64,000 bases of DNA from Sedimentibacter hydroxybenzoicus DSM 7310 (GTDB lineage: Bacteria > Bacillota > Clostridia > Tissierellales > Sedimentibacteraceae): contig NZ_JACBNQ010000003.1 in the NCBI RefSeq assembly GCF_013403245.1, positions 62,001 through 126,000 of the forward strand. The letters are read 5' to 3'. Under the pieces are notes generated by a model that did no database searches, had not been told where the DNA came from, and saw nothing but the letters and a program-made list of their open reading frames with translations. Positions 1-64,000 of this stretch are shown one piece after another (the first letter of the stretch is position 1; each line of letters begins with the position of its first letter). The position numbers and the translations under genes are program-made.

Positions 1-1
1 A

Positions 2-1369
2 TATGAAAATGGTAAAAGCATCAGTAAAATTAACGGCAGAACCGTACCGCTAAGTATTATAAAAGAAGCAGGCAGCTATTTAATCGATATTTACGGTCAA
101 TTTGGCCATGAAAGCTTGTTTAAAAAAGAAAATCATATTATTTTATTAGATAGCTTGATTCAAAAGGATTTAACACCGAATCTTGAAGCCTATCATAAGC
201 TTTATACGGAGTATAACAGGATAATAAAAGAAATTGAGAGCCTGCAAGGTAAATTAAGCAATAAGGATCTAAAAATTGAACAGCTTAAATTTGAAATCAA
301 TGAAATAGATGAAGCTGATTTAAATGAATTTGAAGAAGAAGATCTTTTAAAGCAAATTAAAAAACTTTCAAACATTCAGGAAATACAAAATTCATTAATT
401 GAAATTAACAGCATATTGAGCGATAACAGCTTAAACAGCGTATATAACTTACTTAATAAAGTTAAAGGTTATGATGATTCCTTATCTGATTTTCTTTCTA
501 AGCTTGATATTTTATTGGAAGAATTACAATACTTCAATTATGATTTAAGAGATTATTCGGAACGATTAGATTTTGACGGTGAAAAATTGGACATTATCGA
601 AAAAAGAATGTCTTTTATAAACCGTTTAAAAAGAAAATACGGTTTTTCAATTGAAAAAATTAAAGAGTATAGAGAATCTGCAGATAAAGAATTGGATATA
701 CTGTTAAAAGCAGAATCTAATTTAAATACTATGATTAAAGAAAAATCGGAGTATAACAAGAGGCTTGAAGAGTACTCCAATATAATTTCCGATATAAGAA
801 AAAACGCCGCTAAAATTTTAGAAGCAAAAATATTGAATGAGCTTGACGACTTAAATATGAAAAATATTGAGTTTAAGGTTGCAATAAACAGAAAAGCAAG
901 TTATTCATACGATGGTGTCGATGATGTGGAATTTTTAATTTCTACAAATGTGGGCAGTGATTTGAATTCTGTTCAAAAGGTTGTTTCCGGAGGAGAAGCT
1001 TCACGTATAATGCTTGCTTTTAAAAAGATTGTCAGTGATATAGAAAGCGCTCAAACCATGGTATTTGATGAAATTGACACCGGAATAAGCGGTAAGACGG
1101 CACAGATGGCTGGGATAAAAATGAGTTATATTTCTGCAAATCATCAGATAATTTGCGTTACACATTCTCCGCAAATTGCTTCAATTTCAAAAAATCATTT
1201 TTTAATTGAAAAAAAGATTATTAATAACAATACTTACAGCATCGTAAATAAATTAAACGAAGAAAATAAAATCTATGAAATAGCAAGATTGTTAAGCGGA
1301 ATGAAGATAACAGAAAAATCATTAAGTAATGCAAGGGATCTAATTGATTCAAGCGAGCAATTTCATTAA
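2..1369 (+). CDS. recN: DNA repair ATPase RecN (5' truncated by window edge)
   Basis: SMC-like ATPase that acts early in double-strand break repair. The frame is open from base 2 with no start, so about the last 455 residues of a roughly 560-residue protein are present; the Walker A end lies outside the window. The first visible part contains the RecN-typical IYGQFGHESL stretch, followed by a long charged coiled coil, the ABC signature VVSGGEASR near 990, Walker B VFDEIDTGISG near 1060 and the D-loop/His region VTHSPQIAS near 1160. It sits just upstream of spoIVB and spo0A, the usual order in Firmicutes. Identity is secure; only the N-terminus cannot be judged. Confidence 0.96.
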   Translation, partial: YENGKSISKINGRTVPLSIIKEAGSYLIDIYGQFGHESLFKKENHIILLDSLIQKDLTPNLEAYHKLYTEYNRIIKEIESLQGKLSNKDLKIEQLKFEINEIDEADLNEFEEEDLLKQIKKLSNIQEIQNSLIEINSILSDNSLNSVYNLLNKVKGYDDSLSDFLSKLDILLEELQYFNYDLRDYSERLDFDGEKLDIIEKRMSFINRLKRKYGFSIEKIKEYRESADKELDILLKAESNLNTMIKEKSEYNKRLEEYSNIISDIRKNAAKILEAKILNELDDLNMKNIEFKVAINRKASYSYDGVDDVEFLISTNVGSDLNSVQKVVSGGEASRIMLAFKKIVSDIESAQTMVFDEIDTGISGKTAQMAGIKMSYISANHQIICVTHSPQIASISKNHFLIEKKIINNNTYSIVNKLNEENKIYEIARLLSGMKITEKSLSNARDLIDSSEQFH

Positions 1370-1412
1370 TCTGATTTGAATTATTGTTTATACGTCATAA
1401 CATATTCTATCT

Positions 1413-1456
1413 TTTCACAAAAAAGGTTCTTGTGAAATAGAAGACATTAGTATAAT
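1413..1456 (+). promoter_or_regulatory. Hairpin followed by TATAAT, possible spoIVB promoter region
   Basis: In the recN-spoIVB gap an inverted repeat TTTCACAA (1413-1420) / TTGTGAAA (1430-1437) is followed by TATAAT at 1451-1456, about 50 bases before the spoIVB start. A TTGTGA at 1430-1435 gives a spacer of only 15, so the sigma-A reading is weak. No convincing sigma-F/G element was recognised. Confidence 0.25.
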
Positions 1457-1504
1457 ACAAACATTATATGGAGAAATTAAAGATAAAACTTGAAGGAGTG
1501 CAGA

Positions 1505-2596
1505 ATGAAAAATTTCGCTAAAAGAGTTTTATTCTTTATTTTTTTTATTGCAATTTTAGTGACAGCGATCTATTTTGGCTATGATTTAAAAACAAATCCA
1601 TATATTTTTACTAAAATAGGCGGAAACGAGGTTATAGAAACCGAAGGTAAATATATTATTCCCGGTGGTCAAACCATAGGAGTGGAATTAAAAACAAAGG
1701 GTGTATTGGTTGTAGGTTTGGCAGATATAGTTAATTCAGATGAAATATCAATATCTCCGGCTAAAATTTCCGGTATGGAAATAGGAGATAAAATATTGGC
1801 CATAGATTCTAAGAAAATAGAAACGGTCGATGATATAAAATCATATACCAATGACAATGGCATTAAGGATTACAGCTTTACGGTGGAAAGAGACGGAAAT
1901 ATTATTAGTTTTAATATAGCTCCGACAAAAACCCTGGGAAGTGACGATATTAAGTTCGGATTCTGGGCAAGAGAAAATATAGCCGGAATAGGTACAATTA
2001 CATTTGTGGACCCGAAAACCGGAAAATTCAGTGCAATTGGTCACGGTATTTCAGACTCAGAGACCGGAACATTGGTTGATATAGAAACCGGCAGAATTTC
2101 AAGGGCAAACATCACTAATATCAAGCTTGGCAAAAAGGGAGAGCCGGGAGAAATAATAGGTTATATTCTTAATGACGGAAATATACTTGGCACGGTAGAA
2201 AACAATACCAATTTTGGAATTTACGGTAATATTAACAAAGAAAGCCTGGGATTTTTCAGCAAAAATCTTATAGAAATAGGAAAAAAGGAAGAAATACGAT
2301 TAGGGCCGGCTCAAATATATTCATGTGTAAATAATGAAATCAAGATATATGATGTGGAAATAACCAAGGTGTTTTATCAAAATAAGCCCGATGAAAAAAG
2401 TTTCGTTATAAAAATTACGGACTATGAGCTATTAGGATTAACAAACGGAATAATACAAGGAATGAGCGGTTGTCCGGTCATTCAAAACAATAAAATTGTT
2501 GGTGCCGTGACTCATGTATTTATGAATGATCCGACAAAAGGATATGGTATATATATCGAATGGATATTAGATGAAGTATACGGAGATAATCAATAA
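1505..2596 (+). CDS. spoIVB: SpoIVB peptidase (stage IV sporulation protein B)
   Basis: Serine peptidase of family S55 that is secreted from the forespore and triggers pro-sigma-K processing in the mother cell. The 363-residue product has an N-terminal membrane anchor (residues about 7-27), a PDZ domain (about 60-135) and the S55 domain with catalytic His in GHGISD (about residue 180) and Ser in GMSGCP (about 321). The start chosen is the ATG at 1505, because the ribosome site GGAG (1494-1497) lies just before it; an upstream in-frame TTG at 1490 would place that site inside the gene. spo0A follows, the classical Bacillus/Clostridium arrangement. Confidence 0.96.
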   Translation: MKNFAKRVLFFIFFIAILVTAIYFGYDLKTNPYIFTKIGGNEVIETEGKYIIPGGQTIGVELKTKGVLVVGLADIVNSDEISISPAKISGMEIGDKILAIDSKKIETVDDIKSYTNDNGIKDYSFTVERDGNIISFNIAPTKTLGSDDIKFGFWARENIAGIGTITFVDPKTGKFSAIGHGISDSETGTLVDIETGRISRANITNIKLGKKGEPGEIIGYILNDGNILGTVENNTNFGIYGNINKESLGFFSKNLIEIGKKEEIRLGPAQIYSCVNNEIKIYDVEITKVFYQNKPDEKSFVIKITDYELLGLTNGIIQGMSGCPVIQNNKIVGAVTHVFMNDPTKGYGIYIEWILDEVYGDNQ

Positions 2597-2602
2597 AATT
2601 AT

Positions 2603-2640
2603 GTCATCTTAGAATTTTAACTCTAAGGTGACTTTTTTTT
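2603..2640 (+). terminator. Intrinsic terminator after spoIVB
   Basis: GTCATCTTAGA (2603-2613) pairs with TCTAAGGTGAC (2622-2632, one G-T pair), followed by eight T residues. It separates spoIVB from spo0A, which therefore has its own promoter. Confidence 0.9.
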
Positions 2641-2769
2641 AGTATAAAATTGTAAAAGCATCATATATATATAAATAATACAAAAATAAAAAATTTTTTT
2701 ATATAAAAAAAGGGATTTTTGTTATATGTGCGTATTATATTTATAGTGAATATATTAGGGGGTATTATT

Positions 2770-3564
2770 ATGCAGAAAAAAGTAAAAATTGTAATTGCTG
2801 ATGACAACAAGGAATTTAGGTTAATTTTAAAAGATTTTTTAGTAAGTAAAAGTATATTTGACGTAGTAGATATGGCAGATGATGGTTTAAAAGCATTAGA
2901 TGCTGTAGAAAAACACGAACCTGATATACTTATACTGGATATTATCATGCCTCATTTAGATGGATTGGGAGTAATAGAGAAGCTACATAAAAAAGAATTG
3001 AAAAAATTCCCGAAGGTTATCATATTATCTGCAGTAGGACATGATAAGGTTACACAAAGAGCAATTAACATGGGGGTTGATTATTATATAGTAAAACCAT
3101 TTAATTTTGAGTCGTTTTCAGAAAGATTATTACAAATTTCCGAATTAGAATCATCAAGAATACAAAATAAAAACAAAGAAACTGTATATAACGAAAAAGC
3201 TAACACTGAATTATCTCTTGAAGTTAAAATAACAGATATACTCCATGAGGTTGGAGTACCTGCTCATATTAAAGGGTACCAATATTTGAGAACATCGATT
3301 ATAGACGTTGTTAATAATATAGAAATTTTAGGTGCTATAACTAAAGAGTTATATCCGATGATAGCATCTAAATACAATACTACTCCAAGCAGAGTGGAAA
3401 GAGCCATCAGGCATGCGATAGAAGTGGCATGGACAAGAGGTAAAATTGAAACTATCAACAACATTTTTGGATATACAATACATAATAATAAAGGTAAACC
3501 TACAAATTCAGAATTTATTGCTATGATAGCCGATAAACTTCGCTTAGAACAAAAGGTATCATAA
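2770..3564 (+). CDS. spo0A: Sporulation master regulator Spo0A
   Basis: Response regulator that, when phosphorylated, starts sporulation. The 264-residue product has a CheY-like receiver (residues about 5-125) with acidic pocket ADDN, phosphoacceptor Asp57 in [12 protein letters not shown] and Lys in YIVKPF, a short linker, and the Spo0A-specific DNA-binding domain with conserved [14 protein letters not shown] and FGYTI near the C-terminus. The ATG at 2770 is chosen because GGGGG at 2757-2761 precedes it at good spacing; longer in-frame starts upstream lack a site and would extend beyond the family length (267 residues in B. subtilis). Confidence 0.98.
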
Positions 3565-3610
3565 ATTTATTTAATATTTCGATTCTATGGGGTGTTCCAT
3601 AAACAGTTTC

Positions 3611-3714
3611 ATTCACCAATTTATCTGCTCCTTTCGTCGCATAAATTGGGAATTCAGTGTATTTGACCTACCGCCATTTTTCTCTCCCTTCGGTCGTAAA
3701 AATGGGGTTAGGGC
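3611..3714 (-). repeat. Structured two-hairpin repeat, copy 1
   Basis: Read on the minus strand it has the family order: CCCTAACCCC, a stem CCATTTTT/AAAAATGG, GGTAGGTCA, then a second stem CCAATTTAT/ATAAATTGG ending in TGAAT. The loops are ACGACCGAAGGGAGAG and GCGACGAAAGGAGCAG, close to each other. The same architecture occurs at 34776-34884 and 37889-37993 with different stem bases that still pair. It lies between spo0A and nudF and is not coding. Confidence 0.8.
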
Positions 3715-3814
3715 ATAAATAAGCTTGACAAAAACATTTATTATTATTACAATAAGCACGATAATAAATAATTTTGCAAATAAGATAAAATTGCAAGAAT
3801 TACAGGAGGCAATT

Positions 3815-4339
3815 TTGAATACTGAAATAACTGTAAAAAGTGAAAAAATATTTGAAGGTAAGATAATAAATTTAAGAGTAGATACAGTTGAGCTTGATAA
3901 ACAAAAATATACAAAGCGTGAAATAGTAGAGCATAGAAACGCAGTTGCCGTTGTAGCCATAAATGAGGATAAAGAAATACTATTGGTTAAACAATTCAGG
4001 AAAGCTGTTGAGGATTTTTTGTTTGAACTTCCCGCAGGTATATTGAATATAGCTGAAGTACCCGTTGAAGGTGCCTTGCGAGAATTAAAAGAAGAAACCG
4101 GATACGAAGCAAAAAAAATCAAACAAATTTGTGAGTTTTATTCTTCGCCAGGCTTTACAAATGAAAAAATTTATTTGTTCAAAGCTGAAGATTTATCGTT
4201 CGCATCTACTAAATTAGATGAAGATGAATGCATTGAAACAATTACAATAACTAAAGAAGAAGCAAAAAAAATGTTAGAAACAGGCAGAATATCAGACAGC
4301 AAGACCATCATAGGTATTCTTCACTGGATAAATTCATAA
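3815..4339 (+). CDS. nudF: NUDIX hydrolase, ADP-ribose pyrophosphatase type
   Basis: Hydrolyses nucleoside diphosphate derivatives, most likely ADP-ribose to AMP and ribose phosphate. The 174-residue protein contains a complete NUDIX box, G-x5-E-x7-REL-x-EE-x-GY (GILNIAE ... RELKEETGY), and the N-terminal VEHRNAVAVVA/LVKQFR region of the NudF group. The TTG at 3815 is taken as the start because AGGAGG (3804-3809) lies five bases upstream; the longer open frame back to 3725 would put that site inside the gene. Its place before spoIIM, xerD and deoB matches the conserved Firmicute order. Confidence 0.9.
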   Translation: MNTEITVKSEKIFEGKIINLRVDTVELDKQKYTKREIVEHRNAVAVVAINEDKEILLVKQFRKAVEDFLFELPAGILNIAEVPVEGALRELKEETGYEAKKIKQICEFYSSPGFTNEKIYLFKAEDLSFASTKLDEDECIETITITKEEAKKMLETGRISDSKTIIGILHWINS

Positions 4340-4351
4340 ATTTTATTAATT

Positions 4352-4400
4352 AAACCTCTTGAACAAGCATATATTGTATAAAGCTTTCAGGAGGTTTTTT
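4352..4400 (+). terminator. nudF terminator whose 3' arm contains the spoIIM ribosome site
   Basis: AAACCTCTTGAACAAGC (4352-4368) pairs with GCTTTCAGGAGGTTT (4383-4397) with one bulge and one G-T pair, then a run of T. The 3' arm includes AGGAGG, seven bases before the spoIIM ATG. Any read-through transcript would therefore hide the spoIIM Shine-Dalgarno site in the hairpin. Confidence 0.75.
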
Positions 4401-4401
4401 T

Positions 4402-4983
4402 ATGAACAATACACTAAAGAAATTAATTTCGTCGGAGAACAAAAGATTTATATTTTTGCTGGCTATATTTATTTTAGCTCTTATACTTTCTTCATTTGTA
4501 TATATAGTAACGGGACAAGGCAATATTACACATATAAATTACGAAAGTATAAGTATGATGAATGTAAGAGATATCTTTATAGTTACTATAAAAAGGAATC
4601 TAATTTATTTCATAGCCATAATCTTATTAACTGTAATAGGACAAAGTAAAATAATCAACGGGTTATTTGGATTGATTTCCGTATATTTCGGTTTATCAAT
4701 TATATATTTAATCAGAACATTAAAAATGGATGTAGTATACTTTGTACTTACATTTACTGATTACTTTATATTTTTTCCACTTCTCTTTTATTTTACATTT
4801 ATTTCAAGCACTATATCCAAATATACAAAAAGGACAAAAAATTTAGAGCAAATTACTCGTAAATTTGATATAATTATACGTAGCTATATTAAATTATCAT
4901 TAATATATCTTTTGATTGTAACTGTGTACAGTATAGGTTATAGTTATTATATACTAATATTAAGCAGATTGTTGGTGAGATAA
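4402..4983 (+). CDS. spoIIM: SpoIIM-like membrane protein
   Basis: SpoIIM is part of the SpoIID/M/P machinery that drives peptidoglycan degradation and engulfment during sporulation. The 193-residue product has about five hydrophobic segments (residues near 17-37, 67-85, 88-105, 112-135 and 160-190), the usual size and topology for the family (about 210 residues). Sequence conservation visible by eye is low; the call leans on topology plus the position between nudF and xerD, exactly where spoIIM lies in Bacillus and many Clostridia. The start follows AGGAGG directly. The stop overlaps the xerD start as TAATG. Confidence 0.75.
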   Translation: MNNTLKKLISSENKRFIFLLAIFILALILSSFVYIVTGQGNITHINYESISMMNVRDIFIVTIKRNLIYFIAIILLTVIGQSKIINGLFGLISVYFGLSIIYLIRTLKMDVVYFVLTFTDYFIFFPLLFYFTFISSTISKYTKRTKNLEQITRKFDIIIRSYIKLSLIYLLIVTVYSIGYSYYILILSRLLVR

Positions 4984-5858
4984 TGGATAAAAATATTGAA
5001 AATTATAAAGTATATCTTAATTCAAAAAAATTAAGTGTTAATACCGTTTCTTCATACATTTATGACATAAACAGCTTTGGTAATTACATAGAGCAGGATT
5101 ACAACATAAATATAACTAATACAAAAAAAGCACATATATTAACATACCTTGTTAATCTTCAAAAATCAGGGAAAAGCTCTTCTACCATAGCAAGAACCAT
5201 ATCATCCTTGAAGAATTTTTTTGAATTCTTAAAAAGAGACAAGCTTATTACCGACAACCCTGCCATCAGCATTCACAGCCCAAAGCAAATCAAGAAAACA
5301 CCTTCGGTTTTAACCGAGCAGGAAGTCAATTTATTATTGGAGCTGCCGGACATTGATTCCTTTAAGGGTGCAAGGGACAGCGCAATACTTGAACTCTTAT
5401 ATTCATCAGGAATTAAGGTTACAGAGCTTATTAACATTAAAATAAATGATATAAATTTAAATGCCAATATTATAAACATTGAGGGAGACAAAAGGCGAAT
5501 ACTGCCATTAAGCCAATATTCAAGAAATGCAATCAATAATTATATAGATAATTTCAGACATAAAAGGTGCAGCATTGAAAATGAATTTTTATTTGCCAAT
5601 ATAACCGGTGAGCCGATTTCAAGGCAGGGTATCTGGAAAATGCTTAAATATTACGAGAAGAAATTGAATCTGAGCAAGGAATTGTCTCCGCAAATACTCA
5701 GAAATTCTTTTGCTGTGCATCTGTTGTCCCACGGAGCAGATTTAGGAACCATACAGGAGCTTATGGGATTAAACAGCATAGCGGCAGCCCAAAACTATTT
5801 AAGCAGTGTAGAATTTAAATCACTGGAAGTGTTTAAAAAGGCATTCCCGAGAGTATAA
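4983..5858 (+). CDS. xerD: XerD-family tyrosine recombinase with degenerate active site
   Basis: Chromosome dimer resolution recombinase by position and fold: a SAM-like N-terminal domain (about 1-90) and a tyrosine-recombinase catalytic domain (about 110-291). Several catalytic positions are changed. The first Arg (usual GLRVSEL) is Lys145 in GIKVTELI; the His of HxxR is Gln237 in SPQILRNSF; the His of LLGH is Leu263 in ELMGLNSI; and the GKGNKER hairpin is shortened to GDKRR. Arg240 and Tyr272 remain. The frame is intact and translationally coupled to spoIIM, so it is probably expressed but may not cut DNA. A second recombinase at 53397-54362 has the full set. Confidence 0.85.
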   Translation: MDKNIENYKVYLNSKKLSVNTVSSYIYDINSFGNYIEQDYNINITNTKKAHILTYLVNLQKSGKSSSTIARTISSLKNFFEFLKRDKLITDNPAISIHSPKQIKKTPSVLTEQEVNLLLELPDIDSFKGARDSAILELLYSSGIKVTELINIKINDINLNANIINIEGDKRRILPLSQYSRNAINNYIDNFRHKRCSIENEFLFANITGEPISRQGIWKMLKYYEKKLNLSKELSPQILRNSFAVHLLSHGADLGTIQELMGLNSIAAAQNYLSSVEFKSLEVFKKAFPRV

Positions 5859-5944
5859 TAACAGTAGAGAGAGCAATTGTTCAGCCATTGATTAGCGATG
5901 GGTGGATAATTGTTTATTAGACTAAATGATGAGGAGATATGATT

Positions 5945-7117
5945 ATGATAAATAGAGCAGTATTGATAGTACTTGACAGTGTGGGAGCCGGTGAGCTTCC
6001 CGATGCGGCCGACTATGGTGATGTAGGCAGCAATACACTAAAAAATATATACAAAAATAAAAATAATTTTTCGCTTCCTAACTTAGAAAATTTAGGGCTG
6101 TTAAATATTGATGGTTTTGAAGATATTAAAAAAAATGATTCATATATCGGCTCAATAGCTAAATGTAATGAGCAATCAAAGGGAAAGGATACCACCACAG
6201 GTCATTGGGAAATCAGCGGTATAATTTTGGATAAACCATTTCCCACATATCCTGATGGCTTCCCGGATGATTTAATTAAAGAATTTGAAAAGAGAGTTGG
6301 AAGAAAAACTATAGGCAATTGTGTGGCTTCCGGAACGGAGATAATCAAAGAGCTTGGCAAGGAACATGTTGAGACAGGCAGTTTAATAGTATATACCTCT
6401 GCAGACAGTGTATTTCAGATTGCAGCACATGAAGAAGTAGTACCTCTTGATGAATTATATAATATTTGTAAAATTGCAAGGGAGCTGCTTCAGGGAGAAC
6501 ACAGTGTAGGCAGAGTTATAGCGAGACCTTTCATTGGAACAGAAGGCAATTATACGAGAACAGGGAACCGAAGAGATTTTTCTTTGCTTCCTCCAAGTGA
6601 CACGATGCTTGACTATGTAAAGAACAGCGATATGGATGTCTTTGCAATCGGAAAAATCGAAGACATATTTGTAAACAAAGGAATAACAAGATCAAACCAT
6701 ACTCATAACAACGAAGAAGGCATAGAAGCAACCATAGAAACGATTAAAGAGGATTTCAAGGGCTTGATATTCACCAATCTTGTCGATTTTGATATGATTT
6801 ACGGTCACAGAAACAATATTGACGGCTATGCTGGCGCATTAAAATATTTTGATGATAAGCTTCCTGAAATAATTGAAAGTCTAAAGAATGATGATATCCT
6901 CATTATAACTGCTGACCACGGATGTGATCCTACAACAAAAAGCACGGATCATTCAAGAGAATATATTCCGTTATTATTTTACGGAAAAAATATAAAGGAA
7001 AACAATAATTTAGGGATTCTTGATTCTTTTGCAGATATAGGCAAAACAATACTCGAATTGCTGAGAATAGATAATAAAATTGCCGGAAACAGTGTAGCGG
7101 GAAATATATTGAGGTAA
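5945..7117 (+). CDS. deoB: Phosphopentomutase DeoB
   Basis: Interconverts ribose or deoxyribose 1-phosphate and 5-phosphate in nucleoside salvage; an alkaline-phosphatase-superfamily Mn enzyme. The 390-residue product starts with the family N-terminus ([14 protein letters not shown]), contains the phospho-acceptor Thr region [14 protein letters not shown], the metal-binding DFDMIYGHR and [10 protein letters not shown] plus [11 protein letters not shown]. The ATG at 5945 is preferred over 5939, because GAGGAG at 5931-5936 is then eight bases upstream. A 15-bp imperfect hairpin (about 5879-5913) lies in the leader between xerD and deoB. Confidence 0.96.
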
Positions 7118-7220
7118 TTATCCGGGTAATAGCCAAAATATATATTTATTCGACAAAATGTAATTATTTGCGAATAGTTGTGTTTATGTAGTTAGCGGCA
7201 GTTTTTGTTCTTCATTAAAG

Positions 7221-7266
7221 AATAGCATAAATCGGTGTATATAGAACAGGGCTGATTTATGCTATT
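7221..7266. repeat. 13-bp perfect inverted repeat downstream of deoB
   Basis: AATAGCATAAATC (7221-7233) is repeated inverted as GATTTATGCTATT (7254-7266) around a 20-base loop. It lies between deoB and the convergent gene fragment at 7288 and may end transcription from either side, although neither flank has a strong T run. The remainder of 7118-7420 holds no intact gene. Confidence 0.6.
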
Positions 7267-7287
7267 AATATATATTAGGCATAGGTA

Positions 7288-7401
7288 TTAAAAATATTCT
7301 TCTTTTATCTTTGCTACTATTTTTTTCATCCTGCCTATTGCCTGTTTACTTACTTTGATTATCTGCGCAGTTTCAGTATCAGAATAGTCATAAATAAAAA
7401 T
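7288..7401 (-). pseudogene. Remnant of a sigma-factor region 4 / helix-turn-helix protein
   Basis: The minus strand reads 37 codons without an ATG, GTG or TTG that would fit, ending at TAA (7288-7290): DYSDTETAQIIKVSKQAIG then RMKKIVAKIKEEYF. The pattern of an acidic residue, ETA-x-II-x-VS and a recognition helix is typical of sigma region 4.2 or small conjugative-element regulators. An in-frame TAG at 7402-7404 closes the frame upstream, so only the C-terminal end is left. It could be chance, but the amino acid pattern is unusually protein-like for AT-rich noncoding DNA. Confidence 0.4.
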
Positions 7402-7420
7402 CTATGCGGGAGGAATTGTG

Positions 7421-8800
7421 TTGAAGAACAAAAAGATTATTATTATATTTATATTCGTATTAATCATATCGGGGTGTAGCAACAAGGATATAAAGAACAA
7501 CGAAAATGGAATACCTGACAAAAATCTATATAATGCACTACTGGCTATTTCCGGAAATGACGCATTGTTTAGAGATGATTTTGTTGGAGAGACAGAACTT
7601 AATCTTTGGAATCTAAACATATCTACCATAGAAGGTTTGGATAAGCTGAATCTGTCTGATGTAAAAAAGCTGAACTTAGGTGAAAACAATATTGTTTCAA
7701 TTAACTCCAAATCTCTTGAAGGTCTTAGAAATCTGGAAAAATTAGAACTAAACCATAACAATATGGAGAAAATCAGTATCAAAAATCTAAATAAATTAAA
7801 GGAACTTGATTTATCCGGAAGTAATTTTAAAAATCCGGATGACATGCAAATACAAAATTTAAATTCACTTGAAGAGCTGTTGATAGATGGAGCCTTATAC
7901 TTTGAACTTGACAAAGGATTATTTGAAGGACTTGTCAGCTTAAAATATATACGTTTAACCAACAACGAAATAAAAAGTATAAAAAACAATACATTTGATG
8001 GATTGATCAAGCTTGAAAGAATTACTGCACATACCAGCAAAATAAGTACCATAGAGCCTTATGCTTTCGCGGGTGCCGTTTCTTTAAATGAATTGGAACT
8101 GTCAGACAATCAGCTAAAAACTTTTAATGTGTCAGATATTCCCAATCTTAAAAATCTTGGTTTAGCATCCAATTCACTACGTTCATTGCAAAACATCAGC
8201 TTTACCAGCTTTCCTGATATTCAGGAGTTGAATTTGAGTAATAACGGTATTGCTCATATTGATAAAACTGATTTTAAAAATGCAACAGGCTTGAAAATAC
8301 TCACACTTGAAAGAAATCTTCTGTACGAGCTGCCGAGTGACGCTTTTTTATATTTAAACAGCTTGGAGCAGCTGTCTATCGGAAGAAATAAGATAGCAGA
8401 ATTGCCAACCGGCATATTTTCAAAACTTAGCAGCCTGAAGCGCCTGTATCTTCATGAAAACAAGCTGACTCAATTCTCAAATGAATATATTGAAGGACTT
8501 GAAAATCTCGTATATTTGGATCTTTTTTTCAATGAAATTGAATATATTGATGATAACACGTTTAAGAGAATGGAGAATCTGCAATACCTTAACATAAGAA
8601 AAAACAAGCTGACATCACTCCCTTCGCTGAAAAACCTGATAAATCTTAAATCAGAAGACTTTCATAACGGAGATTACTATATGACAACAACGTTCATAGA
8701 AAATCAACTAACTAAAGATGATTTTATAAGCAACCTGCCTGAGCAGTTACTGTCGGATGAAAAGTGGCTTGAACCTGAGATAAGGCTCCAAAGCAATTAA
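7421..8800 (+). CDS. Leucine-rich-repeat lipoprotein
   Basis: The N-terminus has a lysine-rich start, a hydrophobic core and the lipobox IISGC, so it is probably a lipid-anchored exported protein. After about 50 residues the rest of the 459-residue product is made of some 14 leucine-rich repeats of about 24 residues (for example LRNLEKLELNHNNMEKIS, FKRMENLQYLNIRKNKL). Such repeats usually bind proteins; no enzymatic domain is seen. The TTG at 7421 lies seven bases after GGGAGG; the GTG at 7418 is a possible alternative. It stands alone, convergent with a C39-like gene, after a gap that contains a regulator remnant. Confidence 0.85.
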   Translation: MKNKKIIIIFIFVLIISGCSNKDIKNNENGIPDKNLYNALLAISGNDALFRDDFVGETELNLWNLNISTIEGLDKLNLSDVKKLNLGENNIVSINSKSLEGLRNLEKLELNHNNMEKISIKNLNKLKELDLSGSNFKNPDDMQIQNLNSLEELLIDGALYFELDKGLFEGLVSLKYIRLTNNEIKSIKNNTFDGLIKLERITAHTSKISTIEPYAFAGAVSLNELELSDNQLKTFNVSDIPNLKNLGLASNSLRSLQNISFTSFPDIQELNLSNNGIAHIDKTDFKNATGLKILTLERNLLYELPSDAFLYLNSLEQLSIGRNKIAELPTGIFSKLSSLKRLYLHENKLTQFSNEYIEGLENLVYLDLFFNEIEYIDDNTFKRMENLQYLNIRKNKLTSLPSLKNLINLKSEDFHNGDYYMTTTFIENQLTKDDFISNLPEQLLSDEKWLEPEIRLQSN

Positions 8801-8834
8801 GAAATATACGGCTATCTTAGCAGCCGTATATTTC
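8801..8834. terminator. Hairpin between convergent genes
   Basis: GAAATATACGGCT (8801-8813) pairs perfectly with AGCCGTATATTTC (8822-8834). It lies between the stops of the LRR gene and the minus-strand C39-like gene. There is no long T run on either side, so its efficiency is uncertain. Confidence 0.6.
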
Positions 8835-8843
8835 TACCTTCTC

Positions 8844-9395
8844 TTATTTTTTTGTAGGAACTCTGAAGCTTTTGATTGAAAACCTATCGTTAAAATCATC
8901 GGCATTTTTTGCATTTCCGTAACCATTAACAGTTGACGGGTCATAAACCTTAAATGGAACAAGGCTTGAATCCGCAGGAAAATAGTTGCCATCAGGGTCG
9001 ACAGCTACCTTGCCTTGAAATCCTCGAACAATTACAAAATGCGTACTCAAAGGTTTTCCTTTGCCATCATCTCCAAATAAAATAATTGGTTTTTTATTTA
9101 GCACTACATGGAGAAAAAGCTTGAAAGCAGCATCTTCAGCATCACTAACGCCTTCATGAGATATGTTGTATTTGGGCAGTTTAGACCAATCACAGTACAA
9201 ATCCTTCATATTATAATCATTGTATAGTGTATTTGGTGGAATTTTTTCCAGCATTGCGCCGCAAGTAAGAGCACATCCTGAGGTGCCTATGGTAGATGTT
9301 TCTTGTCCTGTTTTTAAAACTAAGTCTTTCCAATCGTCTTCGTTCTGATAATATTGCTTTACATCAAGTGAGATGTTTATACTTTTATAACCCAT
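8844..9395 (-). CDS. C39-like papain-fold peptidase or transglutaminase-like protein
   Basis: The 183-residue product shows the arrangement of the peptidase C39-like (C39_2) family: the catalytic Cys motif SGCALTCGAMLEK near residue 40, the His in THFVIVRGF near 120 and an Asp in the following AVDPDG. These proteins cleave peptides or act in acyl transfer. No signal peptide or bacteriocin-exporter domain is present, so it is not a leader-cleaving transporter. The ATG at 9393-9395 is chosen because GGAG is eight bases upstream; a GTG three codons earlier would overlap that site. It is divergent from dacF. Confidence 0.75.
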   Translation of the reverse strand: MGYKSINISLDVKQYYQNEDDWKDLVLKTGQETSTIGTSGCALTCGAMLEKIPPNTLYNDYNMKDLYCDWSKLPKYNISHEGVSDAEDAAFKLFLHVVLNKKPIILFGDDGKGKPLSTHFVIVRGFQGKVAVDPDGNYFPADSSLVPFKVYDPSTVNGYGNAKNADDFNDRFSIKSFRVPTKK

Positions 9396-9619
9396 ATTAA
9401 TCACTCCATATATTTTTTGTAAGACAAATAAATCTAATTTTTTTATTATGTTTGTATTAATTTGCCTTACACTATATAAAAAGATTATTTATTTCAAAAA
9501 GTAAACCTTTGAAAAAAATTTAATTAAAAAATATGCACGTTGAAGCAAGACAATAACATTGTATTTGTATAACTCAACCAAATATGGTTATTATAATTCA
9601 TAAAAAGGAGGTAGTTTTT

Positions 9620-10777
9620 ATGAAGAAAAGAATAACCATATTTTTTTTAATGGCGTTAATTTTAAATTTAATGATAGTGCCTGCATATGGAATTGAACCT
9701 GAAAGCTTACAGTCAAAAGCAGCTATTTTAATCAATGCTGATGATGGTAAAATATTGTTTGAAAAAAATGCACATGATAAAATGCAGCCTGCCAGCATTA
9801 CTAAAATAATGCTGTTAGTTTTAATTTCAGAGAAGATGGATAACGGAGAAATAACTCTTGATCAAGAACTTACCGTTTCGGAAAATGCAGCAGGAATGGG
9901 AGGCAGCCAGATATATCTGGAGGCAAATGAAACTCAAAACGTGGAAAGCATGTTAAAGGCAATATCGATGAGATCGGCTAATGATGCTTCTGTAGCTATG
10001 GCAGAGTTTATGTACGGTTCTGTTGAAAGCTGTGTAAAGGCAATGAATGACAGAGCTAAAGAGCTGGGTATGAACGATACAAATTTTGTAAATGTTACCG
10101 GATTACCTGAGCCTGAGCATTTAACAACAGCAAATGACATTGCTATAATGTCAAAAGAGTTACTTAAATATAATTATGTAAATCCATACCTGTTAACATG
10201 GATGGATTCGGTGTATGTGGGCAAAGAAAAGGATTCAGAACAGGTATTGGTCAATACAAACAGATTAATAAATAATTACGAGGGTCTTTTAGGCGGCAAG
10301 ACCGGTTATACGACAGAAGCAAAATATTGCTTGTCAGCAGCGGCAAAAAGAAATGATACGACACTTATAGCTGTTGTTTTAGGCTGCGACAATACTAAGG
10401 TAAGATTTAATGAAACTACAAAGCTGCTAAATGAGGGGTTTGCTAACTTTAAAAATATATTGTTTCATGAAAAGGACGAATTGATAACAACTTCTCCTGT
10501 TTACTGCGGAAAGGATGAAACATTTAATATAGTAAGCAAAGAAAATATCAATTATTTTACAGAAAGTAATTGCAAGGCAGAGGATTTTAATTTAGAATAT
10601 GTAATAGATGAGAAATTAAAAGCCCCGTTAAATCAAGATGTAGCAATAGGAAAAGCAATGCTGTACAAGGATGGTCAGCTTCTTGGAGAATATGAGCTTT
10701 ATCCTGAAAAAAACATTGAAAAAGAAGGGCTGTTTAAATTCTACCATAAAAATTTTTTAAAAAATTATATTAAGTAA
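9620..10777 (+). CDS. dacF: D-alanyl-D-alanine carboxypeptidase (penicillin-binding protein, S11)
   Basis: Trims the terminal D-Ala from peptidoglycan stem peptides outside the membrane. The 385-residue product has a signal peptide (about 1-24), the S11 motifs SITK (SxxK), SAN (SxN) and KTG in GGKTGYT, and a C-terminal PBP5-type beta domain (about 290-370). AGGAGG lies upstream of ATG 9620. It precedes scpA as in several Clostridia, where the gene is dacF-like and expressed during sporulation. A second S11 gene, dacB, lies at 16356. The preceding gap 9396-9619 shows no clear promoter. Confidence 0.92.
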   Translation: MKKRITIFFLMALILNLMIVPAYGIEPESLQSKAAILINADDGKILFEKNAHDKMQPASITKIMLLVLISEKMDNGEITLDQELTVSENAAGMGGSQIYLEANETQNVESMLKAISMRSANDASVAMAEFMYGSVESCVKAMNDRAKELGMNDTNFVNVTGLPEPEHLTTANDIAIMSKELLKYNYVNPYLLTWMDSVYVGKEKDSEQVLVNTNRLINNYEGLLGGKTGYTTEAKYCLSAAAKRNDTTLIAVVLGCDNTKVRFNETTKLLNEGFANFKNILFHEKDELITTSPVYCGKDETFNIVSKENINYFTESNCKAEDFNLEYVIDEKLKAPLNQDVAIGKAMLYKDGQLLGEYELYPEKNIEKEGLFKFYHKNFLKNYIK

Positions 10778-10804
10778 AAATATATAATTAATTGAGGTTG
10801 AACA

Positions 10805-11521
10805 ATGGATTATTCCGTAAGTTTAAACGTATTTCAAGGACCCTTTGATTTGCTTTATCATTTGATTGAAATAAAAGAAATCGATATTTACGATATACCC
10901 ATATCGGAAATTACAGATCAATATATGGAATATTTAAACCAAATGATGCAGTTTAACATGAATGTAGCAAGCGAATTTATATTGATGGCTTCAACGTTGA
11001 TCGAAATTAAATCACAAATGCTGCTTCCTCAAAAAGAAAAGGAAGAGGATCCGAGAACAGAATTAGTAAATAAGCTTTTGGAATATAAATTGTTTAAAGA
11101 AGCTTCAGATAAGCTTAAAAAATATGAATATGAAAGCAGTTATTATTATTCTAAGCCGAGAGAAGAATTGGCAATAACTTCTGATGTAAAGGTTGAACAG
11201 CTTTCATTGAATGAGTTAAATATTTATGAGTTGTACAATATTTTTATGTCACTTTTGAAAAATCAGAATTTGAAAGTAGTAGACGAAGAAAAACTTAAGG
11301 TTTACAGAGAAAATTACAGCGTGAAGGATTGTGTTGATGCATTGTTAAAAAGACTTAAAACTCATGGTCGTGTATCATTATTTTCAATATTTAATGAAGC
11401 GGAACAAATAACCAAGGAATATGTTATAACGACATTTTTAGCAGTTTTAGAGCTTTCAAACAAGCATGGCATTAAAATATTTCAAGACGATACATACAGC
11501 GATATAATTATACTTTCATAG
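10805..11521 (+). CDS. scpA: Segregation and condensation protein A
   Basis: Kleisin subunit of the SMC-ScpAB condensin that compacts and separates chromosomes. The 238-residue product starts with the family signature FQGPFDLLYHLIE, has the MASTLIEIKSQMLLP stretch and a C-terminal winged-helix region (about 165-235) that binds SMC. It is followed after nine bases by scpB, so the two are co-translated. Confidence 0.96.
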   Translation: MDYSVSLNVFQGPFDLLYHLIEIKEIDIYDIPISEITDQYMEYLNQMMQFNMNVASEFILMASTLIEIKSQMLLPQKEKEEDPRTELVNKLLEYKLFKEASDKLKKYEYESSYYYSKPREELAITSDVKVEQLSLNELNIYELYNIFMSLLKNQNLKVVDEEKLKVYRENYSVKDCVDALLKRLKTHGRVSLFSIFNEAEQITKEYVITTFLAVLELSNKHGIKIFQDDTYSDIIILS

Positions 11522-11530
11522 GAGACAAGA

Positions 11531-12058
11531 ATGAACATAAAGAGTGTTTTGGAGAGTTTACTTTTTGCATGGGGCGAGCCGTTAGGCTTAAGCGAAATTT
11601 CGAAAATATTAGATATTCCGGAAAGGCGTATTTCTGCTATATTTGATGAAATGATTGAAAATTCAACCAATAACAAGGACAGTGGTTTAATAATACAAAG
11701 ATTTGGCAACTCATATCAGATAACCACCAAAAAAGAAAATTATATGTATATTCAAAACCTGCTGCAGACTACGGTTAACAAAAGCTTGTCTACCGCAGCC
11801 ATGGAAACCCTGTCTATAATTGCTTACAAGCAGCCGGTAACAAGAGTTGAAATAGAATTAATCCGTGGAGTTAAATGTTCAAACGTAGTTAAGGGCTTAT
11901 TAGACAAACAGCTTATAAAGGAAGTGGGAAAATTGGATAAACCGGGAAGACCGACTTTATACGCTACTACTGATGAATTTTTAAGACATTTTGGCTTGAA
12001 TTCCATAGATGAACTACCAAGCTTAAATATTGAATCCGAGGAGGAAAAAGCAACGTAA
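11531..12058 (+). CDS. scpB: Segregation and condensation protein B
   Basis: Dimeric partner of ScpA in the condensin complex. The 175-residue product has two winged-helix domains, with family motifs LLFAWGEPL at the start, AAMETLSIIAYKQPVTR and IRGVKCSNVVKGLLDK, and GRPTLYATTDEFLRHFGL near the end. It lies nine bases after scpA and has the family's usual length. Confidence 0.96.
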   Translation: MNIKSVLESLLFAWGEPLGLSEISKILDIPERRISAIFDEMIENSTNNKDSGLIIQRFGNSYQITTKKENYMYIQNLLQTTVNKSLSTAAMETLSIIAYKQPVTRVEIELIRGVKCSNVVKGLLDKQLIKEVGKLDKPGRPTLYATTDEFLRHFGLNSIDELPSLNIESEEEKAT

Positions 12059-12080
12059 GACGTTGCTTTTATTTTATACA

Positions 12081-12452
12081 ATGGGAATATGGATATTTTT
12101 AATCATAGTCGGGGGACTGTTTTTTATTTATTTCAATCTCAGGATAGTATGTAAGGCAAATTTAACATACTCTTATTTGAGATTATATATAAATTTAAGT
12201 ATTTTAAAAAAAATATATACTTTGGATAAGAAGTTTTATTACTTTGATTTTATTAGCAAATCCACAAAACGATATGAAGATATCAAAACAAAAAAATATT
12301 TTCCTTATTTAAAGAAATTAGCTAAGGTCAGAAGGCTTTTTATAATTAAAAATATACTTCTTTATCCCGAATGCTTCGACAATCTATCATCCTTCGCTAT
12401 TGAATTTACTATAGTAAATAATGTAATTAAACGACCCCTGCTTAGGATATAA
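12081..12452 (+). CDS. Short DUF2953-like membrane protein at the island edge
   Basis: A 123-residue product (if it starts at ATG 12081) with one N-terminal transmembrane helix (about 3-22) and a basic C-terminal part. By position after scpB and by its N-terminus it resembles DUF2953 proteins that normally lie between scpB and ytfJ in Clostridia, but those are usually over 200 residues. The C-terminal half is missing or strongly diverged, and the gene ends where unrelated DNA begins. The start is uncertain: GAGGAGG (12038-12044) lies inside the end of scpB and would fit an earlier non-ATG start better than 12081. Confidence 0.5.
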   Translation: MGIWIFLIIVGGLFFIYFNLRIVCKANLTYSYLRLYINLSILKKIYTLDKKFYYFDFISKSTKRYEDIKTKKYFPYLKKLAKVRRLFIIKNILLYPECFDNLSSFAIEFTIVNNVIKRPLLRI

Positions 12453-12558
12453 ACTTATTTAAGAGGTGTGAAGTTTGAAACTACCTAAAGTAGGTAGTAG
12501 CTTATACCATATTTTTTATTTCAAAGAATTACATAAATGTGCATAATATAGGCGGAAT

Positions 12559-12609
12559 AAAATAGTTCAAATAAAAGATGTATAATACATATTTTATTTG
12601 AACTATTTT
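12559..12609. terminator. Large perfect inverted repeat, probable bidirectional terminator
   Basis: AAAATAGTTCAAATAAAA (12559-12576) is exactly reverse-complementary to 12592-12609 around a 15-base loop that is itself nearly palindromic. It ends the scpAB transcript and lies ten bases before the ECF-type promoter at 12620, marking the left edge of the inserted segment. Confidence 0.7.
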
Positions 12610-12619
12610 ATAAATTTTG

Positions 12620-12649
12620 TTGCAAATCAAAAATAAAAATGGTCTATAT
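12620..12649 (+). promoter_or_regulatory. ECF-type promoter, copy 1 of 2
   Basis: TTGCAAAT (12620-12627) and GTCTATAT (12642-12649), start to start 22 bases. The same two boxes with the same spacing, followed by RTATGAA, occur at 15064-15093. GTCTA is a common -10 element of ECF sigma factors, and the cassette encodes one at 13735. It faces the decayed gene at 12835 and the secreted protein at 13035. Confidence 0.65.
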
Positions 12650-12834
12650 ATATGAAAGACATAATTATACAGCATTTGGATGTTTACGATTATCTTTCAA
12701 TATTCTGGTGTAAAATATATATTATTAGTATTATTTCTTTATCTGATATTGTTCTAAAATAAGTTTAAATTATATGAAACTTTTTATACAAATATATCGT
12801 TATATATATAAACTGCCTTTTTCTACTAAAAACA

Positions 12835-12993
12835 ATGGAGTATAATTCTTCTGCCGAATCCTTTATTGTTAAAAGCATCGGGTATTTTGAAGGTGATTCA
12901 GGTACATATTATAGTTACGGGATAACTGCTGCATATAACGGTGATGGTTATGATACTTATTATACATTCAAAAGTCCTAGTCAAAACAATTAA
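12835..12993 (+). pseudogene. Remnant of a small secreted protein
   Basis: A 52-codon frame, ATG at 12835 to TAA at 12991-12993, with no ribosome site and no signal peptide. Its end, IGYFEGDSGTYYSYGITAAY, resembles part of the secreted protein encoded at 15239 (GGYYAVISGYDYRTEVIATVY): shared GYY/F, SG, Y and an I/V-x-A step. It lies downstream of one copy of the same promoter that precedes 15239. The simplest reading is a decayed paralogue that has lost its N-terminus. Confidence 0.45.
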
Positions 12994-13034
12994 TTATTAA
13001 ATAGTGTTTTTAAATATTAAAGGAGGCGAATTAT

Positions 13035-13442
13035 ATGCAAATTAAAACATGGATAAAGCATACATTAATCTATACACTTGTTCTGACGTTTGGTTTAATA
13101 TTAGGATTTTCAGGTCATGTATCAGCAAATTCATATCTTAACCAAAGTTTTATGCCAGCACCGGAGTATCCTAAGAACGAGTATGGAGAAACATATGGAT
13201 CTGCGCTAAAAGCAACTTCACCAGCTAATGAGCCGGATCTTATTAAGGCGATTGGTGAAGATGGAACTATTGGGTATGTGAGAAATTCAGATCTTGTCGG
13301 GAAACAGCCCAAAACTCCAGAAGAAGCTATAAAAATGAATACAGAGGCTTGTGAAAAAGAGATTAATCTTTATGCTTCGGACGGTAAGACAGTCATAGGT
13401 AAATTTAAAATTATAAAAGGGATATTAGAAGAAAAGAAATAA
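13035..13442 (+). CDS. Small secreted protein of unknown function
   Basis: The 135-residue product has a signal peptide or N-terminal anchor (about 8-32, ending HVSANS) and a mature part with GETYGSAL, EPDLIKAIGEDGTIGYVRN and a C-terminal basic tail. The D-G-T-x-GYV pattern looks like a domain found at the ends of other secreted Firmicute proteins, but the function is not known to me. AGGAGG precedes ATG 13035. It lies in the island, downstream of the ECF-type promoter at 12620, followed by its own terminator. Confidence 0.8.
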   Translation: MQIKTWIKHTLIYTLVLTFGLILGFSGHVSANSYLNQSFMPAPEYPKNEYGETYGSALKATSPANEPDLIKAIGEDGTIGYVRNSDLVGKQPKTPEEAIKMNTEACEKEINLYASDGKTVIGKFKIIKGILEEKK

Positions 13443-13506
13443 ATATCAATAAAACGGAGAATGTCGTTTTGGACGTATTTAAGAATCCTGTATATTACGA
13501 AATTAT

Positions 13507-13562
13507 AACTACCAACGAATAAAAATATCAATGTTTAGGTTTTTATTCTTGGTAGTTTTTAA
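13507..13562 (+). terminator. Intrinsic terminator
   Basis: AACTACCAACGAATAAAAA pairs with TTTTTATTCTTGGTAGTT around a 15-base loop, followed by TTT. It separates the secreted protein at 13035 from the sigma-factor gene. Confidence 0.85.
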
Positions 13563-13734
13563 TTAAATAATTAAATAATATATCAAAAAATGGTATTTTA
13601 TATGATATGATATCTATAAAACTGATAAATTAGATATGGAATGATATAATATAAAAATATATTTTAAAAATGTGCCCATGTATATGATTAAGTAAGGCAC
13701 TATTGAAATGCATATGATAAATGGGGGAATAACT

Positions 13735-14295
13735 ATGACTATTGCAATTATAACATCTATTAAAGATGAGAATGAAAGAAGGTTTATTGAAGAATTGTAT
13801 GTAAAACATAATAAGGTTATGTGGAAATATGCAATGAGTTTAACAAAAAATAAAGATGAAGCCGATGAACTAATCCAAATTTCTTTTGAAAAGATAATAC
13901 GATGCATTGATGCTGTTAAAAAAATAAATTGTTGCAAAATGGATTCTTATATGGTCTCCATAGTTAGGAACTCTTATTATACACTTTTGGTAAAAAAATA
14001 TAAAGAAAAAGAAAATATAAAAGATATAGATAGTGCCGAGTTAGCTGATTTAGAGTCACATGATGATTATGAAAGTGTGTTAGAAAAAAATAGTACCTCT
14101 GATATTATATCTGCGTTAGAAAATATGCCTGATAAATATAAGACGGTTCTGAAATTAAAGTATGTTCATGAATTTGATGATGAACAAATAGCTAAAACTA
14201 TAGGTGTGCAAACAAACAGTGTTAGGATGTACAAAACAAGAGCATTAAGGATGCTTGCAGTTAGGCTGAAGGGAAGTGAATGTAATGAAAAATAA
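13735..14295 (+). CDS. ECF-type RNA polymerase sigma factor
   Basis: The 186-residue product has region 2 (about 15-85, with KNKDEADELIQISFEKI) and region 4 (about 125-180, LENMPDKYKTVLKLKYVH and a helix-turn-helix in DEQIAKTIGVQTNSVRMY). GGGG at 13723-13727 fits ATG 13735; an upstream ATG at 13708 lacks a site. It overlaps the following gene by 11 bases, the usual sign of a coupled sigma/anti-sigma pair. Two matching ECF-type promoters in the same island (12620, 15064) are its probable targets. No such promoter was seen before the sigma gene itself. Confidence 0.9.
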   Translation: MTIAIITSIKDENERRFIEELYVKHNKVMWKYAMSLTKNKDEADELIQISFEKIIRCIDAVKKINCCKMDSYMVSIVRNSYYTLLVKKYKEKENIKDIDSAELADLESHDDYESVLEKNSTSDIISALENMPDKYKTVLKLKYVHEFDDEQIAKTIGVQTNSVRMYKTRALRMLAVRLKGSECNEK

Positions 14296-14998
14296 CTTTA
14301 ATGATGAATACGGAGAAATATTACTTAGAAAGGCTGCAATACTTTTATCTGAAGAAGATAAAAAAATATATGAAAAATTTCAAAATGATGAAACTATAGT
14401 TAATCCGAATCAGGAAGAATTAGATATAAAAATACTAGGAATGATAAAAGACTATGAGAAAAAAGAGAAAAGAAAGAAAAATTTTATACTATTAAAAAAA
14501 GTCTCCTTAAAAGTCGCGGTTTTTATTGGGGTGCTTGCGATAGGTTTCGCAATAACATTTACCACAGTAGAGGCATTTAAAGTAACTGTTCTAAATTTTA
14601 TTTTTGAGCAAAAAGAAAAGTTTACTTTAATATCATTATCGGATAATAGTAACGGTGATATTCAAACAAAATTGGATACAAAATACTATCCTCATTATTT
14701 ACCGGAAGGTTATGAGATTAAAAATACATTTATTACTGATGTCAGGGTTGAAATATTATATGCAAATAAAAATAATGAAATATTTAGTTATAGTTATTTT
14801 GGAACTGATGCAGAAACAGGAATAGATACAGAAAACAGAACCATAACGAATGTTGGTATCAATGGATTTGAGGGAAATATATTTAGCAAAGATGGACATA
14901 GGATTTTAGTTTTTAATTCAGATGAATATATTTTCGTAGTGGATGGATATATGACGCAGGCAGAAATTATTAAAGTTGCGGAAAGTATAAAAAAATAG
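14285..14998 (+). CDS. Membrane-anchored anti-sigma factor, DUF4367-like
   Basis: The 237-residue product has a charged cytoplasmic N-terminus (about 1-78) lacking a zinc-binding HxxxCxxC motif, one transmembrane helix (about 80-100) and an extracellular domain with YYPHYLPEGYEIK and INGFEGNIF, the pattern of DUF4367. It probably holds the preceding sigma factor at the membrane until a signal is sensed outside. The start is ATG 14285, overlapping the sigma stop by 11 bases, which implies coupled translation. Confidence 0.8.
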   Translation: MKNNFNDEYGEILLRKAAILLSEEDKKIYEKFQNDETIVNPNQEELDIKILGMIKDYEKKEKRKKNFILLKKVSLKVAVFIGVLAIGFAITFTTVEAFKVTVLNFIFEQKEKFTLISLSDNSNGDIQTKLDTKYYPHYLPEGYEIKNTFITDVRVEILYANKNNEIFSYSYFGTDAETGIDTENRTITNVGINGFEGNIFSKDGHRILVFNSDEYIFVVDGYMTQAEIIKVAESIKK

Positions 14999-15005
14999 TT
15001 CATAT

Positions 15006-15045
15006 AAAAATAAAAGCTAGATAAATATACGGCTTTTATTTTTTG
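15006..15045 (+). terminator. Intrinsic terminator after the anti-sigma gene
   Basis: AAAAATAAAAGC pairs with GCTTTTATTTTT, ending in a T run. The next ECF-type promoter starts 19 bases further on. Confidence 0.8.
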
Positions 15046-15063
15046 AGAATTTTTCAAATATTG

Positions 15064-15093
15064 TTGCAAATAAAAAAAAAGAATAGTCTATAT
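15064..15093 (+). promoter_or_regulatory. ECF-type promoter, copy 2 of 2
   Basis: TTGCAAAT (15064-15071) and GTCTATAT (15086-15093), identical to the boxes at 12620 and 12642 and with the same 22-base spacing. It drives the secreted-protein gene at 15239 through a leader of about 140 bases. In that leader GGAGGTG (15146-15152) precedes a five-codon frame starting at TTG, perhaps a remnant. Confidence 0.65.
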
Positions 15094-15238
15094 GTATGAA
15101 GTATAAATATAAATAGTAAGATTATTGCGAAATATTCCATTTATTCGGAGGTGATTTTATTGCTTATAGATTAAAGATTAGTAATTATTTAGTATTATTA
15201 GGTCGTATATAAAATCTGGAAACAATAAGGAGCTAATT

Positions 15239-15640
15239 ATGAAAAATATGTTAAAAATCATCTTAGTTTTTATCTTAATTTTTGCATTATCTATGAATGC
15301 ATTTGCGTCAACTGTTGGAATTCAATGGGATTATTTAGTTAAAGTAATATCTGAGTTAAGTATAAGTGATTCAGGTACTGCATATGGATCAGGAACAGCA
15401 TCCACTAGTAATTTGGGTTATGTTGTATCAGTACAGGTAAATTTACAACAGTTAAAATCCAGTGGTTGGACTACTATAAAAACTTGGAACTGTTCTGACT
15501 CAGGAGGATGCAGTGTTGGAGGTTATTATGCCGTTATTTCTGGATATGACTACAGGACTGAGGTGATTGCAACAGTTTACGACGAGGATTATAATAAGCT
15601 AGAAGAAAGTAAAGTATATTCGAGCGTAAAACATTATTAA
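15239..15640 (+). CDS. Small secreted protein of unknown function
   Basis: The 133-residue product has a clear signal peptide (about 1-24, ending MNAFAS). The mature part is rich in Ser, Gly, Thr and Tyr with a Cys pair in NCSDSGGCSVGG and alternating hydrophobic residues, suggesting a small beta-sheet domain with a disulfide. No known family was recognised. It lies in the island, has its own ECF-type promoter at 15064 and shows weak similarity to the remnant at 12835, so it may be the output of the sigma/anti-sigma pair. Confidence 0.8.
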   Translation: MKNMLKIILVFILIFALSMNAFASTVGIQWDYLVKVISELSISDSGTAYGSGTASTSNLGYVVSVQVNLQQLKSSGWTTIKTWNCSDSGGCSVGGYYAVISGYDYRTEVIATVYDEDYNKLEESKVYSSVKHY

Positions 15641-15833
15641 ATAAAAGTAATTCACTTTGCATACTATATCGATGTTAATAAATATACTATCATCAAAAAT
15701 CAACGTTATGTAGAGTGGGATAATTAATATAACCTTTTTATTTCATGTCCATATATTGATTGTTAATAAATTGCCACTGGATATTTATTTTACTCAAAAA
15801 AGTGTATAGAAAATTAATTAAGCATCTAATTAG

Positions 15834-15870
15834 GATTGAATTCTGTATTGAACAGAACTCAATCTTTTTA
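15834..15870 (+). terminator. Intrinsic terminator at the right end of the island
   Basis: GATTGAATTCTG (15834-15845) pairs with CAGAACTCAATC (15853-15864) with one mismatch, followed by TTTTTA. The rest of 15641-15985 shows no gene. Confidence 0.8.
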
Positions 15871-15985
15871 TTTTTTTAATATTATAGTATATTCTTGCAA
15901 ATACTTTAAATATAGCTTTTTATTTATATTTCTTCTGAATTCAGGGCATACTTATTACGTAAAAACAACTTAGAAAGGGGATACC

Positions 15986-16366
15986 ATGAGTAACGATATT
16001 GAAAGTATTATAAAAACAACCTTGGATAATATCAATAATCTGACCGAAAATGAAAAGCTTATAAGCAGCAGGATTACATATGACAATACAAATTATCTTG
16101 CTATTTCCAAACTCAATATGAATTTTGTAATAGGAGGAAGTGACATAGACAAGAAATTCAGAAGTGTTGATCTTAAACCCTTTGCAGGAGCTGCCTACGT
16201 TAATTTACAGTTGAATCCGCAAATTCTGATTTATGAAACAAATAATAAAGATGTGAGGACGATAAATATTAACAATGAAACAACTGCAGGTGATATTACA
16301 TCATCAATATTGAATATAATGACATTCATAAAGGAAATAAGGGAGAAAAGAGATTGTGATTTATAA
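15986..16366 (+). CDS. ytfJ: YtfJ/GerW-like spore protein
   Basis: The 126-residue product follows the layout of the GerW (YtfJ) family: an N-terminal helix (IESIIKTTLDNINNL), a central beta region (YLAISKLNMNFVIGGS) and a C-terminal part that in the family carries a glycine-rich segment followed by a final hydrophobic strand. Here the glycine-rich segment is much reduced (LKPFAGAAYVNLQLNPQILIY). In B. subtilis the protein is needed for SleB-dependent germination. It overlaps the following dacB by 11 bases. In Clostridia ytfJ usually follows DUF2953; here the island separates them. Confidence 0.65.
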   Translation: MSNDIESIIKTTLDNINNLTENEKLISSRITYDNTNYLAISKLNMNFVIGGSDIDKKFRSVDLKPFAGAAYVNLQLNPQILIYETNNKDVRTININNETTAGDITSSILNIMTFIKEIREKRDCDL

Positions 16367-17453
16367 GAAATTTAAAATTTTATTGCACTTACAGTATAAG
16401 CGACCGATGCCAAAACGGAAGATTTGGACCGTTTGCTTAATAACGTCATGCTTTTTATTATATAGCAGCTTCCTTCATAAGGCAGAGGCAATCCCTGATA
16501 TTTACGCTCAGTCATACATAGTGGTGGACGCAAAATCAGGGCGAATTATCGGTTCAAAAAACCCTGACACAAAATTACCCATAGCAAGTACAACAAAAAT
16601 AATGACGGCTATTTTAGCTATTGAAAGCATCGAGGATTACGATAAAAAAATTGAAGTTCCGGCTTCTTGTGTTGGGATAGAAGGTTCAAGTATATACTTA
16701 AAACCAAAGCAAAAAGTATCTATCAGAGATTTACTGTATGGCACGATGCTTCGTTCAGGCAACGATGCCGCACAGACCTTGGCAGAATTTGCGGGAAGAA
16801 ATAATGACGGTGGGTTTATTGAAATGATGAACTCAAGAGCAAAGGAACTGGGGGCATTCAACAGTAATTTTGTTAATCCCCACGGGCTGAACAGCGACAA
16901 TCACTATTCAACCGCATATGATTTAGCGTTAATCAGCAGCCATGCAATGAAAAATGACCTGTTCAAAGAAATTACTTCTGCGGAAAAATATAAGGCAGAC
17001 AGCTTAAATACTTATCTTTATAACAAAAATAAAGTAGTTTATGAATATGAATACGGAACGGGAATTAAAATAGGTTATACAAAAGCAGCGGGGCGATGCC
17101 TGGTTGCATCTGCTGAAAAGGACGGTACTGAGATTATTGTGGTTGTGCTTAACGACAACAATTGGTTCCAGGACAGCTATAAAATATTTGACTGGGCATT
17201 TGAAAATTATAAAAGCTATCAAATAGTTGAACAAGGACAATTTGCCGGCAGAGCTGCAGACGGAACACCTGTTTTCATCGACCGGAGCTTCAGTTATATA
17301 TTGGCAGATGAAGAAAAAGATAAATTAAGATTTGAAAGTGAAATTACTGTTCCGCACATTATAAATAATCGAAGAACAAACATATGCGGTACATTTAGAG
17401 TTTATATCGGAGATGAGATAATTCATACAGGAAGCTTAGTAAGTGATTACTAA
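16356..17453 (+). CDS. dacB: D-alanyl-D-alanine carboxypeptidase with altered KTG motif
   Basis: S11-family protein of 365 residues, by position (after ytfJ, before rluB) the sporulation type that sets cross-linking of spore cortex. An N-terminal hydrophobic segment (about 24-44) exports it. SxxK (STTK) and SxN (SGN in MLRSGNDAA) are present, but the third motif reads KIG (Lys238-Ile239-Gly240, IKIGYTKAAG) where KTG or KSG is expected; the codon is ATA, one base from ACA. This could lower or abolish activity. The GTG at 16356 is used, ten bases after GGGAG; a start at the ATG of residue 18 is possible. Confidence 0.85.
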   Translation: MIYKKFKILLHLQYKRPMPKRKIWTVCLITSCFLLYSSFLHKAEAIPDIYAQSYIVVDAKSGRIIGSKNPDTKLPIASTTKIMTAILAIESIEDYDKKIEVPASCVGIEGSSIYLKPKQKVSIRDLLYGTMLRSGNDAAQTLAEFAGRNNDGGFIEMMNSRAKELGAFNSNFVNPHGLNSDNHYSTAYDLALISSHAMKNDLFKEITSAEKYKADSLNTYLYNKNKVVYEYEYGTGIKIGYTKAAGRCLVASAEKDGTEIIVVVLNDNNWFQDSYKIFDWAFENYKSYQIVEQGQFAGRAADGTPVFIDRSFSYILADEEKDKLRFESEITVPHIINNRRTNICGTFRVYIGDEIIHTGSLVSDY

Positions 17454-17463
17454 GCTTTTTTTA
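17432..17463 (+). terminator. Intrinsic terminator overlapping the dacB stop
   Basis: AAGCTTAGTAA (17432-17442) pairs with TTACTAAGCTT (17447-17457), then a run of T. The dacB stop codon (17451-17453) lies in its 3' arm. Confidence 0.85.
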
Positions 17464-17526
17464 TTTGCTGTTAATAAAAATATATAATATAATATATAAA
17501 AAATATGCAATTAACAGGAGTTTAAT

Positions 17527-18237
17527 TTGGAAAGATTACAAAAATATATTGCAAGCTGCGGCATTACCTCAAGACGCAAGGCTGAGGAATTAATTATAAA
17601 CGGTCATGTTAAAGTAAACGGCATAACAATAAACGAGCTTGGTACGAAAATCGATCCCGGTAAGGATATTGTCACCGTTAGCGGCAAACGAATTACCGAA
17701 AAAAATGATTTCGTCTATATTAAGCTTAACAAACCAACAGGTTATGTAACGACTGTTAAGGATCAATTTGGACGCAAGACTGTCTTGGATTTAATCGATA
17801 TAAAAGAAAGGATTTACCCTATAGGACGCCTTGATTTCAACACTTCAGGACTTTTATTATTAACTGACGACGGAGAGCTTGCAAACAAGCTTATGCATCC
17901 CAAGTACCACATTTATAAAACTTATTCAGCAACCGTCAAGGGACAGGTTGGCGAAGGAAGCTTACAAAAGCTCAGAACAGGTGTACATATAGAGGATTAT
18001 ACAACATCTCCGGCTAAGGTTAAATTAATTGAGTTTAAAAATAATAAATCTGTTGTTCTTATTAGCATCTATGAAGGGAGAAACAGACAGGTCAGGAAGA
18101 TGATGGATGCAGTGGGTCATCCTGTTTTGTCCTTAAACAGAATATCATTTGGTGAAATTGATTTATCAAATTTGAAGACGGGAGAATGGGCATATTTAAG
18201 TAATGACGAAATTAATTTTCTTAAAAAGGAGAAATAA
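17527..18237 (+). CDS. rluB: 23S rRNA pseudouridine synthase RluB type
   Basis: Converts a uridine of 23S rRNA to pseudouridine (RsuA/RluB/E/F family). The 236-residue product has an N-terminal S4 RNA-binding domain (about 1-60, MERLQKYIASCGITSRRKAE) and the catalytic domain with the Asp motif GRLDFNTSGLLLLTDDG, plus EGRNRQVRKMMDAVGHPV. The TTG start follows CAGGAG. It follows dacB as in Bacillus. Confidence 0.93.
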   Translation: MERLQKYIASCGITSRRKAEELIINGHVKVNGITINELGTKIDPGKDIVTVSGKRITEKNDFVYIKLNKPTGYVTTVKDQFGRKTVLDLIDIKERIYPIGRLDFNTSGLLLLTDDGELANKLMHPKYHIYKTYSATVKGQVGEGSLQKLRTGVHIEDYTTSPAKVKLIEFKNNKSVVLISIYEGRNRQVRKMMDAVGHPVLSLNRISFGEIDLSNLKTGEWAYLSNDEINFLKKEK

Positions 18238-18239
18238 AA

Positions 18240-18812
18240 TTGATAGATGATAAATATGGAAAAATAGTTTGTTTTATTCATAATTTAATTAAAATGAGCT
18301 ACATGGGTAAGGACAATTTAAATTTAGTCGATGCAACCTGCGGTAACGGATTTGATACATTGTTTTTATGCAATGTTGCAGGAAAAACAGGTCACGTTAC
18401 CGGCTTCGATGTACAGAGTGAGGCAATCGAGCGAACAAATGATTTGTTAAAAGGAAGCTTAGATTACATCAATTACAGGCTGATTAACGACTCCCATGAA
18501 TTTATAAGCAAATATATTTCTTCCCTTGATGTATGTATATTTAATTTAGGTTATCTGCCTCAATTTGATAAAAAGATAAAAACTGATGGAGATACGACTG
18601 TTGCAGCAATTAACAGCTTGATCCCGTTATTAAATAAAAACGGAAGGATATATATAACCGCATATATTACTCACGACACGGGAGAAGAATATACAAAAAT
18701 CTCTGAATTTTTAGCTTCTCTAAACAACTCTGAATACAACGTACTCCACATCCGCTTAATTAATAAATCAAACAATCCTCCCGAAATATTTATTGTAGAA
18801 AAAAATGCATGA
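18240..18812 (+). CDS. mnmM: tRNA 5-aminomethyl-2-thiouridine methyltransferase MnmM (YtqB)
   Basis: SAM-dependent methyltransferase of the rRNA-methylase-like family PF06962; YtqB was shown to complete the mnm5s2U34 modification in Gram-positive bacteria (MnmM). The 190-residue product has the SAM motif DATCGNGFDT, VTGFDVQ and the catalytic-loop-like FNLGYLPQFDK. It begins at TTG 18240 two bases after the rluB stop, with AAGGAG in the end of rluB, so the two form an operon. Confidence 0.85.
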   Translation: MIDDKYGKIVCFIHNLIKMSYMGKDNLNLVDATCGNGFDTLFLCNVAGKTGHVTGFDVQSEAIERTNDLLKGSLDYINYRLINDSHEFISKYISSLDVCIFNLGYLPQFDKKIKTDGDTTVAAINSLIPLLNKNGRIYITAYITHDTGEEYTKISEFLASLNNSEYNVLHIRLINKSNNPPEIFIVEKNA

Positions 18813-18840
18813 TAGGTTTAAAAACTGTCCTGCATTTTTA
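18801..18840 (+). terminator. Probable terminator after mnmM
   Basis: AAAAATGCA (18801-18809) and TGCATTTTT (18831-18839) are exact complements; the 5' arm overlaps the last codons of mnmM. Confidence 0.55.
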
Positions 18841-18941
18841 TTGTTTTACATACGGTTTTTATAAAAGTAATACGTTTTCTTTAGTTGTTTTTGCATACAA
18901 TGAATCGATTCTTGCAAATGTATGATTTGTTGAAATATTTC

Positions 18942-18969
18942 TTGCAAAGCTTTTTTTTTGTGGTATTAT
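18942..18969 (+). promoter_or_regulatory. Probable promoter of the kor operon
   Basis: TTGCAA (18942-18947) and TATTAT (18964-18969) with a spacer of 16, 32 bases before korD. Two direct repeats TTCTTGCAAA begin about 18910 and 18940, a possible operator arrangement. Confidence 0.4.
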
Positions 18970-19000
18970 TATGGTAGGGAGTGAAATAGGAGGATGTTAT

Positions 19001-19222
19001 ATGTCTAATAAAAACGATAATAAAGTGCTTCTGCAAAATAAGGACTGGTGCAAGGGCTGTGGAGTATGTGTAGGATTTTGCCCTACAAAGACATTAATTA
19101 TTGAAAATGATAAATGCATAATTGCCTACCCGGAAAAATGTATTTTTTGCGGTCAATGCGAGCTAAGATGCCCGGATAACGCTATTTGGATCACAGCAGG
19201 AGGGAAAGAAAATGAGCAATAA
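19001..19222 (+). CDS. korD: 2-oxoacid:ferredoxin oxidoreductase, ferredoxin-like delta subunit
   Basis: A 73-residue double 4Fe-4S ferredoxin domain with CKGCGVCVGFCP and CIFCGQCELRCP, which passes electrons from the TPP-bound intermediate to ferredoxin. The ATG at 19001 is chosen because AGGAGG (18988-18993) lies seven bases upstream; an earlier ATG at 18971 has no site. It overlaps korA by 11 bases and is the first gene of korDABC. Confidence 0.93.
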   Translation: MSNKNDNKVLLQNKDWCKGCGVCVGFCPTKTLIIENDKCIIAYPEKCIFCGQCELRCPDNAIWITAGGKENEQ

Positions 19223-20351
19223 TACTTATAAGTTAATTCAAGGAAATGAAGCATGTGTTGAGGGCGCATTAGCGGCCGGTATGAGATTTTATGCCGGATA
19301 CCCTATTACACCGTCGACTGAAATAGCTGAAATATCCGCTCAAAAATTACCTGTAGTAGATGGCAAATTCATACAAATGGAAGATGAAATAGCAAGTATA
19401 GCAGCAATTATCGGAGGTTCCCTTGCCGGTTTAAAATCAATGACTGCAACAAGCGGACCTGGATTTTCGTTAATGCAGGAAAATATCGGATATGCGGCAA
19501 TAGCTGAAATACCCTGCGTTATTGTAAACGTCCAAAGAGGCGGACCCTCTACAGGTATGCCTACTTCGCCGGCACAGGGTGATGTTATGCAGGCAAAGTG
19601 GGGAACTCACGGAGACCATCCTGCAGTTGCATTAACTCCAAACTCAGTGCAGGAAACTTACGAATATACGATAAAAGCATTTAATATAGCAGAAAAATAC
19701 AGAACACCGGTTATCCTGTTAATGGATGAAACCGTAGGTCATATGAGAGAAAAATTACAATTTAATGATTCGTCAGAAATTGAAATAATAGACAGAAAAA
19801 AACCTACTTGCAGTCCCGAAGAATATATGGCATATAAACCTGATGAGGACATGATACCTAAGATGGCATCCTTCGGAGAAGGCTACCGTTACCACGTAAC
19901 CGGATTAACTCACGGAGAAGACGGTTTTCCGACTAACAACAATGAAATTTCAGGTAAGCTTATACAAAGAATAACAGATAAGATAGAAAAAAATATAGAC
20001 GATATGTCTTATTATGATGAATATAAAATGGAAGATGCCGAAATAGCAATTGTTGCTTATGGCGGCGTATCAAGATCTGCAAAAAGTGCAGTGGACGAAA
20101 TACGGAAAAAAGGTATTAAAATAGGATTGTTCAGACCTATAACCATCTGGCCGTTCTTAGAAAAACAGATTAAAAGTGTTTCGGAAAAGGTAGACAAAAT
20201 ATATGTTGCTGAAATGAATTTAGGCCAATACAGCTTAGAAGTTGAAAGAGTTGCATGCAAGAGTTGTACAGTTAATAAAATTAATAAGGTAAACGGAGAA
20301 TTAATCACTCCGCAGGAAATTATTGATGCCGTAACAGGAGGTAGAGAATAA
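19212..20351 (+). CDS. korA: 2-oxoacid:ferredoxin oxidoreductase alpha subunit
   Basis: Binds the 2-oxoacid in the oxidative decarboxylation to acyl-CoA with reduction of ferredoxin, in the cytoplasm. The 379-residue product has the family motifs AGYPITPSTEIAE, QMEDEIASIAA, SGPGFSLMQE and QRGGPSTGMPT, typical of the 2-oxoglutarate or branched-chain (KorA/VorB) type. It overlaps korD by 11 bases and korB by one base (TAATG). Substrate choice between 2-oxoglutarate and branched 2-oxoacids cannot be read from the sequence. Confidence 0.93.
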   Translation: MSNNTYKLIQGNEACVEGALAAGMRFYAGYPITPSTEIAEISAQKLPVVDGKFIQMEDEIASIAAIIGGSLAGLKSMTATSGPGFSLMQENIGYAAIAEIPCVIVNVQRGGPSTGMPTSPAQGDVMQAKWGTHGDHPAVALTPNSVQETYEYTIKAFNIAEKYRTPVILLMDETVGHMREKLQFNDSSEIEIIDRKKPTCSPEEYMAYKPDEDMIPKMASFGEGYRYHVTGLTHGEDGFPTNNNEISGKLIQRITDKIEKNIDDMSYYDEYKMEDAEIAIVAYGGVSRSAKSAVDEIRKKGIKIGLFRPITIWPFLEKQIKSVSEKVDKIYVAEMNLGQYSLEVERVACKSCTVNKINKVNGELITPQEIIDAVTGGRE

Positions 20352-21178
20352 TGAATTGCAGCGACATTACTAAAAAATATTATAGGGTACAAAAATTAAC
20401 TCATATATGGTGCCCCGGATGCGGTCACGGAACATTGATGAATACTGTAATCAGAGCTATAGATAAATTAGGACTGAATAAAGATGACGTCGTTGTAGTT
20501 TCGGGTATAGGCTGCTCTTCAAGAGCACCGGGATACATGGATTTTAATACTCTGCATACAACACACGGTCGTGCTCTTGCCTTTGCTACCGGAATTAAGA
20601 TGGCAAATCCCAAGCTTCACGTTATTGTAATTATGGGAGACGGAGACAGCTCTGCAATAGGCGGTAATCACTTAATTCATGCGGCCAGAAGGAATATAGA
20701 TATTACTACCATCGTATTTAATAACAATATATATGGTATGACGGGAGGACAATATTCTCCGACAACACCAACAGCTGATTTTGCCACTACCGCCCCATTC
20801 GGAAATATTGATGTTCCGTTTGATTTATGTAAATTGGCACAGGGAGCGGGAGCAACATTTGTCGGAAGGGCAACTGCTTATCATGCACCATTAATGCAAA
20901 AACTTATTGAAAAAGGATTACAGAATAAAGGCTTCTCTTTTATAGAGGGATTGAGCCTATGTCCGACGTATTACGGCAGAAAGAACAAAAAAGGTAATGC
21001 CTTTAATATGCACAGCTACTTTAAAGATAATTGTGTGGATTTAAAGGTAGTCCAAAAAAATCCTGAAAAAGGCGAAAACAAAATTTTAATCGGCGAATTT
21101 TTCAATGGACCAAAGCCTGAATACACTGAAAGCTATCAGGTAATTGTTGATAAATTCAAAGAGTTAAGGAGGGATTAG
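20351..21178 (+). CDS. korB: 2-oxoacid:ferredoxin oxidoreductase beta subunit (TPP-binding)
   Basis: Thiamine-pyrophosphate subunit of the same enzyme. The 275-residue product has WCPGCGHGTLMNT near the start, VSGIGCSSR, the TPP/Mg motif GDGDSSAIGGNHLIHAARRN and FNNNIYGMTGGQ-SPTTP. The start codon shares one base with the korA stop; the next gene begins two bases after its own stop. The four subunits are thus one translational unit. Confidence 0.95.
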   Translation: MNCSDITKKYYRVQKLTHIWCPGCGHGTLMNTVIRAIDKLGLNKDDVVVVSGIGCSSRAPGYMDFNTLHTTHGRALAFATGIKMANPKLHVIVIMGDGDSSAIGGNHLIHAARRNIDITTIVFNNNIYGMTGGQYSPTTPTADFATTAPFGNIDVPFDLCKLAQGAGATFVGRATAYHAPLMQKLIEKGLQNKGFSFIEGLSLCPTYYGRKNKKGNAFNMHSYFKDNCVDLKVVQKNPEKGENKILIGEFFNGPKPEYTESYQVIVDKFKELRRD

Positions 21179-21179
21179 T

Positions 21180-21719
21180 TTGTTTGATAAAATAGAAATT
21201 AGATTAAGTGGTTCCGGAGGTCAGGGAATTATACTTGCAGCCATCATATTGGCTGATGCTGCAATAGAACAAGGAATTAATGCCATTCAAACTCAATCCT
21301 ACGGACCTGAGGCTCGTGGAGGAGCCAGCAAGGCTGAAGTTATAATCAATAAAAATGAAATAAATTTTCCGAAGGTGGTTACACCAAACATTTTATTATG
21401 CTTAACCCAAAGTTCCTATGATAAATATGTTGCATCTTTAGATAAAAATGGTATACTTATAGTCGATGAATGTGTTAATATTAATATGGATGCAGATTAT
21501 AAAATTTATAAGCTGCCTATATTAGAAACCGCTCAAAGCAAGTTAGGAACAAGCATGGTTGCCAACATAATTTCCGTTGGGGCATTATATGCAATCATAG
21601 GGCAGGATGTTATCAGTAAGGATGTAATGATTAGTTCAATTACACACAGAGTTCCTCCTGTCACTGTTAATAAAAACTTAGATGCTTTTGAAGAAGGTAT
21701 TAAATTAATAAAAGGATGA
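21180..21719 (+). CDS. korC: 2-oxoacid:ferredoxin oxidoreductase gamma subunit
   Basis: CoA-binding gamma subunit, 179 residues, with the family features GSGGQGIILAAIILADA and TQSYGPEARGGASKAEVII. It starts at TTG 21180 after GGAGGG at the end of korB. It completes the korDABC set and is followed after four bases by an RpiR-family regulator that may control the operon. Confidence 0.93.
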   Translation: MFDKIEIRLSGSGGQGIILAAIILADAAIEQGINAIQTQSYGPEARGGASKAEVIINKNEINFPKVVTPNILLCLTQSSYDKYVASLDKNGILIVDECVNINMDADYKIYKLPILETAQSKLGTSMVANIISVGALYAIIGQDVISKDVMISSITHRVPPVTVNKNLDAFEEGIKLIKG

Positions 21720-21723
21720 TTTT

Positions 21724-22590
21724 ATGAGCAACAGCAATGATTTAATCAGCTTAATAAACAGCAACTACTATAAATTCAGCAAAGGACAAAAGCAAATAGC
21801 TCAATTTATAATTGACCACTATGATAAAGCAGCATTTATGACTGCAGCTAAAATAGGGGAAACCGTTGATGTCAGTGAATCAACAGTAGTGCGATTTGCA
21901 AGTACCATTGGATATTCGGGTTTCCCTGAATTACAAAAAGCTCTTCAGGTATTGATTAAAAATAAGCTGACAACAGTTCAAAGAATAAGCTTAGATAGCG
22001 ATATTGTCAATGATAAAGACAAGCTTCATAAAAGGATAATTAAAAATGAAATGAATACCTTGCGAAGCCTGTATGAAACGATTGACACCAAGGAGCTTGA
22101 TAAGGCAACAGATTTAATTATGAACGCAGATAAGGTATACATACTTGGACTGAGAACTTCATCCACATTGTCTAATTATCTTGGGTTTTATCTCGATGTA
22201 ATACTTGATAATGTTAAAGTTTTAAATAACAGTGGTGTAAACTCCCTTTATGAGGAAATTATCCGTATTAAAGAAACAGATGTACTGATTGTTATAAGCT
22301 ATCCAAGATATTCAAAAACAACTATTGAAGCAACTAAGTTCATCAAGGGGAGAAATGCTAAAATTGTTGCAATCACAGATACAGAATCTTCACCAATTCA
22401 CAATCTTGCAGATGTTTCACTTTTGGCAAAAAGCAATATAGTATCATTTATTGATTCACTGGTTGTACCTCTGAGCTTAATAAACAATTTGATTATAAAC
22501 ATAGGACTTCAGGAAAAAGACGACATAGTTGAATATTACAACAAGCTTGAACAGCTTTGGGACAACCACAGTATTTACCAAAACGAATAA
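21724..22590 (+). CDS. MurR/RpiR-family transcriptional regulator
   Basis: The 288-residue product has an N-terminal RpiR helix-turn-helix (about 1-75, with VSESTVVRFASTIGYSGFPELQ) and a C-terminal SIS sugar-phosphate isomerase fold (about 110-265, containing ILGLRTSS and VLIVISYPRYSKTTIE). RpiR proteins usually sense phosphosugars. The four-base gap to korC implies co-transcription with the oxidoreductase, so it may be an autoregulator of the operon. Confidence 0.88.
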   Translation: MSNSNDLISLINSNYYKFSKGQKQIAQFIIDHYDKAAFMTAAKIGETVDVSESTVVRFASTIGYSGFPELQKALQVLIKNKLTTVQRISLDSDIVNDKDKLHKRIIKNEMNTLRSLYETIDTKELDKATDLIMNADKVYILGLRTSSTLSNYLGFYLDVILDNVKVLNNSGVNSLYEEIIRIKETDVLIVISYPRYSKTTIEATKFIKGRNAKIVAITDTESSPIHNLADVSLLAKSNIVSFIDSLVVPLSLINNLIINIGLQEKDDIVEYYNKLEQLWDNHSIYQNE

Positions 22591-22600
22591 TTAAAATTAC

Positions 22601-22625
22601 GGGGGATGATTTTATCCCTCTTTTC
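22601..22625 (+). terminator. Terminator of the kor-rpiR operon
   Basis: GGGGGAT and ATCCCTC form a short stem around GATTTT, followed by TTTTC. Confidence 0.65.
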
Positions 22626-22709
22626 GTACGCAAAAAACTTGTTGTTATATTCTGCAATTTAATATATAATAATAAAGTGTTAATTTCAATGGCATGAGAG
22701 GAATAAAAT

Positions 22710-23369
22710 ATGATAATTGCAATAGATGGACCATCAGGAGCCGGCAAGAGTACTGTTGCAAAATTACTGAGCAATAAGCTGAACTTTGAATATATCGATA
22801 CGGGAGCAATGTATCGGGCTTTAGCATATAAGGCATACATAAACAAAATTGATATACACGAAGAAAACTCTGACAAAATTAGCAAAATGCTTAATTCAAC
22901 CACTGTGGATTACTATGATAACAATATTTATTTAGACGGTCAAAATGTGGAGGGCTTAATAAGAGATGAACTAATTTCTATTAATGCTTCTAAAATATCA
23001 ACTTTGGCCATCGTTAGAAATAAAATGGTTGATCTTCAAAGAAAAATTGCAGAAAATAAAAATGTAATATTAGACGGAAGAGATATCGGTACTGTTGTTT
23101 TTCCAAATGCTGATTATAAATTTTTTGTTACTGCTTCCGAAGAAGTACGAGCTGTCAGAAGATATAATCAGTTAGTAGTAAGTAATAAGGACATCATCCT
23201 TGAAAATATTCTCGCAGATATAAAAAAACGTGATGAAAAAGATTCTTCAAGAAAGATTTCACCTTTAAGAATAGCTGATGATGCTATTTTAATAGATACC
23301 TCAGATATGAGTTTAGAAGAAACAGTAAATAAGTTAGTTGACATCATCGGAGGACCTAATGTTTTATAA
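22710..23369 (+). CDS. cmk: Cytidylate kinase
   Basis: Phosphorylates CMP and dCMP. The 219-residue product has the P-loop GPSGAGKSTVAK, YIDTGAMYRALAY, the substrate motif LDGRDIGTVVFPNAD and RRYNQ, and ends with DTSDMSLEETVNKLVDII. GAGAGGA precedes ATG 22710. It heads the conserved cmk-plsC-ispH/S1 cluster and overlaps plsC by 11 bases. Confidence 0.96.
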   Translation: MIIAIDGPSGAGKSTVAKLLSNKLNFEYIDTGAMYRALAYKAYINKIDIHEENSDKISKMLNSTTVDYYDNNIYLDGQNVEGLIRDELISINASKISTLAIVRNKMVDLQRKIAENKNVILDGRDIGTVVFPNADYKFFVTASEEVRAVRRYNQLVVSNKDIILENILADIKKRDEKDSSRKISPLRIADDAILIDTSDMSLEETVNKLVDIIGGPNVL

Positions 23370-23943
23370 AATAATAGTTACCATACTTAAATTTTTAGTA
23401 TTTATTATTTTTGATTTAAAAGTTCATAACGCTGAAAGAATTAATGATACAAAGGACGGATTAATTGCTTGCGGTAATCATATATCAATGATTGACCCTG
23501 TCATATTAGCTGTTTCTTCGAAGCGTCAAATTCACTTTATGGGTAAAAAAGAATTATTTGAAAATAAATTTTTTGGATTCGTCTTTAAAGGTCTGGGAGC
23601 TTTTCCTGTTGACCGACAGGGAATATCCCTATCAGCAATTAAAAGTTCTCTACAAGTACTTAATCAGAAAAAAGTGCTTGGAATTTTCCCTGAAGGAACA
23701 AGGGTCCGCCAATATAATGAAGACAATGCTAAGCCTGGTATAGCTCTTATTGCAAATAAAGCGAAGGTTAATATTTTACCTTTTTATATAAAGGGTACAT
23801 ATAAATTCAGAGGTAAAATTGAAATATTTTTCGGCGATGAAACCAATTATTTCGAAATCTTTGACGGAAAAGCAAGTACTGAGAAGTATACTGAAATAGG
23901 CAAAGAGATATTGAGAGACATATACAAATTGGAAGATAGGTAA
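23359..23943 (+). CDS. plsC: 1-acyl-sn-glycerol-3-phosphate acyltransferase
   Basis: Adds the second acyl chain to lysophosphatidate at the inner membrane. The 194-residue product has a hydrophobic N-terminus, the acyltransferase motif NHISMID (HxxxxD) near residue 43, the substrate motif FPEGTR near 112 and PFYIKGTYKFRG. ATG 23359 follows CGGAGG and overlaps the end of cmk; a longer TTG frame from 23338 is unlikely. Confidence 0.92.
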   Translation: MFYKIIVTILKFLVFIIFDLKVHNAERINDTKDGLIACGNHISMIDPVILAVSSKRQIHFMGKKELFENKFFGFVFKGLGAFPVDRQGISLSAIKSSLQVLNQKKVLGIFPEGTRVRQYNEDNAKPGIALIANKAKVNILPFYIKGTYKFRGKIEIFFGDETNYFEIFDGKASTEKYTEIGKEILRDIYKLEDR

Positions 23944-23947
23944 TAAT

Positions 23948-26260
23948 ATGAAAATTTTCATTTCTAAATATAACGGTTTCTGCTCAGGTGTAAAAATAGC
24001 CGTAGATAAAGCAAATAAAACTCTTGATGCTGAAAAAAAGCTTTACAGCTATGGTGAAATAATACATAATAAAGATGTCATCGATGAATTGAGTAATAAG
24101 GGTTTAAAAGTAGTTGATAATGTACCGGATGAAAGTGACGCAAAATTATTAATCAGAGCTCACGGGGTAGGCAAGCAAATTATTGACGAATTAAATGAAA
24201 AAAATGTTGATTTTATTGACGCTACATGTGTAAAAGTCAAAAATATACATAAAATAGTTGAAGAATGTAAGAATAACGGATACAATATAATAATTACAGG
24301 TGACAAAAATCACCCGGAGGTTCTTGGAATATTAGGGTGGTGTAACAATGAAGCAACAATAATAAGTACCGTAGAGGAATTTTTAAATATTGAAATTGAT
24401 TTTAATAAAAAGTATTGTCTTGTATCACAAACAACATTTAACACCGAAACATTTCAAAAGATTGTTGATTTGATAGATGAAAAGAAATATTTAAATATTG
24501 AAGTACACAACACTATATGTACAGCAACAAGAAAGAGGCAGGAAGCCACCTTGGAGTTAGCTTCAAAATGTAATGTGATGCTTATTGTAGGCAGCAGTAC
24601 CAGTTCTAATACGAAAAAACTGTATGAACTGAGTAAAAAAATCTGCCCTGACACATTCTTAATTGAAAATTATAAGGAAATTCCTTATAACTATATTGAT
24701 AAAAATACTATTGTGGGAGTATCCGCAGGAGCATCAGCACCTGACAGGATAATTGAGGAGGTTATTAATATGTTGGAAAACCTAAATAACAACATGAATG
24801 AACAGGTTGAAAAAAACGAACAAGAAAACGCAGGATCTATGCGTGAATTGTTTGAAAATTATGGTGGAGTATCTTATATCAGAACTGGTGAAAGAGTTAA
24901 AGGAACCGTTATATATGTAAGCCCTGAAGCCATTTCTGTAAACATCAATTATAAATCAGACGGAATTATTACGAGAGACGAATATTCCTTATCAGAGGTT
25001 GCAGACCTTACAGAAGTAGTAAAAGAAGGAGACGAAATTGAAGCTCAGGTAATGAGAGTATCAGACCAAGACGGAAATGTGGTATTAACGAGAAAACCAT
25101 TGGAAGAAAGTAAGATCTGGAATGAGCTTGAAAAAATGAAAGACGAAAATACCGTAGTTGAAACAACTATAATTGAAGCTTCACAATACGGTATTTACGG
25201 AAAAGTAAAGGGAATTAAAGGATTTATTCCAAGAAATCAAATTTCTATAAAAAGAAATGTTGATACATCAGAATACGTTGGTAAGATATTAAAAGTAAAT
25301 GTTTTGGAAACTAAAAACAACAAGGGAAGAAGACAATTAGTTTTAACATCAAGAGCTGTTGAAAAAATAGAAAAAGAAATAAAAGATAAAGAAGCCTGGG
25401 AAAACATCAAAGAAGGCGAAATATATGAGGGCGTAGTTAAAAACATCCAGGATTACGGTGCATTTGTTGAAATTGACGGTATAGATGGATTGCTGCACAT
25501 TAATGAAATTGCATGGACAAGAATTAAACATCCTTCTGAAGTTCTTAAGACAGGTGACAAAATAAGTGTAAAGGTGAAAAATGTAGATAAAGAAAACAGA
25601 AAACTTTCACTCAGCTACAAAGCAACTATAAAAAGTCCTTGGTCATTATTCTTAGATAAGCATCAAAAAGGTGATATTGTGACAGGCAAGGTTTCAAGAA
25701 TCGTTGATTTTGGAGCATTTGTTGATATAGACGGAATAGAATGCCTTCTTCATATTAAAGATCTTGACTGGGCAAGAACTGAAAAGGTAACAGATGTATT
25801 GCAGGAAGGTCAGGAAGTAACTGCTAAAATCTTAAACATTACGAGAAAAGACAGAAAAGTGAGCTTAGGATTAAAACAATTAACTGAACATCCATTTGAT
25901 GTATATACTAAAAGCATAAAAAAAGATGATATTATACCTGTTGAGGTTACTCGTATTTTATTAGATGGAGTGCATGTGAGTGTTAATGGAAACATAGACA
26001 GCTTTATTCCTATAGCAAGAGTATCAACAGAAAAATTAAGAACACCTGCGCAAGTAGTTAAGGTTGGCGAAGTGAAGGATGCTAAGGTTCTTGGAATTGA
26101 CAGTAAAGGCAAAAATCTAAGCTTAACATTTGTATTGGAAGATAAAGGCGATGACGCTTTAAACAATGATAATGTTACAGCCTATACGCCGGAAGAATCA
26201 AACTTTACTATAGGTGAATCTATAGGCGACGCTCTTGAAGATTTACTTAATAATAATTGA
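23948..26260 (+). CDS. ispH: IspH (HMB-PP reductase) fused to five S1 domains
   Basis: Bifunctional 770-residue protein. Residues about 1-280 are IspH, the 4Fe-4S enzyme of the last step of the MEP isoprenoid pathway, with cluster Cys in GFCSGV, DATCVKV and NTICTATRKRQ and substrate residues in RAHGVG and VSQTTF. After an acidic linker (about 280-300), five S1 RNA-binding domains follow (about 310-385, 395-470, 480-550, 565-640, 655-730), the third and fourth closest to ribosomal protein S1 (YGAFVEIDGIDGLLH, FGAFVDIDGIECLLH). This fusion is known in Clostridia; there is no frameshift at the joint. Confidence 0.95.
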   Translation: MKIFISKYNGFCSGVKIAVDKANKTLDAEKKLYSYGEIIHNKDVIDELSNKGLKVVDNVPDESDAKLLIRAHGVGKQIIDELNEKNVDFIDATCVKVKNIHKIVEECKNNGYNIIITGDKNHPEVLGILGWCNNEATIISTVEEFLNIEIDFNKKYCLVSQTTFNTETFQKIVDLIDEKKYLNIEVHNTICTATRKRQEATLELASKCNVMLIVGSSTSSNTKKLYELSKKICPDTFLIENYKEIPYNYIDKNTIVGVSAGASAPDRIIEEVINMLENLNNNMNEQVEKNEQENAGSMRELFENYGGVSYIRTGERVKGTVIYVSPEAISVNINYKSDGIITRDEYSLSEVADLTEVVKEGDEIEAQVMRVSDQDGNVVLTRKPLEESKIWNELEKMKDENTVVETTIIEASQYGIYGKVKGIKGFIPRNQISIKRNVDTSEYVGKILKVNVLETKNNKGRRQLVLTSRAVEKIEKEIKDKEAWENIKEGEIYEGVVKNIQDYGAFVEIDGIDGLLHINEIAWTRIKHPSEVLKTGDKISVKVKNVDKENRKLSLSYKATIKSPWSLFLDKHQKGDIVTGKVSRIVDFGAFVDIDGIECLLHIKDLDWARTEKVTDVLQEGQEVTAKILNITRKDRKVSLGLKQLTEHPFDVYTKSIKKDDIIPVEVTRILLDGVHVSVNGNIDSFIPIARVSTEKLRTPAQVVKVGEVKDAKVLGIDSKGKNLSLTFVLEDKGDDALNNDNVTAYTPEESNFTIGESIGDALEDLLNNN

Positions 26261-26284
26261 TTTGCTATAGATAAGCGATTGATA

Positions 26285-26330
26285 AGCAATTGATAGGCGG
26301 TTGATTAAATCGCAAATCAATTGCTTTTTC
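26285..26330 (+). terminator. Terminator after ispH-S1
   Basis: AGCAATTGAT (26285-26294) pairs with ATCAATTGCT (26316-26325), then TTTTT. The flanks hold several near-copies of GATTGATAAGC / CGCAAATCAATTG (26275-26385), a small local repeat cluster without other meaning that I can see. Confidence 0.75.
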
Positions 26331-26423
26331 TCTATGTTTTTCCATTGTTAATCTATTGCATGTCAACCGCAAATCAATTGTATATCAGAATTTACAAAGT
26401 AAATTCGTACTAAGGAGGGTAAA

Positions 26424-27464
26424 ATGTTAAAAGAATTTTTAACGGATATATGCCAAACACAATTTGTTTCCGGTTTTGAGCATATTAATGGCGATAAATT
26501 AATTAAATATTTTGAACCATATACGGATACATATGAAAAGGACAAGGTTGGAAGTTATATATTTAAAGCTGGAGGAACAAACAATGCAAAAATAATGCTT
26601 TCAGCTCACATAGATGAAATCGGCTTGATGATAACTAAAGTATTGGATGACGGTTTTTTAAGCTTCACTCAGGTTGGAGGAATAAATCCTGCGTCACTGA
26701 TTGCTCAGGATGTAATCATTTACGGCAGAGAAAATGTGTTTGGAGTGATAGGAATCAAACCTCCGCACGTAACACTTGCGGAAGACAGAGACAAAACAGT
26801 ACCATTAGATGAACTATACATAGACACGGGATATCCGAAAGAAATACTTGAAAAATTAGTGACAGTAGGAGATGTTGCAACCGTAAAAAGAGAATTGGTA
26901 TCATTACAGGACGACGTAGTAGCAGCAAAGGCTCTTGACGATAGGGCTTGCGTAGCAGTTATGCTGGAAACAGCAAAAGAGTTAAAAAAAATATCACATA
27001 AAAGCAATATTTATTATACCTGCTCGGCTCAGGAAGAAACCGGATACAGAGGAGCGATTACCGCAAGCTATAAAATAAATCCTGATATAGCTATTGCGTT
27101 AGATGTAACTTTCGGAAAAGCACCTGAGATGGGTTCGGAAGTGCCTCAGTTAGGAAAGGGACCCGCTGTTTGCTTAGGGGGAAGGTTTAACCCGAAGCTT
27201 ACAAAGAAATTTATTGATACTTGCAACAATTATAACTATCCTTTCCAATATGAAGTGGCACCTGCCGCAACAGGAACGGATACTGAGGGTATACAGATAA
27301 ACAGAGAAGGTGTTCCATGTATTTTATTATCGATACCTCTGAGATATATGCATACATCCGTGGAAACAATAAGCTTAAAGGACGTAGAAATTACAGGCAG
27401 GGCAATAGCCCGGTTCATCAATGAGCTTGATAATTCTGATTTGGAGGAAATATTATGTTTTTAA
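26424..27464 (+). CDS. M42-family metallo-aminopeptidase, paralogue 1
   Basis: Dinuclear-metal aminopeptidase that trims N-terminal residues from peptides, usually as a large cytoplasmic complex. The 346-residue product carries the M42 ligands: His-Asp in SAHIDEIGLM, Asp in KALDDRACVA, the Glu pair in CSAQEETGYRG, Asp in ALDVTFGK and His in RYMHTSVET. TAAGGAGG precedes the ATG. It is first of three tandem paralogues and overlaps the next by ten bases. Confidence 0.93.
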   Translation: MLKEFLTDICQTQFVSGFEHINGDKLIKYFEPYTDTYEKDKVGSYIFKAGGTNNAKIMLSAHIDEIGLMITKVLDDGFLSFTQVGGINPASLIAQDVIIYGRENVFGVIGIKPPHVTLAEDRDKTVPLDELYIDTGYPKEILEKLVTVGDVATVKRELVSLQDDVVAAKALDDRACVAVMLETAKELKKISHKSNIYYTCSAQEETGYRGAITASYKINPDIAIALDVTFGKAPEMGSEVPQLGKGPAVCLGGRFNPKLTKKFIDTCNNYNYPFQYEVAPAATGTDTEGIQINREGVPCILLSIPLRYMHTSVETISLKDVEITGRAIARFINELDNSDLEEILCF

Positions 27465-28468
27465 AAGAATTAACTGAACTTTCCGGCGTATCAGGAAATG
27501 AATATGAGGTAAGAAATTATATAAAAAATAAATTGAAAGAAATAGGTTGCGAGTTTTATGTTGATAAGCTTGGCAATGTTATAGCACACAATAAAGGTAA
27601 AAAAAATAAAAAAATAATGGTTGCCGCACATATGGATGAGGTTGGCTTAATCGTATCACACATAGATTCAGATGGCTTTATTAAATTCCAGGCAGTGGGA
27701 GGCATAGATCAAAGAGTATTAAATTCGAAGGTTGTAACTATCGGTGAAAATAAAATTAACGGAGTCATCGGTTCAAAAGCCGTTCATTTAATGAAGGGGG
27801 AAGAAAGAGAAAAATCGATTCCCATTGATAAGCTATATATAGACATAGGTACAGATTCGAAATCAGAAACCGAAAAGCTTGTTAACATAGGCGATTATGT
27901 AACATTTAAAAGTGATTATGTGGAATTCGGAGAAGATTTAATAAAAGCAAAAGCATTGGATGATCGTGCCGGCTGCAGCGCTTTGTTAGAACTTCTAAGT
28001 ATGAAGCTGGATGCAGATTTTTACGGAGTTTTTACAGTTATGGAAGAAGTCGGCTGCAGAGGAGCTCAGACAGCAGCATACAGCTTAGACCCTGATTTTA
28101 GCATAGTGTTGGAAGGTACTGTTTCTGCGGATATGCCGGAAATAAAAGACCATTCAAAAGTAACTTCAATAGGCAAAGGAGCAGCGATTTCCCTTATGGA
28201 CAGTTCCACGCTTTATGATATAAATGAAGTCAGAAAAGTTGAAAGAATTGCAGTAGAAAATAATATACCATATCAGTTGAGAAAATCATCGGCAGGCGGC
28301 AATGATGCAGGGCCGATTCATAAGACAAAGGATGGTTCCAAGGTCGTAGCTATATCCGTTCCGTGCAGATATATTCACTCATCGGTAAATGTTGCCAGCA
28401 TAAATGATTATAACAGCGTTGTACAACTAGCCAAATTAGTTATATTAGATAATCAGAAAGGGGAATAA
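27455..28468 (+). CDS. M42-family metallo-aminopeptidase, paralogue 2
   Basis: The 337-residue product has all M42 metal ligands: AAHMDEVGLIV, KALDDRAGCSAL, VMEEVGCRGA, Glu in VLEGTVSAD and His in RYIHSSVN. The ligand that is Asp in the two neighbours (ALDVT, AVDVT) is Glu here. It starts inside the end of paralogue 1 after GGAGG, and paralogue 3 starts two bases after its stop, so the three are co-expressed and could form mixed complexes. Confidence 0.93.
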   Translation: MFLKELTELSGVSGNEYEVRNYIKNKLKEIGCEFYVDKLGNVIAHNKGKKNKKIMVAAHMDEVGLIVSHIDSDGFIKFQAVGGIDQRVLNSKVVTIGENKINGVIGSKAVHLMKGEEREKSIPIDKLYIDIGTDSKSETEKLVNIGDYVTFKSDYVEFGEDLIKAKALDDRAGCSALLELLSMKLDADFYGVFTVMEEVGCRGAQTAAYSLDPDFSIVLEGTVSADMPEIKDHSKVTSIGKGAAISLMDSSTLYDINEVRKVERIAVENNIPYQLRKSSAGGNDAGPIHKTKDGSKVVAISVPCRYIHSSVNVASINDYNSVVQLAKLVILDNQKGE

Positions 28469-28469
28469 A

Positions 28470-29456
28470 ATGAATTATAACAGTGAATTAATGAGAAAAT
28501 TATCGGATTGTTTTTCTCCGTCAGGTAGAGAAAACAATATAAGAGAATTAATTATAAATGAAATAAAGGGATATGCAGATGAAATAAACGTAGATGCCTT
28601 AGGTAATTTAATAGTAAGAAAAAAGGGTAACGGTAAAAAAATATTATTTTCGGCTCATATGGATCAAATAGGCCTGATTATAACTCACGTTGATGAAAAA
28701 GGATTCCTTAGATTCTCAAACGTAGGGGGAATCAGTGCAAAGGAAATATTAGGACTCAGAATGATATTTGACAATGGTTTGGAGGGTGTAGTATGCTCCG
28801 AAGAAATTAAGGATAAAGAGAAAATAACAATGAACAAGCTTTTCCTTGATGTCGCTTCGACCTCCAAGGATTTCGTGAAAAATAACTTTAAGACCGGTGA
28901 TATGTGCGTATTTAAATCAGAGTATTATGAAACAGATGACTGTGTAATTTGCAGAGCAGCAGATGACAGAATCGGATGTTACATACTGATAGAGGCTTTA
29001 AAAAACCATCCTTCAACAGATAATGATGTTTATTATGTATTTTCGGTACAGGAAGAAGTGGGATGCAGGGGTGCAAAAACAGCTGCTTATCAGATTAACC
29101 CGGATTTGGCAATAGCGGTAGACGTAACAGATACCGGAGACACTGATAATGGCACAAAAATGGATGTTAAGCTTGGAGAAGGTGCTGCAATCAAAATAAT
29201 GGATAAGTACATCATAACTCATCCTGAGATTAAAAACCTATTGACCGATTTAGCCATAGAAAAAAATATTAAATATCAATATGAAGTTCTTGAACATGGC
29301 GGTACTGATGCAGGACCGATTCATTTATCAAGAGAAGGTGTTCCAAGCGGAGCTATTTCCATACCTACAAGAAACATACACACCTCGGGTGAAATTTTCA
29401 GCAAATCAGACGTTTTGGAATGCATTAAATTAGTTATAGAAGTAATTAAAAAATAA
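28470..29456 (+). CDS. M42-family metallo-aminopeptidase, paralogue 3
   Basis: The 328-residue product keeps the metal ligands: His-Asp in SAHMDQIGLI, RAADDRIGCY, VQEEVGCRGAKT, AVDVTDTGD and His in RNIHTSGEIF. Where the two upstream paralogues have HxDE it reads HMDQ, a change next to the metal site. It is the last gene of the operon and is followed by a strong terminator. Confidence 0.92.
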   Translation: MNYNSELMRKLSDCFSPSGRENNIRELIINEIKGYADEINVDALGNLIVRKKGNGKKILFSAHMDQIGLIITHVDEKGFLRFSNVGGISAKEILGLRMIFDNGLEGVVCSEEIKDKEKITMNKLFLDVASTSKDFVKNNFKTGDMCVFKSEYYETDDCVICRAADDRIGCYILIEALKNHPSTDNDVYYVFSVQEEVGCRGAKTAAYQINPDLAIAVDVTDTGDTDNGTKMDVKLGEGAAIKIMDKYIITHPEIKNLLTDLAIEKNIKYQYEVLEHGGTDAGPIHLSREGVPSGAISIPTRNIHTSGEIFSKSDVLECIKLVIEVIKK

Positions 29457-29468
29457 GAAATAATTTAT

Positions 29469-29501
29469 GTGCCGGTGATTACCATTCTCACCGGCACTTT
29501 A
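29469..29501 (+). terminator. Terminator of the M42 operon
   Basis: GTGCCGGTGA (29469-29478) pairs perfectly with TCACCGGCAC (29488-29497), followed by TTTAT. Confidence 0.85.
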
Positions 29502-29659
29502 TCTATGCAATTTATCAAATAAGATGATTCTTAAGTATCTCTTTCAGGATACGGTTATAATTTTTCTTTACCAGGAATTTCTTGTTGTTTCTAAAATTAT
29601 GTGATAACATAAAATTGAACGAAAATTTTAACATAAATCTTATGGAAGAAAGTGAAAAA

Positions 29660-30304
29660 ATGAAAATAATTGATTTAACGCATACAATTTCGGCTGATAT
29701 GCCTGTTTATCCGGGAACCGAAAGGCCTAAACTGAAAGCCGCAAATACGTATGAAAATGATGGCTTCAAGGAAACCTTATTAACAATGTTTTCTCATACG
29801 GGAACACACATGGATCCTCCGGCTCATTTATTTGCACACCGAACAACCTTAGATTCATTCCCCGTGGAACATTTTGTCGGACAAGGATTGGTTATTGATT
29901 GCAGCGACTTGACAGAAGGACAGCAAATTACCTTTAAATACATAGAAAATGTCAGATCCAAAGCCGATAAAGCAGATTTCATTTTATTTTATACCGGTTG
30001 GGATAAGTATTGGGGTACAAATAAATATTTTGGAAAATATCCTTATATCACTTATGATGTTGCAGACTATTTAATCAAAAGCAATAAAAAGGGTGTAGGT
30101 CTGGATGTAATCGGTATCGATCCTATTTCAGATGTAAATTTATCGATACATAAAAAACTATTTGCTGAAAATGACATAGTAGTTATTGAAAACTTAACAA
30201 ATTTAGAAAAAATAGGTCAGGAGCCGTTTACATTTTGTGCCCTTCCTTTAAAATTCGAAAATTCTGACGGCGCACCAATTAGGGCAATTGCTATGCTAAA
30301 CTAA
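29660..30304 (+). CDS. Cyclase-family metal-dependent hydrolase (KynB-like)
   Basis: The 214-residue product has the cyclase/arylformamidase signature SHTGTHMDPPAHLFAH with the metal-binding His and Asp, and begins with the family start MKIIDLTHTIS-MPVYPG. Members hydrolyse N-formylkynurenine or related amides and lactones; the substrate here is unknown because no tryptophan-degradation gene is nearby. ATG 29660 is chosen for the family N-terminus; an in-frame ATG at 29642 and an open frame to 29582 exist, and the ribosome site (GGAAG) is weak. Confidence 0.87.
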   Translation: MKIIDLTHTISADMPVYPGTERPKLKAANTYENDGFKETLLTMFSHTGTHMDPPAHLFAHRTTLDSFPVEHFVGQGLVIDCSDLTEGQQITFKYIENVRSKADKADFILFYTGWDKYWGTNKYFGKYPYITYDVADYLIKSNKKGVGLDVIGIDPISDVNLSIHKKLFAENDIVVIENLTNLEKIGQEPFTFCALPLKFENSDGAPIRAIAMLN

Positions 30305-30337
30305 ATATATAACTAAAATCAAATTATGGAGGTGAAA

Positions 30338-31105
30338 ATGAAAAGCAAAATCGAATACATAATAAAAAAATATGTTGAGCAATATCCGAAAATTAAAAAT
30401 GTACAGACCAAGTGGTATGAACCATTAATTTTTTATGCGGATGCAAATGATGAAATGTTTAATATTCTTAAGGAAGCGGTCAGTCAAACCCATGCTCTTC
30501 CAAAAGATTTAATGCCGGGTGCTCAGACAGTTGTAGCGTATTTTTTGCCTTTCGACAGGTCGATAGTAAACAGCAATATCGAAGGAAGAGAATGTTCAAA
30601 AATTTGGGCTGTAGCGTACATAGAAACAAATCAATTGATTTTAGATTTAAACACTCATGTTAAAAATGAATTGAAAAAAACAGGGCATAAATCAAATATT
30701 ATACCGGCAACTCATAATTTTAATGAAGAAAAGCTAATAAGCGACTGGTCCCACAGGCATGTTGCATATGTTGCAGGTATGGGGACTTTTGGAATAAACA
30801 ACATGCTGATTACGGACAAGGGCTGCTGCGGCAGAATAGGAACCTTCATTACAGATTTGAAAATAGAGCCTACCGAGAGAAAAAACAGCGAGAATTGCCT
30901 GTACAAGCATAGCAATATATGTAAAAAGTGTGTAAGCAAGTGTGTGAATGATGCGTTGACAGATGAAGGCTTTGACAGGTTTAAATGCTATGAAATGTGC
31001 CTGTACAACGATAATTTTCACGCTGACATAGATGGTGTAGCGGACGTATGCGGCAAATGCCTTGTTAACGTTCCATGCTCCACGAAAAATCCAATTATTA
31101 GTTGA
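30338..31105 (+). CDS. QueG-like 4Fe-4S protein
   Basis: A 255-residue protein similar to the C-terminal half of epoxyqueuosine reductase-like enzymes: SHRHVAYVAGMGTFGINNML, then a Cys-rich region with CKKCVSKC and later CYEMC and CGKCLVNVPC that can bind two iron-sulfur clusters. It is shorter than QueG (about 380 residues) and lacks its HEAT repeats, so a role in queuosine synthesis is not supported; these stand-alone proteins are usually unassigned. ATG 30338 follows GGAGGTG; the earlier ATG at 30326 overlaps that site. Confidence 0.8.
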   Translation: MKSKIEYIIKKYVEQYPKIKNVQTKWYEPLIFYADANDEMFNILKEAVSQTHALPKDLMPGAQTVVAYFLPFDRSIVNSNIEGRECSKIWAVAYIETNQLILDLNTHVKNELKKTGHKSNIIPATHNFNEEKLISDWSHRHVAYVAGMGTFGINNMLITDKGCCGRIGTFITDLKIEPTERKNSENCLYKHSNICKKCVSKCVNDALTDEGFDRFKCYEMCLYNDNFHADIDGVADVCGKCLVNVPCSTKNPIIS

Positions 31106-31125
31106 TTTAATTAACGGTTACGAGG

Positions 31126-31154
31126 ATGACAGTAGGGATGTACCTTACTGTCAT
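31126..31154 (+). terminator. Hairpin, probable terminator
   Basis: ATGACAGTA (31126-31134) pairs with TACTGTCAT (31146-31154). The T run is interrupted (ATTTATATTTC). Confidence 0.55.
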
Positions 31155-31184
31155 ATTTATATTTCATTAAATATTTTTTATTTT

Positions 31185-31210
31185 TGTAACGAAATAATTT
31201 TTAAAAGTAC
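31185..31210 (+). promoter_or_regulatory. Candidate ECF promoter of the second sigma operon
   Basis: TGTAAC (31185-31190), a classical ECF -35 element, with GTAC (31207-31210) 16 bases further on, 22 bases before the sigma start. This suggests autoregulation; the -10 match is weak. Confidence 0.4.
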
Positions 31211-31231
31211 TTATTAATAGGAGGTGGTTGA

Positions 31232-31720
31232 GTGCAGAATATGGATGAACTTTATAATGAATATTTTCAAACGGTTTTCAAGTATTTATTCTGCTTGACT
31301 CATGATGTTGATTTATCTGAAGAATTGACACAAGAAACCTTCTGCCAGGCAATAAAAACATATGACAAATTCAGAGGTGATTGCAAAATATCTGTCTGGC
31401 TTTGCCAGATTTCAAAGCATCTGTGGTATAAAGAATTAAATAAAAGAAAAAAAAATATTTCTTGCCCTATTGACGAGATATCCGACAGTCTTGAATCAAA
31501 AGAGCATGTTGAAAGCTTAATACTGATTAATGAGTCAAAGGTTGAATTGTTTCAGAAATTACAGAGCTTGGATGAAAAAACGAGAGAAGTGATGTATCTG
31601 CGACTTACGGGAGAATTGAGCTTTAAGGAAATCGGAGAAATATTAAATAAAAATGAAACTTGGGCTCGTGTTACTTTTTATCGTGCAAAACAAAAATTAG
31701 CTAAGGAGGGATTGGATTGA
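31232..31720 (+). CDS. ECF RNA polymerase sigma factor
   Basis: The 162-residue product has region 2 (about 5-70, LSEELTQETFCQAIKTYDKF) and region 4 (about 105-158, LQSLDEKTREVMYLRLTG, SFKEIGEILNKNETWARV). It resembles SigX/SigW-type factors, which respond to envelope stress. The GTG at 31232 follows GGAGGTGG; ATG 31241 is an alternative. It overlaps the anti-sigma gene by four bases. Confidence 0.92.
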   Translation: MQNMDELYNEYFQTVFKYLFCLTHDVDLSEELTQETFCQAIKTYDKFRGDCKISVWLCQISKHLWYKELNKRKKNISCPIDEISDSLESKEHVESLILINESKVELFQKLQSLDEKTREVMYLRLTGELSFKEIGEILNKNETWARVTFYRAKQKLAKEGLD

Positions 31721-32355
31721 AAGGAGAAATATCATGCAACATTGTTCAGGATTTACTGCCTAACTATATCGAAAAGCTGACCAGCAATGAATCAAATCAA
31801 GAAATAGAGCATCATATGTCTGCCTGTGAAGATTGCAAAAAAACGTACGAACAGATGAATTCAGAAATTAGAAGCACTGTAAAGGTACCGGTTAAGGAGC
31901 TGAAATTTCTTAAAAAAGTTAGAATAACAAGAAAATTAGCCGCACTATTTACAATTATATTGGCACTTATCTTGTCGTACATGCTATATGAAACTGAATT
32001 TAAGTACACAAATGATAAAAATGTTCTTGCGGCAGGAATAACAGATTTTCTGCCTAAATATTCAATAAAGCCTTATATGCTTGAGATAAAAGAAATAGAT
32101 AATATACTTATAGCTTCATTTAAAGATCAAACAAGAACAAATGTAAACGGTGAGGCCATCTTTACTAAAGGATTCAATCGAAAATACAGGATAATAAGTA
32201 CTGTAATTACTGAAGATTTCAAAGTTCAGGAAAATACAGGAAACTCAATAATCTCTGACATTGTAAAAGAGAACCTCAACATGATTTATATGTCTATGTG
32301 GGTTGTTATAGAGTTAGGCATCATATTAATGATATTCTTTTTAACTTCTTGCTGA
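31717..32355 (+). CDS. Zinc-finger anti-sigma factor
   Basis: The 212-residue product begins with an anti-sigma zinc domain (His-x3-Cys-x2-Cys in HHMSACEDCKKTY), then a transmembrane helix (about 70-88), an extracellular segment and a hydrophobic C-terminal helix (about 190-210). It presumably inhibits the sigma factor encoded just upstream, with which it is translationally coupled through a TTGA overlap. No further gene follows in the unit; 32356-32552 is noncoding. Confidence 0.85.
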   Translation: MKGEISCNIVQDLLPNYIEKLTSNESNQEIEHHMSACEDCKKTYEQMNSEIRSTVKVPVKELKFLKKVRITRKLAALFTIILALILSYMLYETEFKYTNDKNVLAAGITDFLPKYSIKPYMLEIKEIDNILIASFKDQTRTNVNGEAIFTKGFNRKYRIISTVITEDFKVQENTGNSIISDIVKENLNMIYMSMWVVIELGIILMIFFLTSC

Positions 32356-32552
32356 TTTTAATATTGTATACTACTATGGGAAAGAAATAGAAAATATCAC
32401 GAAAATATTTCAGAGTATTTTAGGTTTTTGTAATTTCCAAATAACTTCCTGTAAATTTTTTCAAATTGATATTTTTTATTTTATAATATCGTGATACAAT
32501 AGAGTGACGGGCAGTGCCCTTATTGAATCTACTAATTACGAGGAGACCAACC

Positions 32553-33041
32553 ATGTTCAGAGAAATGAGAAGAATAAAACAATTATTATCCAATGAAGAA
32601 ACGATAGAAATTTTAAACTCATGCACATCCGGAGTTTTGGGAGTTGCCGGTGATGATGATTATCCTTATACTGTTCCGGTAAGCTATACTTATGATGACG
32701 GCAAGCTGTACATACACAGTGCAAAGCAAGGACATAAAATTGACGGCATAAATAAAAATGATAAAGTAACATTTTGTGTAATAGACAGAGATGATGTTAT
32801 ACAAAAAACATTTACCACTCACTTTAGAAGTGTATCCATTTTTGGAAGAGCAAGAATTCTTACGGATGAAGCCGAAAGACTACAAGCCCTTCGCAGCTTA
32901 GTTGAAAAGTATTCGCCTGACTTTATCGAAGAAGGGGAAGAAGAAATTAAAAAAACATGGGATAGGGTGTGCCTAATTGAAATCAAAATCGAGCATATGA
33001 CGGGCAAGGCAGCAATTGAGATTATAAAGTCATCAAATTAA
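32553..33041 (+). CDS. Pyridoxamine-5'-phosphate-oxidase-like flavoprotein (NimA type)
   Basis: The 162-residue product has the split-barrel flavin-binding fold of the NimA group: MRRIKQLLSNEETIEIL, a strand TSGVLGVAGDDDYPYTVPVS and the His region LYIHSAKQGHKID. Relatives reduce nitroimidazoles or other small electrophiles, although most have unknown native substrates. ATG 32553 follows GAGGAG. It lies before ric, in an area of redox and stress functions. Confidence 0.85.
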   Translation: MFREMRRIKQLLSNEETIEILNSCTSGVLGVAGDDDYPYTVPVSYTYDDGKLYIHSAKQGHKIDGINKNDKVTFCVIDRDDVIQKTFTTHFRSVSIFGRARILTDEAERLQALRSLVEKYSPDFIEEGEEEIKKTWDRVCLIEIKIEHMTGKAAIEIIKSSN

Positions 33042-33130
33042 CTATAAATTTGATTTAAATCATATTAATTTCATTTATATATTTGTATAATTAAACCATA
33101 ATAATTAAATAAAATAAATGGAGGTATATG

Positions 33131-33838
33131 ATGAATAGATTTAACAGTACACTAAAAATAGGTGAAATAGTTAATGCATTTCCAAAGGCAGCAGATATAT
33201 TTAAAGAATACAGAGTAGATTTTTGCTGCGGAGGAAACAGACCTCTGAGTGAAGCCATAAATGAACAGAATATTAATGAATCAGAATTGCTGTATAAAAT
33301 TAATTCTGAGTATGAAATCTACGAAGCAAATGCAAAGGATAAAAACTGGGCAGAAGCTTCAACGAGTGAAATAATAGAACAGATTTTAAACAAGCATCAT
33401 GCTTATTTGTGGTCAGAACTACCTAAAATAAGTAAGCTTTCAACTACAATTTTAAGAGTTCACGGTCCTCATTATTCTGAGCTTTCAAAAGTCCATAAAT
33501 TGTTTAGCACATTAAAGATGGAATTGGAGGAGCATTTAAACAAGGAAGAAACTATACAATACCCTGCTATTAAAGAGTACGAAAGAACAAATTCACAAAG
33601 TGACCTGAAAAAAGCGGTTGATATTATTGACGACCTTGAATCGGAGCATACTAACGCAGGTGATATTTTAAAAGAGCTAAGGAAAATCACCAATGATTTC
33701 ACAATGCCTGAGGGTGGCTGTGAAACATTTGATTTAACCTATCAAAAGTTTCATGATTTAGAATCTGACGTATTCCAGCACATTCATTTAGAAAACAATA
33801 TATTATTTCCAAGATTAAGGAACTTGCTTAATAAATAA
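33131..33838 (+). CDS. ric: Iron-sulfur cluster repair di-iron protein (Ric/ScdA)
   Basis: Repairs iron-sulfur clusters damaged by nitric oxide or oxygen species. The 235-residue product has the ScdA N-terminal domain with DFCCGGNRPL and a hemerythrin-like domain carrying the iron ligands in NKHHAYLWSELPK, VHGPHYSEL, LEEHLNKEETIQYPAI, ESEHTNAG and HIHLENNILFPRL. ATG 33131 is six bases after GAGG, better than the ATG directly before it. It stands alone with its own terminator. Confidence 0.92.
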   Translation: MNRFNSTLKIGEIVNAFPKAADIFKEYRVDFCCGGNRPLSEAINEQNINESELLYKINSEYEIYEANAKDKNWAEASTSEIIEQILNKHHAYLWSELPKISKLSTTILRVHGPHYSELSKVHKLFSTLKMELEEHLNKEETIQYPAIKEYERTNSQSDLKKAVDIIDDLESEHTNAGDILKELRKITNDFTMPEGGCETFDLTYQKFHDLESDVFQHIHLENNILFPRLRNLLNK

Positions 33839-33846
33839 TTAATCGC

Positions 33847-33882
33847 ATGATAGGATAATTCGAAGCTTATCCTATCATTTTA
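33847..33882 (+). terminator. Terminator after ric
   Basis: ATGATAGGATAA (33847-33858) pairs perfectly with TTATCCTATCAT (33867-33878), followed by TTTTA. Confidence 0.85.
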
Positions 33883-33885
33883 GTG

Positions 33886-33927
33886 TAAGCGGAGACACCA
33901 AATTAAAAATTTGGGTTGCCTGCTTAA
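33886..33927 (+). repeat. Intergenic hairpin repeat (type B), diverged copy
   Basis: TAAGCGGAGACACCAAATTA then AAAATTTGGGTTGCCTGCTTAA: a variant of the units at 38003-38041 and 55755-55913, with the central stem CCAAATT/AATTTGG changed on both sides. It sits directly after the ric terminator. Confidence 0.65.
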
Positions 33928-34019
33928 CGGTATGATTGTCTGATAATTTAGTATTGTTACGTTATCATTATTATTGTATAATAATTGACATAACTAAACT
34001 TTTTACTAAAATTAATCGG

Positions 34020-34700
34020 ATGGTGATCAAAATAAGCCGTGCATTTATTAAAAAAGAGAATATTCTGAAGAACTCATTTATGCTTTTTAGAGATAATGGT
34101 TACAGTAATACAACAACCAGAGAAATAGCAAGTGCGTCCTGCATTAATAAAGGGCTTTTGCATTACTACTACAGGCAAAAAGAAGATATAATCCTTGAAA
34201 TGTTTACAGATATTTTAACAGGCATAAAGAACTATTTAGACTGTAATTATAAAGATAAAATTGACGGTCTTACTTACTATGCTACATTGAATATTTTATT
34301 TATAAGGACCATGAATTCAAAGCAATATTTTAGTGATATGTTGTACGAAATGATGATGTGTCGTACATTAACAAAAATTAAAATTATAAAAACTGTTGAT
34401 ATTTGTTATGAAATAATAACAGATTTCAATATTCCGATAACTAAATACCAGCTTAATTTAGCTGTTACAGCAGCGGTTGGCGCTGAAGCAGAGCTGATTC
34501 TCAGTATGAAAGAAAAAGAAATTAAAATGACGTATGATAAGTTGGCAACAACAATTAATAAATTATTATTTACAATGCTGAAGATTAGCGAAAGTGAAAT
34601 AAAAATAACAAATGAAGAATCCATGAAAATTGCTGATACGATAGATTCAGAAGACATACTTTTATATTTAGAACAAAACTATACATGGCTTCAGAATTAA
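34020..34700 (+). CDS. TetR-family transcriptional regulator
   Basis: The 226-residue product has a TetR DNA-binding domain at residues about 5-60 (ILKNSFMLFRDNGYSNTTTR, then EIASASCINKGLLHYYYRQK) and a helical ligand-binding part. No typical ribosome site precedes ATG 34020; the open frame extends upstream to 33936, but that part is unlike the family. The target may be the activase operon that follows on the same strand, though a terminator and a repeat element lie between. Confidence 0.82.
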   Translation: MVIKISRAFIKKENILKNSFMLFRDNGYSNTTTREIASASCINKGLLHYYYRQKEDIILEMFTDILTGIKNYLDCNYKDKIDGLTYYATLNILFIRTMNSKQYFSDMLYEMMMCRTLTKIKIIKTVDICYEIITDFNIPITKYQLNLAVTAAVGAEAELILSMKEKEIKMTYDKLATTINKLLFTMLKISESEIKITNEESMKIADTIDSEDILLYLEQNYTWLQN

Positions 34701-34730
34701 TTAGTTATTAATATATGGTACTTTAAGAAT

Positions 34731-34772
34731 AATATCACAAATTATGGGAAATAATAATTTGTGATATTTTTT
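34731..34772 (+). terminator. Terminator after the TetR gene
   Basis: AATATCACAAATTAT (34731-34745) pairs with ATAATTTGTGATATT (34753-34767), followed by a T run. Confidence 0.85.
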
Positions 34773-34775
34773 ATG

Positions 34776-34884
34776 TCCTACCCCCCTTTTAACAAGCGAT
34801 AACGCAGTTGAAGTGGATGTAGGTCAAATACAAGGAATGCCAAATTTATTCTAACGGAAGAGAGAAAATAAATTTGATACATTC
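34776..34884 (+). repeat. Structured two-hairpin repeat, copy 2
   Basis: Same layout as copies at 3611-3714 and 37889-37993: TCCTACCCCCC, a first stem-loop, GTAGGTCAAATACAAGGAAT, then a second stem CAAATTTATT/AATAAATTTG and TGATACATT. The loop CTAACGGAAGAGAG is diverged. It lies between the TetR gene and the activase operon, ending about 22 bases before that operon's start. Confidence 0.7.
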
Positions 34885-34906
34885 TACTACTTATTTTGGA
34901 GGTTAT

Positions 34907-35827
34907 ATGAAAGTAGGAATTCCTAAAGGGTTGTTATATTACAAATATCATCCTTTTTTAATTACTTTTTTTAAAGAATTAGGCGCGGACGTAGTTGTAT
35001 CCGAGGATACAAATAAGAAAATTCTGGACTTAGGAGTAAAATATGCTGTGGACGAAGCATGTCTGCCGATAAAAATATTTCATGGTCATGCGGTAGCTTT
35101 AAGGGACAAATGCGATATCATAGTTATTCCGCGTATCATGCAGATTAAAAAAAACGAATACATATGTCCTAAATTTTGCGGACTTCCCGAAATGGTTACA
35201 AACAGTATTGAAAACATGCCATTGTCTATAACAGAGCCGATTTATACTTTTACTAAAAAAAGACTTTATCGTTGGGCAAAATCAGCAGGAAAAAAGGTCA
35301 CCGGCAATGAATTTAAAATTAAACACGCATTTTTAAAAGCTTATGAAGGTCAATTAAATTACAATGCAGGAATTTTAGACGAGAATTATGATATTAAAAT
35401 TGCATTGGTAGGTCATCCATACAACATATACGATAATTTTGTCAATATGAATTTAGTGAATAAGTTGAACAAATTAGGTGTCGGTGTAGAAACTATGGAA
35501 TTTACACATGAACTTTTAATAAGCCTGGAAATCAACAATTTATATAAACGACCATTTTGGACTTTTGCAAGAGAAAATTACGGTTTTGCAGTAAATGCTT
35601 CAAAGGAAAAAAGAGTTGACGGAATTATATACATATCGTCATTTAACTGCGGTATAGATTCTGTAATAATTGAATTAATAAAGGACAAAGTCGGAAGCTT
35701 CCCATTTTTGACCCTTAAAGTGGATGAACATACAGGGGAAGCCGGTATAGACACAAGGATAGAAGCATTTACTGACATGCTTGAAAGGAGAATTGTGAAT
35801 GAAAGTAACATTCCCACACATGGGTAA
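34907..35827 (+). CDS. Acyl-CoA dehydratase activase-related protein, DUF2229 type (part 1)
   Basis: The 306-residue product begins MKVGIPKGLLYYKYHPF, the typical start of DUF2229 proteins related to 2-hydroxyacyl-CoA dehydratase subunits, with conserved Cys in DEACLPIK, CPKFCGLPE and SFNCGIDS that could hold an iron-sulfur cluster, and the C-terminal LKVDEHTGEAG-DTRIEAF. The biochemical role of this group is not established. TTGGAGG precedes ATG 34907. It overlaps the next gene by 29 bases. Confidence 0.85.
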   Translation: MKVGIPKGLLYYKYHPFLITFFKELGADVVVSEDTNKKILDLGVKYAVDEACLPIKIFHGHAVALRDKCDIIVIPRIMQIKKNEYICPKFCGLPEMVTNSIENMPLSITEPIYTFTKKRLYRWAKSAGKKVTGNEFKIKHAFLKAYEGQLNYNAGILDENYDIKIALVGHPYNIYDNFVNMNLVNKLNKLGVGVETMEFTHELLISLEINNLYKRPFWTFARENYGFAVNASKEKRVDGIIYISSFNCGIDSVIIELIKDKVGSFPFLTLKVDEHTGEAGIDTRIEAFTDMLERRIVNESNIPTHG

Positions 35828-36896
35828 TGTATATTTAGCAGCAAAAGCACTGTTGGATGGTCTCGGGATCGACTATGTAATACCTCCAAAAAATAATAAG
35901 GAAGCACTTGATATCGGCACATTGCATTCTCCCGAAGAAATGTGCCTGCCATTTAAGTTGATGATAGGTAACTACGTTCAGGCGATTCAAAAGGGTGCAG
36001 ATACAATAATTATCGTTGGAAGCTGCGGACCATGCAGGTTTGGAGAATATTGTGAACTTCAGATGAATTTAATGAAAAATTTGGGATACGATTTGAATTT
36101 TATCGTTATTGATTATCCGAAGGATATAGGAATAAAGGAATTATACAGGAGAATTAGTCAGGTTTCTTCAAAAAGCAACAGGAAAACATATGAAAAACTT
36201 AAAGCTTTAAGTAACAGCTTAAAAGTAATAAGGTTAATAGATGAAATAGAGGAAGCAGCTCATATGTTTGCAGGATATGAAAGAAATAAAGGCGACTGCA
36301 AGCATATTTTAAATGAATGTAAAGAGGAAGCATCAAAATGCAGAACATCGAAAGAAATGATTAATCTGTTGATTGAATATAAAGAAAAAATTAAGCATGT
36401 GCCCATTGACATTAATAAGAATCCTTTAAAAATTGCTGTGATAGGTGAAATATACACTGTTATTGAGTCTTACACTAATTTTTCAATAGAGGATAAATTA
36501 ATGGGGTACGGTGTTTCTTCCCACAGAGGTCTTACACCAAGCTGGTGGGTAAAAAATGCATTGTTGAGCCCCTTAAAAATTAACTCTTTAGCCATACGAA
36601 GAAATGCCAAAAAATATTTACCTCTGCAGATAGGAGGTCATGCAATTGAATGTGTGGGAGAAGCGGTTACTGCCTCAAAGGAAGGTTACGATGGAGCAAT
36701 TCAAATATTCCCCATGGGCTGCATGCCAGAAATAGTATCAAAATCAATTCTTCCAACCATTTCTAAGGATCTGGACTTTCCTGTGATGTCACTGGTGGTG
36801 GACGATATGACCGGTGAAGCAGGTTACATTACAAGAATTGAAGCATTTATCGACTTGCTTGAAAGGAGAAGAGAAAGTGTATTATTTAGGTGTTGA
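35799..36896 (+). CDS. 2-hydroxyacyl-CoA dehydratase-like protein (part 2)
   Basis: The 365-residue product has the same architecture as its upstream neighbour: PEEMCLPFKLMIGNY, GSCGPCRFGEYCELQM, FPMGCMPE and VVDDMTGEAGYITRIEAF, with Cys residues suited to a 4Fe-4S cluster as in HgdB-type subunits. The role is unknown; in many bacteria parts 1, 2 and the ATPase are one polypeptide of some 1400 residues. ATG 35799 follows AAGGAG and lies within the end of part 1, so translation is coupled. Confidence 0.85.
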   Translation: MKVTFPHMGNVYLAAKALLDGLGIDYVIPPKNNKEALDIGTLHSPEEMCLPFKLMIGNYVQAIQKGADTIIIVGSCGPCRFGEYCELQMNLMKNLGYDLNFIVIDYPKDIGIKELYRRISQVSSKSNRKTYEKLKALSNSLKVIRLIDEIEEAAHMFAGYERNKGDCKHILNECKEEASKCRTSKEMINLLIEYKEKIKHVPIDINKNPLKIAVIGEIYTVIESYTNFSIEDKLMGYGVSSHRGLTPSWWVKNALLSPLKINSLAIRRNAKKYLPLQIGGHAIECVGEAVTASKEGYDGAIQIFPMGCMPEIVSKSILPTISKDLDFPVMSLVVDDMTGEAGYITRIEAFIDLLERRRESVLFRC

Positions 36897-37854
36897 TGTA
36901 GGTTCAGTAAGTACAGATATTGTATTATTAGATGAACATATGACGGTTAATGAAAAAATATATTTAAGAACTAAAGGAAATCCCATAAAGGCCGTTCAAG
37001 ACGGATTTAAAATTTTAAAAAACAAATACAATCAATCGGAAATTTCAGCAGCAGGGACGACAGGAAGCGGAAGAATGATAGCTTCTGCTATAATAGGAGG
37101 AGATGCGGTTAAAAATGAAATAACGGCTCATGCGACAGCAGCATTGGAATTTGATGAAGATGTAAGAACAATAATTGAAATAGGCGGTCAGGATTCAAAA
37201 ATAATAATCCTTAATAATGGTATAGTATCCGATTTTGCCATGAATACTGTATGTGCCGCAGGGACCGGTTCATTTTTAGACAGACAGGCTGAAAGGTTGG
37301 ATATTCCGATAGAAGAATTTGGTGACTACGCTCTTAAAGCAAAAAGCACTGTAAGAATTGCCGGCAGATGCGCAGTTTTTGCAGAATCAGATATGATTCA
37401 CAAGCAGCAGCTTGGCTACAATCAACCGGAAATAATCAGAGGACTTTGCGATGCGTTGGTCAGAAATTATCTAAACAACATAGGTAAGGGCAAGACAATA
37501 TTGTCAAAGGTTTTATTTCAGGGTGGAGTAGCGGCAAATAAGGGTATGAAATCAGCTTTTGAAAATGCATTGGGCTTTGAAATTTATGTTCCCGAGCATT
37601 ATAATATGATGGGTGCTATAGGTGCCGCCATTATTGCGAAAAAGACAGTAAAGAAAGTTGGAAGGACAAATTTCAGAGGATTTGAGCTTGCCGGCAGCAA
37701 CATAATTTCAAAAAGCTTTGAATGCGAGGGATGTACTAATAAGTGCGAAGTAGTTAAAATTTATGAAAATAATACGGTTATAGGTTATTTCGGTGACAGA
37801 TGCGGCAAATGGAGTAACAAAATAGTTCAGTCATCAAATGACTTGTTAGCGTAA
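36877..37854 (+). CDS. BadF/BadG/HgdC-type ATPase (activase)
   Basis: ASKHA-fold ATPase that in known systems passes an electron to a 2-hydroxyacyl-CoA dehydratase using ATP. The 325-residue product has the phosphate-1 motif GVDVGSVSTDIVL, IEIGGQDSKII, the cluster Cys in TVCAAGTGSFLDRQ and GRCAVFAESDMIHKQ, and a C-terminal Cys cluster CEGCTNKC. GTG 36877 is the start: AAGGAG lies eight bases upstream, and the family N-terminus MYYLGVDVGS fits. It overlaps the preceding gene by 20 bases. Confidence 0.92.
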   Translation: MYYLGVDVGSVSTDIVLLDEHMTVNEKIYLRTKGNPIKAVQDGFKILKNKYNQSEISAAGTTGSGRMIASAIIGGDAVKNEITAHATAALEFDEDVRTIIEIGGQDSKIIILNNGIVSDFAMNTVCAAGTGSFLDRQAERLDIPIEEFGDYALKAKSTVRIAGRCAVFAESDMIHKQQLGYNQPEIIRGLCDALVRNYLNNIGKGKTILSKVLFQGGVAANKGMKSAFENALGFEIYVPEHYNMMGAIGAAIIAKKTVKKVGRTNFRGFELAGSNIISKSFECEGCTNKCEVVKIYENNTVIGYFGDRCGKWSNKIVQSSNDLLA

Positions 37855-37860
37855 ACATTC

Positions 37861-37993
37861 TCCTGTCATCCTGAACGAAGTGAAATTTGCCCTAACCCCA
37901 TTTCTCAGAGTCCTTTTTCTGAGAAATGGCGGTAGGTCATTCGCAAAGAGTTCCCAATGTTTGCGACCAAAGGGAGCAGAAACATTGGTGATT
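37861..37993 (+). repeat. Structured two-hairpin repeat, copy 3, with leader
   Basis: A leader TCCTGTCATCCTGAACGAAG (37861-37880) is followed by GCCCTAACCCCA (37889), stem CCATTTCTCAGA/TCTGAGAAATGG, GGTAGGTCATTCGCAAAGAG, then stem CCAATGTTT/AAACATTGG with loop GCGACCAAAGGGAGCAG and TGATT. Compared with copy 1 the two stems differ in several bases on both sides while pairing is kept. Confidence 0.8.
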
Positions 37994-38002
37994 CGCTCAG
38001 CT

Positions 38003-38041
38003 TAAGCGACTGACACCAAATCAAAGATTTGGGTCATCTGC
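38003..38041 (+). repeat. Intergenic hairpin repeat (type B)
   Basis: TAAGCGACTGACACCAAATC, AAA, GATTTGGGTCATCTGC: stem CCAAATC/GATTTGG. Identical over this core to the tandem units at 55755-55913. The stop codon of the minus-strand gene at 38034 (TGA) lies inside it. Confidence 0.8.
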
Positions 38042-38525
38042 CTACTTGAATTTTATTATCTTCAATCAATTCATTTGCAACCCATCTTGCGACCATTCCC
38101 GTAATTGTGATACAATGTTCTTTTCTTTCAGGGCTTTTAAAATCATCTCCCTGCCATTTTCTCGTTATAACCCTGCAGCATGTTGATTTGTATTCATCTA
38201 TTATATAATCATGAAGTTTTTTCGATACGTCAAACATCTTATCCTTCATCGGTTCGCCTTCGACTCTGCCGTATACTATACCCAAGCCCATCTGACCGCC
38301 TGATACAGCACCGCACAAGCATTGAGCCTTGCCCATACCTATGGGGAATCCGCTTGCTAATTTTACGATATTTTCATCGTAAGGCTTACCCAAAAGCTCA
38401 TTTATTGTTTGAAGTACCGCTTCACTGCAAAAATATGTGCCGCTTCTGAACAAATTTTCAGCATCCTCCTGAACTTTATCCAATAGATCATCTTTGTTAT
38501 ACTCCATAGTATTAACTAATGTCAT
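38034..38525 (-). CDS. C_GCAxxG_C_C family redox protein
   Basis: The 163-residue product has the family features: GTYFCSEAVLQ near residue 30, the signature CLCGAVSGGQMGLGIVYGR (C-x-CGAxSGG) near 90, and further Cys in STCCRVI and EHCITI. Members are thought to be membrane-near redox proteins, with no proven reaction. TCGGAGG precedes the start. Its last codons and stop come from the type-B repeat at 38003, so the C-terminus (QVGR) is probably a later addition. Confidence 0.88.
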   Translation of the reverse strand: MTLVNTMEYNKDDLLDKVQEDAENLFRSGTYFCSEAVLQTINELLGKPYDENIVKLASGFPIGMGKAQCLCGAVSGGQMGLGIVYGRVEGEPMKDKMFDVSKKLHDYIIDEYKSTCCRVITRKWQGDDFKSPERKEHCITITGMVARWVANELIEDNKIQVGR

Positions 38526-38781
38526 TACAGTCCTCCGAAATTAAAATATTATTCATTATATCATATCTGAGCCGAGTGCAGCGCAAGCTCGCTTGCATTG
38601 CCAAGGCGATGGTATGATATATGTAGTATAGCATGTACCAACAGTTTTTTTCAAAGGTATCATTATTATAAATTCTAATTGTCAAAGGACTAACAATAGC
38701 AAATTCTAATACTTAATAAATTGATTATATAAAATGTATATATTATAATGAGTAAGCTAAAATTTTATTATGGAGACAACT

Positions 38782-39711
38782 ATGGAGCAAATGTTAAAAA
38801 AATATCCTGTACCTGCATCAGGACTTATACTTGGGTTAGCCGCAGCAGGAAACTTAATGCAATCCTACGGTGAAATATACCGAAGTTTTTTCGGAATTAT
38901 TTCTGCAATCTTTTTCGTTTTAATGATTATTAAAATAGTAAAACATACTGACGGGGTGAGGGAGAGCCTCCAAAATCCTGTAATAGCAAGTGTATTTCCT
39001 ACACTATCTATGGCTGCAATGCTTTTGGCAGCTTATTTAAAACCTTTATCTAAATCAACTGCATTAACTTTATGGATTATAGGACTTATTTTCCACATAT
39101 TGCTGATTTTTTGGTTCAGTAAAAAGTTTGTTTTTAGCTTTAAGATTAAGCAGGTGTTCCCTTCATGGTTCATTGTTTATGTCGGTATTGCGGTTGCCAG
39201 TGTTACCGCTCCTGCATTTGAAATGAATGCTGTGGGTCAGATAGCATTCTGGTTTGGGCTGATATCATACATTTTTTTACTTCCGATTGTAATATACAGA
39301 ACTGTAAAAATAAAAGAAATACCCGAGCCTGCCATGCCTACACTGATTATTTTTGCAGCACCTGCCAGTCTTTTGCTTGCAGGATACATGAATTCCTTTG
39401 TAAATAAAAATATATCAATGGTATGGTGTCTGACAGCCTTATCCATAATTATGTATATTGCAGCCGTTATATTGCTTCCTAAGCTTTTGAGGCTTAAATT
39501 TTATCCAAGCTATTCCGGTTTTACTTTCCCGCTTATCATAAGCGGTATAGCAATGAAGCTTACAAACGGATATTTATTAAAAACCGATACGCCTATAAGC
39601 TGGTTGATTTATTTAGTTAAAATTCAGGAAATTATAGCAATAGCGATTACCTTATATGTATTGTCAAGGTATATGCAATTTTTATTTGGCCGTACAAAGG
39701 CTACAGTATAA
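38782..39711 (+). CDS. TDT-family membrane transporter (TehA/SLAC1-like)
   Basis: The 309-residue product is almost wholly hydrophobic with about ten transmembrane segments and the start PVPASGLILGLAAAGNL, as in the tellurite-resistance/dicarboxylate transporter (TDT) family of anion channels and exporters. The substrate cannot be told. ATG 38782 follows GGAGA; ATG 38770 four codons earlier lacks a site. The upstream gap 38526-38769 contains a GC-rich palindromic patch (about 38575-38615) and no gene. Confidence 0.8.
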   Translation: MEQMLKKYPVPASGLILGLAAAGNLMQSYGEIYRSFFGIISAIFFVLMIIKIVKHTDGVRESLQNPVIASVFPTLSMAAMLLAAYLKPLSKSTALTLWIIGLIFHILLIFWFSKKFVFSFKIKQVFPSWFIVYVGIAVASVTAPAFEMNAVGQIAFWFGLISYIFLLPIVIYRTVKIKEIPEPAMPTLIIFAAPASLLLAGYMNSFVNKNISMVWCLTALSIIMYIAAVILLPKLLRLKFYPSYSGFTFPLIISGIAMKLTNGYLLKTDTPISWLIYLVKIQEIIAIAITLYVLSRYMQFLFGRTKATV

Positions 39712-39716
39712 GAGAT

Positions 39717-39741
39717 ATAAAAAAAACCGGGATACCCGGTT
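39717..39741 (-). terminator. Terminator of prfC
   Basis: On the minus strand AACCGGGTATCCCGGTT is followed by a run of T. It also lies just after the convergent TDT gene. A second stem around CAGCTGAAAA/TTTTCAGTTG (39752-39775) overlaps the prfC stop. Confidence 0.8.
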
Positions 39742-39766
39742 CAGGTTCAGGCAGCTGAAAAAATTT

Positions 39767-41350
39767 TCAGTTGCCTATTTCATCTATTACATCAAGCGCT
39801 TCAACTAATATTATATCTTCATTTCTTTCCTGGAAGCTTTTTAAAGCGTATGCATTTGTAAACAGCAATACCGGTCTTTCATAATGATCATATACCAGCA
39901 TGCACCTTGAATTCTGATATTTCTTCAGGCTTTCCGGATCATCTGTTTTTACCCATCGTGCAACAGAAAAATCAATGCTCTCCATACGGATATCCGTATT
40001 GTATTCGTTCACCAGCCTGTATTCAAATACTTCAAACTGTAACACACCGACAGCTCCGAGAACAACCTCGTTGTATTCGTTCTTATAAACCTGAATAGCA
40101 CCTTCCTGAGCCAATTGCTCGACACCCTTCTGAAAGTTCTTGCCCTTTAAAGAATTTTTGGCACTTACCCTGCAGAACAATTCCGGAGGGAAGGTAGGCA
40201 GTGGTTCAAAAAATACTTTTTCCTTGCTGTTGGTTAATGTATCACCGATTTGGAAATTGCCTGAATCATATATACCGATTACATCACCGGCATAGGCAGT
40301 ATCAACGGTTTCTCTTTCATTAGCCATAAGGTGCGTGGACTGGCTCAGCTTCATTTGTTTTCCGGTTCTCGACAATGTTACGTTCATGCCTCTGACGAAT
40401 GTACCGGAACATATTCTTAAAAATGCAAGGCGGTCACGGTGGTTAGGATCCATATTTGCCTGAATTTTAAATATAAATCCTGTAAATTCTTCATCTGTCG
40501 GTTCAACATAGCCTGTTGTAGTTTTTCTTTTCGACGGAGGAGGTGATATCTGAAGGAAATGCTCTAAAAATTCAGTTACTCCAAAGTCTGCAAGAGCAGA
40601 TCCGAAAAATACCGGAGATAATTTTCCTTGTTTTATTAATTCCAAATCAAATTCATTACCGGCTCCGTCAAGAAGTTCCATTGCATATCTTAAATTTTCA
40701 AGATTTGATTGGCTCAAAACACCATCAAGCTTTGAAGATTGAACTTTTTCTTCACCTAGATATATTTGTTCTTTTTTCTTAAATAAATATACTGTATTTT
40801 TTAATCTGTCATAAATACCTTCAAATTCCTTTCCACATCCAATTGGCCACGTTACGGCAACTGACGGAAGTCCCAGCACGTCCTCTAATTCCTGCATTGA
40901 TTCAAGGGGGTCTTTAGCTTCACGGTCAAGCTTGTTTATGAATGTGAATATGGGAATCCCTCTCATGCTGCAAACCTGAAACAATTTCTTTGTCTGAGCC
41001 TCTATACCCTTGGCAGCATCTATAACCATTACCGCACTGTCAACAGAGGTTAAAATACGGTAGGTATCTTCGCCGAAATCATTATGACCGGGTGTATCCA
41101 TTATAGATATAACCTTGTCATTATATTCAAATTGCATAACGGAGGATGTAACTGAAATACCACGCTGCTTTTCTATTTCCATCCAGTCCGATTTAGCAAA
41201 TTTAGAGTTTTTTCTTGCTCTTACGGTTCCCGCTTCACGTATTGCACCGCCGTGGAGCAGAAGCTTTTCCGTCAAGGTAGTTTTACCGGCATCAGGATGC
41301 GATATTATACCGAAAATTCGTCTTTTGTTAATTAAATCTATGTTATTCAT
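39767..41350 (-). CDS. prfC: Peptide chain release factor 3
   Basis: GTPase that removes RF1/RF2 from the ribosome after termination. The 527-residue product has G1 SHPDAGKTTLTEKLL, the RF3-typical QRGISVTSSVMQF, G3 DTPGHNDFGEDTYR, G4 NKLDREAKDP, and the C-terminal RF3 domain (about 390-527). The ATG at 41350 follows AAGGAT. It is a single-gene unit convergent with the TDT gene. Confidence 0.96.
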   Translation of the reverse strand: MNNIDLINKRRIFGIISHPDAGKTTLTEKLLLHGGAIREAGTVRARKNSKFAKSDWMEIEKQRGISVTSSVMQFEYNDKVISIMDTPGHNDFGEDTYRILTSVDSAVMVIDAAKGIEAQTKKLFQVCSMRGIPIFTFINKLDREAKDPLESMQELEDVLGLPSVAVTWPIGCGKEFEGIYDRLKNTVYLFKKKEQIYLGEEKVQSSKLDGVLSQSNLENLRYAMELLDGAGNEFDLELIKQGKLSPVFFGSALADFGVTEFLEHFLQISPPPSKRKTTTGYVEPTDEEFTGFIFKIQANMDPNHRDRLAFLRICSGTFVRGMNVTLSRTGKQMKLSQSTHLMANERETVDTAYAGDVIGIYDSGNFQIGDTLTNSKEKVFFEPLPTFPPELFCRVSAKNSLKGKNFQKGVEQLAQEGAIQVYKNEYNEVVLGAVGVLQFEVFEYRLVNEYNTDIRMESIDFSVARWVKTDDPESLKKYQNSRCMLVYDHYERPVLLFTNAYALKSFQERNEDIILVEALDVIDEIGN

Positions 41351-41437
41351 GGTTATCCTTTCTTATTTTAATCCAATACTACCTTGCTATTTTACATTAT
41401 ATATTGGAAAAATAAAAGCTATTTTTGTATATATAAA

Positions 41438-41459
41438 ACGGAAAGCTTTCGCTTTCCGT
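41438..41459. terminator. Terminator of the YmaF gene
   Basis: ACGGAAAGC (41438-41446) pairs with GCTTTCCGT (41451-41459) around four bases. On the minus strand TTTTATAT follows. Confidence 0.75.
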
Positions 41460-41463
41460 AAAT

Positions 41464-41811
41464 TTAATCATAACATATGGGTTCTTCAATTCCTGTGGCA
41501 ACATTTACACGATGCTTGTGTCCGTCATTGCAGGTCGTATATCCCTCCATGAGATGTATATGATTTCCGCAGCCGGTAGGGATAGCCGGCCCTGTTTTGC
41601 CTATAAGCTTGTGGCAATGACAATCCACAATATCGGTTATAATACAAACTTCATGTACGTGACTGTTTCCGCATGGGATTATTTTTCCGGCTATACCTTC
41701 AAAGCAATGCTTGTGTAAATCACATCTTAGTCCCCCTAATTCAACAAAGCCTTTTGCCGGGTGAATATGGGGAGGAATTTTATCGTGACAACATTTATTA
41801 TTAAAGAACAT
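41464..41811 (-). CDS. ymaF: YmaF-family His/Cys-rich protein
   Basis: The 115-residue product is rich in His and Cys in regular patterns (HDKIPPHIHP, CDLHKHCF, CGNSHVHEVC, CHCHKLIG, CGNHIHLMEG, CNDGHKHRV), as in the YmaF family, suggesting metal binding; no function is proven. ATG 41809-41811 follows AAGGAAG; the open frame extends upstream but without a start that fits. In B. subtilis ymaF also lies beside miaA and mutL. Confidence 0.85.
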   Translation of the reverse strand: MFFNNKCCHDKIPPHIHPAKGFVELGGLRCDLHKHCFEGIAGKIIPCGNSHVHEVCIITDIVDCHCHKLIGKTGPAIPTGCGNHIHLMEGYTTCNDGHKHRVNVATGIEEPICYD

Positions 41812-41996
41812 ATGGCATACTTCCTTTTTATATTTTATTATCATTATCATTGGTGGACTTACAGTATAATATGTCATGGAAAACAGTTTGTTCACAAAAT
41901 TCGACATTAATAATGCAGATTTTAAATAATTATTGAACAAGATGTTATAAAATGATATAATATTCGGGATATATCAGACATAGAAAGTTGGTTAAA

Positions 41997-43418
41997 ATGA
42001 AAAATACAGAAATAAAAAACGCTGAAAATACAAAATTAGCAGGCGATAGAATTATAGAGCTGAGAAATAACAACGAACAATATTTCATTGTGAACGGCAG
42101 AAAAAAAACGTATCACATACTGACCTACGGATGCCAGATGAACGAGCATGATTCAGAAAAAATAGGAGGCATGCTTACTTCTATAGGTTATGAGGAAACT
42201 GATGATGATAAAAATGCTGATTTGGTAATATTCAACACGTGCCTTATAAGAGAAAATGCAGAGCTTAAGGTGTTTGGAAAACTTGGTGAAGTTAAAGGCT
42301 TAAAAAGAAATAAGCCGGATATGTTAGTGGCAGTTTGCGGTTGCATGATGCAAAAAGAAGAAATGAGACAAAAGCTTTTAAAATCATTTTCTTTTGTGGA
42401 TATAGTATTTGGAACCAACACTATTCAGGAACTTCCGGGCTTGATATATGAGGTTGAGGTAAATAAGAAAAAAGGTATTGACGTAGTAGAAAACTCGGAA
42501 TTAATTTACGAAAACATGCCTAAGATGCGTAAGTTTAAGTATAAGGCATTGGTTAATATAACCTACGGCTGCAATAACTTCTGCACCTACTGTGTTGTTC
42601 CTTACGTAAGAGGCAGGGAAAAGAGCAGAGAACCCGGTGAAATTATCAATGAAGTAAAATTATTGGCAGAGGATGGCTGTAAGGAAATAACCCTTTTAGG
42701 TCAGAATGTCAACTCTTACGGGGTAAATTTAGAAAGTAAAATTACATTTGCAGAGCTGCTGTGTGAGTTGAATAAAATAGACGGAATAGAACGTATACGT
42801 TTTATGACATCTCATCCAAAAGATTTAACAGAAGATTTAGTTATGGCCATAAAGGCATGCAGCAAGGTTTGTAACCATGTACACCTTCCTGTGCAAGCAG
42901 GAAGCAATGATGTTTTAAAAAGAATGAACCGCAAATACACCAAAGAGCATTATTTAGGACTTGTTGATAAGCTGAAAAAAGAAATACCGGACGTTGCAAT
43001 AACAACAGATATTATTGTGGGCTTCCCCGGAGAAACAGAAGAAGATTTCCTGAAAACAGTTGATATTGTAAAGAAAGTTCAGTATGATTCTGCATTCACA
43101 TTCCTTTATTCGGTCAGAGAGGGCACTAAGGCAGCTGAAATGGATGATCAGGTTCCTGATGACATAAAGCATGACAGATTCAACAGACTACTGGATGTTT
43201 TGTATCCAATAGTTTTGGAAAGAAACAGCCAATGTATCGGAAAGGTTTATCCTGTATTGGTTGAATCTGTAAGCAAGACAGGTAACAGTTACCTGACCGG
43301 CAGGACTGAGCATTTCAGATTGGTTCATTTTGCGGGAAGTGAGAACTTAATCGGTCAGATAGTAAATGTAAAAATAACAAACGTAAAAACATTCCATATG
43401 GAAGGCGAAATTATATAG
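41997..43418 (+). CDS. miaB: tRNA-2-methylthio-N6-isopentenyladenosine synthase MiaB
   Basis: Radical-SAM methylthiotransferase that adds the methylthio group to i6A37 of tRNA. The 473-residue product has an N-terminal UPF0004 domain (TYGCQMNEHDSEKIGG and cluster Cys in NTCLIRENA and VCGCMMQ), the radical-SAM motif CNNFCTYCVVPYVRG and a C-terminal TRAM domain (about 410-470). ATG 41997 is preferred, though only a weak site (AGAAAG) precedes it. It heads miaB-mutS-mutL-miaA-hfq, so both i6A enzymes lie in one cluster. Confidence 0.96.
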   Translation: MKNTEIKNAENTKLAGDRIIELRNNNEQYFIVNGRKKTYHILTYGCQMNEHDSEKIGGMLTSIGYEETDDDKNADLVIFNTCLIRENAELKVFGKLGEVKGLKRNKPDMLVAVCGCMMQKEEMRQKLLKSFSFVDIVFGTNTIQELPGLIYEVEVNKKKGIDVVENSELIYENMPKMRKFKYKALVNITYGCNNFCTYCVVPYVRGREKSREPGEIINEVKLLAEDGCKEITLLGQNVNSYGVNLESKITFAELLCELNKIDGIERIRFMTSHPKDLTEDLVMAIKACSKVCNHVHLPVQAGSNDVLKRMNRKYTKEHYLGLVDKLKKEIPDVAITTDIIVGFPGETEEDFLKTVDIVKKVQYDSAFTFLYSVREGTKAAEMDDQVPDDIKHDRFNRLLDVLYPIVLERNSQCIGKVYPVLVESVSKTGNSYLTGRTEHFRLVHFAGSENLIGQIVNVKITNVKTFHMEGEII

Positions 43419-43496
43419 AAAGTGGACACCTCTTATAAAGGGGTATTACATGGTGAGAACTTTAGGAAAACTCGGAAGACAATAGGAGAACAACTG

Positions 43497-46121
43497 ATGG
43501 GGAAATATACACCTATGATGGAACAATACCTTGGTATCAAGGAACAATACAAAGATTGCATACTTTTATATCGTCTCGGTGATTTTTATGAAATGTTTTT
43601 TGAAGATGCACTTACGGCTTCAAAAGTTTTAGAAATTGCCCTGACCGGCAGAGATTGCGGACAGGAAGAAAGAGCTCCCATGTGCGGAGTTCCTTTCCAT
43701 GCCGTTGACAATTATATTTCAAGGCTGATTGAAAATGGATACAAAGTAGCAATATGTGAGCAATTAGAAGATCCCTCCGCAGCCAAGGGTATAGTTAAGC
43801 GCGACGTTGTAAGGGTTATAACACCCGGAACTATAATAGATCAAAATATGCTTGATGAAAAAAGCAACAATTATTTAGCTTGCATATATGTTGACAAGGG
43901 CTTTGGCTTATCTTATGTAGATATTTCTACAGGGGATTTGTACGTAACAGAAAATATTTCACTCAGCGATTTTAGTGTCAGCAATGAAAATAAATACAGT
44001 TTACTTAAAGAAGAAATCAGCAAAATAAACCCTTCAGAGGTCATTTCAAACACTGTGACGGAAAATGATTTTATTGATTCTATGATAACAACAGTCAACG
44101 TTCCAAGCTACGCAGAATGTAAAGCAATTATATTAAAGCATTTCAATGTGATTTCTTTGGACAGCTTCGGTATGTCAGACAACAATAATGCAGTTTATTC
44201 CTTAGCCCTACTTATTAATTATTTGAACCAGACACAGAAAACATCACTTGAACATATTAACAAGCTCCACTTTTACAACATGGGAGAGTACTTATATTTA
44301 GATTCAAGCACGAGAAAAAATCTAGAGCTTATTGAAACAGTCCGGGGTAAAAAAGGACAAGGTACTCTTTACAATGTATTGGATTATACACAAACTGCAA
44401 TGGGCGGAAGGTTGCTTAAAAAATGGATTGAGGAGCCCCTAAAAAATTTAAACAATATAAATAATCGTTTAGATGCTGTAGAAGAGCTTTATAACAACGT
44501 TATGATATCTAACAATATTAAGGAAAGCCTGAAGAGTATTTATGATATTGAACGACTCATAAGCAGAATTGTTTACGGCAATTGCAACGGCAGAGATTTA
44601 AACGCTCTGAAACAATCAGTATATGGATTGCCCGATTTAAAAATTGAAATATCCGAACTCTCATCACAGCTGTTCAAAAATATATATGAACGCCTGGATA
44701 CTTTGAATGATATCTATGAATTAATCGATAATTCAATAGTCGAAGAACCTCCAATTGCGATTAAGGAAGGCGGAATAATAAAATCCGGCTATAATTCAGA
44801 GCTTGATGAAATCAGAGAAATAACCATACACGGTAAGAATTGGATTTCAGAGCTTCAAAGCAAGGAAAGGGAAGAAACAGGCATTAAGAATTTAAAAATT
44901 GGATATACGAAGATCTTCGGATACTATCTTGAGGTTACGAAATCCTATTTAAACTTAGTTCCCGATTATTATATAAGAAAGCAAACATTAGCTAACTGCG
45001 AAAGATATGTTACACCTGAATTAAAGGAAATGGAAGCAAAGATACTGAATGCCGACGAGCTTATGATTAAGCTTGAATATGAATTGTTTCTGAAAATCAG
45101 GCAGCAGATAAAGGAGCAGGTCAATCGCATTCAGGAAACTGCATACAACATTGCAGTAGTGGATGTTTTAAACTCACTCAGCATTGCTGCGGTTAAAAAT
45201 AACTATACAAGACCTTCCATGAACTCTAAAGGCTATATCAAGATAATCGAAGGGCGGCATCCTGTTATAGAGAAAATAATGAAGAATGAAATTTTTGTTC
45301 CCAACGATACTTACATAGACAACAAGGAGCATAGGATGTCAATCATAACCGGTCCCAATATGGCAGGTAAGTCAACATATATGAGGCAGGTTGCATTGAT
45401 AGCACTCCTTTCGCACATAGGCAGCTTTATACCTGCTAAAGAAGCAGAAATATGCGTACTTGATAAAATATTTACTCGCGTGGGAGCATCCGATGACCTA
45501 TCTCAGGGTCAAAGTACCTTCATGGTTGAAATGAGCGAGGTTTCAAATATTTTAAACAATGCCACCGAAAACAGCTTATTGATTCTTGACGAAATCGGAA
45601 GAGGTACAAGCACCTATGACGGATTGAGCATTGCATGGAGCGTCGTGGAATACATAACTAAAAAAATCAAAGCAAAGACATTGTTTGCTACCCACTACCA
45701 TGAGTTGTCAGAGCTTGAAAGCAAACTAAAAAGCGTAAAAAACTATCGGATACTTATAAAAGAAACTGATGATAAAATAATATTTTTAAGAAAAATAGCC
45801 GAAGGCAGCGTAGACAGAAGCTACGGTATACAGGTTGCTAATTTGGCCGGCCTTCCCGGAGATGTTATAGCAAGGGCTAAAGAAATACTGACTCAATTGG
45901 ACGAAAGCGACATAAATAAACCTTTCGCCAAAAAGAAAAAAGACAGAATAACAGACAATTTCCAAGTATCCCTGTTCAATGAGGACAGGATCGAAAACAG
46001 CAAAAATAAGGAGTACAAGGAATTGACCGACAGTATTAAAAACATAGATATTAACAATGTAACACCGGTTAAGGCATTTACGCTGTTAAATGAATTAATA
46101 GATAAAGCAAGACATATTTAA
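43497..46121 (+). CDS. mutS: DNA mismatch repair protein MutS
   Basis: Recognises mismatches. The 874-residue product has the mismatch-wedge motif GDFYEMFFEDA near residue 38, the ATPase motifs GPNMAGKSTYMRQ and LLILDEIGRGTSTYDG, and a C-terminal helix-turn-helix that ends in a beta-clamp-like QVSLF motif region (about 815). ATG 43497 follows AGGAGA at seven bases and gives the family's usual length; a 25-codon extension to GTG 43422 is unlikely. Confidence 0.97.
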   Translation: MGKYTPMMEQYLGIKEQYKDCILLYRLGDFYEMFFEDALTASKVLEIALTGRDCGQEERAPMCGVPFHAVDNYISRLIENGYKVAICEQLEDPSAAKGIVKRDVVRVITPGTIIDQNMLDEKSNNYLACIYVDKGFGLSYVDISTGDLYVTENISLSDFSVSNENKYSLLKEEISKINPSEVISNTVTENDFIDSMITTVNVPSYAECKAIILKHFNVISLDSFGMSDNNNAVYSLALLINYLNQTQKTSLEHINKLHFYNMGEYLYLDSSTRKNLELIETVRGKKGQGTLYNVLDYTQTAMGGRLLKKWIEEPLKNLNNINNRLDAVEELYNNVMISNNIKESLKSIYDIERLISRIVYGNCNGRDLNALKQSVYGLPDLKIEISELSSQLFKNIYERLDTLNDIYELIDNSIVEEPPIAIKEGGIIKSGYNSELDEIREITIHGKNWISELQSKEREETGIKNLKIGYTKIFGYYLEVTKSYLNLVPDYYIRKQTLANCERYVTPELKEMEAKILNADELMIKLEYELFLKIRQQIKEQVNRIQETAYNIAVVDVLNSLSIAAVKNNYTRPSMNSKGYIKIIEGRHPVIEKIMKNEIFVPNDTYIDNKEHRMSIITGPNMAGKSTYMRQVALIALLSHIGSFIPAKEAEICVLDKIFTRVGASDDLSQGQSTFMVEMSEVSNILNNATENSLLILDEIGRGTSTYDGLSIAWSVVEYITKKIKAKTLFATHYHELSELESKLKSVKNYRILIKETDDKIIFLRKIAEGSVDRSYGIQVANLAGLPGDVIARAKEILTQLDESDINKPFAKKKKDRITDNFQVSLFNEDRIENSKNKEYKELTDSIKNIDINNVTPVKAFTLLNELIDKARHI

Positions 46122-46132
46122 GAAGGTAGATT

Positions 46133-48040
46133 ATGACTAAGATACATTTGTTGGACAATGAAACCATAAATAAAATAGCAGCAGGTGAGGTTATTGAAAG
46201 CCCTAAGTCAATTGTAAAGGAATTGGTTGAAAATTCAATTGATGCGGGAGCGGATGAAATCACCGTTGAAATTAAAAATGGCGGTAAAAGCTTAATACGC
46301 ATAACCGATAATGGTAAAGGTATAGAAAAGGATGAGGTGGAGGATGCATTCAAGAGGCATTGTACCAGCAAAATATCAACCTCCGACGATTTGAATTCAT
46401 TATATACCTTAGGTTTCAGGGGCGAAGCTCTTGCAAGCATAGCTTCTGTTTCCCACGTCGAGCTTATTACACGCACTGGGGGCGACAGCTACGGAACAAA
46501 AATAACGTTAAAAGGCGGAGAAATTATATCAAAAGAAGATATAGGATGCCCCGTCGGTACAATCATAACCGTAACTGATTTGTTTTTCAATGTCCCTGCA
46601 AGAAAAAAGTTCTTAAAAAGTGATGCATCCGAAAGCGGTAATATTAATGAAATTGTTGTTTCATTGGCACTCAGCAAGGAAAATATATCATTTAAATATA
46701 TAAATAACGGCAACGTAATATTCAGAACGCCTAAAACAAACAACTTCTTAAATACAATCTCGAGCTTGTATGAAAAGGATATGTATAATTCTTTATTAAA
46801 GGTTGATTATGAAAACAACGGTATTACCATCACCGGTTATACAACTAATCTAAATTATTACAGAGGCAACAGAAAGCAGCAAATTGTATTTGTAAATTCA
46901 AGGTTAATTAAACACAAAAGAATCAATTATTTTATAGAAGCGGCATACAACACATTGCTTCCAAAAAGTAAATATCCTGCTTGCTTCCTCAAAATAAAAA
47001 TTGACCCGTCCTTGGTGGATGTTAATGTTCATCCCGCTAAAACCGAGGTGAGGTTTCAAAATGAGGATAATATATTAAATGAAGTTAAGAGGTCTGTTTA
47101 TTCTGCACTTAATTCAAACAATATTATGAAAGAAATCAAAAAAGAAACAATAATTCACGACTATGCCGATAATAATGTTAAAAATGATTTATTTGAGATT
47201 TTTGAGAAAAACAACAGCAAGCCCGATGTTAAAAAAGATACACTTGATTATAAAAGTGAAGATTATACAAATATTAAAATAACAGAAGTCAATATTAACA
47301 ATGAAAAAATCAATATATTTGATGATGAAATTGATAAAATTGAGGATTCGTACATTTTAATTAAAAATGATGATGAAATTAAAACCGAAACTAGAGCTGA
47401 AATAAAAGAAGAACCAATACAGGAAAATTTTATCGAAATAACAAAAGATAGCGGTAATAAGCTTCCGGAACTTTCAGTTGCAGGCATTTTGATGGATACA
47501 TATATAATATGTGAAAACATTGAAAAAACAGAAATGTATATGATTGATCAGCACGCTGCTCACGAAAGAATTAATTATGAAAAATTTTTAAATCAATATA
47601 ATAATAAAGAAATACTGCTGCAGGAAATGATTGTGCCCGAAGTAATCAATTTATCCTATGATGATTACCATACGGCTATGAACAATGCAGAAATTTTTAA
47701 TGATTTAGGTTTTTTCATTGAAAATTTTGGGATTAATGCTATACTGATAAATAGCATACCATCTATTTTTAAGAATTCAAACATTAAGGACATCTTTTAT
47801 ACGGTTCTTGATTCATTAAAAAATACAAGTAATATAAACCTGGAATTGGATAAAATAATAAAAAATGCATGTGTAAAATCCGTTAAGGCAGGGGATAAGC
47901 TTCATTTATTGGAGGTTAAAGCTTTGCTTAATGACCTTGGTAAAACAGAAAATCCATATACATGCCCCCACGGAAGACCCGTTATAATTAAAATGACTAA
48001 GTATGAAATAGAAAAAATGTTTGAAAGAATACAGAATTAG
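46133..48040 (+). CDS. mutL: DNA mismatch repair protein MutL (endonuclease type)
   Basis: The 635-residue product has a GHKL ATPase domain (KELVENSIDAGA, TDNGKGI, LGFRGEALASIASV) and a C-terminal domain with the metal-binding nicking motif DQHAAHERINYE and CPHGRP, so it should be a latent endonuclease as in other bacteria without MutH. A low-complexity acidic linker (about 345-445) joins the two. It starts 11 bases after mutS. Confidence 0.96.
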   Translation: MTKIHLLDNETINKIAAGEVIESPKSIVKELVENSIDAGADEITVEIKNGGKSLIRITDNGKGIEKDEVEDAFKRHCTSKISTSDDLNSLYTLGFRGEALASIASVSHVELITRTGGDSYGTKITLKGGEIISKEDIGCPVGTIITVTDLFFNVPARKKFLKSDASESGNINEIVVSLALSKENISFKYINNGNVIFRTPKTNNFLNTISSLYEKDMYNSLLKVDYENNGITITGYTTNLNYYRGNRKQQIVFVNSRLIKHKRINYFIEAAYNTLLPKSKYPACFLKIKIDPSLVDVNVHPAKTEVRFQNEDNILNEVKRSVYSALNSNNIMKEIKKETIIHDYADNNVKNDLFEIFEKNNSKPDVKKDTLDYKSEDYTNIKITEVNINNEKINIFDDEIDKIEDSYILIKNDDEIKTETRAEIKEEPIQENFIEITKDSGNKLPELSVAGILMDTYIICENIEKTEMYMIDQHAAHERINYEKFLNQYNNKEILLQEMIVPEVINLSYDDYHTAMNNAEIFNDLGFFIENFGINAILINSIPSIFKNSNIKDIFYTVLDSLKNTSNINLELDKIIKNACVKSVKAGDKLHLLEVKALLNDLGKTENPYTCPHGRPVIIKMTKYEIEKMFERIQN

Positions 48041-48054
48041 TGAAGGAAAATTAA

Positions 48055-48990
48055 ATGAGTAATAAAATAGTCGTTATTGTAGGTCCCACGGCAGTCGGAA
48101 AAACTTATGCTTCGGTAGAGCTTGCAAAAAAACTTAATACAGAGGTAGTATCCGCTGATTCTATGCAGATTTATAAATATATGGATATAGGAACAGCAAA
48201 AATAACAGAAAGTGAAAAAAACGGTGTCGAACACCATATGATTGACCTTATAGAACCTAATGAAAACTATTCGGTATCGGATTTTAAGATTAAAGCTGAA
48301 GAAATAATCGACAATTTGCTCTTAAACGGCAAAATTCCTATTATAGTAGGCGGCAGCGGGCTTTATGTGAATTCACTTATCTATGATTTGGATTTCGGTA
48401 ATGCAAAATCCAATGAAAGAATCAGAGAATACTATACCTATTATTATAAAGAACACGGGGAAGATAAGCTTTATGAAAAACTTCAGAAAATTGACCCGTC
48501 CGCAGCCGAAAAAATACATAAAAATAATGTAAAAAGAGTTATAAGGGCTTTGGAATTCTATGATATAACCGGCTATAAGTTTTCTGAAATCAATACGGAC
48601 ATAAGAAAGCCAAGCAAAAAATACGATTGTACTCTTATTGGTCTTAGTATGGACAGGAAGCAGCTTTATGAAAGAATAAACCAAAGAGTAGATAAAATGA
48701 TTGACGAAGGGCTTATAGAAGAGGTTAAATCCTTGCTGAATAAGGGCTATGACAAGAATTTAGTTTCGATGAGGGGAATAGGATACAAAGAAATTATTGA
48801 TTATCTTGACGGAAATATGAGCATTGATGAATCAATCAATATTCTGAAACGTAACACCCGAAGATTCGCTAAACGTCAGTATACCTGGTTTCTGAAGGAT
48901 GAAAAAGTAAAATGGTTTGATGTAAAAGATGTAAAGGATATTGATACAACTATAGACAATATTTTCAAATATTTAAAAATACAATTATAA
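48055..48990 (+). CDS. miaA: tRNA dimethylallyltransferase MiaA
   Basis: Adds the isopentenyl group to A37 of tRNAs reading UNN codons, the step before MiaB. The 311-residue product has the P-loop GPTAVGKTYASVEL, DSMQIYKYMDIGTAK, VGGSGLYVNSL and RQYTWFLKD. It is in an operon with mutL upstream (14-base gap) and hfq downstream. Confidence 0.96.
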   Translation: MSNKIVVIVGPTAVGKTYASVELAKKLNTEVVSADSMQIYKYMDIGTAKITESEKNGVEHHMIDLIEPNENYSVSDFKIKAEEIIDNLLLNGKIPIIVGGSGLYVNSLIYDLDFGNAKSNERIREYYTYYYKEHGEDKLYEKLQKIDPSAAEKIHKNNVKRVIRALEFYDITGYKFSEINTDIRKPSKKYDCTLIGLSMDRKQLYERINQRVDKMIDEGLIEEVKSLLNKGYDKNLVSMRGIGYKEIIDYLDGNMSIDESINILKRNTRRFAKRQYTWFLKDEKVKWFDVKDVKDIDTTIDNIFKYLKIQL

Positions 48991-49004
48991 AAGGGGATGA
49001 TAAA

Positions 49005-49241
49005 ATGAATAACATTAATTTGCAGGATTCTTTTTTAAACAACGTCAGAAAAGAAAAAACAACAATTACGATTTTCTTAAACAATGGCTACAAACTTACA
49101 GGAACTGTTATCGGTTTTGACAATTATGTTGTATTCATCGAAACAGATAAAGGACAACAATTGGTATACAAACATGCCATCACATCAATTCTACCTTTTA
49201 GACAGGTAAGATTATTTAATAACGAAACAGCAGGGGAGTAA
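49005..49241 (+). CDS. hfq: RNA chaperone Hfq
   Basis: The 78-residue product has the Sm1 motif (LQDSFLNNVRKEKTTITIFL, GYKLTGTVIGFDNYVVFI) and the Sm2 motif YKHAITSI, where the family has YKHAIS. It forms hexameric rings that bind small RNAs. AGGGGATG precedes the ATG. Position after miaA is the widespread arrangement. Confidence 0.95.
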   Translation: MNNINLQDSFLNNVRKEKTTITIFLNNGYKLTGTVIGFDNYVVFIETDKGQQLVYKHAITSILPFRQVRLFNNETAGE

Positions 49242-49244
49242 TAA

Positions 49245-50546
49245 ATGTCAACAGAAGATATATTATGTAAACAGTTTGGCATAAGCAGAACTGTTTTTAA
49301 TTATGTAACAAATATTGAAAAGGATATTAAAGAAAAATATTTTGAAAAAATCGATAAAGTCAGAGAATATAATCAATATAAAGTAATCAGTGCCATGCAG
49401 GAGCACAAGCTTGATTATACCCACTTTTATTGGAATACCGGATATGGATACGATGATGCTGGAAGAGAAAAGGCAGAAAAAATATTTGCATCTGTCTTTC
49501 ATACAGAAGACGCATTGGTAAGGCCATCCATTGCTTCAGGAACACACGCTTTGTATCTCACATTATCGTCACTGTTAAAGCATGAAGATGAAGTTATAGC
49601 TATATCAGGGCGTCCATATGACACAATGCTTACAGTCATAGGAGAGGAAGGAAACGAACCTTGTAATTTGAAAGAAATGGGTGTAATTTATAAAGAAATA
49701 CCTCTGATCGACAACGACATAGATTCTGAAAGTGCAATAAAGGCAATTACTGCTAAAACGAAGCTCCTGATGATTCAGCGTTCAACCGGCTACAGCTTCA
49801 GACCTGCCTTGTCATTATCGAAAATCAAAAATGCTGTAGAAAAAATAAGAGAAGCTTATCCTGATATATATATAATGGTAGACAATTGCTACGGAGAATT
49901 TATAGAAGAAATCGAACCGTCGGATATTGGTGCAGACGTTGTTGTAGGCTCATTAATTAAAAATCCCGGCGGCGGAATTGCATTATCCGGCGGCTATGTG
50001 GCAGGGAAGAAGGTCATCATCGACAGAATTGCAAACCGCCTGACGGCTCCGGGAGTAGGAAAGGAAATAGGACTTACATACGGAACTACAAGAAATACAT
50101 TGCAGGGATTATTTTTTGCACCCCACATAGTTTCTGAAGCATTAAAGGGTGCATTGCTATTCGGAGGAGTTTTCAGTTCTCTCGGTTTTGAAATTACACC
50201 GACCTTGGAAGATGACAGAAGCGACATCATACAAGCGATAAAATTTAACAATAAGGATATGGTTATAAGGATATGCGAGGCTATTCAAGCTTCATCTCCT
50301 GTAGATGCCCACGTTTCACCGGTGCCATGGGATATGCCCGGATACACCAATGAGGTAATAATGGCTTCAGGCGCTTTCGTATCCGGCTCATCCATAGAGC
50401 TCAGTGCCGATGCTCCCATGAGACCACCATACATAGCATACATCCAGGGCGGGTTATTCTACGATCACGCAAAACTGGGAGTAATGCTGTCATTGGAAAA
50501 AATGATGGAATTTGATGAAATAAAGAATAAGATTAATTTGATATAG
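49245..50546 (+). CDS. YnbB-type PLP enzyme (methionine gamma-lyase / aluminium resistance family)
   Basis: Pyridoxal-phosphate fold-I enzyme of family PF06838. The 433-residue product has RPSIASGTHALYL, a PLP-binding Asp in MVDNCYGEF and the Schiff-base Lys in GSLIKNPGGGIA. It is annotated either as aluminium resistance protein or methionine gamma-lyase-like; neither activity can be inferred here. It starts three bases after hfq, which places it in the same transcript. Confidence 0.9.
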   Translation: MSTEDILCKQFGISRTVFNYVTNIEKDIKEKYFEKIDKVREYNQYKVISAMQEHKLDYTHFYWNTGYGYDDAGREKAEKIFASVFHTEDALVRPSIASGTHALYLTLSSLLKHEDEVIAISGRPYDTMLTVIGEEGNEPCNLKEMGVIYKEIPLIDNDIDSESAIKAITAKTKLLMIQRSTGYSFRPALSLSKIKNAVEKIREAYPDIYIMVDNCYGEFIEEIEPSDIGADVVVGSLIKNPGGGIALSGGYVAGKKVIIDRIANRLTAPGVGKEIGLTYGTTRNTLQGLFFAPHIVSEALKGALLFGGVFSSLGFEITPTLEDDRSDIIQAIKFNNKDMVIRICEAIQASSPVDAHVSPVPWDMPGYTNEVIMASGAFVSGSSIELSADAPMRPPYIAYIQGGLFYDHAKLGVMLSLEKMMEFDEIKNKINLI

Positions 50547-50576
50547 AATATAATAAATTATGGGGGTCTTATTAAT

Positions 50577-51098
50577 ATGAAAAAGGGCATAAAATATTTA
50601 AGTATTTTTATAATTGGAATAATTGCAGTTGTATCCCTTTTATACATAAATGACACCATAGGAACAAATAAATCAGACATTGAAAAAGATGCTCGTAGTT
50701 CTCAAAAAATTAAAGATAATTGGTCGGTTGCAAAGGATACTACAGATATTATGTCTGCTATGATTTTTTACTCCGACGACTTTAACGACCACACATTTTC
50801 AATTTACGTGAATCGACCCGGATTTTCATTTGGATACTTTTTTAGATTAGGTGGTTCAATTATTGAGGCAGAGAAATATGTTGCTGAAATCCAAATTGAA
50901 GGATATAACGAGCGCGCATTTGTATCTATGAATGAACAGAAAGTTAATAAAATAGAAATTGACGATGGAAACAGTGTTCAAACAATTAATATTGATACCG
51001 AAAAACCGTTTGCGGTTATTTTGTCTGCAAATGCCGGAAATGTAACTATTTATGACATAAAGGGAAATATCGTTGAAAGTATCAAACATAGAGTGTAG
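50577..51098 (+). CDS. Membrane-anchored protein of unknown function
   Basis: The 173-residue product has an N-terminal membrane anchor (about 5-24) and an extracellular part that is mixed alpha-beta with SFGYFFRLGGSIIEAE and IEIDDGNSVQTINIDTE. No family was recognised. GGGGG lies eleven bases before ATG 50577. It is 28 bases upstream of a DUF2809 gene and may share a transcript with it and with the YnbB-type gene. Confidence 0.8.
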   Translation: MKKGIKYLSIFIIGIIAVVSLLYINDTIGTNKSDIEKDARSSQKIKDNWSVAKDTTDIMSAMIFYSDDFNDHTFSIYVNRPGFSFGYFFRLGGSIIEAEKYVAEIQIEGYNERAFVSMNEQKVNKIEIDDGNSVQTINIDTEKPFAVILSANAGNVTIYDIKGNIVESIKHRV

Positions 51099-51125
51099 GA
51101 AAAGCCGGATGAAAGAGAAAATCCT

Positions 51126-51515
51126 ATGAACACATATGAAAAAAGCAAAACAAAATATAGAATAAAGTATGCTGCTGCATTTATATTGCTGGTATTAGCG
51201 GAAGTATTTATTGCATTATATGTGCATGATAATTTCATACGTCCATACGTTGGCGATATATTGGTGGTGGTTGTGATTTACTGTGCTGTAAGAACGTTGT
51301 TCCCAAACAAAATTACACTGCTGCCGCTTTGGATATTTTTGTTTGCAGTATTTGTTGAATTTCTGCAATATGTTGGAATAGTAAGTATTTTAGGTCTCAA
51401 TGAAAATGAATTTTTTCGAGTCTTAATGGGTTCGGTATTTGACTGGAAGGACATTATTTGCTACGGAATAGGGTTCATCTTATTGGTCGTATATGAAAAA
51501 AGGATATATCCTTGA
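51126..51515 (+). CDS. DUF2809 membrane protein
   Basis: The 129-residue product has four predicted membrane segments and the pattern of DUF2809: EVFIALYVHDNFIRPYVGD, VEFLQYVGI and a C-terminal FDWKDIICYGIGF. The function is unknown. The last codons overlap a hairpin at 51501. Confidence 0.8.
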   Translation: MNTYEKSKTKYRIKYAAAFILLVLAEVFIALYVHDNFIRPYVGDILVVVVIYCAVRTLFPNKITLLPLWIFLFAVFVEFLQYVGIVSILGLNENEFFRVLMGSVFDWKDIICYGIGFILLVVYEKRIYP

Positions 51516-51527
51516 AAGATATATCCT
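51501..51527. terminator. Hairpin at the end of the DUF2809 gene
   Basis: AGGATATATC (51501-51510) pairs with GATATATCCT (51518-51527). It lies between convergent transcripts (DUF2809 and lexA). No T run follows. Confidence 0.5.
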
Positions 51528-51573
51528 ATAAGCACTTACGCTGTAGTCCAGAGTAATTACGCACCGATTTTAA

Positions 51574-52197
51574 TTAATATTTTCGAACAACTGCCTTTAC
51601 AACACCTAAAATATAAGGATTTTTTACTAAGATTGGATCTAATAATTTATTCTCAGGCTGTAAACGAATATGATCTTTTTCCCTATAAAAGGTTTTAACG
51701 GTAGCTTCGTCATCTATTAAGGCAACAACATAATCTCCGTTTTTTGCTGTATTCTGAGAGTTAACAATCACATAATCACCGTCTAATATTCCGGCCTCAA
51801 TCATACTTTCGCCTTTAACTTTTAATACGTAAGATTCCTTATTACCAACAAAGTCTATTGAAATTGGCAGAGTATCATCAACATTTTCAACTGCTAAAAT
51901 CGGCTCTCCTGCAGTAACGGTTCCTATAATAGGAACATTTATAATTTCTTTTTTAGGCATATTGCTGCATATGTCATCAACATCGATCAATTCGAGAGCT
52001 CTTCTTTTATTATTTCCTTTTTTTATGTATCCTTTTTCTTCTAATGTATTAATATGGGCATGTACCGAAGAAGTAGAGCTTAATCCAACAGCCTGGCAGA
52101 TTTCACGGATTGATGGAGGATAACCTCTGAGAGTCAATTCATTTTTTATGTACTTTAGTATTTTAATTTGCTTATCACTTAAGCCATCATATTTCAT
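51574..52197 (-). CDS. lexA: LexA repressor
   Basis: SOS repressor that cleaves itself when bound to RecA filaments. The 207-residue product has a winged-helix DNA-binding domain (about 1-65, GYPPSIREICQAVGLSSTSS), the Ala-Gly cleavage site in GTVTAGEPI, catalytic Ser in GESMIEAGI and Lys in EATVKTFY. GAGGTG precedes the ATG. It is divergent from yneA, and LexA boxes lie between them, so it should repress itself. Confidence 0.97.
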   Translation of the reverse strand: MKYDGLSDKQIKILKYIKNELTLRGYPPSIREICQAVGLSSTSSVHAHINTLEEKGYIKKGNNKRRALELIDVDDICSNMPKKEIINVPIIGTVTAGEPILAVENVDDTLPISIDFVGNKESYVLKVKGESMIEAGILDGDYVIVNSQNTAKNGDYVVALIDDEATVKTFYREKDHIRLQPENKLLDPILVKNPYILGVVKAVVRKY

Positions 52198-52222
52198 TGG
52201 TTCACCTCTTTTTGTTTTTTAT

Positions 52223-52309
52223 ATTTTAACATACATCCGAAAACAAATCAAACATTTGTTTGAATTTTTGCAAAAATTTGTTGACATCGAACTAATGTTC
52301 TGTTAGAAT
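52223..52309. promoter_or_regulatory. Divergent lexA/yneA promoters with LexA boxes
   Basis: For lexA (minus) the -35 is TTGATT (52246-52251) and the -10 TAAAAT (52223-52228), spacer 17; a perfect palindrome CAAACATTTGTTTG (52249-52262) overlaps the -35. For yneA (plus) the -35 is TTGACA (52281-52286) and the -10 TAGAAT (52304-52309), spacer 17, and the Bacillus-type box CGAACTAATGTTCT (52288-52301) fills the spacer. A weaker half-site box lies at 52316-52329. Confidence 0.85.
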
Positions 52310-52338
52310 GAAAATAGAAAATTTGTTCGAGGTGTATT

Positions 52339-52641
52339 ATGATAATATTTAATAAATACAGAATAACTAATATTAACCGTTTTAAAAGATTCGTTTTTAT
52401 GTCAGTATTATTTATTAGCATTATAATTTTTGCTTCATCCTTGACTATAAATGCATACTCCAAAGACATACCTCAATTTAAATACATAAACGTTCGGGAA
52501 GGGGACACTCTATGGTCCTTAGCATCAACGTACATGGATGATATAGAAATAAGAAAAGCTATATTTGAAATATCAAAGCATAATAATATTCAAAACGCTT
52601 CAATATATCCAGGCGACGTAATTGCAATACCTGTAAAATAG
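52339..52641 (+). CDS. yneA: SOS cell-division suppressor YneA (LysM protein)
   Basis: The 100-residue product has an N-terminal transmembrane helix (about 19-40) and one LysM domain (about 50-98, VREGDTLWSLASTY, IYPGDVIAIPV), the architecture of YneA, which blocks division during the SOS response. Divergence from lexA and a LexA box inside its promoter support this strongly. The ATG at 52339 follows GAGGTG. Confidence 0.92.
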   Translation: MIIFNKYRITNINRFKRFVFMSVLFISIIIFASSLTINAYSKDIPQFKYINVREGDTLWSLASTYMDDIEIRKAIFEISKHNNIQNASIYPGDVIAIPVK

Positions 52642-52666
52642 ATTATCCTTATTAGGGTAATTTTTT
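52642..52666 (+). terminator. Terminator after yneA
   Basis: ATTATCCT (52642-52649) pairs with AGGGTAAT (52654-52661, one G-T pair), followed by a T run. Confidence 0.8.
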
Positions 52667-52673
52667 ATTCGTA

Positions 52674-52702
52674 TTGACAATACGTATTAATACGTATATA
52701 AT
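52674..52702 (+). promoter_or_regulatory. hicAB promoter with palindromic operator
   Basis: TTGACA (52674-52679) and TATAAT (52697-52702), spacer 17: a consensus sigma-A promoter. The spacer with its edges, ATACGTATTAATACGTAT (52680-52697), is a perfect 18-bp palindrome made of two ATACGTAT units and is very probably the HicB operator. Confidence 0.88.
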
Positions 52703-52722
52703 AAACGTAAGGAGTTATTAAT

Positions 52723-52923
52723 ATGCCAATGACTTCAAAAGAGATAATAAGGCTATTAGAACAAAATGGTTTTGTATGTGTTAGACAAAATGGTTCTCAT
52801 AAATTTTTTATAAATGATAAAACTAAAAAAATGACTACTGTTCCATCACACAATAGAGATTTACCGAAAGGAACAGAGCAAAAGATATTAAAAGATGCAG
52901 GTTTAAAATTGTTTACAAAATAA
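52723..52923 (+). CDS. hicA: HicA toxin (mRNA interferase)
   Basis: The 66-residue product has the HicA double-stranded-RNA-binding-like fold with the catalytic His in QNGSHKFF and the conserved VPSHNRDLPKGT. It cleaves mRNA when free of HicB. AAGGAG precedes the ATG. It lies before hicB and directly after a consensus promoter, the common toxin-first order. Confidence 0.93.
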   Translation: MPMTSKEIIRLLEQNGFVCVRQNGSHKFFINDKTKKMTTVPSHNRDLPKGTEQKILKDAGLKLFTK

Positions 52924-52935
52924 GGAGTGTTTTTA

Positions 52936-53334
52936 ATGAAGAAATTATTCTATCCTGCTATTTTTCAAACCGAAGATAATAATGCTTTTTCTGTTTTTTT
53001 TCCCGATATAGAGGGATGTAACACATGCGGAGAAAGTATGGAAGACGCTTATGAAATGGCTATTGATGCATTAGGCTTAATGCTTTCATATATGGAAGAT
53101 AACAATATGGAAATACCAATGGCTTCAAAACCCCAAGATATCGTTTTAGAAAAAAATCAATATTTAGTTATAGTTGAATTTGATATGTTGGCATACAAAA
53201 AGAAACATAGATCTCAAGCAGTAAAGAAAACACTTAGTATACCATCTTGGTTAAATGATATGGCTATTGAAAACAATGTAAATTTCTCTCAGATATTACA
53301 AGATGCTTTGATTAACACCCTGAATATTAAATAA
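52936..53334 (+). CDS. hicB: HicB antitoxin
   Basis: The 132-residue product has the HicB RNase-H-like fold (YPAIFQTEDNNAFSVFFPDI, GESMEDAYEMA) and a C-terminal ribbon-helix-helix or similar domain (KKTLSIPSWLNDMAIENN) that should bind the palindrome at 52680. ATG 52936 follows AAGGAG; it begins 12 bases after hicA. Confidence 0.92.
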   Translation: MKKLFYPAIFQTEDNNAFSVFFPDIEGCNTCGESMEDAYEMAIDALGLMLSYMEDNNMEIPMASKPQDIVLEKNQYLVIVEFDMLAYKKKHRSQAVKKTLSIPSWLNDMAIENNVNFSQILQDALINTLNIK

Positions 53335-53396
53335 GATGCATTTTAGTCTGCTAAAAAGTCCATTTGCATCGCTTCCGGATAAATTTTTTCAACAGA

Positions 53397-54362
53397 CTAA
53401 TGTTCATTATTCAATGGATTCTGTTTAACGGCATCACGAAGCTGTTCTTTGTCTATATGTGTGTATATCTGTGTTGTTGAAACACTTTCGTGACCTAAAA
53501 TTTCTTGCAGAGCACGTATATCCACATGACCATATTGATACATCAATGTTGCCGCAGTATGGCGAAGCTTATGGGGGGAATATTTCATTCCGGATAAGCC
53601 CGCTTCTTTTAAATATTTATCAACCATGTGCTGTACGCCTTTTTGTGTAAACCGTGTTTTTCGGTTACTTATAAAAAGAGCATTCTCATGACCGGGCTTT
53701 GCATCCGGACGAACCTCTAAATATTCTTCAATTGCCTTTACACAGGCATCGTTTAAATATATGGTTCGTTCCTTATTTCCTTTGCCGACAACAGTTAAGG
53801 TATCACCCTTGATTTTATCTATATTTATACCTATAAGCTCCGACAAACGCAGCCCACAATTTAAAAATAGTGTAATTATTGCATAGTCACGCTTTTCATT
53901 GGAACCTGAAATTGATATCAATAAATTCTTTGATTCATTCAAAGTTAACGCAACAGGCAGACGACTGTTTTTCTTAGGAGTTTCCAAATCTAAAGCTGGA
54001 TTCTCAGGAATTAATTTAACAATAGAGTACAAATATTTGAAAAAGGAACGCAAGCAGGCAATTTTACGAGCTTTGGTTCTGTTTGAATTATTTCTTTCCC
54101 TGTCTATGTACGCAATAAAGGAATGAAGATCCATAATTTTAATTCTTTTCAACGTATCAAGGGAGACCAGGTTAATATCGATATTTTCAAAATCCTTAAT
54201 ATCAGGGGACAGCTTAAACCTGATTACCAAAAATCTATAAAAAGTTCTGAGATCCAAATAATATTCACTTACAGTTTTTTCTGATCTGCCTTTGATAGAT
54301 AAAGAATATTCCAAAAAATCACTGAGCGGAGCAGGGCAGAGGTCATTATAATTTACAGTCAT
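53397..54362 (-). CDS. XerC/XerD-type tyrosine recombinase, intact active site
   Basis: The 321-residue product has a SAM-like core-binding domain (about 10-110) and a catalytic domain with the complete set: Arg in GLRLSEL, Lys in GKGNKER, His-Arg in SPHKLRHTAA, His in LGHESVS and Tyr in QIYTHI. AAGGAG precedes ATG 54360-54362. It carries no phage or plasmid context and could be the working chromosome-resolution recombinase, given the altered xerD at 4983. The upstream 54363-55156 has no gene. Confidence 0.92.
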   Translation of the reverse strand: MTVNYNDLCPAPLSDFLEYSLSIKGRSEKTVSEYYLDLRTFYRFLVIRFKLSPDIKDFENIDINLVSLDTLKRIKIMDLHSFIAYIDRERNNSNRTKARKIACLRSFFKYLYSIVKLIPENPALDLETPKKNSRLPVALTLNESKNLLISISGSNEKRDYAIITLFLNCGLRLSELIGINIDKIKGDTLTVVGKGNKERTIYLNDACVKAIEEYLEVRPDAKPGHENALFISNRKTRFTQKGVQHMVDKYLKEAGLSGMKYSPHKLRHTAATLMYQYGHVDIRALQEILGHESVSTTQIYTHIDKEQLRDAVKQNPLNNEH

Positions 54363-54398
54363 AATCTTCTCCTTTTTAGTAAAATAAAAATGTCGCAA

Positions 54399-55030
54399 AA
54401 TCTTCTCAATAAATTATATATAATATCGAAAAGAAAGACAAGCTATTTTTAAATACTTACTTAAATATGTCTTTCCGTAGTTAATATGAAATACAATACG
54501 TAACATTGTTTAAAATAAATAGAAGTATCCCAAACATATTCATTGAGATTGAACTTAATAAATATCGAAATAGATGTACATTAAAATTCATATTACGATT
54601 ACCATAAAAATAAGCTATATTTTACAAATAAGTCCATTTATAAGGCTAATTGGTGCTTAATGATGAAACCTACAAAATTCTACAAGGTATATTTGGTCAA
54701 GAAACAAAATAACTTTCGTTAAAACGCATTTTAAAGCCTCGTATTTTTACATATATTAACCGTTTGAAGAAAGGGACGGTTTTAAAATCACTTGATAAAC
54801 TGCAAACCAATTTGTATATTAAAAGTACTGTTATAATTAAAATCAATATATAATAATGAATATACCGTTAGCAATCAACCAATGAAAATTATAAAAATAT
54901 TTTCATGTGACAAATCGGATGAACCAAAGACATCGTATGAAAGTTTATTTTTCGTATTGATTAAAAAACTCCGGAAGTAGTACAAAATCAACACCAGAGT
55001 CAATTTGAAGGTCCTGCGCCCCTTTTGATG
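54399..55030. other. Gene-poor stretch with no supported gene
   Basis: About 630 bases without an ORF having a ribosome site. Two short protein-like frames occur (plus strand 54649-54711, ending DETYKILQGIFGQETK; and a 32-codon frame from ATG 54881, MKIIKIFSCDKSDEPKTSYE ...), neither with a ribosome site, so both may be decayed remnants. A 12-base string ATGTCGCAAAAT at 54389-54400 recurs in the palindrome at 55031. Confidence 0.4.
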
Positions 55031-55072
55031 TTATTTTATGTCGCAAAATAACTATTTTGCGACATAAAATAA
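55031..55072. repeat. 20-bp perfect palindrome with two-base loop
   Basis: TTATTTTATGTCGCAAAATA (55031-55050) is followed, after AC, by its exact reverse complement (55053-55072). The arm contains ATGTCGCAAAAT, also found at 54389-54400 just upstream of the tyrosine-recombinase gene. It could be a recombination site, a protein-binding site or a cruciform; it is not a normal terminator because of the two-base loop. Confidence 0.7.
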
Positions 55073-55156
55073 ATATATCACAGTGGGAATTTTGTTTGCT
55101 CCCCACTGTAATTACATCCTTTACAATCGCTACTCTAACAATCAGTATAATCTTTA

Positions 55157-55642
55157 TTAAAACTCTAAAATCATATCATACCACTTAGCTCCGCCGTGTC
55201 CTGAGTTTGATATGCCTTTATTTTTAAAACCGAATTTTGAATAGTAATTAATGAGATGCTCTTTACATGTCAAGATAATACCTTTTCGACCGTTTAATTT
55301 CGACACATCAATCATGTGATTCATTAATTGTGCTGCAATTCCTTTATTGCGATATTCAGGAATTACATCCAGACCAAATATAGCCTGGTATTCCCCATCC
55401 GGAGTATGTAATGATGCGTCACTGAACAATTCGTCATATATAGTATTTTTGTTAGTTATACAACCGTTGATAAATCCGATTATTTTTCCGTCACTTTCTG
55501 ATACAAAAAAGCTATGCGGAAATGTATTGATACGTTGTTCTAATGATGACTTCGTGGCTGCCTCTGCTTCCAGAAAGCATACTGCTTCAACTTCTGATAC
55601 TTCATCCAAATCTTCTATCTTTACTTTTCTTATATTTATCAT
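55157..55642 (-). CDS. GNAT N-acetyltransferase
   Basis: The 161-residue product has the GNAT acetyl-CoA motif A in FGLDVIPEYRNKGIAAQLMN and motif B in YYSKFGFKNKGISNSGHGG, close to the arylalkylamine-acetyltransferase-like group. The substrate is unknown. ATG 55640-55642 follows GAGGAA; a longer frame to 55681 is not supported. Confidence 0.88.
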   Translation of the reverse strand: MINIRKVKIEDLDEVSEVEAVCFLEAEAATKSSLEQRINTFPHSFFVSESDGKIIGFINGCITNKNTIYDELFSDASLHTPDGEYQAIFGLDVIPEYRNKGIAAQLMNHMIDVSKLNGRKGIILTCKEHLINYYSKFGFKNKGISNSGHGGAKWYDMILEF

Positions 55643-55716
55643 ATGTATTCCTCTTTCATATATCATTAAACTATTGTACATTATTTTCCTATACTTATCA
55701 ATGATAGGTTAAACAT

Positions 55717-55750
55717 AAAAATGGGAACCCGCATTTCGGTTCCCATTTTT
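55717..55750 (-). terminator. Terminator of the catalase gene
   Basis: AAAAATGGGAACC (55717-55729) and GGTTCCCATTTTT (55738-55750) pair perfectly. On the minus strand TTTTTATG follows, so it ends the katE transcript after the repeats. Confidence 0.8.
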
Positions 55751-55754
55751 TCAT

Positions 55755-55913
55755 CTGCTTTCGCATCCAGCATAAGCGACTGACACCAAATCAAAGATTT
55801 GGGTTATCTGCTTTCGCATCCAGCATAAGCGACTGACACCAAATCAAAGATTTGGGTCATCTGCTTTCGCATCCAGCATAAGCGACTGACACCAAATCAA
55901 AGATTTGGGTCAT
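55755..55913. repeat. Three tandem 53-bp units (type B hairpin repeat)
   Basis: Units start at 55755, 55808 and 55861 and differ at one position only (GGGTTAT versus GGGTCAT). Each has CTGCTTTCGCATCCAGCATA, AGCGACTGACACCAAATC, AAA, GATTTGGGT. The next bases CTGCTTA run into the katE stop. The same core occurs singly at 38003 and, diverged, at 33886. Confidence 0.92.
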
Positions 55914-55917
55914 CTGC

Positions 55918-57993
55918 TTACTTTAAAGACAACGTCTTGTTTTGATTTCCTGATTGTTTATTCGTAGCAATTATATTTACATTTCTGTCCCAATGTCTGT
56001 GCATAGAAATATCATTTATAAATTTATTAATCTGCATATTTCCGTCAAGTATTGTAACACCCGACTGAGCTGCCATATTTGCATCTAACAGCATAGATAT
56101 ATTTTGAGAAACTAATATCGGTTTATAGTGCATATACGTTTCATGAATAAATCTTTTTACTTCAGTAACAGCCTTATCATCCAAATTTGGTCCTCCGATT
56201 ACATAAATTGCGTCCATGAGCACCGGATCTGTTGTTGTAAAAGTATATTTCGGTACTTGCTCTTCCCCGCCGGAGCCTTTTACAGGAGACAATGTGCTGC
56301 TGATTATCTCGGGAGTTGTCTTTGCATCATAAAGTGCATTTAACACAGCATTAAACTCCTCTGAATTGTATCCTTCACATATTATGCATCCTACCTTTAA
56401 GGTATCCGGCCTTTTCACTGTATTTGCCTGACTGAGTGCCGGGGAAACCTTACTATATTTTGAACATTCTCCCTCAGGTCTGTTAACCCCGACGGAATCT
56501 GCTATTTGATTGGCCATGTCAGTATTTACATTTCCGAACATATCCACAACTTGTTGTCTTACTTCTTTGCTTTTAACCTTTCCAACCTCAAATTTAAATG
56601 CATCCATAATATGCTTTTTTTCATGCTCGCTCATGCTGTTATAAAACATTGCTGCCTGTGAAAAATGATCCTTAAAGCTGTCGCTTCTCGCTCTTATTTT
56701 ATTTCCGCTGACTTTTTCCTGATAATGAGCGTACCCTCCTTCGGATTCAGATACAGTTTTAGGAGTACCGTTTGCTAAGGAATTTCTATGGTAGCTTATA
56801 TTACTGGTATTAATTGTCTGTCTGTGATAACCATCCCTTTGATTGTTATGAAATTGAACCAATGGTTTATTTATAGGTATTTCATGAAAGTTTGGCCCTC
56901 CTAATCTGATTAATTGCGTATCTGTATAAGAAAACAGTCTTCCTTGAAGAAGCGGGTCATTAGTGAAATCAATTCCGGGAACCACATGCCCGGGATGAAA
57001 AGCAACCTGTTCGACCTCTGCAAAGAAGTTATCAACGTTTTTATTTAAAGTTATTTTACCGATAATCTTTACAGGTATATCTTCTTCTGGCCATAATTTT
57101 GTAGGGTCCAATATATCAAAATCCAAACTAAACTCATCTTCTTCAGCCAATAACTGCACGCCAAATTCAAACTCAGGGAAATTACCGCAGTCAATTGCTT
57201 CCTGCAAGTCCTTCCTGTTAAAATCAGGGTTTTTTCCTGCTATTTTTTGAGTTTCATCCCATACCAAAGAATGAACACCTAAAGCAGGCTTTAAATGAAA
57301 TTTTACAAAGGTTGCTTTGCCCTGTTCGTTTATGAATCTGAAGGTATGTACTCCAAAGCCCTCCATCATACGATAGCTTCTGGGTATTGCTCTGTCAGAC
57401 ATAGCCCACATAACCATGTGAGCGGATTCTTGATTATTGGCAATATAGTCCCAGAAGGTATCATGAGCAGATGATGCCTGAGGTACTTCTGTCCTTGGTT
57501 CCGGTTTAACAGCATGAATAAAATCCGGAAATTTAATTGCATCCTGCATAAAGAACACAGGCATGTTATTAGCTACTAAGTCATAATTTCCTTCTTGTGT
57601 GTAAAATTTAATGGCAAAGCCTCTTACATCTCTAACTGTATCCGCAGAGCCTCTGAATCCTGCTACCGTTGAAAATCTTATAAATATAGGAGTTTTTACA
57701 TTTGGATTCTGTAAAAATCCTGCCTTTGTATATTCTTTCATAGATTCATAAAGCTGAAATTCTCCGTGAGCTCCCGTTCCTCTGGCATGAACAACTCTTT
57801 CAGGAATTCTTTCATGGTCAAAATGTGTTATTTTTTCTCTAAAATGAAAGTCCTCCATTAAAGTTGGTCCTCTTTCCCCTGCCTTAAGAGAAAATTCATC
57901 TTCTGTCATTTTAAGACCTTGATTGGTTGTCAGGTCTTTTCCCATATCATCTACCCGGAATTGATTTAATTGTTCATCCTTAAAATTGTTCAT
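55918..57993 (-). CDS. katE: Large-subunit catalase (HPII type)
   Basis: Breaks down hydrogen peroxide with haem. The 691-residue product has the catalase core with active-site His in RVVHARGTGAHG, Asn in NNMPVFF and the proximal Tyr in RLFSYTDTQLIRLG, plus a C-terminal glutamine-amidotransferase-like flavodoxin domain (about 535-690) as in E. coli HPII (clade 2). AAGGAGG lies before ATG 57991-57993, which is preferred to 58029. The stop codon abuts the tandem repeats. A catalase is notable in an otherwise anaerobic gene set. Confidence 0.96.
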   Translation of the reverse strand: MNNFKDEQLNQFRVDDMGKDLTTNQGLKMTEDEFSLKAGERGPTLMEDFHFREKITHFDHERIPERVVHARGTGAHGEFQLYESMKEYTKAGFLQNPNVKTPIFIRFSTVAGFRGSADTVRDVRGFAIKFYTQEGNYDLVANNMPVFFMQDAIKFPDFIHAVKPEPRTEVPQASSAHDTFWDYIANNQESAHMVMWAMSDRAIPRSYRMMEGFGVHTFRFINEQGKATFVKFHLKPALGVHSLVWDETQKIAGKNPDFNRKDLQEAIDCGNFPEFEFGVQLLAEEDEFSLDFDILDPTKLWPEEDIPVKIIGKITLNKNVDNFFAEVEQVAFHPGHVVPGIDFTNDPLLQGRLFSYTDTQLIRLGGPNFHEIPINKPLVQFHNNQRDGYHRQTINTSNISYHRNSLANGTPKTVSESEGGYAHYQEKVSGNKIRARSDSFKDHFSQAAMFYNSMSEHEKKHIMDAFKFEVGKVKSKEVRQQVVDMFGNVNTDMANQIADSVGVNRPEGECSKYSKVSPALSQANTVKRPDTLKVGCIICEGYNSEEFNAVLNALYDAKTTPEIISSTLSPVKGSGGEEQVPKYTFTTTDPVLMDAIYVIGGPNLDDKAVTEVKRFIHETYMHYKPILVSQNISMLLDANMAAQSGVTILDGNMQINKFINDISMHRHWDRNVNIIATNKQSGNQNKTLSLK

Positions 57994-58071
57994 AAGTACT
58001 TCCTCCTTAGTCAGATATTCATTATTCAAATTTTAACCTTAAATTATAAACTTATGCACAACAACAGGATT

Positions 58072-58119
58072 CTTAAGATGGAACATTTTTTATTTAACTA
58101 TAAAATAGTCCATCTTAAG
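58072..58119 (-). terminator. Inverted repeat at the end of the MFS gene
   Basis: CTTAAGATGG (58072-58081) is exactly complementary to CCATCTTAAG (58110-58119); the MFS stop codon lies in the second arm. It separates the MFS gene from the catalase gene on the minus strand. Confidence 0.6.
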
Positions 58120-59314
58120 TCAGCTGTTCATGTTTTTGTAATTTTAAAATTAAGAAAATTATTGCCGGTATATAGACTAATGCAATTATTCCAAAAGTTA
58201 ATGTAAGCCCTATTTTCTCCGCTATAAATCCGAATAGAGGAAACACCCCTATCATAAATATGCTGAACCACAAGCTTTCAAATGACAATATGGTTGCTCT
58301 TGACTCGGATGGTATTCTTCCGTTAATGTAGTCACTTAGTATTGTAAAGGCTAATCCCCCGGTTAAATTTGTTAACAAGTAAAAACCTATGGAAAATTCA
58401 GCTACAAATGCCAATCCCGCCAAAGCAATCACGTTCAAGGCGGATAAACTGATTAATATTTCTCTGATATTCAGCCGTTTTTCTATTTTATAGGCATACT
58501 TTGAGCTATATGCTTCTACAATGCTGCCTATAAAACAAATAACAGCAATTATCGTTTTTGTATAGCCCATATCCGAAAAAAACTTCTGACTGTAAAAAAA
58601 TACAGTTGTTTGCAGGCTGCCCAACAGTGCTGAAAACATAATGATATACAAAACAATTTTTCTGCATTTTAATATATCAATGCTTATTTTTAACTGATTA
58701 ACAAATATATTTTCTTTTTCCTTTTTTAAATTTCCGATATTATGCTTTCTGTTAACAGTTGGTTCAGTAAAATTCAAAGATACCATCAGTGCTATAATCT
58801 GTACTATCGCGCCGAATACGTAAGCATACAGGAACTTAACATCTGCTAATATTCCTCCAAGTAAGATTGCTATGCCTTGAGAAATTGACATGATAAAGGC
58901 TGTCTGCCCCCATATTTTTTTATATTTCCCCTCCTCGCCTGATTCTTTTAAGCTGTCGTAAATCAATGCTTCCGCAGCTCCTGAGTTCAGGTTCATCGCT
59001 GCACTGCTTAAAATAAAAGAGATAGCAAATTCAAGGAAACTATTTGCTGTTATCATCAGGATGCATGAAATTAAATTCACTACCCTTCCTGCTACTACAC
59101 TAAATTTCCTTCCGTATAAATCTGCAATTGCACCGGAAGGAATTTCTAAAATCAACCCTGTAATATGATAGATCGATTCAAGGATACCTATTTCAATCAA
59201 CGACATCCCTCTGAATGCCAGATAAAGTACCCATATGGCAGAAGTCATATTCAACTGCAAGAAAAAATTATATACATATCCGATAGATATATTTCGTTTT
59301 AATTTACTATTCAT
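58115..59314 (-). CDS. MFS transporter
   Basis: The 399-residue product has about twelve transmembrane helices and the major-facilitator signature between helices 2 and 3 (GAIADLYGRKFSVVAGR), resembling multidrug and similar exporters. The substrate is unknown. GGAGGAATA precedes the start. It is read toward katE but with an inverted repeat between them. Confidence 0.88.
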   Translation of the reverse strand: MNSKLKRNISIGYVYNFFLQLNMTSAIWVLYLAFRGMSLIEIGILESIYHITGLILEIPSGAIADLYGRKFSVVAGRVVNLISCILMITANSFLEFAISFILSSAAMNLNSGAAEALIYDSLKESGEEGKYKKIWGQTAFIMSISQGIAILLGGILADVKFLYAYVFGAIVQIIALMVSLNFTEPTVNRKHNIGNLKKEKENIFVNQLKISIDILKCRKIVLYIIMFSALLGSLQTTVFFYSQKFFSDMGYTKTIIAVICFIGSIVEAYSSKYAYKIEKRLNIREILISLSALNVIALAGLAFVAEFSIGFYLLTNLTGGLAFTILSDYINGRIPSESRATILSFESLWFSIFMIGVFPLFGFIAEKIGLTLTFGIIALVYIPAIIFLILKLQKHEQLT

Positions 59315-59405
59315 TATTCCTCCAAAACATTATGTTTTTATATTTCAAAAAATAAAATAAGCTTTCTAAATGAAAGCCATATGGAAGAATGAATATCCTT
59401 AATAA

Positions 59406-59433
59406 ATAAAAAAACTCAAGTAAAACCCGAGTC
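59406..59433 (-). terminator. Terminator of the small gene at 59476
   Basis: On the minus strand CTCGGG, TTTTA, CTTGAG (with G-T pairs) is followed by seven T residues. Confidence 0.6.
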
Positions 59434-59475
59434 AGAATTCATAAACTAAAAGTCTAAAAGAATCAGAACATGGAT

Positions 59476-59613
59476 TTATACATTTGCTGTTTTCATACTA
59501 AAAATGGATACACTTCTCCCGTAAACTACCGAAATTCCATTTTTTGAAACAGAACTGCTAAATTTACATTGCTTATTCAAAGTAAAATTTGCAGAACCAA
59601 ATGTTATTACCAT
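59476..59613 (-). CDS. 45-residue protein of unknown function
   Basis: A short frame, ATG at 59611-59613 to TAA at 59476-59478, with AGGAGG five bases before the start. The peptide starts MVITFGSANFTLNKQCKFSS and is rich in Ser, Asn and Val with one Cys. A possible promoter (TTGTAA, 17 bases, TATAAT near 59645-59675 on the minus strand) and a terminator at 59406 frame it, so it looks like an independent small gene. No family recognised; neither signal peptide nor transmembrane helix seen. Confidence 0.55.
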   Translation of the reverse strand: MVITFGSANFTLNKQCKFSSSVSKNGISVVYGRSVSIFSMKTANV

Positions 59614-59691
59614 GATATCCTCCTAAAAATTTATAGTTTAATTATATAATAATTATTGTTAAATTACAACAATTATTTATTTGTTAATGAT

Positions 59692-59717
59692 ATCCTTCGT
59701 TTACGCTCAGGATGACA
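59692..59717. repeat. Short dispersed repeat (type C)
   Basis: ATCCTTCGTTTACGCTCAGG followed by ATGACA. Its complement, TGTCATCCTGA-CG, matches 37864-37876 in the leader of repeat copy 3. Strings like this are common between genes in Clostridia. Confidence 0.5.
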
Positions 59718-59824
59718 AATTGTCAGGTAACTGTTAATAGTATCATTTATTTTATATCTGTAATAATCACTTTGTTTTGTTATCGGAATATTATATTAAA
59801 TAATAAAGGAAAGGAGGTTTTAAT

Positions 59825-60934
59825 ATGATTCAAATCGTTTATACTGTACAGCCGGGAGACACGCTTTATAATATAGCTCGTCTATATGGCAGCACTATAC
59901 AGGAAATTGTAAATACAAATAATATAGCAGATCCTAATTTGATTTATCCGGGTTCTGTCATATTAATCCCTGTTAAAGAAGAAGATTTAGAAACTCCGCC
60001 CGGCAGCATTATATATACAGTTCAGCCCGGTGATACCTTATATATTATTTCACTGCTTTTTAAAGTAAGTATCCAGGATATTCTGTCATTGAACAATATT
60101 ACTAACCCATCGTTAATTCATCCTGGTATGAAAATTATATTACCAAGGGATGCTATAAACCCCTTCGTACCTGTTGAACCAGGAATTGTACATTATACGG
60201 TGCTGCCCGGAGATACTATATATAAAATTGCAAGCAGATTCGGAACTACTGCCCAGTCAATTTTAAATGTTAACCCGGAATTAGAACCGCGCCAGCTAAA
60301 GCCCGGTATGACTATAACCATTGCGCTTCCGGAAAATGCTGTTGCTATATATATAGGTAATCCGTCTAAAAAAATGGTTGCTCTGACCTTTGATGCAACC
60401 TACGGAGATAATCAAACATATGAATTGCTGGAAATACTAAGAAATAATGACATAAAAGCAACGTTCTTCCTGTCAGGTATCTGGTTGATAAATTATCCTG
60501 ATCTTGCAAGGGCAATAGCAGCTGAAGGTCATGAAATAGCAAACCATAGCTATACTCATCCTCATATGCCGCTTATACCATTGCCGGAAGTAAGAAACCA
60601 AATCGTCAGGACTGATGCTCTTATAAATAATGTTACTGGCTCAGGTTCATATTTATTCAGGCCGCCATACGGCGAATATAATCAGGCAATTCTTAACGAG
60701 TTAGCTGCTCTCGGTTATGTAACCATAATGTGGACTATAGATACATTGGACTGGAAAAATCCGGGACCTGACACAATTATAAATCGCGTAGTTGAAAATA
60801 TCGAGCCAGGTGCTATTATTTTAATGCATCAGTCAGCGCCTGATACACTTGCAGCTCTTCAGACAATGATAACGAATTTAAGAGAACAAGGCTACGATTT
60901 CGGAACGGTTACACAGGTTATAGATCCCCTGTAA
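59825..60934 (+). CDS. Three-LysM polysaccharide deacetylase without signal peptide
   Basis: The 369-residue product has three LysM domains (about 4-50, 64-110, 123-170; each YTVQPGDTLYNIA-like) and a NodB-type deacetylase domain (about 185-365). Motif 1 reads TFDATYGD where TFDDG is usual, so one metal-binding Asp is Ala; NHSYTHPH, RPPYGEYN, DTLDWKNPG and ILMHQ are present. No signal peptide is present although the substrate would be peptidoglycan, which suggests a spore-coat or forespore-side protein as for SafA-type LysM proteins. AAGGAGG precedes the ATG. It is a single gene. Confidence 0.88.
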   Translation: MIQIVYTVQPGDTLYNIARLYGSTIQEIVNTNNIADPNLIYPGSVILIPVKEEDLETPPGSIIYTVQPGDTLYIISLLFKVSIQDILSLNNITNPSLIHPGMKIILPRDAINPFVPVEPGIVHYTVLPGDTIYKIASRFGTTAQSILNVNPELEPRQLKPGMTITIALPENAVAIYIGNPSKKMVALTFDATYGDNQTYELLEILRNNDIKATFFLSGIWLINYPDLARAIAAEGHEIANHSYTHPHMPLIPLPEVRNQIVRTDALINNVTGSGSYLFRPPYGEYNQAILNELAALGYVTIMWTIDTLDWKNPGPDTIINRVVENIEPGAIILMHQSAPDTLAALQTMITNLREQGYDFGTVTQVIDPL

Positions 60935-60963
60935 GGAGAATTATAGGAGTTCAATCATTAAAT

Positions 60964-60994
60964 ATGGGATATGCCGCATATTGACATATCCCAT
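60964..60994. terminator. Bidirectional terminator between convergent genes
   Basis: ATGGGATATG (60964-60973) pairs perfectly with CATATCCCAT (60985-60994). It lies between the deacetylase gene and the minus-strand sigma operon. Confidence 0.7.
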
Positions 60995-60999
60995 TCCCT

Positions 61000-61359
61000 T
61001 TAATAGTCCATATTTCTCTCGTATCTTATGGTTTCATTATTGACTACTAATTTAAAATAATCTAAAACTCCCGTTTCCATTAAACCATATAATCCAATGT
61101 TCACAATTAAAATAACCGTTACAACTAAAATTGAAAATAAATCATATTTTATAATTACATTTTCAGTGCTCTTTCTTTGCATACCAGCATAATAAAGTAT
61201 TTCTGCTCCTATTATTATTAATATTGACGGCCATAGCTTGATTGCTATTTCAATAGCTGACAACATACTGAATTGTGAAACAAACAGGATAACCCCAAAG
61301 CCGATTAGGACTATAGCCATAGATATTGTGCCCACTCTTTTAATCTTCAGTGTAATCAC
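61000..61359 (-). CDS. Small membrane protein of the third sigma operon
   Basis: The 119-residue product has three hydrophobic segments (about 13-30, 38-57, 72-95) with a short polar C-terminus. It recalls LiaI/LiaF-type (DUF5668-like) membrane segments but no family is certain. GTG 61357-61359 lies within the end of the preceding gene (20-base overlap), so translation is coupled. It is the last gene of a four-gene unit. Confidence 0.7.
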   Translation of the reverse strand: MITLKIKRVGTISMAIVLIGFGVILFVSQFSMLSAIEIAIKLWPSILIIIGAEILYYAGMQRKSTENVIIKYDLFSILVVTVILIVNIGLYGLMETGVLDYFKLVVNNETIRYERNMDY

Positions 61360-62188
61360 TCTCCCCCTCTATTACTATCTCATTGTATTCCGGATAGGTA
61401 TTTTTTTCTGATTCCTCCGGAATATTTTCAACAATATCCTCAGGTTCCTTTTTGTTTCCCTTCAGCAATACAAATCCTATGATAATGAATATTAATGACA
61501 CTATGGATGTTTGTATATAATTCCTTAATTGATGAGGTATCAGCGGATACAGTATTCTCTCAATTATTATTATTACACCTATGCTTATCAATCCATAGCC
61601 AATCCATTCGTGTTTTATGGCAGGCAGTTCTATCTCTTGTTCCTCAATATTATTTTTGGATCCTTCCGCAATATGCATTGCATCAAAAAAACTATAAAAC
61701 CATATCAGAGGCAACAAAAATAACAGTAGTGATATGCCCAACCAGCTCATAAAAAATATAGAGAAGAAAAATGACCCCATTAACATCAATCCTTTTTTCT
61801 GATACCCTATATACATATGACCGGCTCCTGGAACAATCGATAAAGCCATTGATATGCTTTTTTTGCTGCTTACTATTTCCTCTTTATTTATATAAATTTT
61901 TTCCTGACTGCCTGTAGCCGTTTTTTCATAATTTTTTCTTTCCGCTAAGCGCCATGATGAAAACAAATCCAATATTGCTATCAGCCATAACACTGAGTAA
62001 CCAAGCATAAATAACACTATAACCTGACCTGAACCGTATGTTACAAATCCAAGAAAAATGGTTCCCAAAACACCCGCTCCAAGCATTCCTAAAAATATTA
62101 ATCCTCTCTCTTTTAATCCTATATACAAATGAGCCAACCCCGGTATAAAGGATAATATAAATCCTATAAATTTACTCTTTTCTATCAA
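61340..62188 (-). CDS. Membrane protein with two TM2-like repeats
   Basis: The 282-residue product has two copies of a TM2-like module, SFIPGLAHLYIGLKERGLIFLG (about 13-35) and SIVPGAGHMYIGYQKKGLML (about 117-137), followed by a third membrane region (about 195-245) and an acidic tail. The PGxGHxYxG pattern is typical of TM2 proteins, whose role is unknown. It lies two bases after the anti-sigma gene, so it is probably under control of the same sigma factor. Confidence 0.78.
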   Translation of the reverse strand: MIEKSKFIGFILSFIPGLAHLYIGLKERGLIFLGMLGAGVLGTIFLGFVTYGSGQVIVLFMLGYSVLWLIAILDLFSSWRLAERKNYEKTATGSQEKIYINKEEIVSSKKSISMALSIVPGAGHMYIGYQKKGLMLMGSFFFSIFFMSWLGISLLLFLLPLIWFYSFFDAMHIAEGSKNNIEEQEIELPAIKHEWIGYGLISIGVIIIIERILYPLIPHQLRNYIQTSIVSLIFIIIGFVLLKGNKKEPEDIVENIPEESEKNTYPEYNEIVIEGESDYTED

Positions 62189-62190
62189 AA

Positions 62191-62682
62191 TTATTCCTCC
62201 TCAATCACATTTTTTTCATTATTTTCAATACTAAACAACAAGCTTGATGTTGAATCTATTATTCTGTCAGAAAAATTGGCTATTAAATTCTGACGTACCT
62301 GAACTTCCTGTATAGATGCTGTTATTTTAGGAACTGAATCAACCAGATTAGTGTAAAATCCACTAAGTGTTAAAAATATCGTTACTGATGCTACTGCGGC
62401 ATAGTACCCAAGTTGATAATTAATGGATTTTTTAACTTTATTGACTCCATGAATATTAAGCTTAATAATCTTGGATTTAGTTATATTTTCTAACACCTTG
62501 GGTGTAAAGTCTGATGGAACAATGTCTCCGGCATAGCTTTCCTCTTGTTCATTTATTAAAGATAGGAAGATATCCAAGCAAGCTTGACAATTATATAAAT
62601 GTTCTTCCATTTCCTTCATTTTTTTATTTGACAGTGCTTTGTTCTTATAAAGCAACCACTCAACATAATCATAATGTTTCAT
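62191..62682 (-). CDS. Zinc-finger anti-sigma factor
   Basis: The 163-residue product has an N-terminal zinc-binding motif (His-x3-Cys-x2-Cys in EHLYNCQACLDI), a transmembrane helix (about 92-112) and an extracellular C-terminal part. It should inhibit the sigma factor just upstream, which it overlaps by 14 bases. ATG 62680-62682 is favoured over GTG 62686 by spacing to TGGAGG. Confidence 0.82.
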   Translation of the reverse strand: MKHYDYVEWLLYKNKALSNKKMKEMEEHLYNCQACLDIFLSLINEQEESYAGDIVPSDFTPKVLENITKSKIIKLNIHGVNKVKKSINYQLGYYAAVASVTIFLTLSGFYTNLVDSVPKITASIQEVQVRQNLIANFSDRIIDSTSSLLFSIENNEKNVIEEE

Positions 62683-63226
62683 CTTCACACCTCCACTTCT
62701 CTCTTAATAACACCTTAGCCCTATACAATCTGGATGCAATTGTTTTTATAGTTACATCTTCTTCCTCAGCTATTGCCTCATACGTTTTTTCCCGAAAATA
62801 AAATTTTTCTAATGCAACTCTATAAATATCCGGAATGCTGTTTAATGCTTTTTTTAACTCATCATGTTTATATCTCTCTAATAATACTATTTCCGGATTA
62901 GCTGTCAGATCAACATTATTATCAAAATTATCAAACGATTCAAGGATTTCATCCTTGAATTTCGCTCTTTTCTTCCTCAGCCAATCTATTGATTTATTGG
63001 TTGCTATACGACCTATCCAAGCCTTAAAATTATTTTGATCGTATTTGGGAAGGGAAACATAAATCTGGAAAAATACTTCTTGTGCAACATTTTCCGCTTC
63101 ATCATAATTCTTAATAAAATTCAGAATAATAGCAAATACATACTTCTTATAATTATTAATTAATATTGAAAATGAATCTTCATCTCCCAAAGCCGCTTTT
63201 TCAATTAAAAGACCTTCATTTTCCAT
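62669..63226 (-). CDS. ECF RNA polymerase sigma factor
   Basis: The 185-residue product has region 2 (about 10-80, YDEAENVAQEVFFQIYVSL, FKAWIGRIATNKSIDWLR) and region 4 (about 125-178, LNSIPDIYRVALEKFYF, TIKTIASRLYRAKVLL). GGAGGGGAGG precedes ATG 63224-63226; the open frame to 63304 is not supported. It heads a four-gene operon with an anti-sigma factor and two membrane proteins and is the third ECF system in the window. Confidence 0.92.
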   Translation of the reverse strand: MENEGLLIEKAALGDEDSFSILINNYKKYVFAIILNFIKNYDEAENVAQEVFFQIYVSLPKYDQNNFKAWIGRIATNKSIDWLRKKRAKFKDEILESFDNFDNNVDLTANPEIVLLERYKHDELKKALNSIPDIYRVALEKFYFREKTYEAIAEEEDVTIKTIASRLYRAKVLLREKWRCEDETL

Positions 63227-63331
63227 GCCTCCCCTCCTCTCTATATAATAATAACGAATAATATTTATAAAGTACTGCAAAAACAATAAAAAATTTTTCT
63301 GCATTCACTATGAATATAACATTATTACGAC

Positions 63332-63354
63332 AAAAAAGCACCAATAATGGTGCT
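63332..63354 (-). terminator. Terminator of the YpsA-like gene
   Basis: On the minus strand AGCACC, ATTATT, GGTGCT is followed by TTTTTTG. Next to it, 63360-63390 holds GCTGCTGAAAAAGTCCCTAC, similar to CTGCTAAAAAGTCC at 53349, a possible remnant of a mobile element end. Confidence 0.75.
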
Positions 63355-63406
63355 CAGGCTGCTGAAAAAGTCCCTACGCTGCGTTGTGTAAATTTTATTG
63401 TGAACC

Positions 63407-63943
63407 TTATCTGCAAATTTTTATGTTCGGAATTGTATTTAATGTCTCAATATCCAAAATAAATACAACTTTTCCGATAGATTTGGCATATTTATTTATG
63501 GCATTTATTTCATTTGTATTATTTGTATACAGTATGATATATTTAGATTTATTTATCATATACAAATCACGCTTAATCATGCAGTCATGTGAGAAATTAT
63601 GTTGGAGCATAACTTCTTTATCAATATTTTTCATAATGGAGTAATACTTGTCCCTCTGAGATTCAGGCCAATTTATTGTATAATTTTCATATGGCACTAT
63701 TCCCTCTAAAGTAACACCTGAAAATTTAGTTTTTAATTCAAGAACAATCTCGGCAGAAGCTTGTTCTAAACCAAATTTCATTCCACTTATAAAATGAGTT
63801 ACTGAAAAATCTTCAATCAAGCTTACACATACTTCTTTAAGCTTAGATTCTAACTTAATATAATCCGAATTATCATGGCTTAATTCCATAAAACAATCTT
63901 GTGAATAACAATCGATAAAACAGCATGTCTTATGTTTTTTCAA
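63407..63943 (-). CDS. Degenerate YpsA/DUF1273 (SLOG superfamily) protein
   Basis: The 178-residue product aligns by eye with YpsA: KTCCFIDCYSQ at the start, FISGMKFGLEQASAEIVLEL in the middle and RDLYMINKSKYIILYTNNTN near the end. In the family the first block reads TCCFTGHR and the last ends in a Gly-Gly-Thr motif that together bind a nucleotide ligand; here GHR is replaced (DCYSQ) and the glycines are missing. It may have lost ligand binding. TTG 63941-63943 follows GAGGTGG. Function of the family is not settled. Confidence 0.72.
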   Translation of the reverse strand: MKKHKTCCFIDCYSQDCFMELSHDNSDYIKLESKLKEVCVSLIEDFSVTHFISGMKFGLEQASAEIVLELKTKFSGVTLEGIVPYENYTINWPESQRDKYYSIMKNIDKEVMLQHNFSHDCMIKRDLYMINKSKYIILYTNNTNEINAINKYAKSIGKVVFILDIETLNTIPNIKICR

Positions 63944-64000
63944 ATTTCCACCTCATATTATAAATATTAACAAAATCAATACGCTATTTGCTTACTATTA

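Follow-up and report, generated by a model that had tools for sequence, protein, structure and literature searches.

The 64,000-nucleotide stretch of DNA analysed here (the window) contains three copies of a structured element, and these copies are part of a large family that is distributed through Sedimentibacter and some other members of the order. Members of this family share a structure of two hairpins with covarying arms, have defined ends, were inserted as units and occur preferentially at particular sites. In the reading which we consider best, and to which we give about an even chance, they are non-autonomous, IS200/REP-like mobile single-strand hairpin elements of about 115-122 nt with two adjacent hairpins, putatively moved by a Y1 transposase.

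The original prediction had recognised the three copies in the window, and their extents could be corrected to 3602-3718, 34771-34890 and 37885-38002. Copy 1 is located on the minus strand (hairpin 1, 3718-3662; hairpin 2, 3661-3602; R2 match G000:C23:65602-65718:-) and starts with the end triplet TTA. Copy 2 on the plus strand is of the same end type (hairpin 1, 34771-34828; hairpin 2, 34829-34890); its ends are ambiguous by a few nucleotides with TTAT on both sides, and its site is vacant in relatives. Copy 3, also on the plus strand, is of the ATT end type (hairpin 1, 37885-37941; hairpin 2 from 37942; R2 match G000:C23:99885-100002:+); its right end is rearranged and the exact 3' end is uncertain. 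Aligned with one another, the three copies have TGYCCTAMCCCC and GTAGGTCA in common, as well as two stems in which the changes are compensated. Between copies 1 and 3, stem 1 changes from CCATTTTT/AAAAATGG to CCATTTCTCAGA/TCTGAGAAATGG and stem 2 from CCAATTTAT/ATAAATTGG to CCAATGTTT/AAACATTGG, exactly as had been quoted. The loop thought to be common to all copies is present in copies 1 and 3 but not in copy 2, where the loop of hairpin 2 reads TTCTAACGGAAGAGAG and not GCGACSAAAGGGAGCAG; copy 2 also has ATGTAGGTCA where the others have CGGTAGGTCA. The description of copy 1 as a doubled hairpin holds and can be generalised: the same tandem G.A apex recurs on the first hairpin of several copies, and nearly all of them have it on hairpin 2.

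A covariance-model search, as had been proposed, revealed a large family in this genome and its relatives beyond the three seed copies. Searches of the window's genome (3.8 Mb in 71 contigs) with two sequence patterns located ten and eleven candidates, respectively; L003, from the set of ten, is apparent coding sequence and was rejected as a copy. The covariance model R1, built from 12 copies, returned 46 rows at E up to 1 in the same genome. Taking the best 30 of these 46 rows as loci, the genome has about 30 copies, some of them degraded; among the weaker rows most are echoes of these palindromes on the opposite strand. The nearest relatives of the ORF at 35799-36896 place the organism in Sedimentibacter. 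R1 matched 34 of 61 genomes of relatives at E up to 0.01 (row numbers include echoes), namely 23 of 25 within the genus, where G002 and G015 gave no match at this threshold, and 11 of 36 beyond the genus in the same family or order. From an even sample of the class 5 of 148 genomes matched with stricter filters and E up to 1e-5: the genome itself, three others of its order and one from a different order. The whole window gave no Rfam match at gathering thresholds, the best match of one copy from the same genome under permissive settings reached 22.3 bits where 80.4 are needed, and the Rfam intron families matched neither the window nor one copy. With respect to a recognised insertion sequence or MITE, which the original prediction had named as the alternative, no Rfam family covers the copies, and IS identity was compared with the fetched Y1 loci only. 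Nothing on this family was found in the open-licence literature under Sedimentibacter or Tissierellia repeats, the papers obtained for Tissierellia concerning other organisms or RAYTs in general, which is weak evidence of absence, and phage and plasmid records gave no match to one Sedimentibacter copy or one copy from a viral contig.

For the analysis of the structure 80 stretches were fetched (106 matches). Together with earlier loci 118 copies were parsed, of which 113 were kept, five being left out before the end-pairing count. The alignment A6 consists of 74 of 77 diverse copies; one degenerate copy, one half copy and one chimera were left out. The structure comprises 45 pairs, 22 in hairpin 1, including two from the end triplet, and 23 in hairpin 2. 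That it is not due to chance, as had been claimed, is borne out by A6, where 91.5% of the cells are paired compared to 79.4 +/- 0.3% with shuffled partners and 31-44% when slid by 1-3 columns. Double-changed cells number 362 versus 101 after shuffling, the covariation score is 0.321 versus 0.109, and changes on both sides are seen in 27 of the 45 pairs. The stems are thus compensated, and the uncompensated differences that would have spoken against the structure did not occur. Because the copies in A6 are related, the shuffles overstate significance, whereas the slid controls retain this relatedness. A set from other genera (89 rows, 55 distinct), whose alignment was fitted to the model and thereby favours the structure, gave similar values: 89.9% paired, 297 double-changed cells versus 87, and a score of 0.320.

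The first two bases of the end triplet are complementary to the bases following GGTC[A/T] in 109 and 107 of 113 copies, respectively (61 and 56 when shuffled). The flanking base at -4 also matches the first base after GGTCA in 98 of 113 copies (57 when shuffled), which is explained by a flank composition that goes with the end type. Several unpaired features are kept as well: in hairpin 1 a single-base bulge that follows the first two pairs and a bulged A after CCTA, in hairpin 2 a two-base bulge and the tandem GA/GA apex (70 of 74 copies). The sequence GTAGG between the hairpins is invariant (74/74; GGTAGG, 72/74), and is internal and paired. Constraint on the element at the level of its structure is supported.

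The ends of the element coincide with the ends of the helices, and the two hairpins stand back-to-back. At the copy 2 site the left flank TTTGTGATATTTT is followed by the element, from TTATGTCC to CTACTAC, and by the right flank TTATTTTGGAGG. The empty counterpart L089 reads TTTGTGATATTTTTTATTTTGGAGG, and L087 is the same with one additional A. In 16 relatives this site is a compact gap in ten cases, a copy in one (L093), a different palindrome in three and other sequence in two. The site is compatible with the lack of a target duplication, with up to 4 nt being ambiguous. In L277 a copy is nested within another copy between CGCAATGA and ATTCCC. It reads TTATG...GACTGCG and shows no target duplication, which implies that the unit extends from the paired triplet to CTGCG and comprises the two hairpins only. 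A DDE-type MITE does not match these observations, since the ends lie in two separate hairpins and the nested copy is without duplication.

Tandem copies are arranged head-to-tail, the next unit starting directly or a few bases on. In G025, units of 135 nt are repeated 4.9 times beside a 5S-like sequence; the arrays of this genome are found at C1:3068594-3069265 (L328; 4.9 units, 96% matches), 1904947-1905545 and 2621123-2621795. Near 9282-9393 in L194 (G021) a hairpin 1 half is directly followed by a tRNA-like sequence. In G032 three rRNA operons (L323, L324 and L325) each have, as judged by eye, a shortened copy behind the 16S-like and a full copy behind the 23S-like sequence.

Among the 113 copies the end triplet and its partner are AGA/TTC in 43, GTA/ACC in 30, TTA/AAC or AAT in 15, GCT/GCC in three, and others in fewer copies. 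The end types differ in their landing sites. A stop codon within -4 to +8 nt of model position 1 was found for 29 of 50 AGA copies versus 5 of 51 GTA, TTA and GCT copies (sense reading frames of at least 70 codons; Fisher p 2.3e-7, with copies that are not independent). From their translations, we take some of the proteins ending at AGA copies to be similar to L10, EF-Tu and DnaK. By a simple test of the right flank, 11 of 50 AGA copies lie at the site GAA^GGATCTC of a dispersed repeat; most ATT copies, copy 3 included, are at the same site, and about ten AGA copies fit neither a stop codon nor this repeat. The dispersed repeat, TCATCCTGA(A/G)CGAAGTGAAGGATCTCAT, is hairpin-like, and the element enters it repeatedly at one fixed position. 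The landing site of copy 3, at 37866-37884 on the plus strand, is the left part of this dispersed repeat, TCATCCTGAACGAAGTGAA^GGATCTC.

The GTA, TTA and GCT types (T-types) have a T-tract directly to the left of the triplet in 36 of 48 cases, versus 4 of 49 for AGA. A stem of at least 10 bp precedes the T-tract in 24 of 40 T-type copies, whereas shuffled sequences gave 1.9 on average (maximum 6 in 50 shuffles); in AGA copies the same test was positive in 2 of 48. Many of these T-tracts are intrinsic terminators. Ten T-type loci were compared with Rfam: in eight the element directly follows a T-box leader and in one a Moco riboswitch, in each case on the same strand, whereas the tenth, L038, gave nothing. 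The landing site of copy 2 (34726-34770, plus strand) is terminator-like and consists of a conserved inverted repeat, ATATCACAAATTAT...ATAATTTGTGATAT, and a T-tract. Copy 1 is an exception: its neighbours, a Spo0A-like gene on one side and a NUDIX gene on the other, are antisense to it, and no terminator precedes it. As for the inverted repeat at the copy 2 site, it is 48 nt long, together with its T-tract (34726-34774) precedes a DUF2229 gene, and is 86-95% identical in 15 of 19 aligned relatives, versus 71-77% for the adjoining coding DNA; it may combine the roles of operator and terminator.

The end of rplJ allows the same gene end to be compared between relatives. It was found at 20 places in 19 of 25 genomes, with 19 gene ends readable. 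A full copy follows the stop codon in L273, L277, L278 and L283. By eye, the remaining ends have relics (six), the dispersed repeat (three), compact gaps (five) or other sequence (one).

The pairs that deviate from Watson-Crick pairing give an indication of the strand that folds. With the loop ends excluded, the remaining 40 pairs of A6 show 80 G.T versus 22 A.C combinations, and 48 versus 22 without the pair defining the AGA type. Over all 45 pairs the bias is weaker (91 versus 64), because the five loop-end pairs hold 42 A.C; we judge these five pairs to be poorly aligned, with apices of differing length. A first count had left out 15 of the 45 pairs (invariant, outer or loop-end), and the recount covers the full 45. 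The excess of G.T outside the loop ends suggests that the strand read here as plus is probably the folding one.

The loops bear on the nature of the folded molecule. In A6, 33 of 39 tetraloops of hairpin 2 are of the form GNNA, with A (21), T (9), C (3) or G (0) as third base. Three-nucleotide loops occur in 32 of 74 copies; 30 of these end in A and only 11 (GTA, GGA) are GNA, and 3 of 74 apices were not parseable. In the other genera, with 31 of 55 apices parsed, 16 of 19 tetraloops are GNNA with T (8), A (5) or C (3) as third base; in both sets the copies are not independent. RNA loops of the GNRA type require a purine at the third position. Extraordinary stability has been described for DNA mini-hairpins whose GNA or GNNA loop sits on two or more G-C pairs (PMC4686876). 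The pyrimidines at the third position, together with this stability, point to DNA without being proof, and suggest that the folded molecule is more likely DNA. A single-stranded DNA intermediate appears probable to us. The original prediction had left the choice between a functional RNA and hairpin DNA handled by an enzyme; the constraint on structure is upheld, and the hairpin-DNA branch is favoured because the insertion sites are clean, because the same gene ends carry full copies, relics or nothing, and because copies behind terminators retain the fold and the loops are GNNA rather than GNRA.

The transposase search that had been proposed detected IS200- and REP-type Y1 genes in the genome, but none carries the element or could be tied to it. 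The Y1 matches of the window's genome are one IS200-type gene (G000:C1:475183-475539) and four others resembling the REP type, three of them 269-278 aa and the fourth 145 aa long, the type being judged by length and flanks. Within the genus 18 of 25 genomes have a Y1 match. When R1 and R2 were applied to 32 Y1 loci of the genus, no credible match to the element was obtained (best E 0.033, filters off), and the same was true for 10 Y1 loci from other genera. The best match is a hairpin of weak similarity next to one of the Y1 genes of G002 (L175). Copies without any Y1 match were found in G035 (99% complete, 25 rows), G016 (97%), G017 (94%) and G001 (88%), and in the less complete genomes (62-81%) G004, G006, G007 and G022; conversely, G002 and G015 have Y1 genes and no copies.

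The end hairpins of IS200 differ in sequence from those of the element. A terminator-like hairpin and a T-rich stretch were found 130-200 nt before the Y1 domain in 6 of 7 IS200-type loci (no shuffled control; L168 at a contig edge left out, L169/L191 counted once), and in four of the six the IS starts, by comparison, at or within about 15 nt of this hairpin. The six loci are L022, L166, L167, L169, L183 and L347, several of them at TTTTTGTA. As this landing place is that of the T-types, we put mobilisation by a Y1 enzyme in trans only slightly short of an even chance; the remaining weight is spread over other machines and a function at the RNA level. The REP-type Y1 genes L023, L170, L171, L173, L184 and L192 are flanked by another repeat, GGGGACGGTTCT (16 of 26 loci readable). 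A further palindrome, GGGGACA...TGTCCCC, is inserted in hairpin 1 of L046 and is also present at the copy 2 site in L094, L096 and L097.

Three candidates for an autonomous parent were rejected. The partial matches about 3.3 kb apart in G032 are, by eye, the copies in the rRNA operons. L053 is a half copy between two genes which, from their translation, we take to be similar to spoIIP and lepA. In G025 (L332) the Y1 relic 0.75 kb from a copy has its own RAYT-type repeat, GGGACGGTTCT. We also dropped a guide code of the IS200/IS605 type, in which a guide would read the host flank and which the clean pairing between the left triplet and the bases after GGTCA had suggested. This triplet moves in together with the element, as the nested copy in L277 brings its own TTA; among the 71 dispersed-repeat stretches listed no unoccupied one shows GAAAGATC; and GA does not follow the stop codon in any of the five compact gaps at rplJ. 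The pairing of the left end is internal to the element, and at this end no guide bases pairing with the target flank were found.

Hairpin 1 begins with the end triplet (main types AGA, GTA, TTA, GCT), the first two bases of which pair with the two bases after GGTC[A/T], and hairpin 2 is closed by CGCA/TGCG. In the preferred reading, the plus strand would fold, most likely as single-stranded DNA in replication. A Y1 (HUH) transposase that recognises hairpins would, acting in trans, cut at both helix feet, and the element would be pasted into another exposed site without target duplication, the GTA, TTA and GCT types into T-tracts, mostly of intrinsic terminators, and the AGA types at stop codons and into the one dispersed repeat. 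Points against this reading are the Y1 loci without the element, the carriers without a Y1 match, the genomes with Y1 genes and no copies, the differing end hairpins of IS200, the weaker strand bias over all 45 pairs, the 3-nt loops, the frequent pairing of base -4 and the position of copy 1; in addition, matched arms could arise by template-switch repair without selection. If the arms were kept matched by such palindrome correction, the covariation would be uninformative on function; the arms are indeed inverted repeats with frequent changes on both sides. Correction would be expected to remove bulges and to show no strand bias, so that the bulges kept in hairpin 1, the two-base bulge and GA/GA of hairpin 2, and the excess of G.T over A.C on one strand outside the loop ends count against it, and we regard it as very doubtful.

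A function as RNA is also unlikely in our view, though less so; the family would then be a transcribed structure of 3'-UTRs or intercistronic regions (stabilising mRNA, serving as a processing site or terminating transcription) selected site by site, with its spread being incidental. The strong covariation in both alignments and the tandem G.A module in 70 of 74 copies would fit such a role, as would the shared direction of stop-codon and terminator copies with the preceding gene or leader and their positions behind genes resembling rplJ, tuf and dnaK. Relics or no copy at the same gene end in relatives are at odds with it, as are GNNA loops with a pyrimidine at position 3 in 23 of 49, the many copies beyond a terminator, where low transcription is expected, and the missing Rfam match. 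Movement as a REP/REPIN by a RAYT (TnpA_REP) of the genus is still less probable. It is supported by the invariant GTAGG between the hairpins, reminiscent of a GTAG head, by the four RAYT-looking genes of the genome, and by the hairpin of L175 (E 0.033), and GTAG REPs too are described as supplying stop codons (PMC3733652). Here, however, GTAG is paired and lies between two hairpins, and several such genes are flanked by GGGGACGGTTCT instead, whereas RAYTs are described as always REP-flanked (PMC2817692). We give equally little weight to another machine favouring terminators or structured DNA, such as a site-specific recombinase or, acting in trans, the reverse transcriptase of a group IIC intron. 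Group IIC introns are reported to integrate at DNA stem-loops (PMC10190682), the T-types are located in the T-tracts of terminators, and a Y1 match is missing from several carriers; the stop-codon and dispersed-repeat sites, however, violate a stem-loop/T-tract rule, and no Rfam intron family matched in the window or in one copy.

Compared to known systems the family works like those of the IS200, REP, BOX, BCR and group IIC intron type, with membership in none of them established. The bcr1 repeats of the Bacillus cereus group have a conserved fold. Compared by description, these BCR repeats are alike in being short, 100-400 bp, and unlike in belonging to another lineage; they have a TTTAT motif, and a spread resembling site-specific recombination was proposed for them (PMC6542083). 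The ends-only derivatives of IS200/IS605, or PATEs, are likewise short and non-coding with hairpins at both ends, and such elements have been described in Halanaerobium (PMC7290912). The nested copy without duplication and the landing near terminators, as at the order's IS200-type loci, are further similarities. IS200/IS605 transposases are described as binding subterminal hairpins, with guide tetranucleotides 5' of the hairpin foot (PMC6006769, PMC8266576), whereas here the two hairpins are the whole element and show no guide-target pairing at the left end, and no parent IS with matching ends was found in the 32 genus and 10 other Y1 loci.

REPs and REPINs resemble the family in high copy number, palindromic sequence, an invariant GTAG, conserved unpaired bases and contact with stop codons, GTAG REPs being reported to supply often the TAG stop codon itself (PMC3733652). 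They differ in that GTAG is internal and paired here and that the readable resident RAYT-like genes are flanked by other repeats; among the Y1 loci examined no RAYT gene was flanked by inverted copies of the element, whereas flanking by their own REPs is described as constant for RAYT genes (PMC2817692). BOX elements of Streptococcus pneumoniae, again compared by description, are modular, structured and in contact with stop codons, encoding the stop in 36 of 58 CDS overlaps; terminators as landing sites, as seen here with the T-types, do not come up in the part of this account used here (PMC3049150). Group IIC introns share the landing at structured DNA stem-loops (PMC10190682) and are set apart by an element of about 120 nt here, without an Rfam intron match and with further landing sites. 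The family is a new one of a broadly known kind with an unusual target choice, and is absent from Rfam 15.

We tentatively propose, as a rather uncertain extension, that the end type, i.e. the terminal helix, decides the landmark: GTA, TTA and GCT would lead to terminator T-tracts, including those of T-boxes and riboswitches, and AGA to stop codons, where the first bases of the element can rebuild the stop. If true, target choice would be carried by the element's terminal helix, and the family would be a natural probe for which strand is exposed at gene ends. A large covarying family whose end types choose gene-end landmarks offers a direct test of how hairpin elements without their own transposase pick their targets. 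The copies can affect the expression of neighbouring genes, such effects being possible because they lie in T-box leaders, between rplJ and rplL, behind tuf and in the rRNA operons of one relative.

Related elements also occur in viral contigs. The pattern search yielded 56 stretches there, and R2 (E up to 0.01) gave 27 matches, ten of them above 60 bits; many of the other pattern stretches look unrelated by eye. Since related elements are intergenic in viral or prophage contigs, phages may carry the family between hosts. Such elements lie between genes in L377, L384, L398, L381, L360 and L396, and one group of viral contigs has them directly behind a gene that resembles those of phage major tail proteins.
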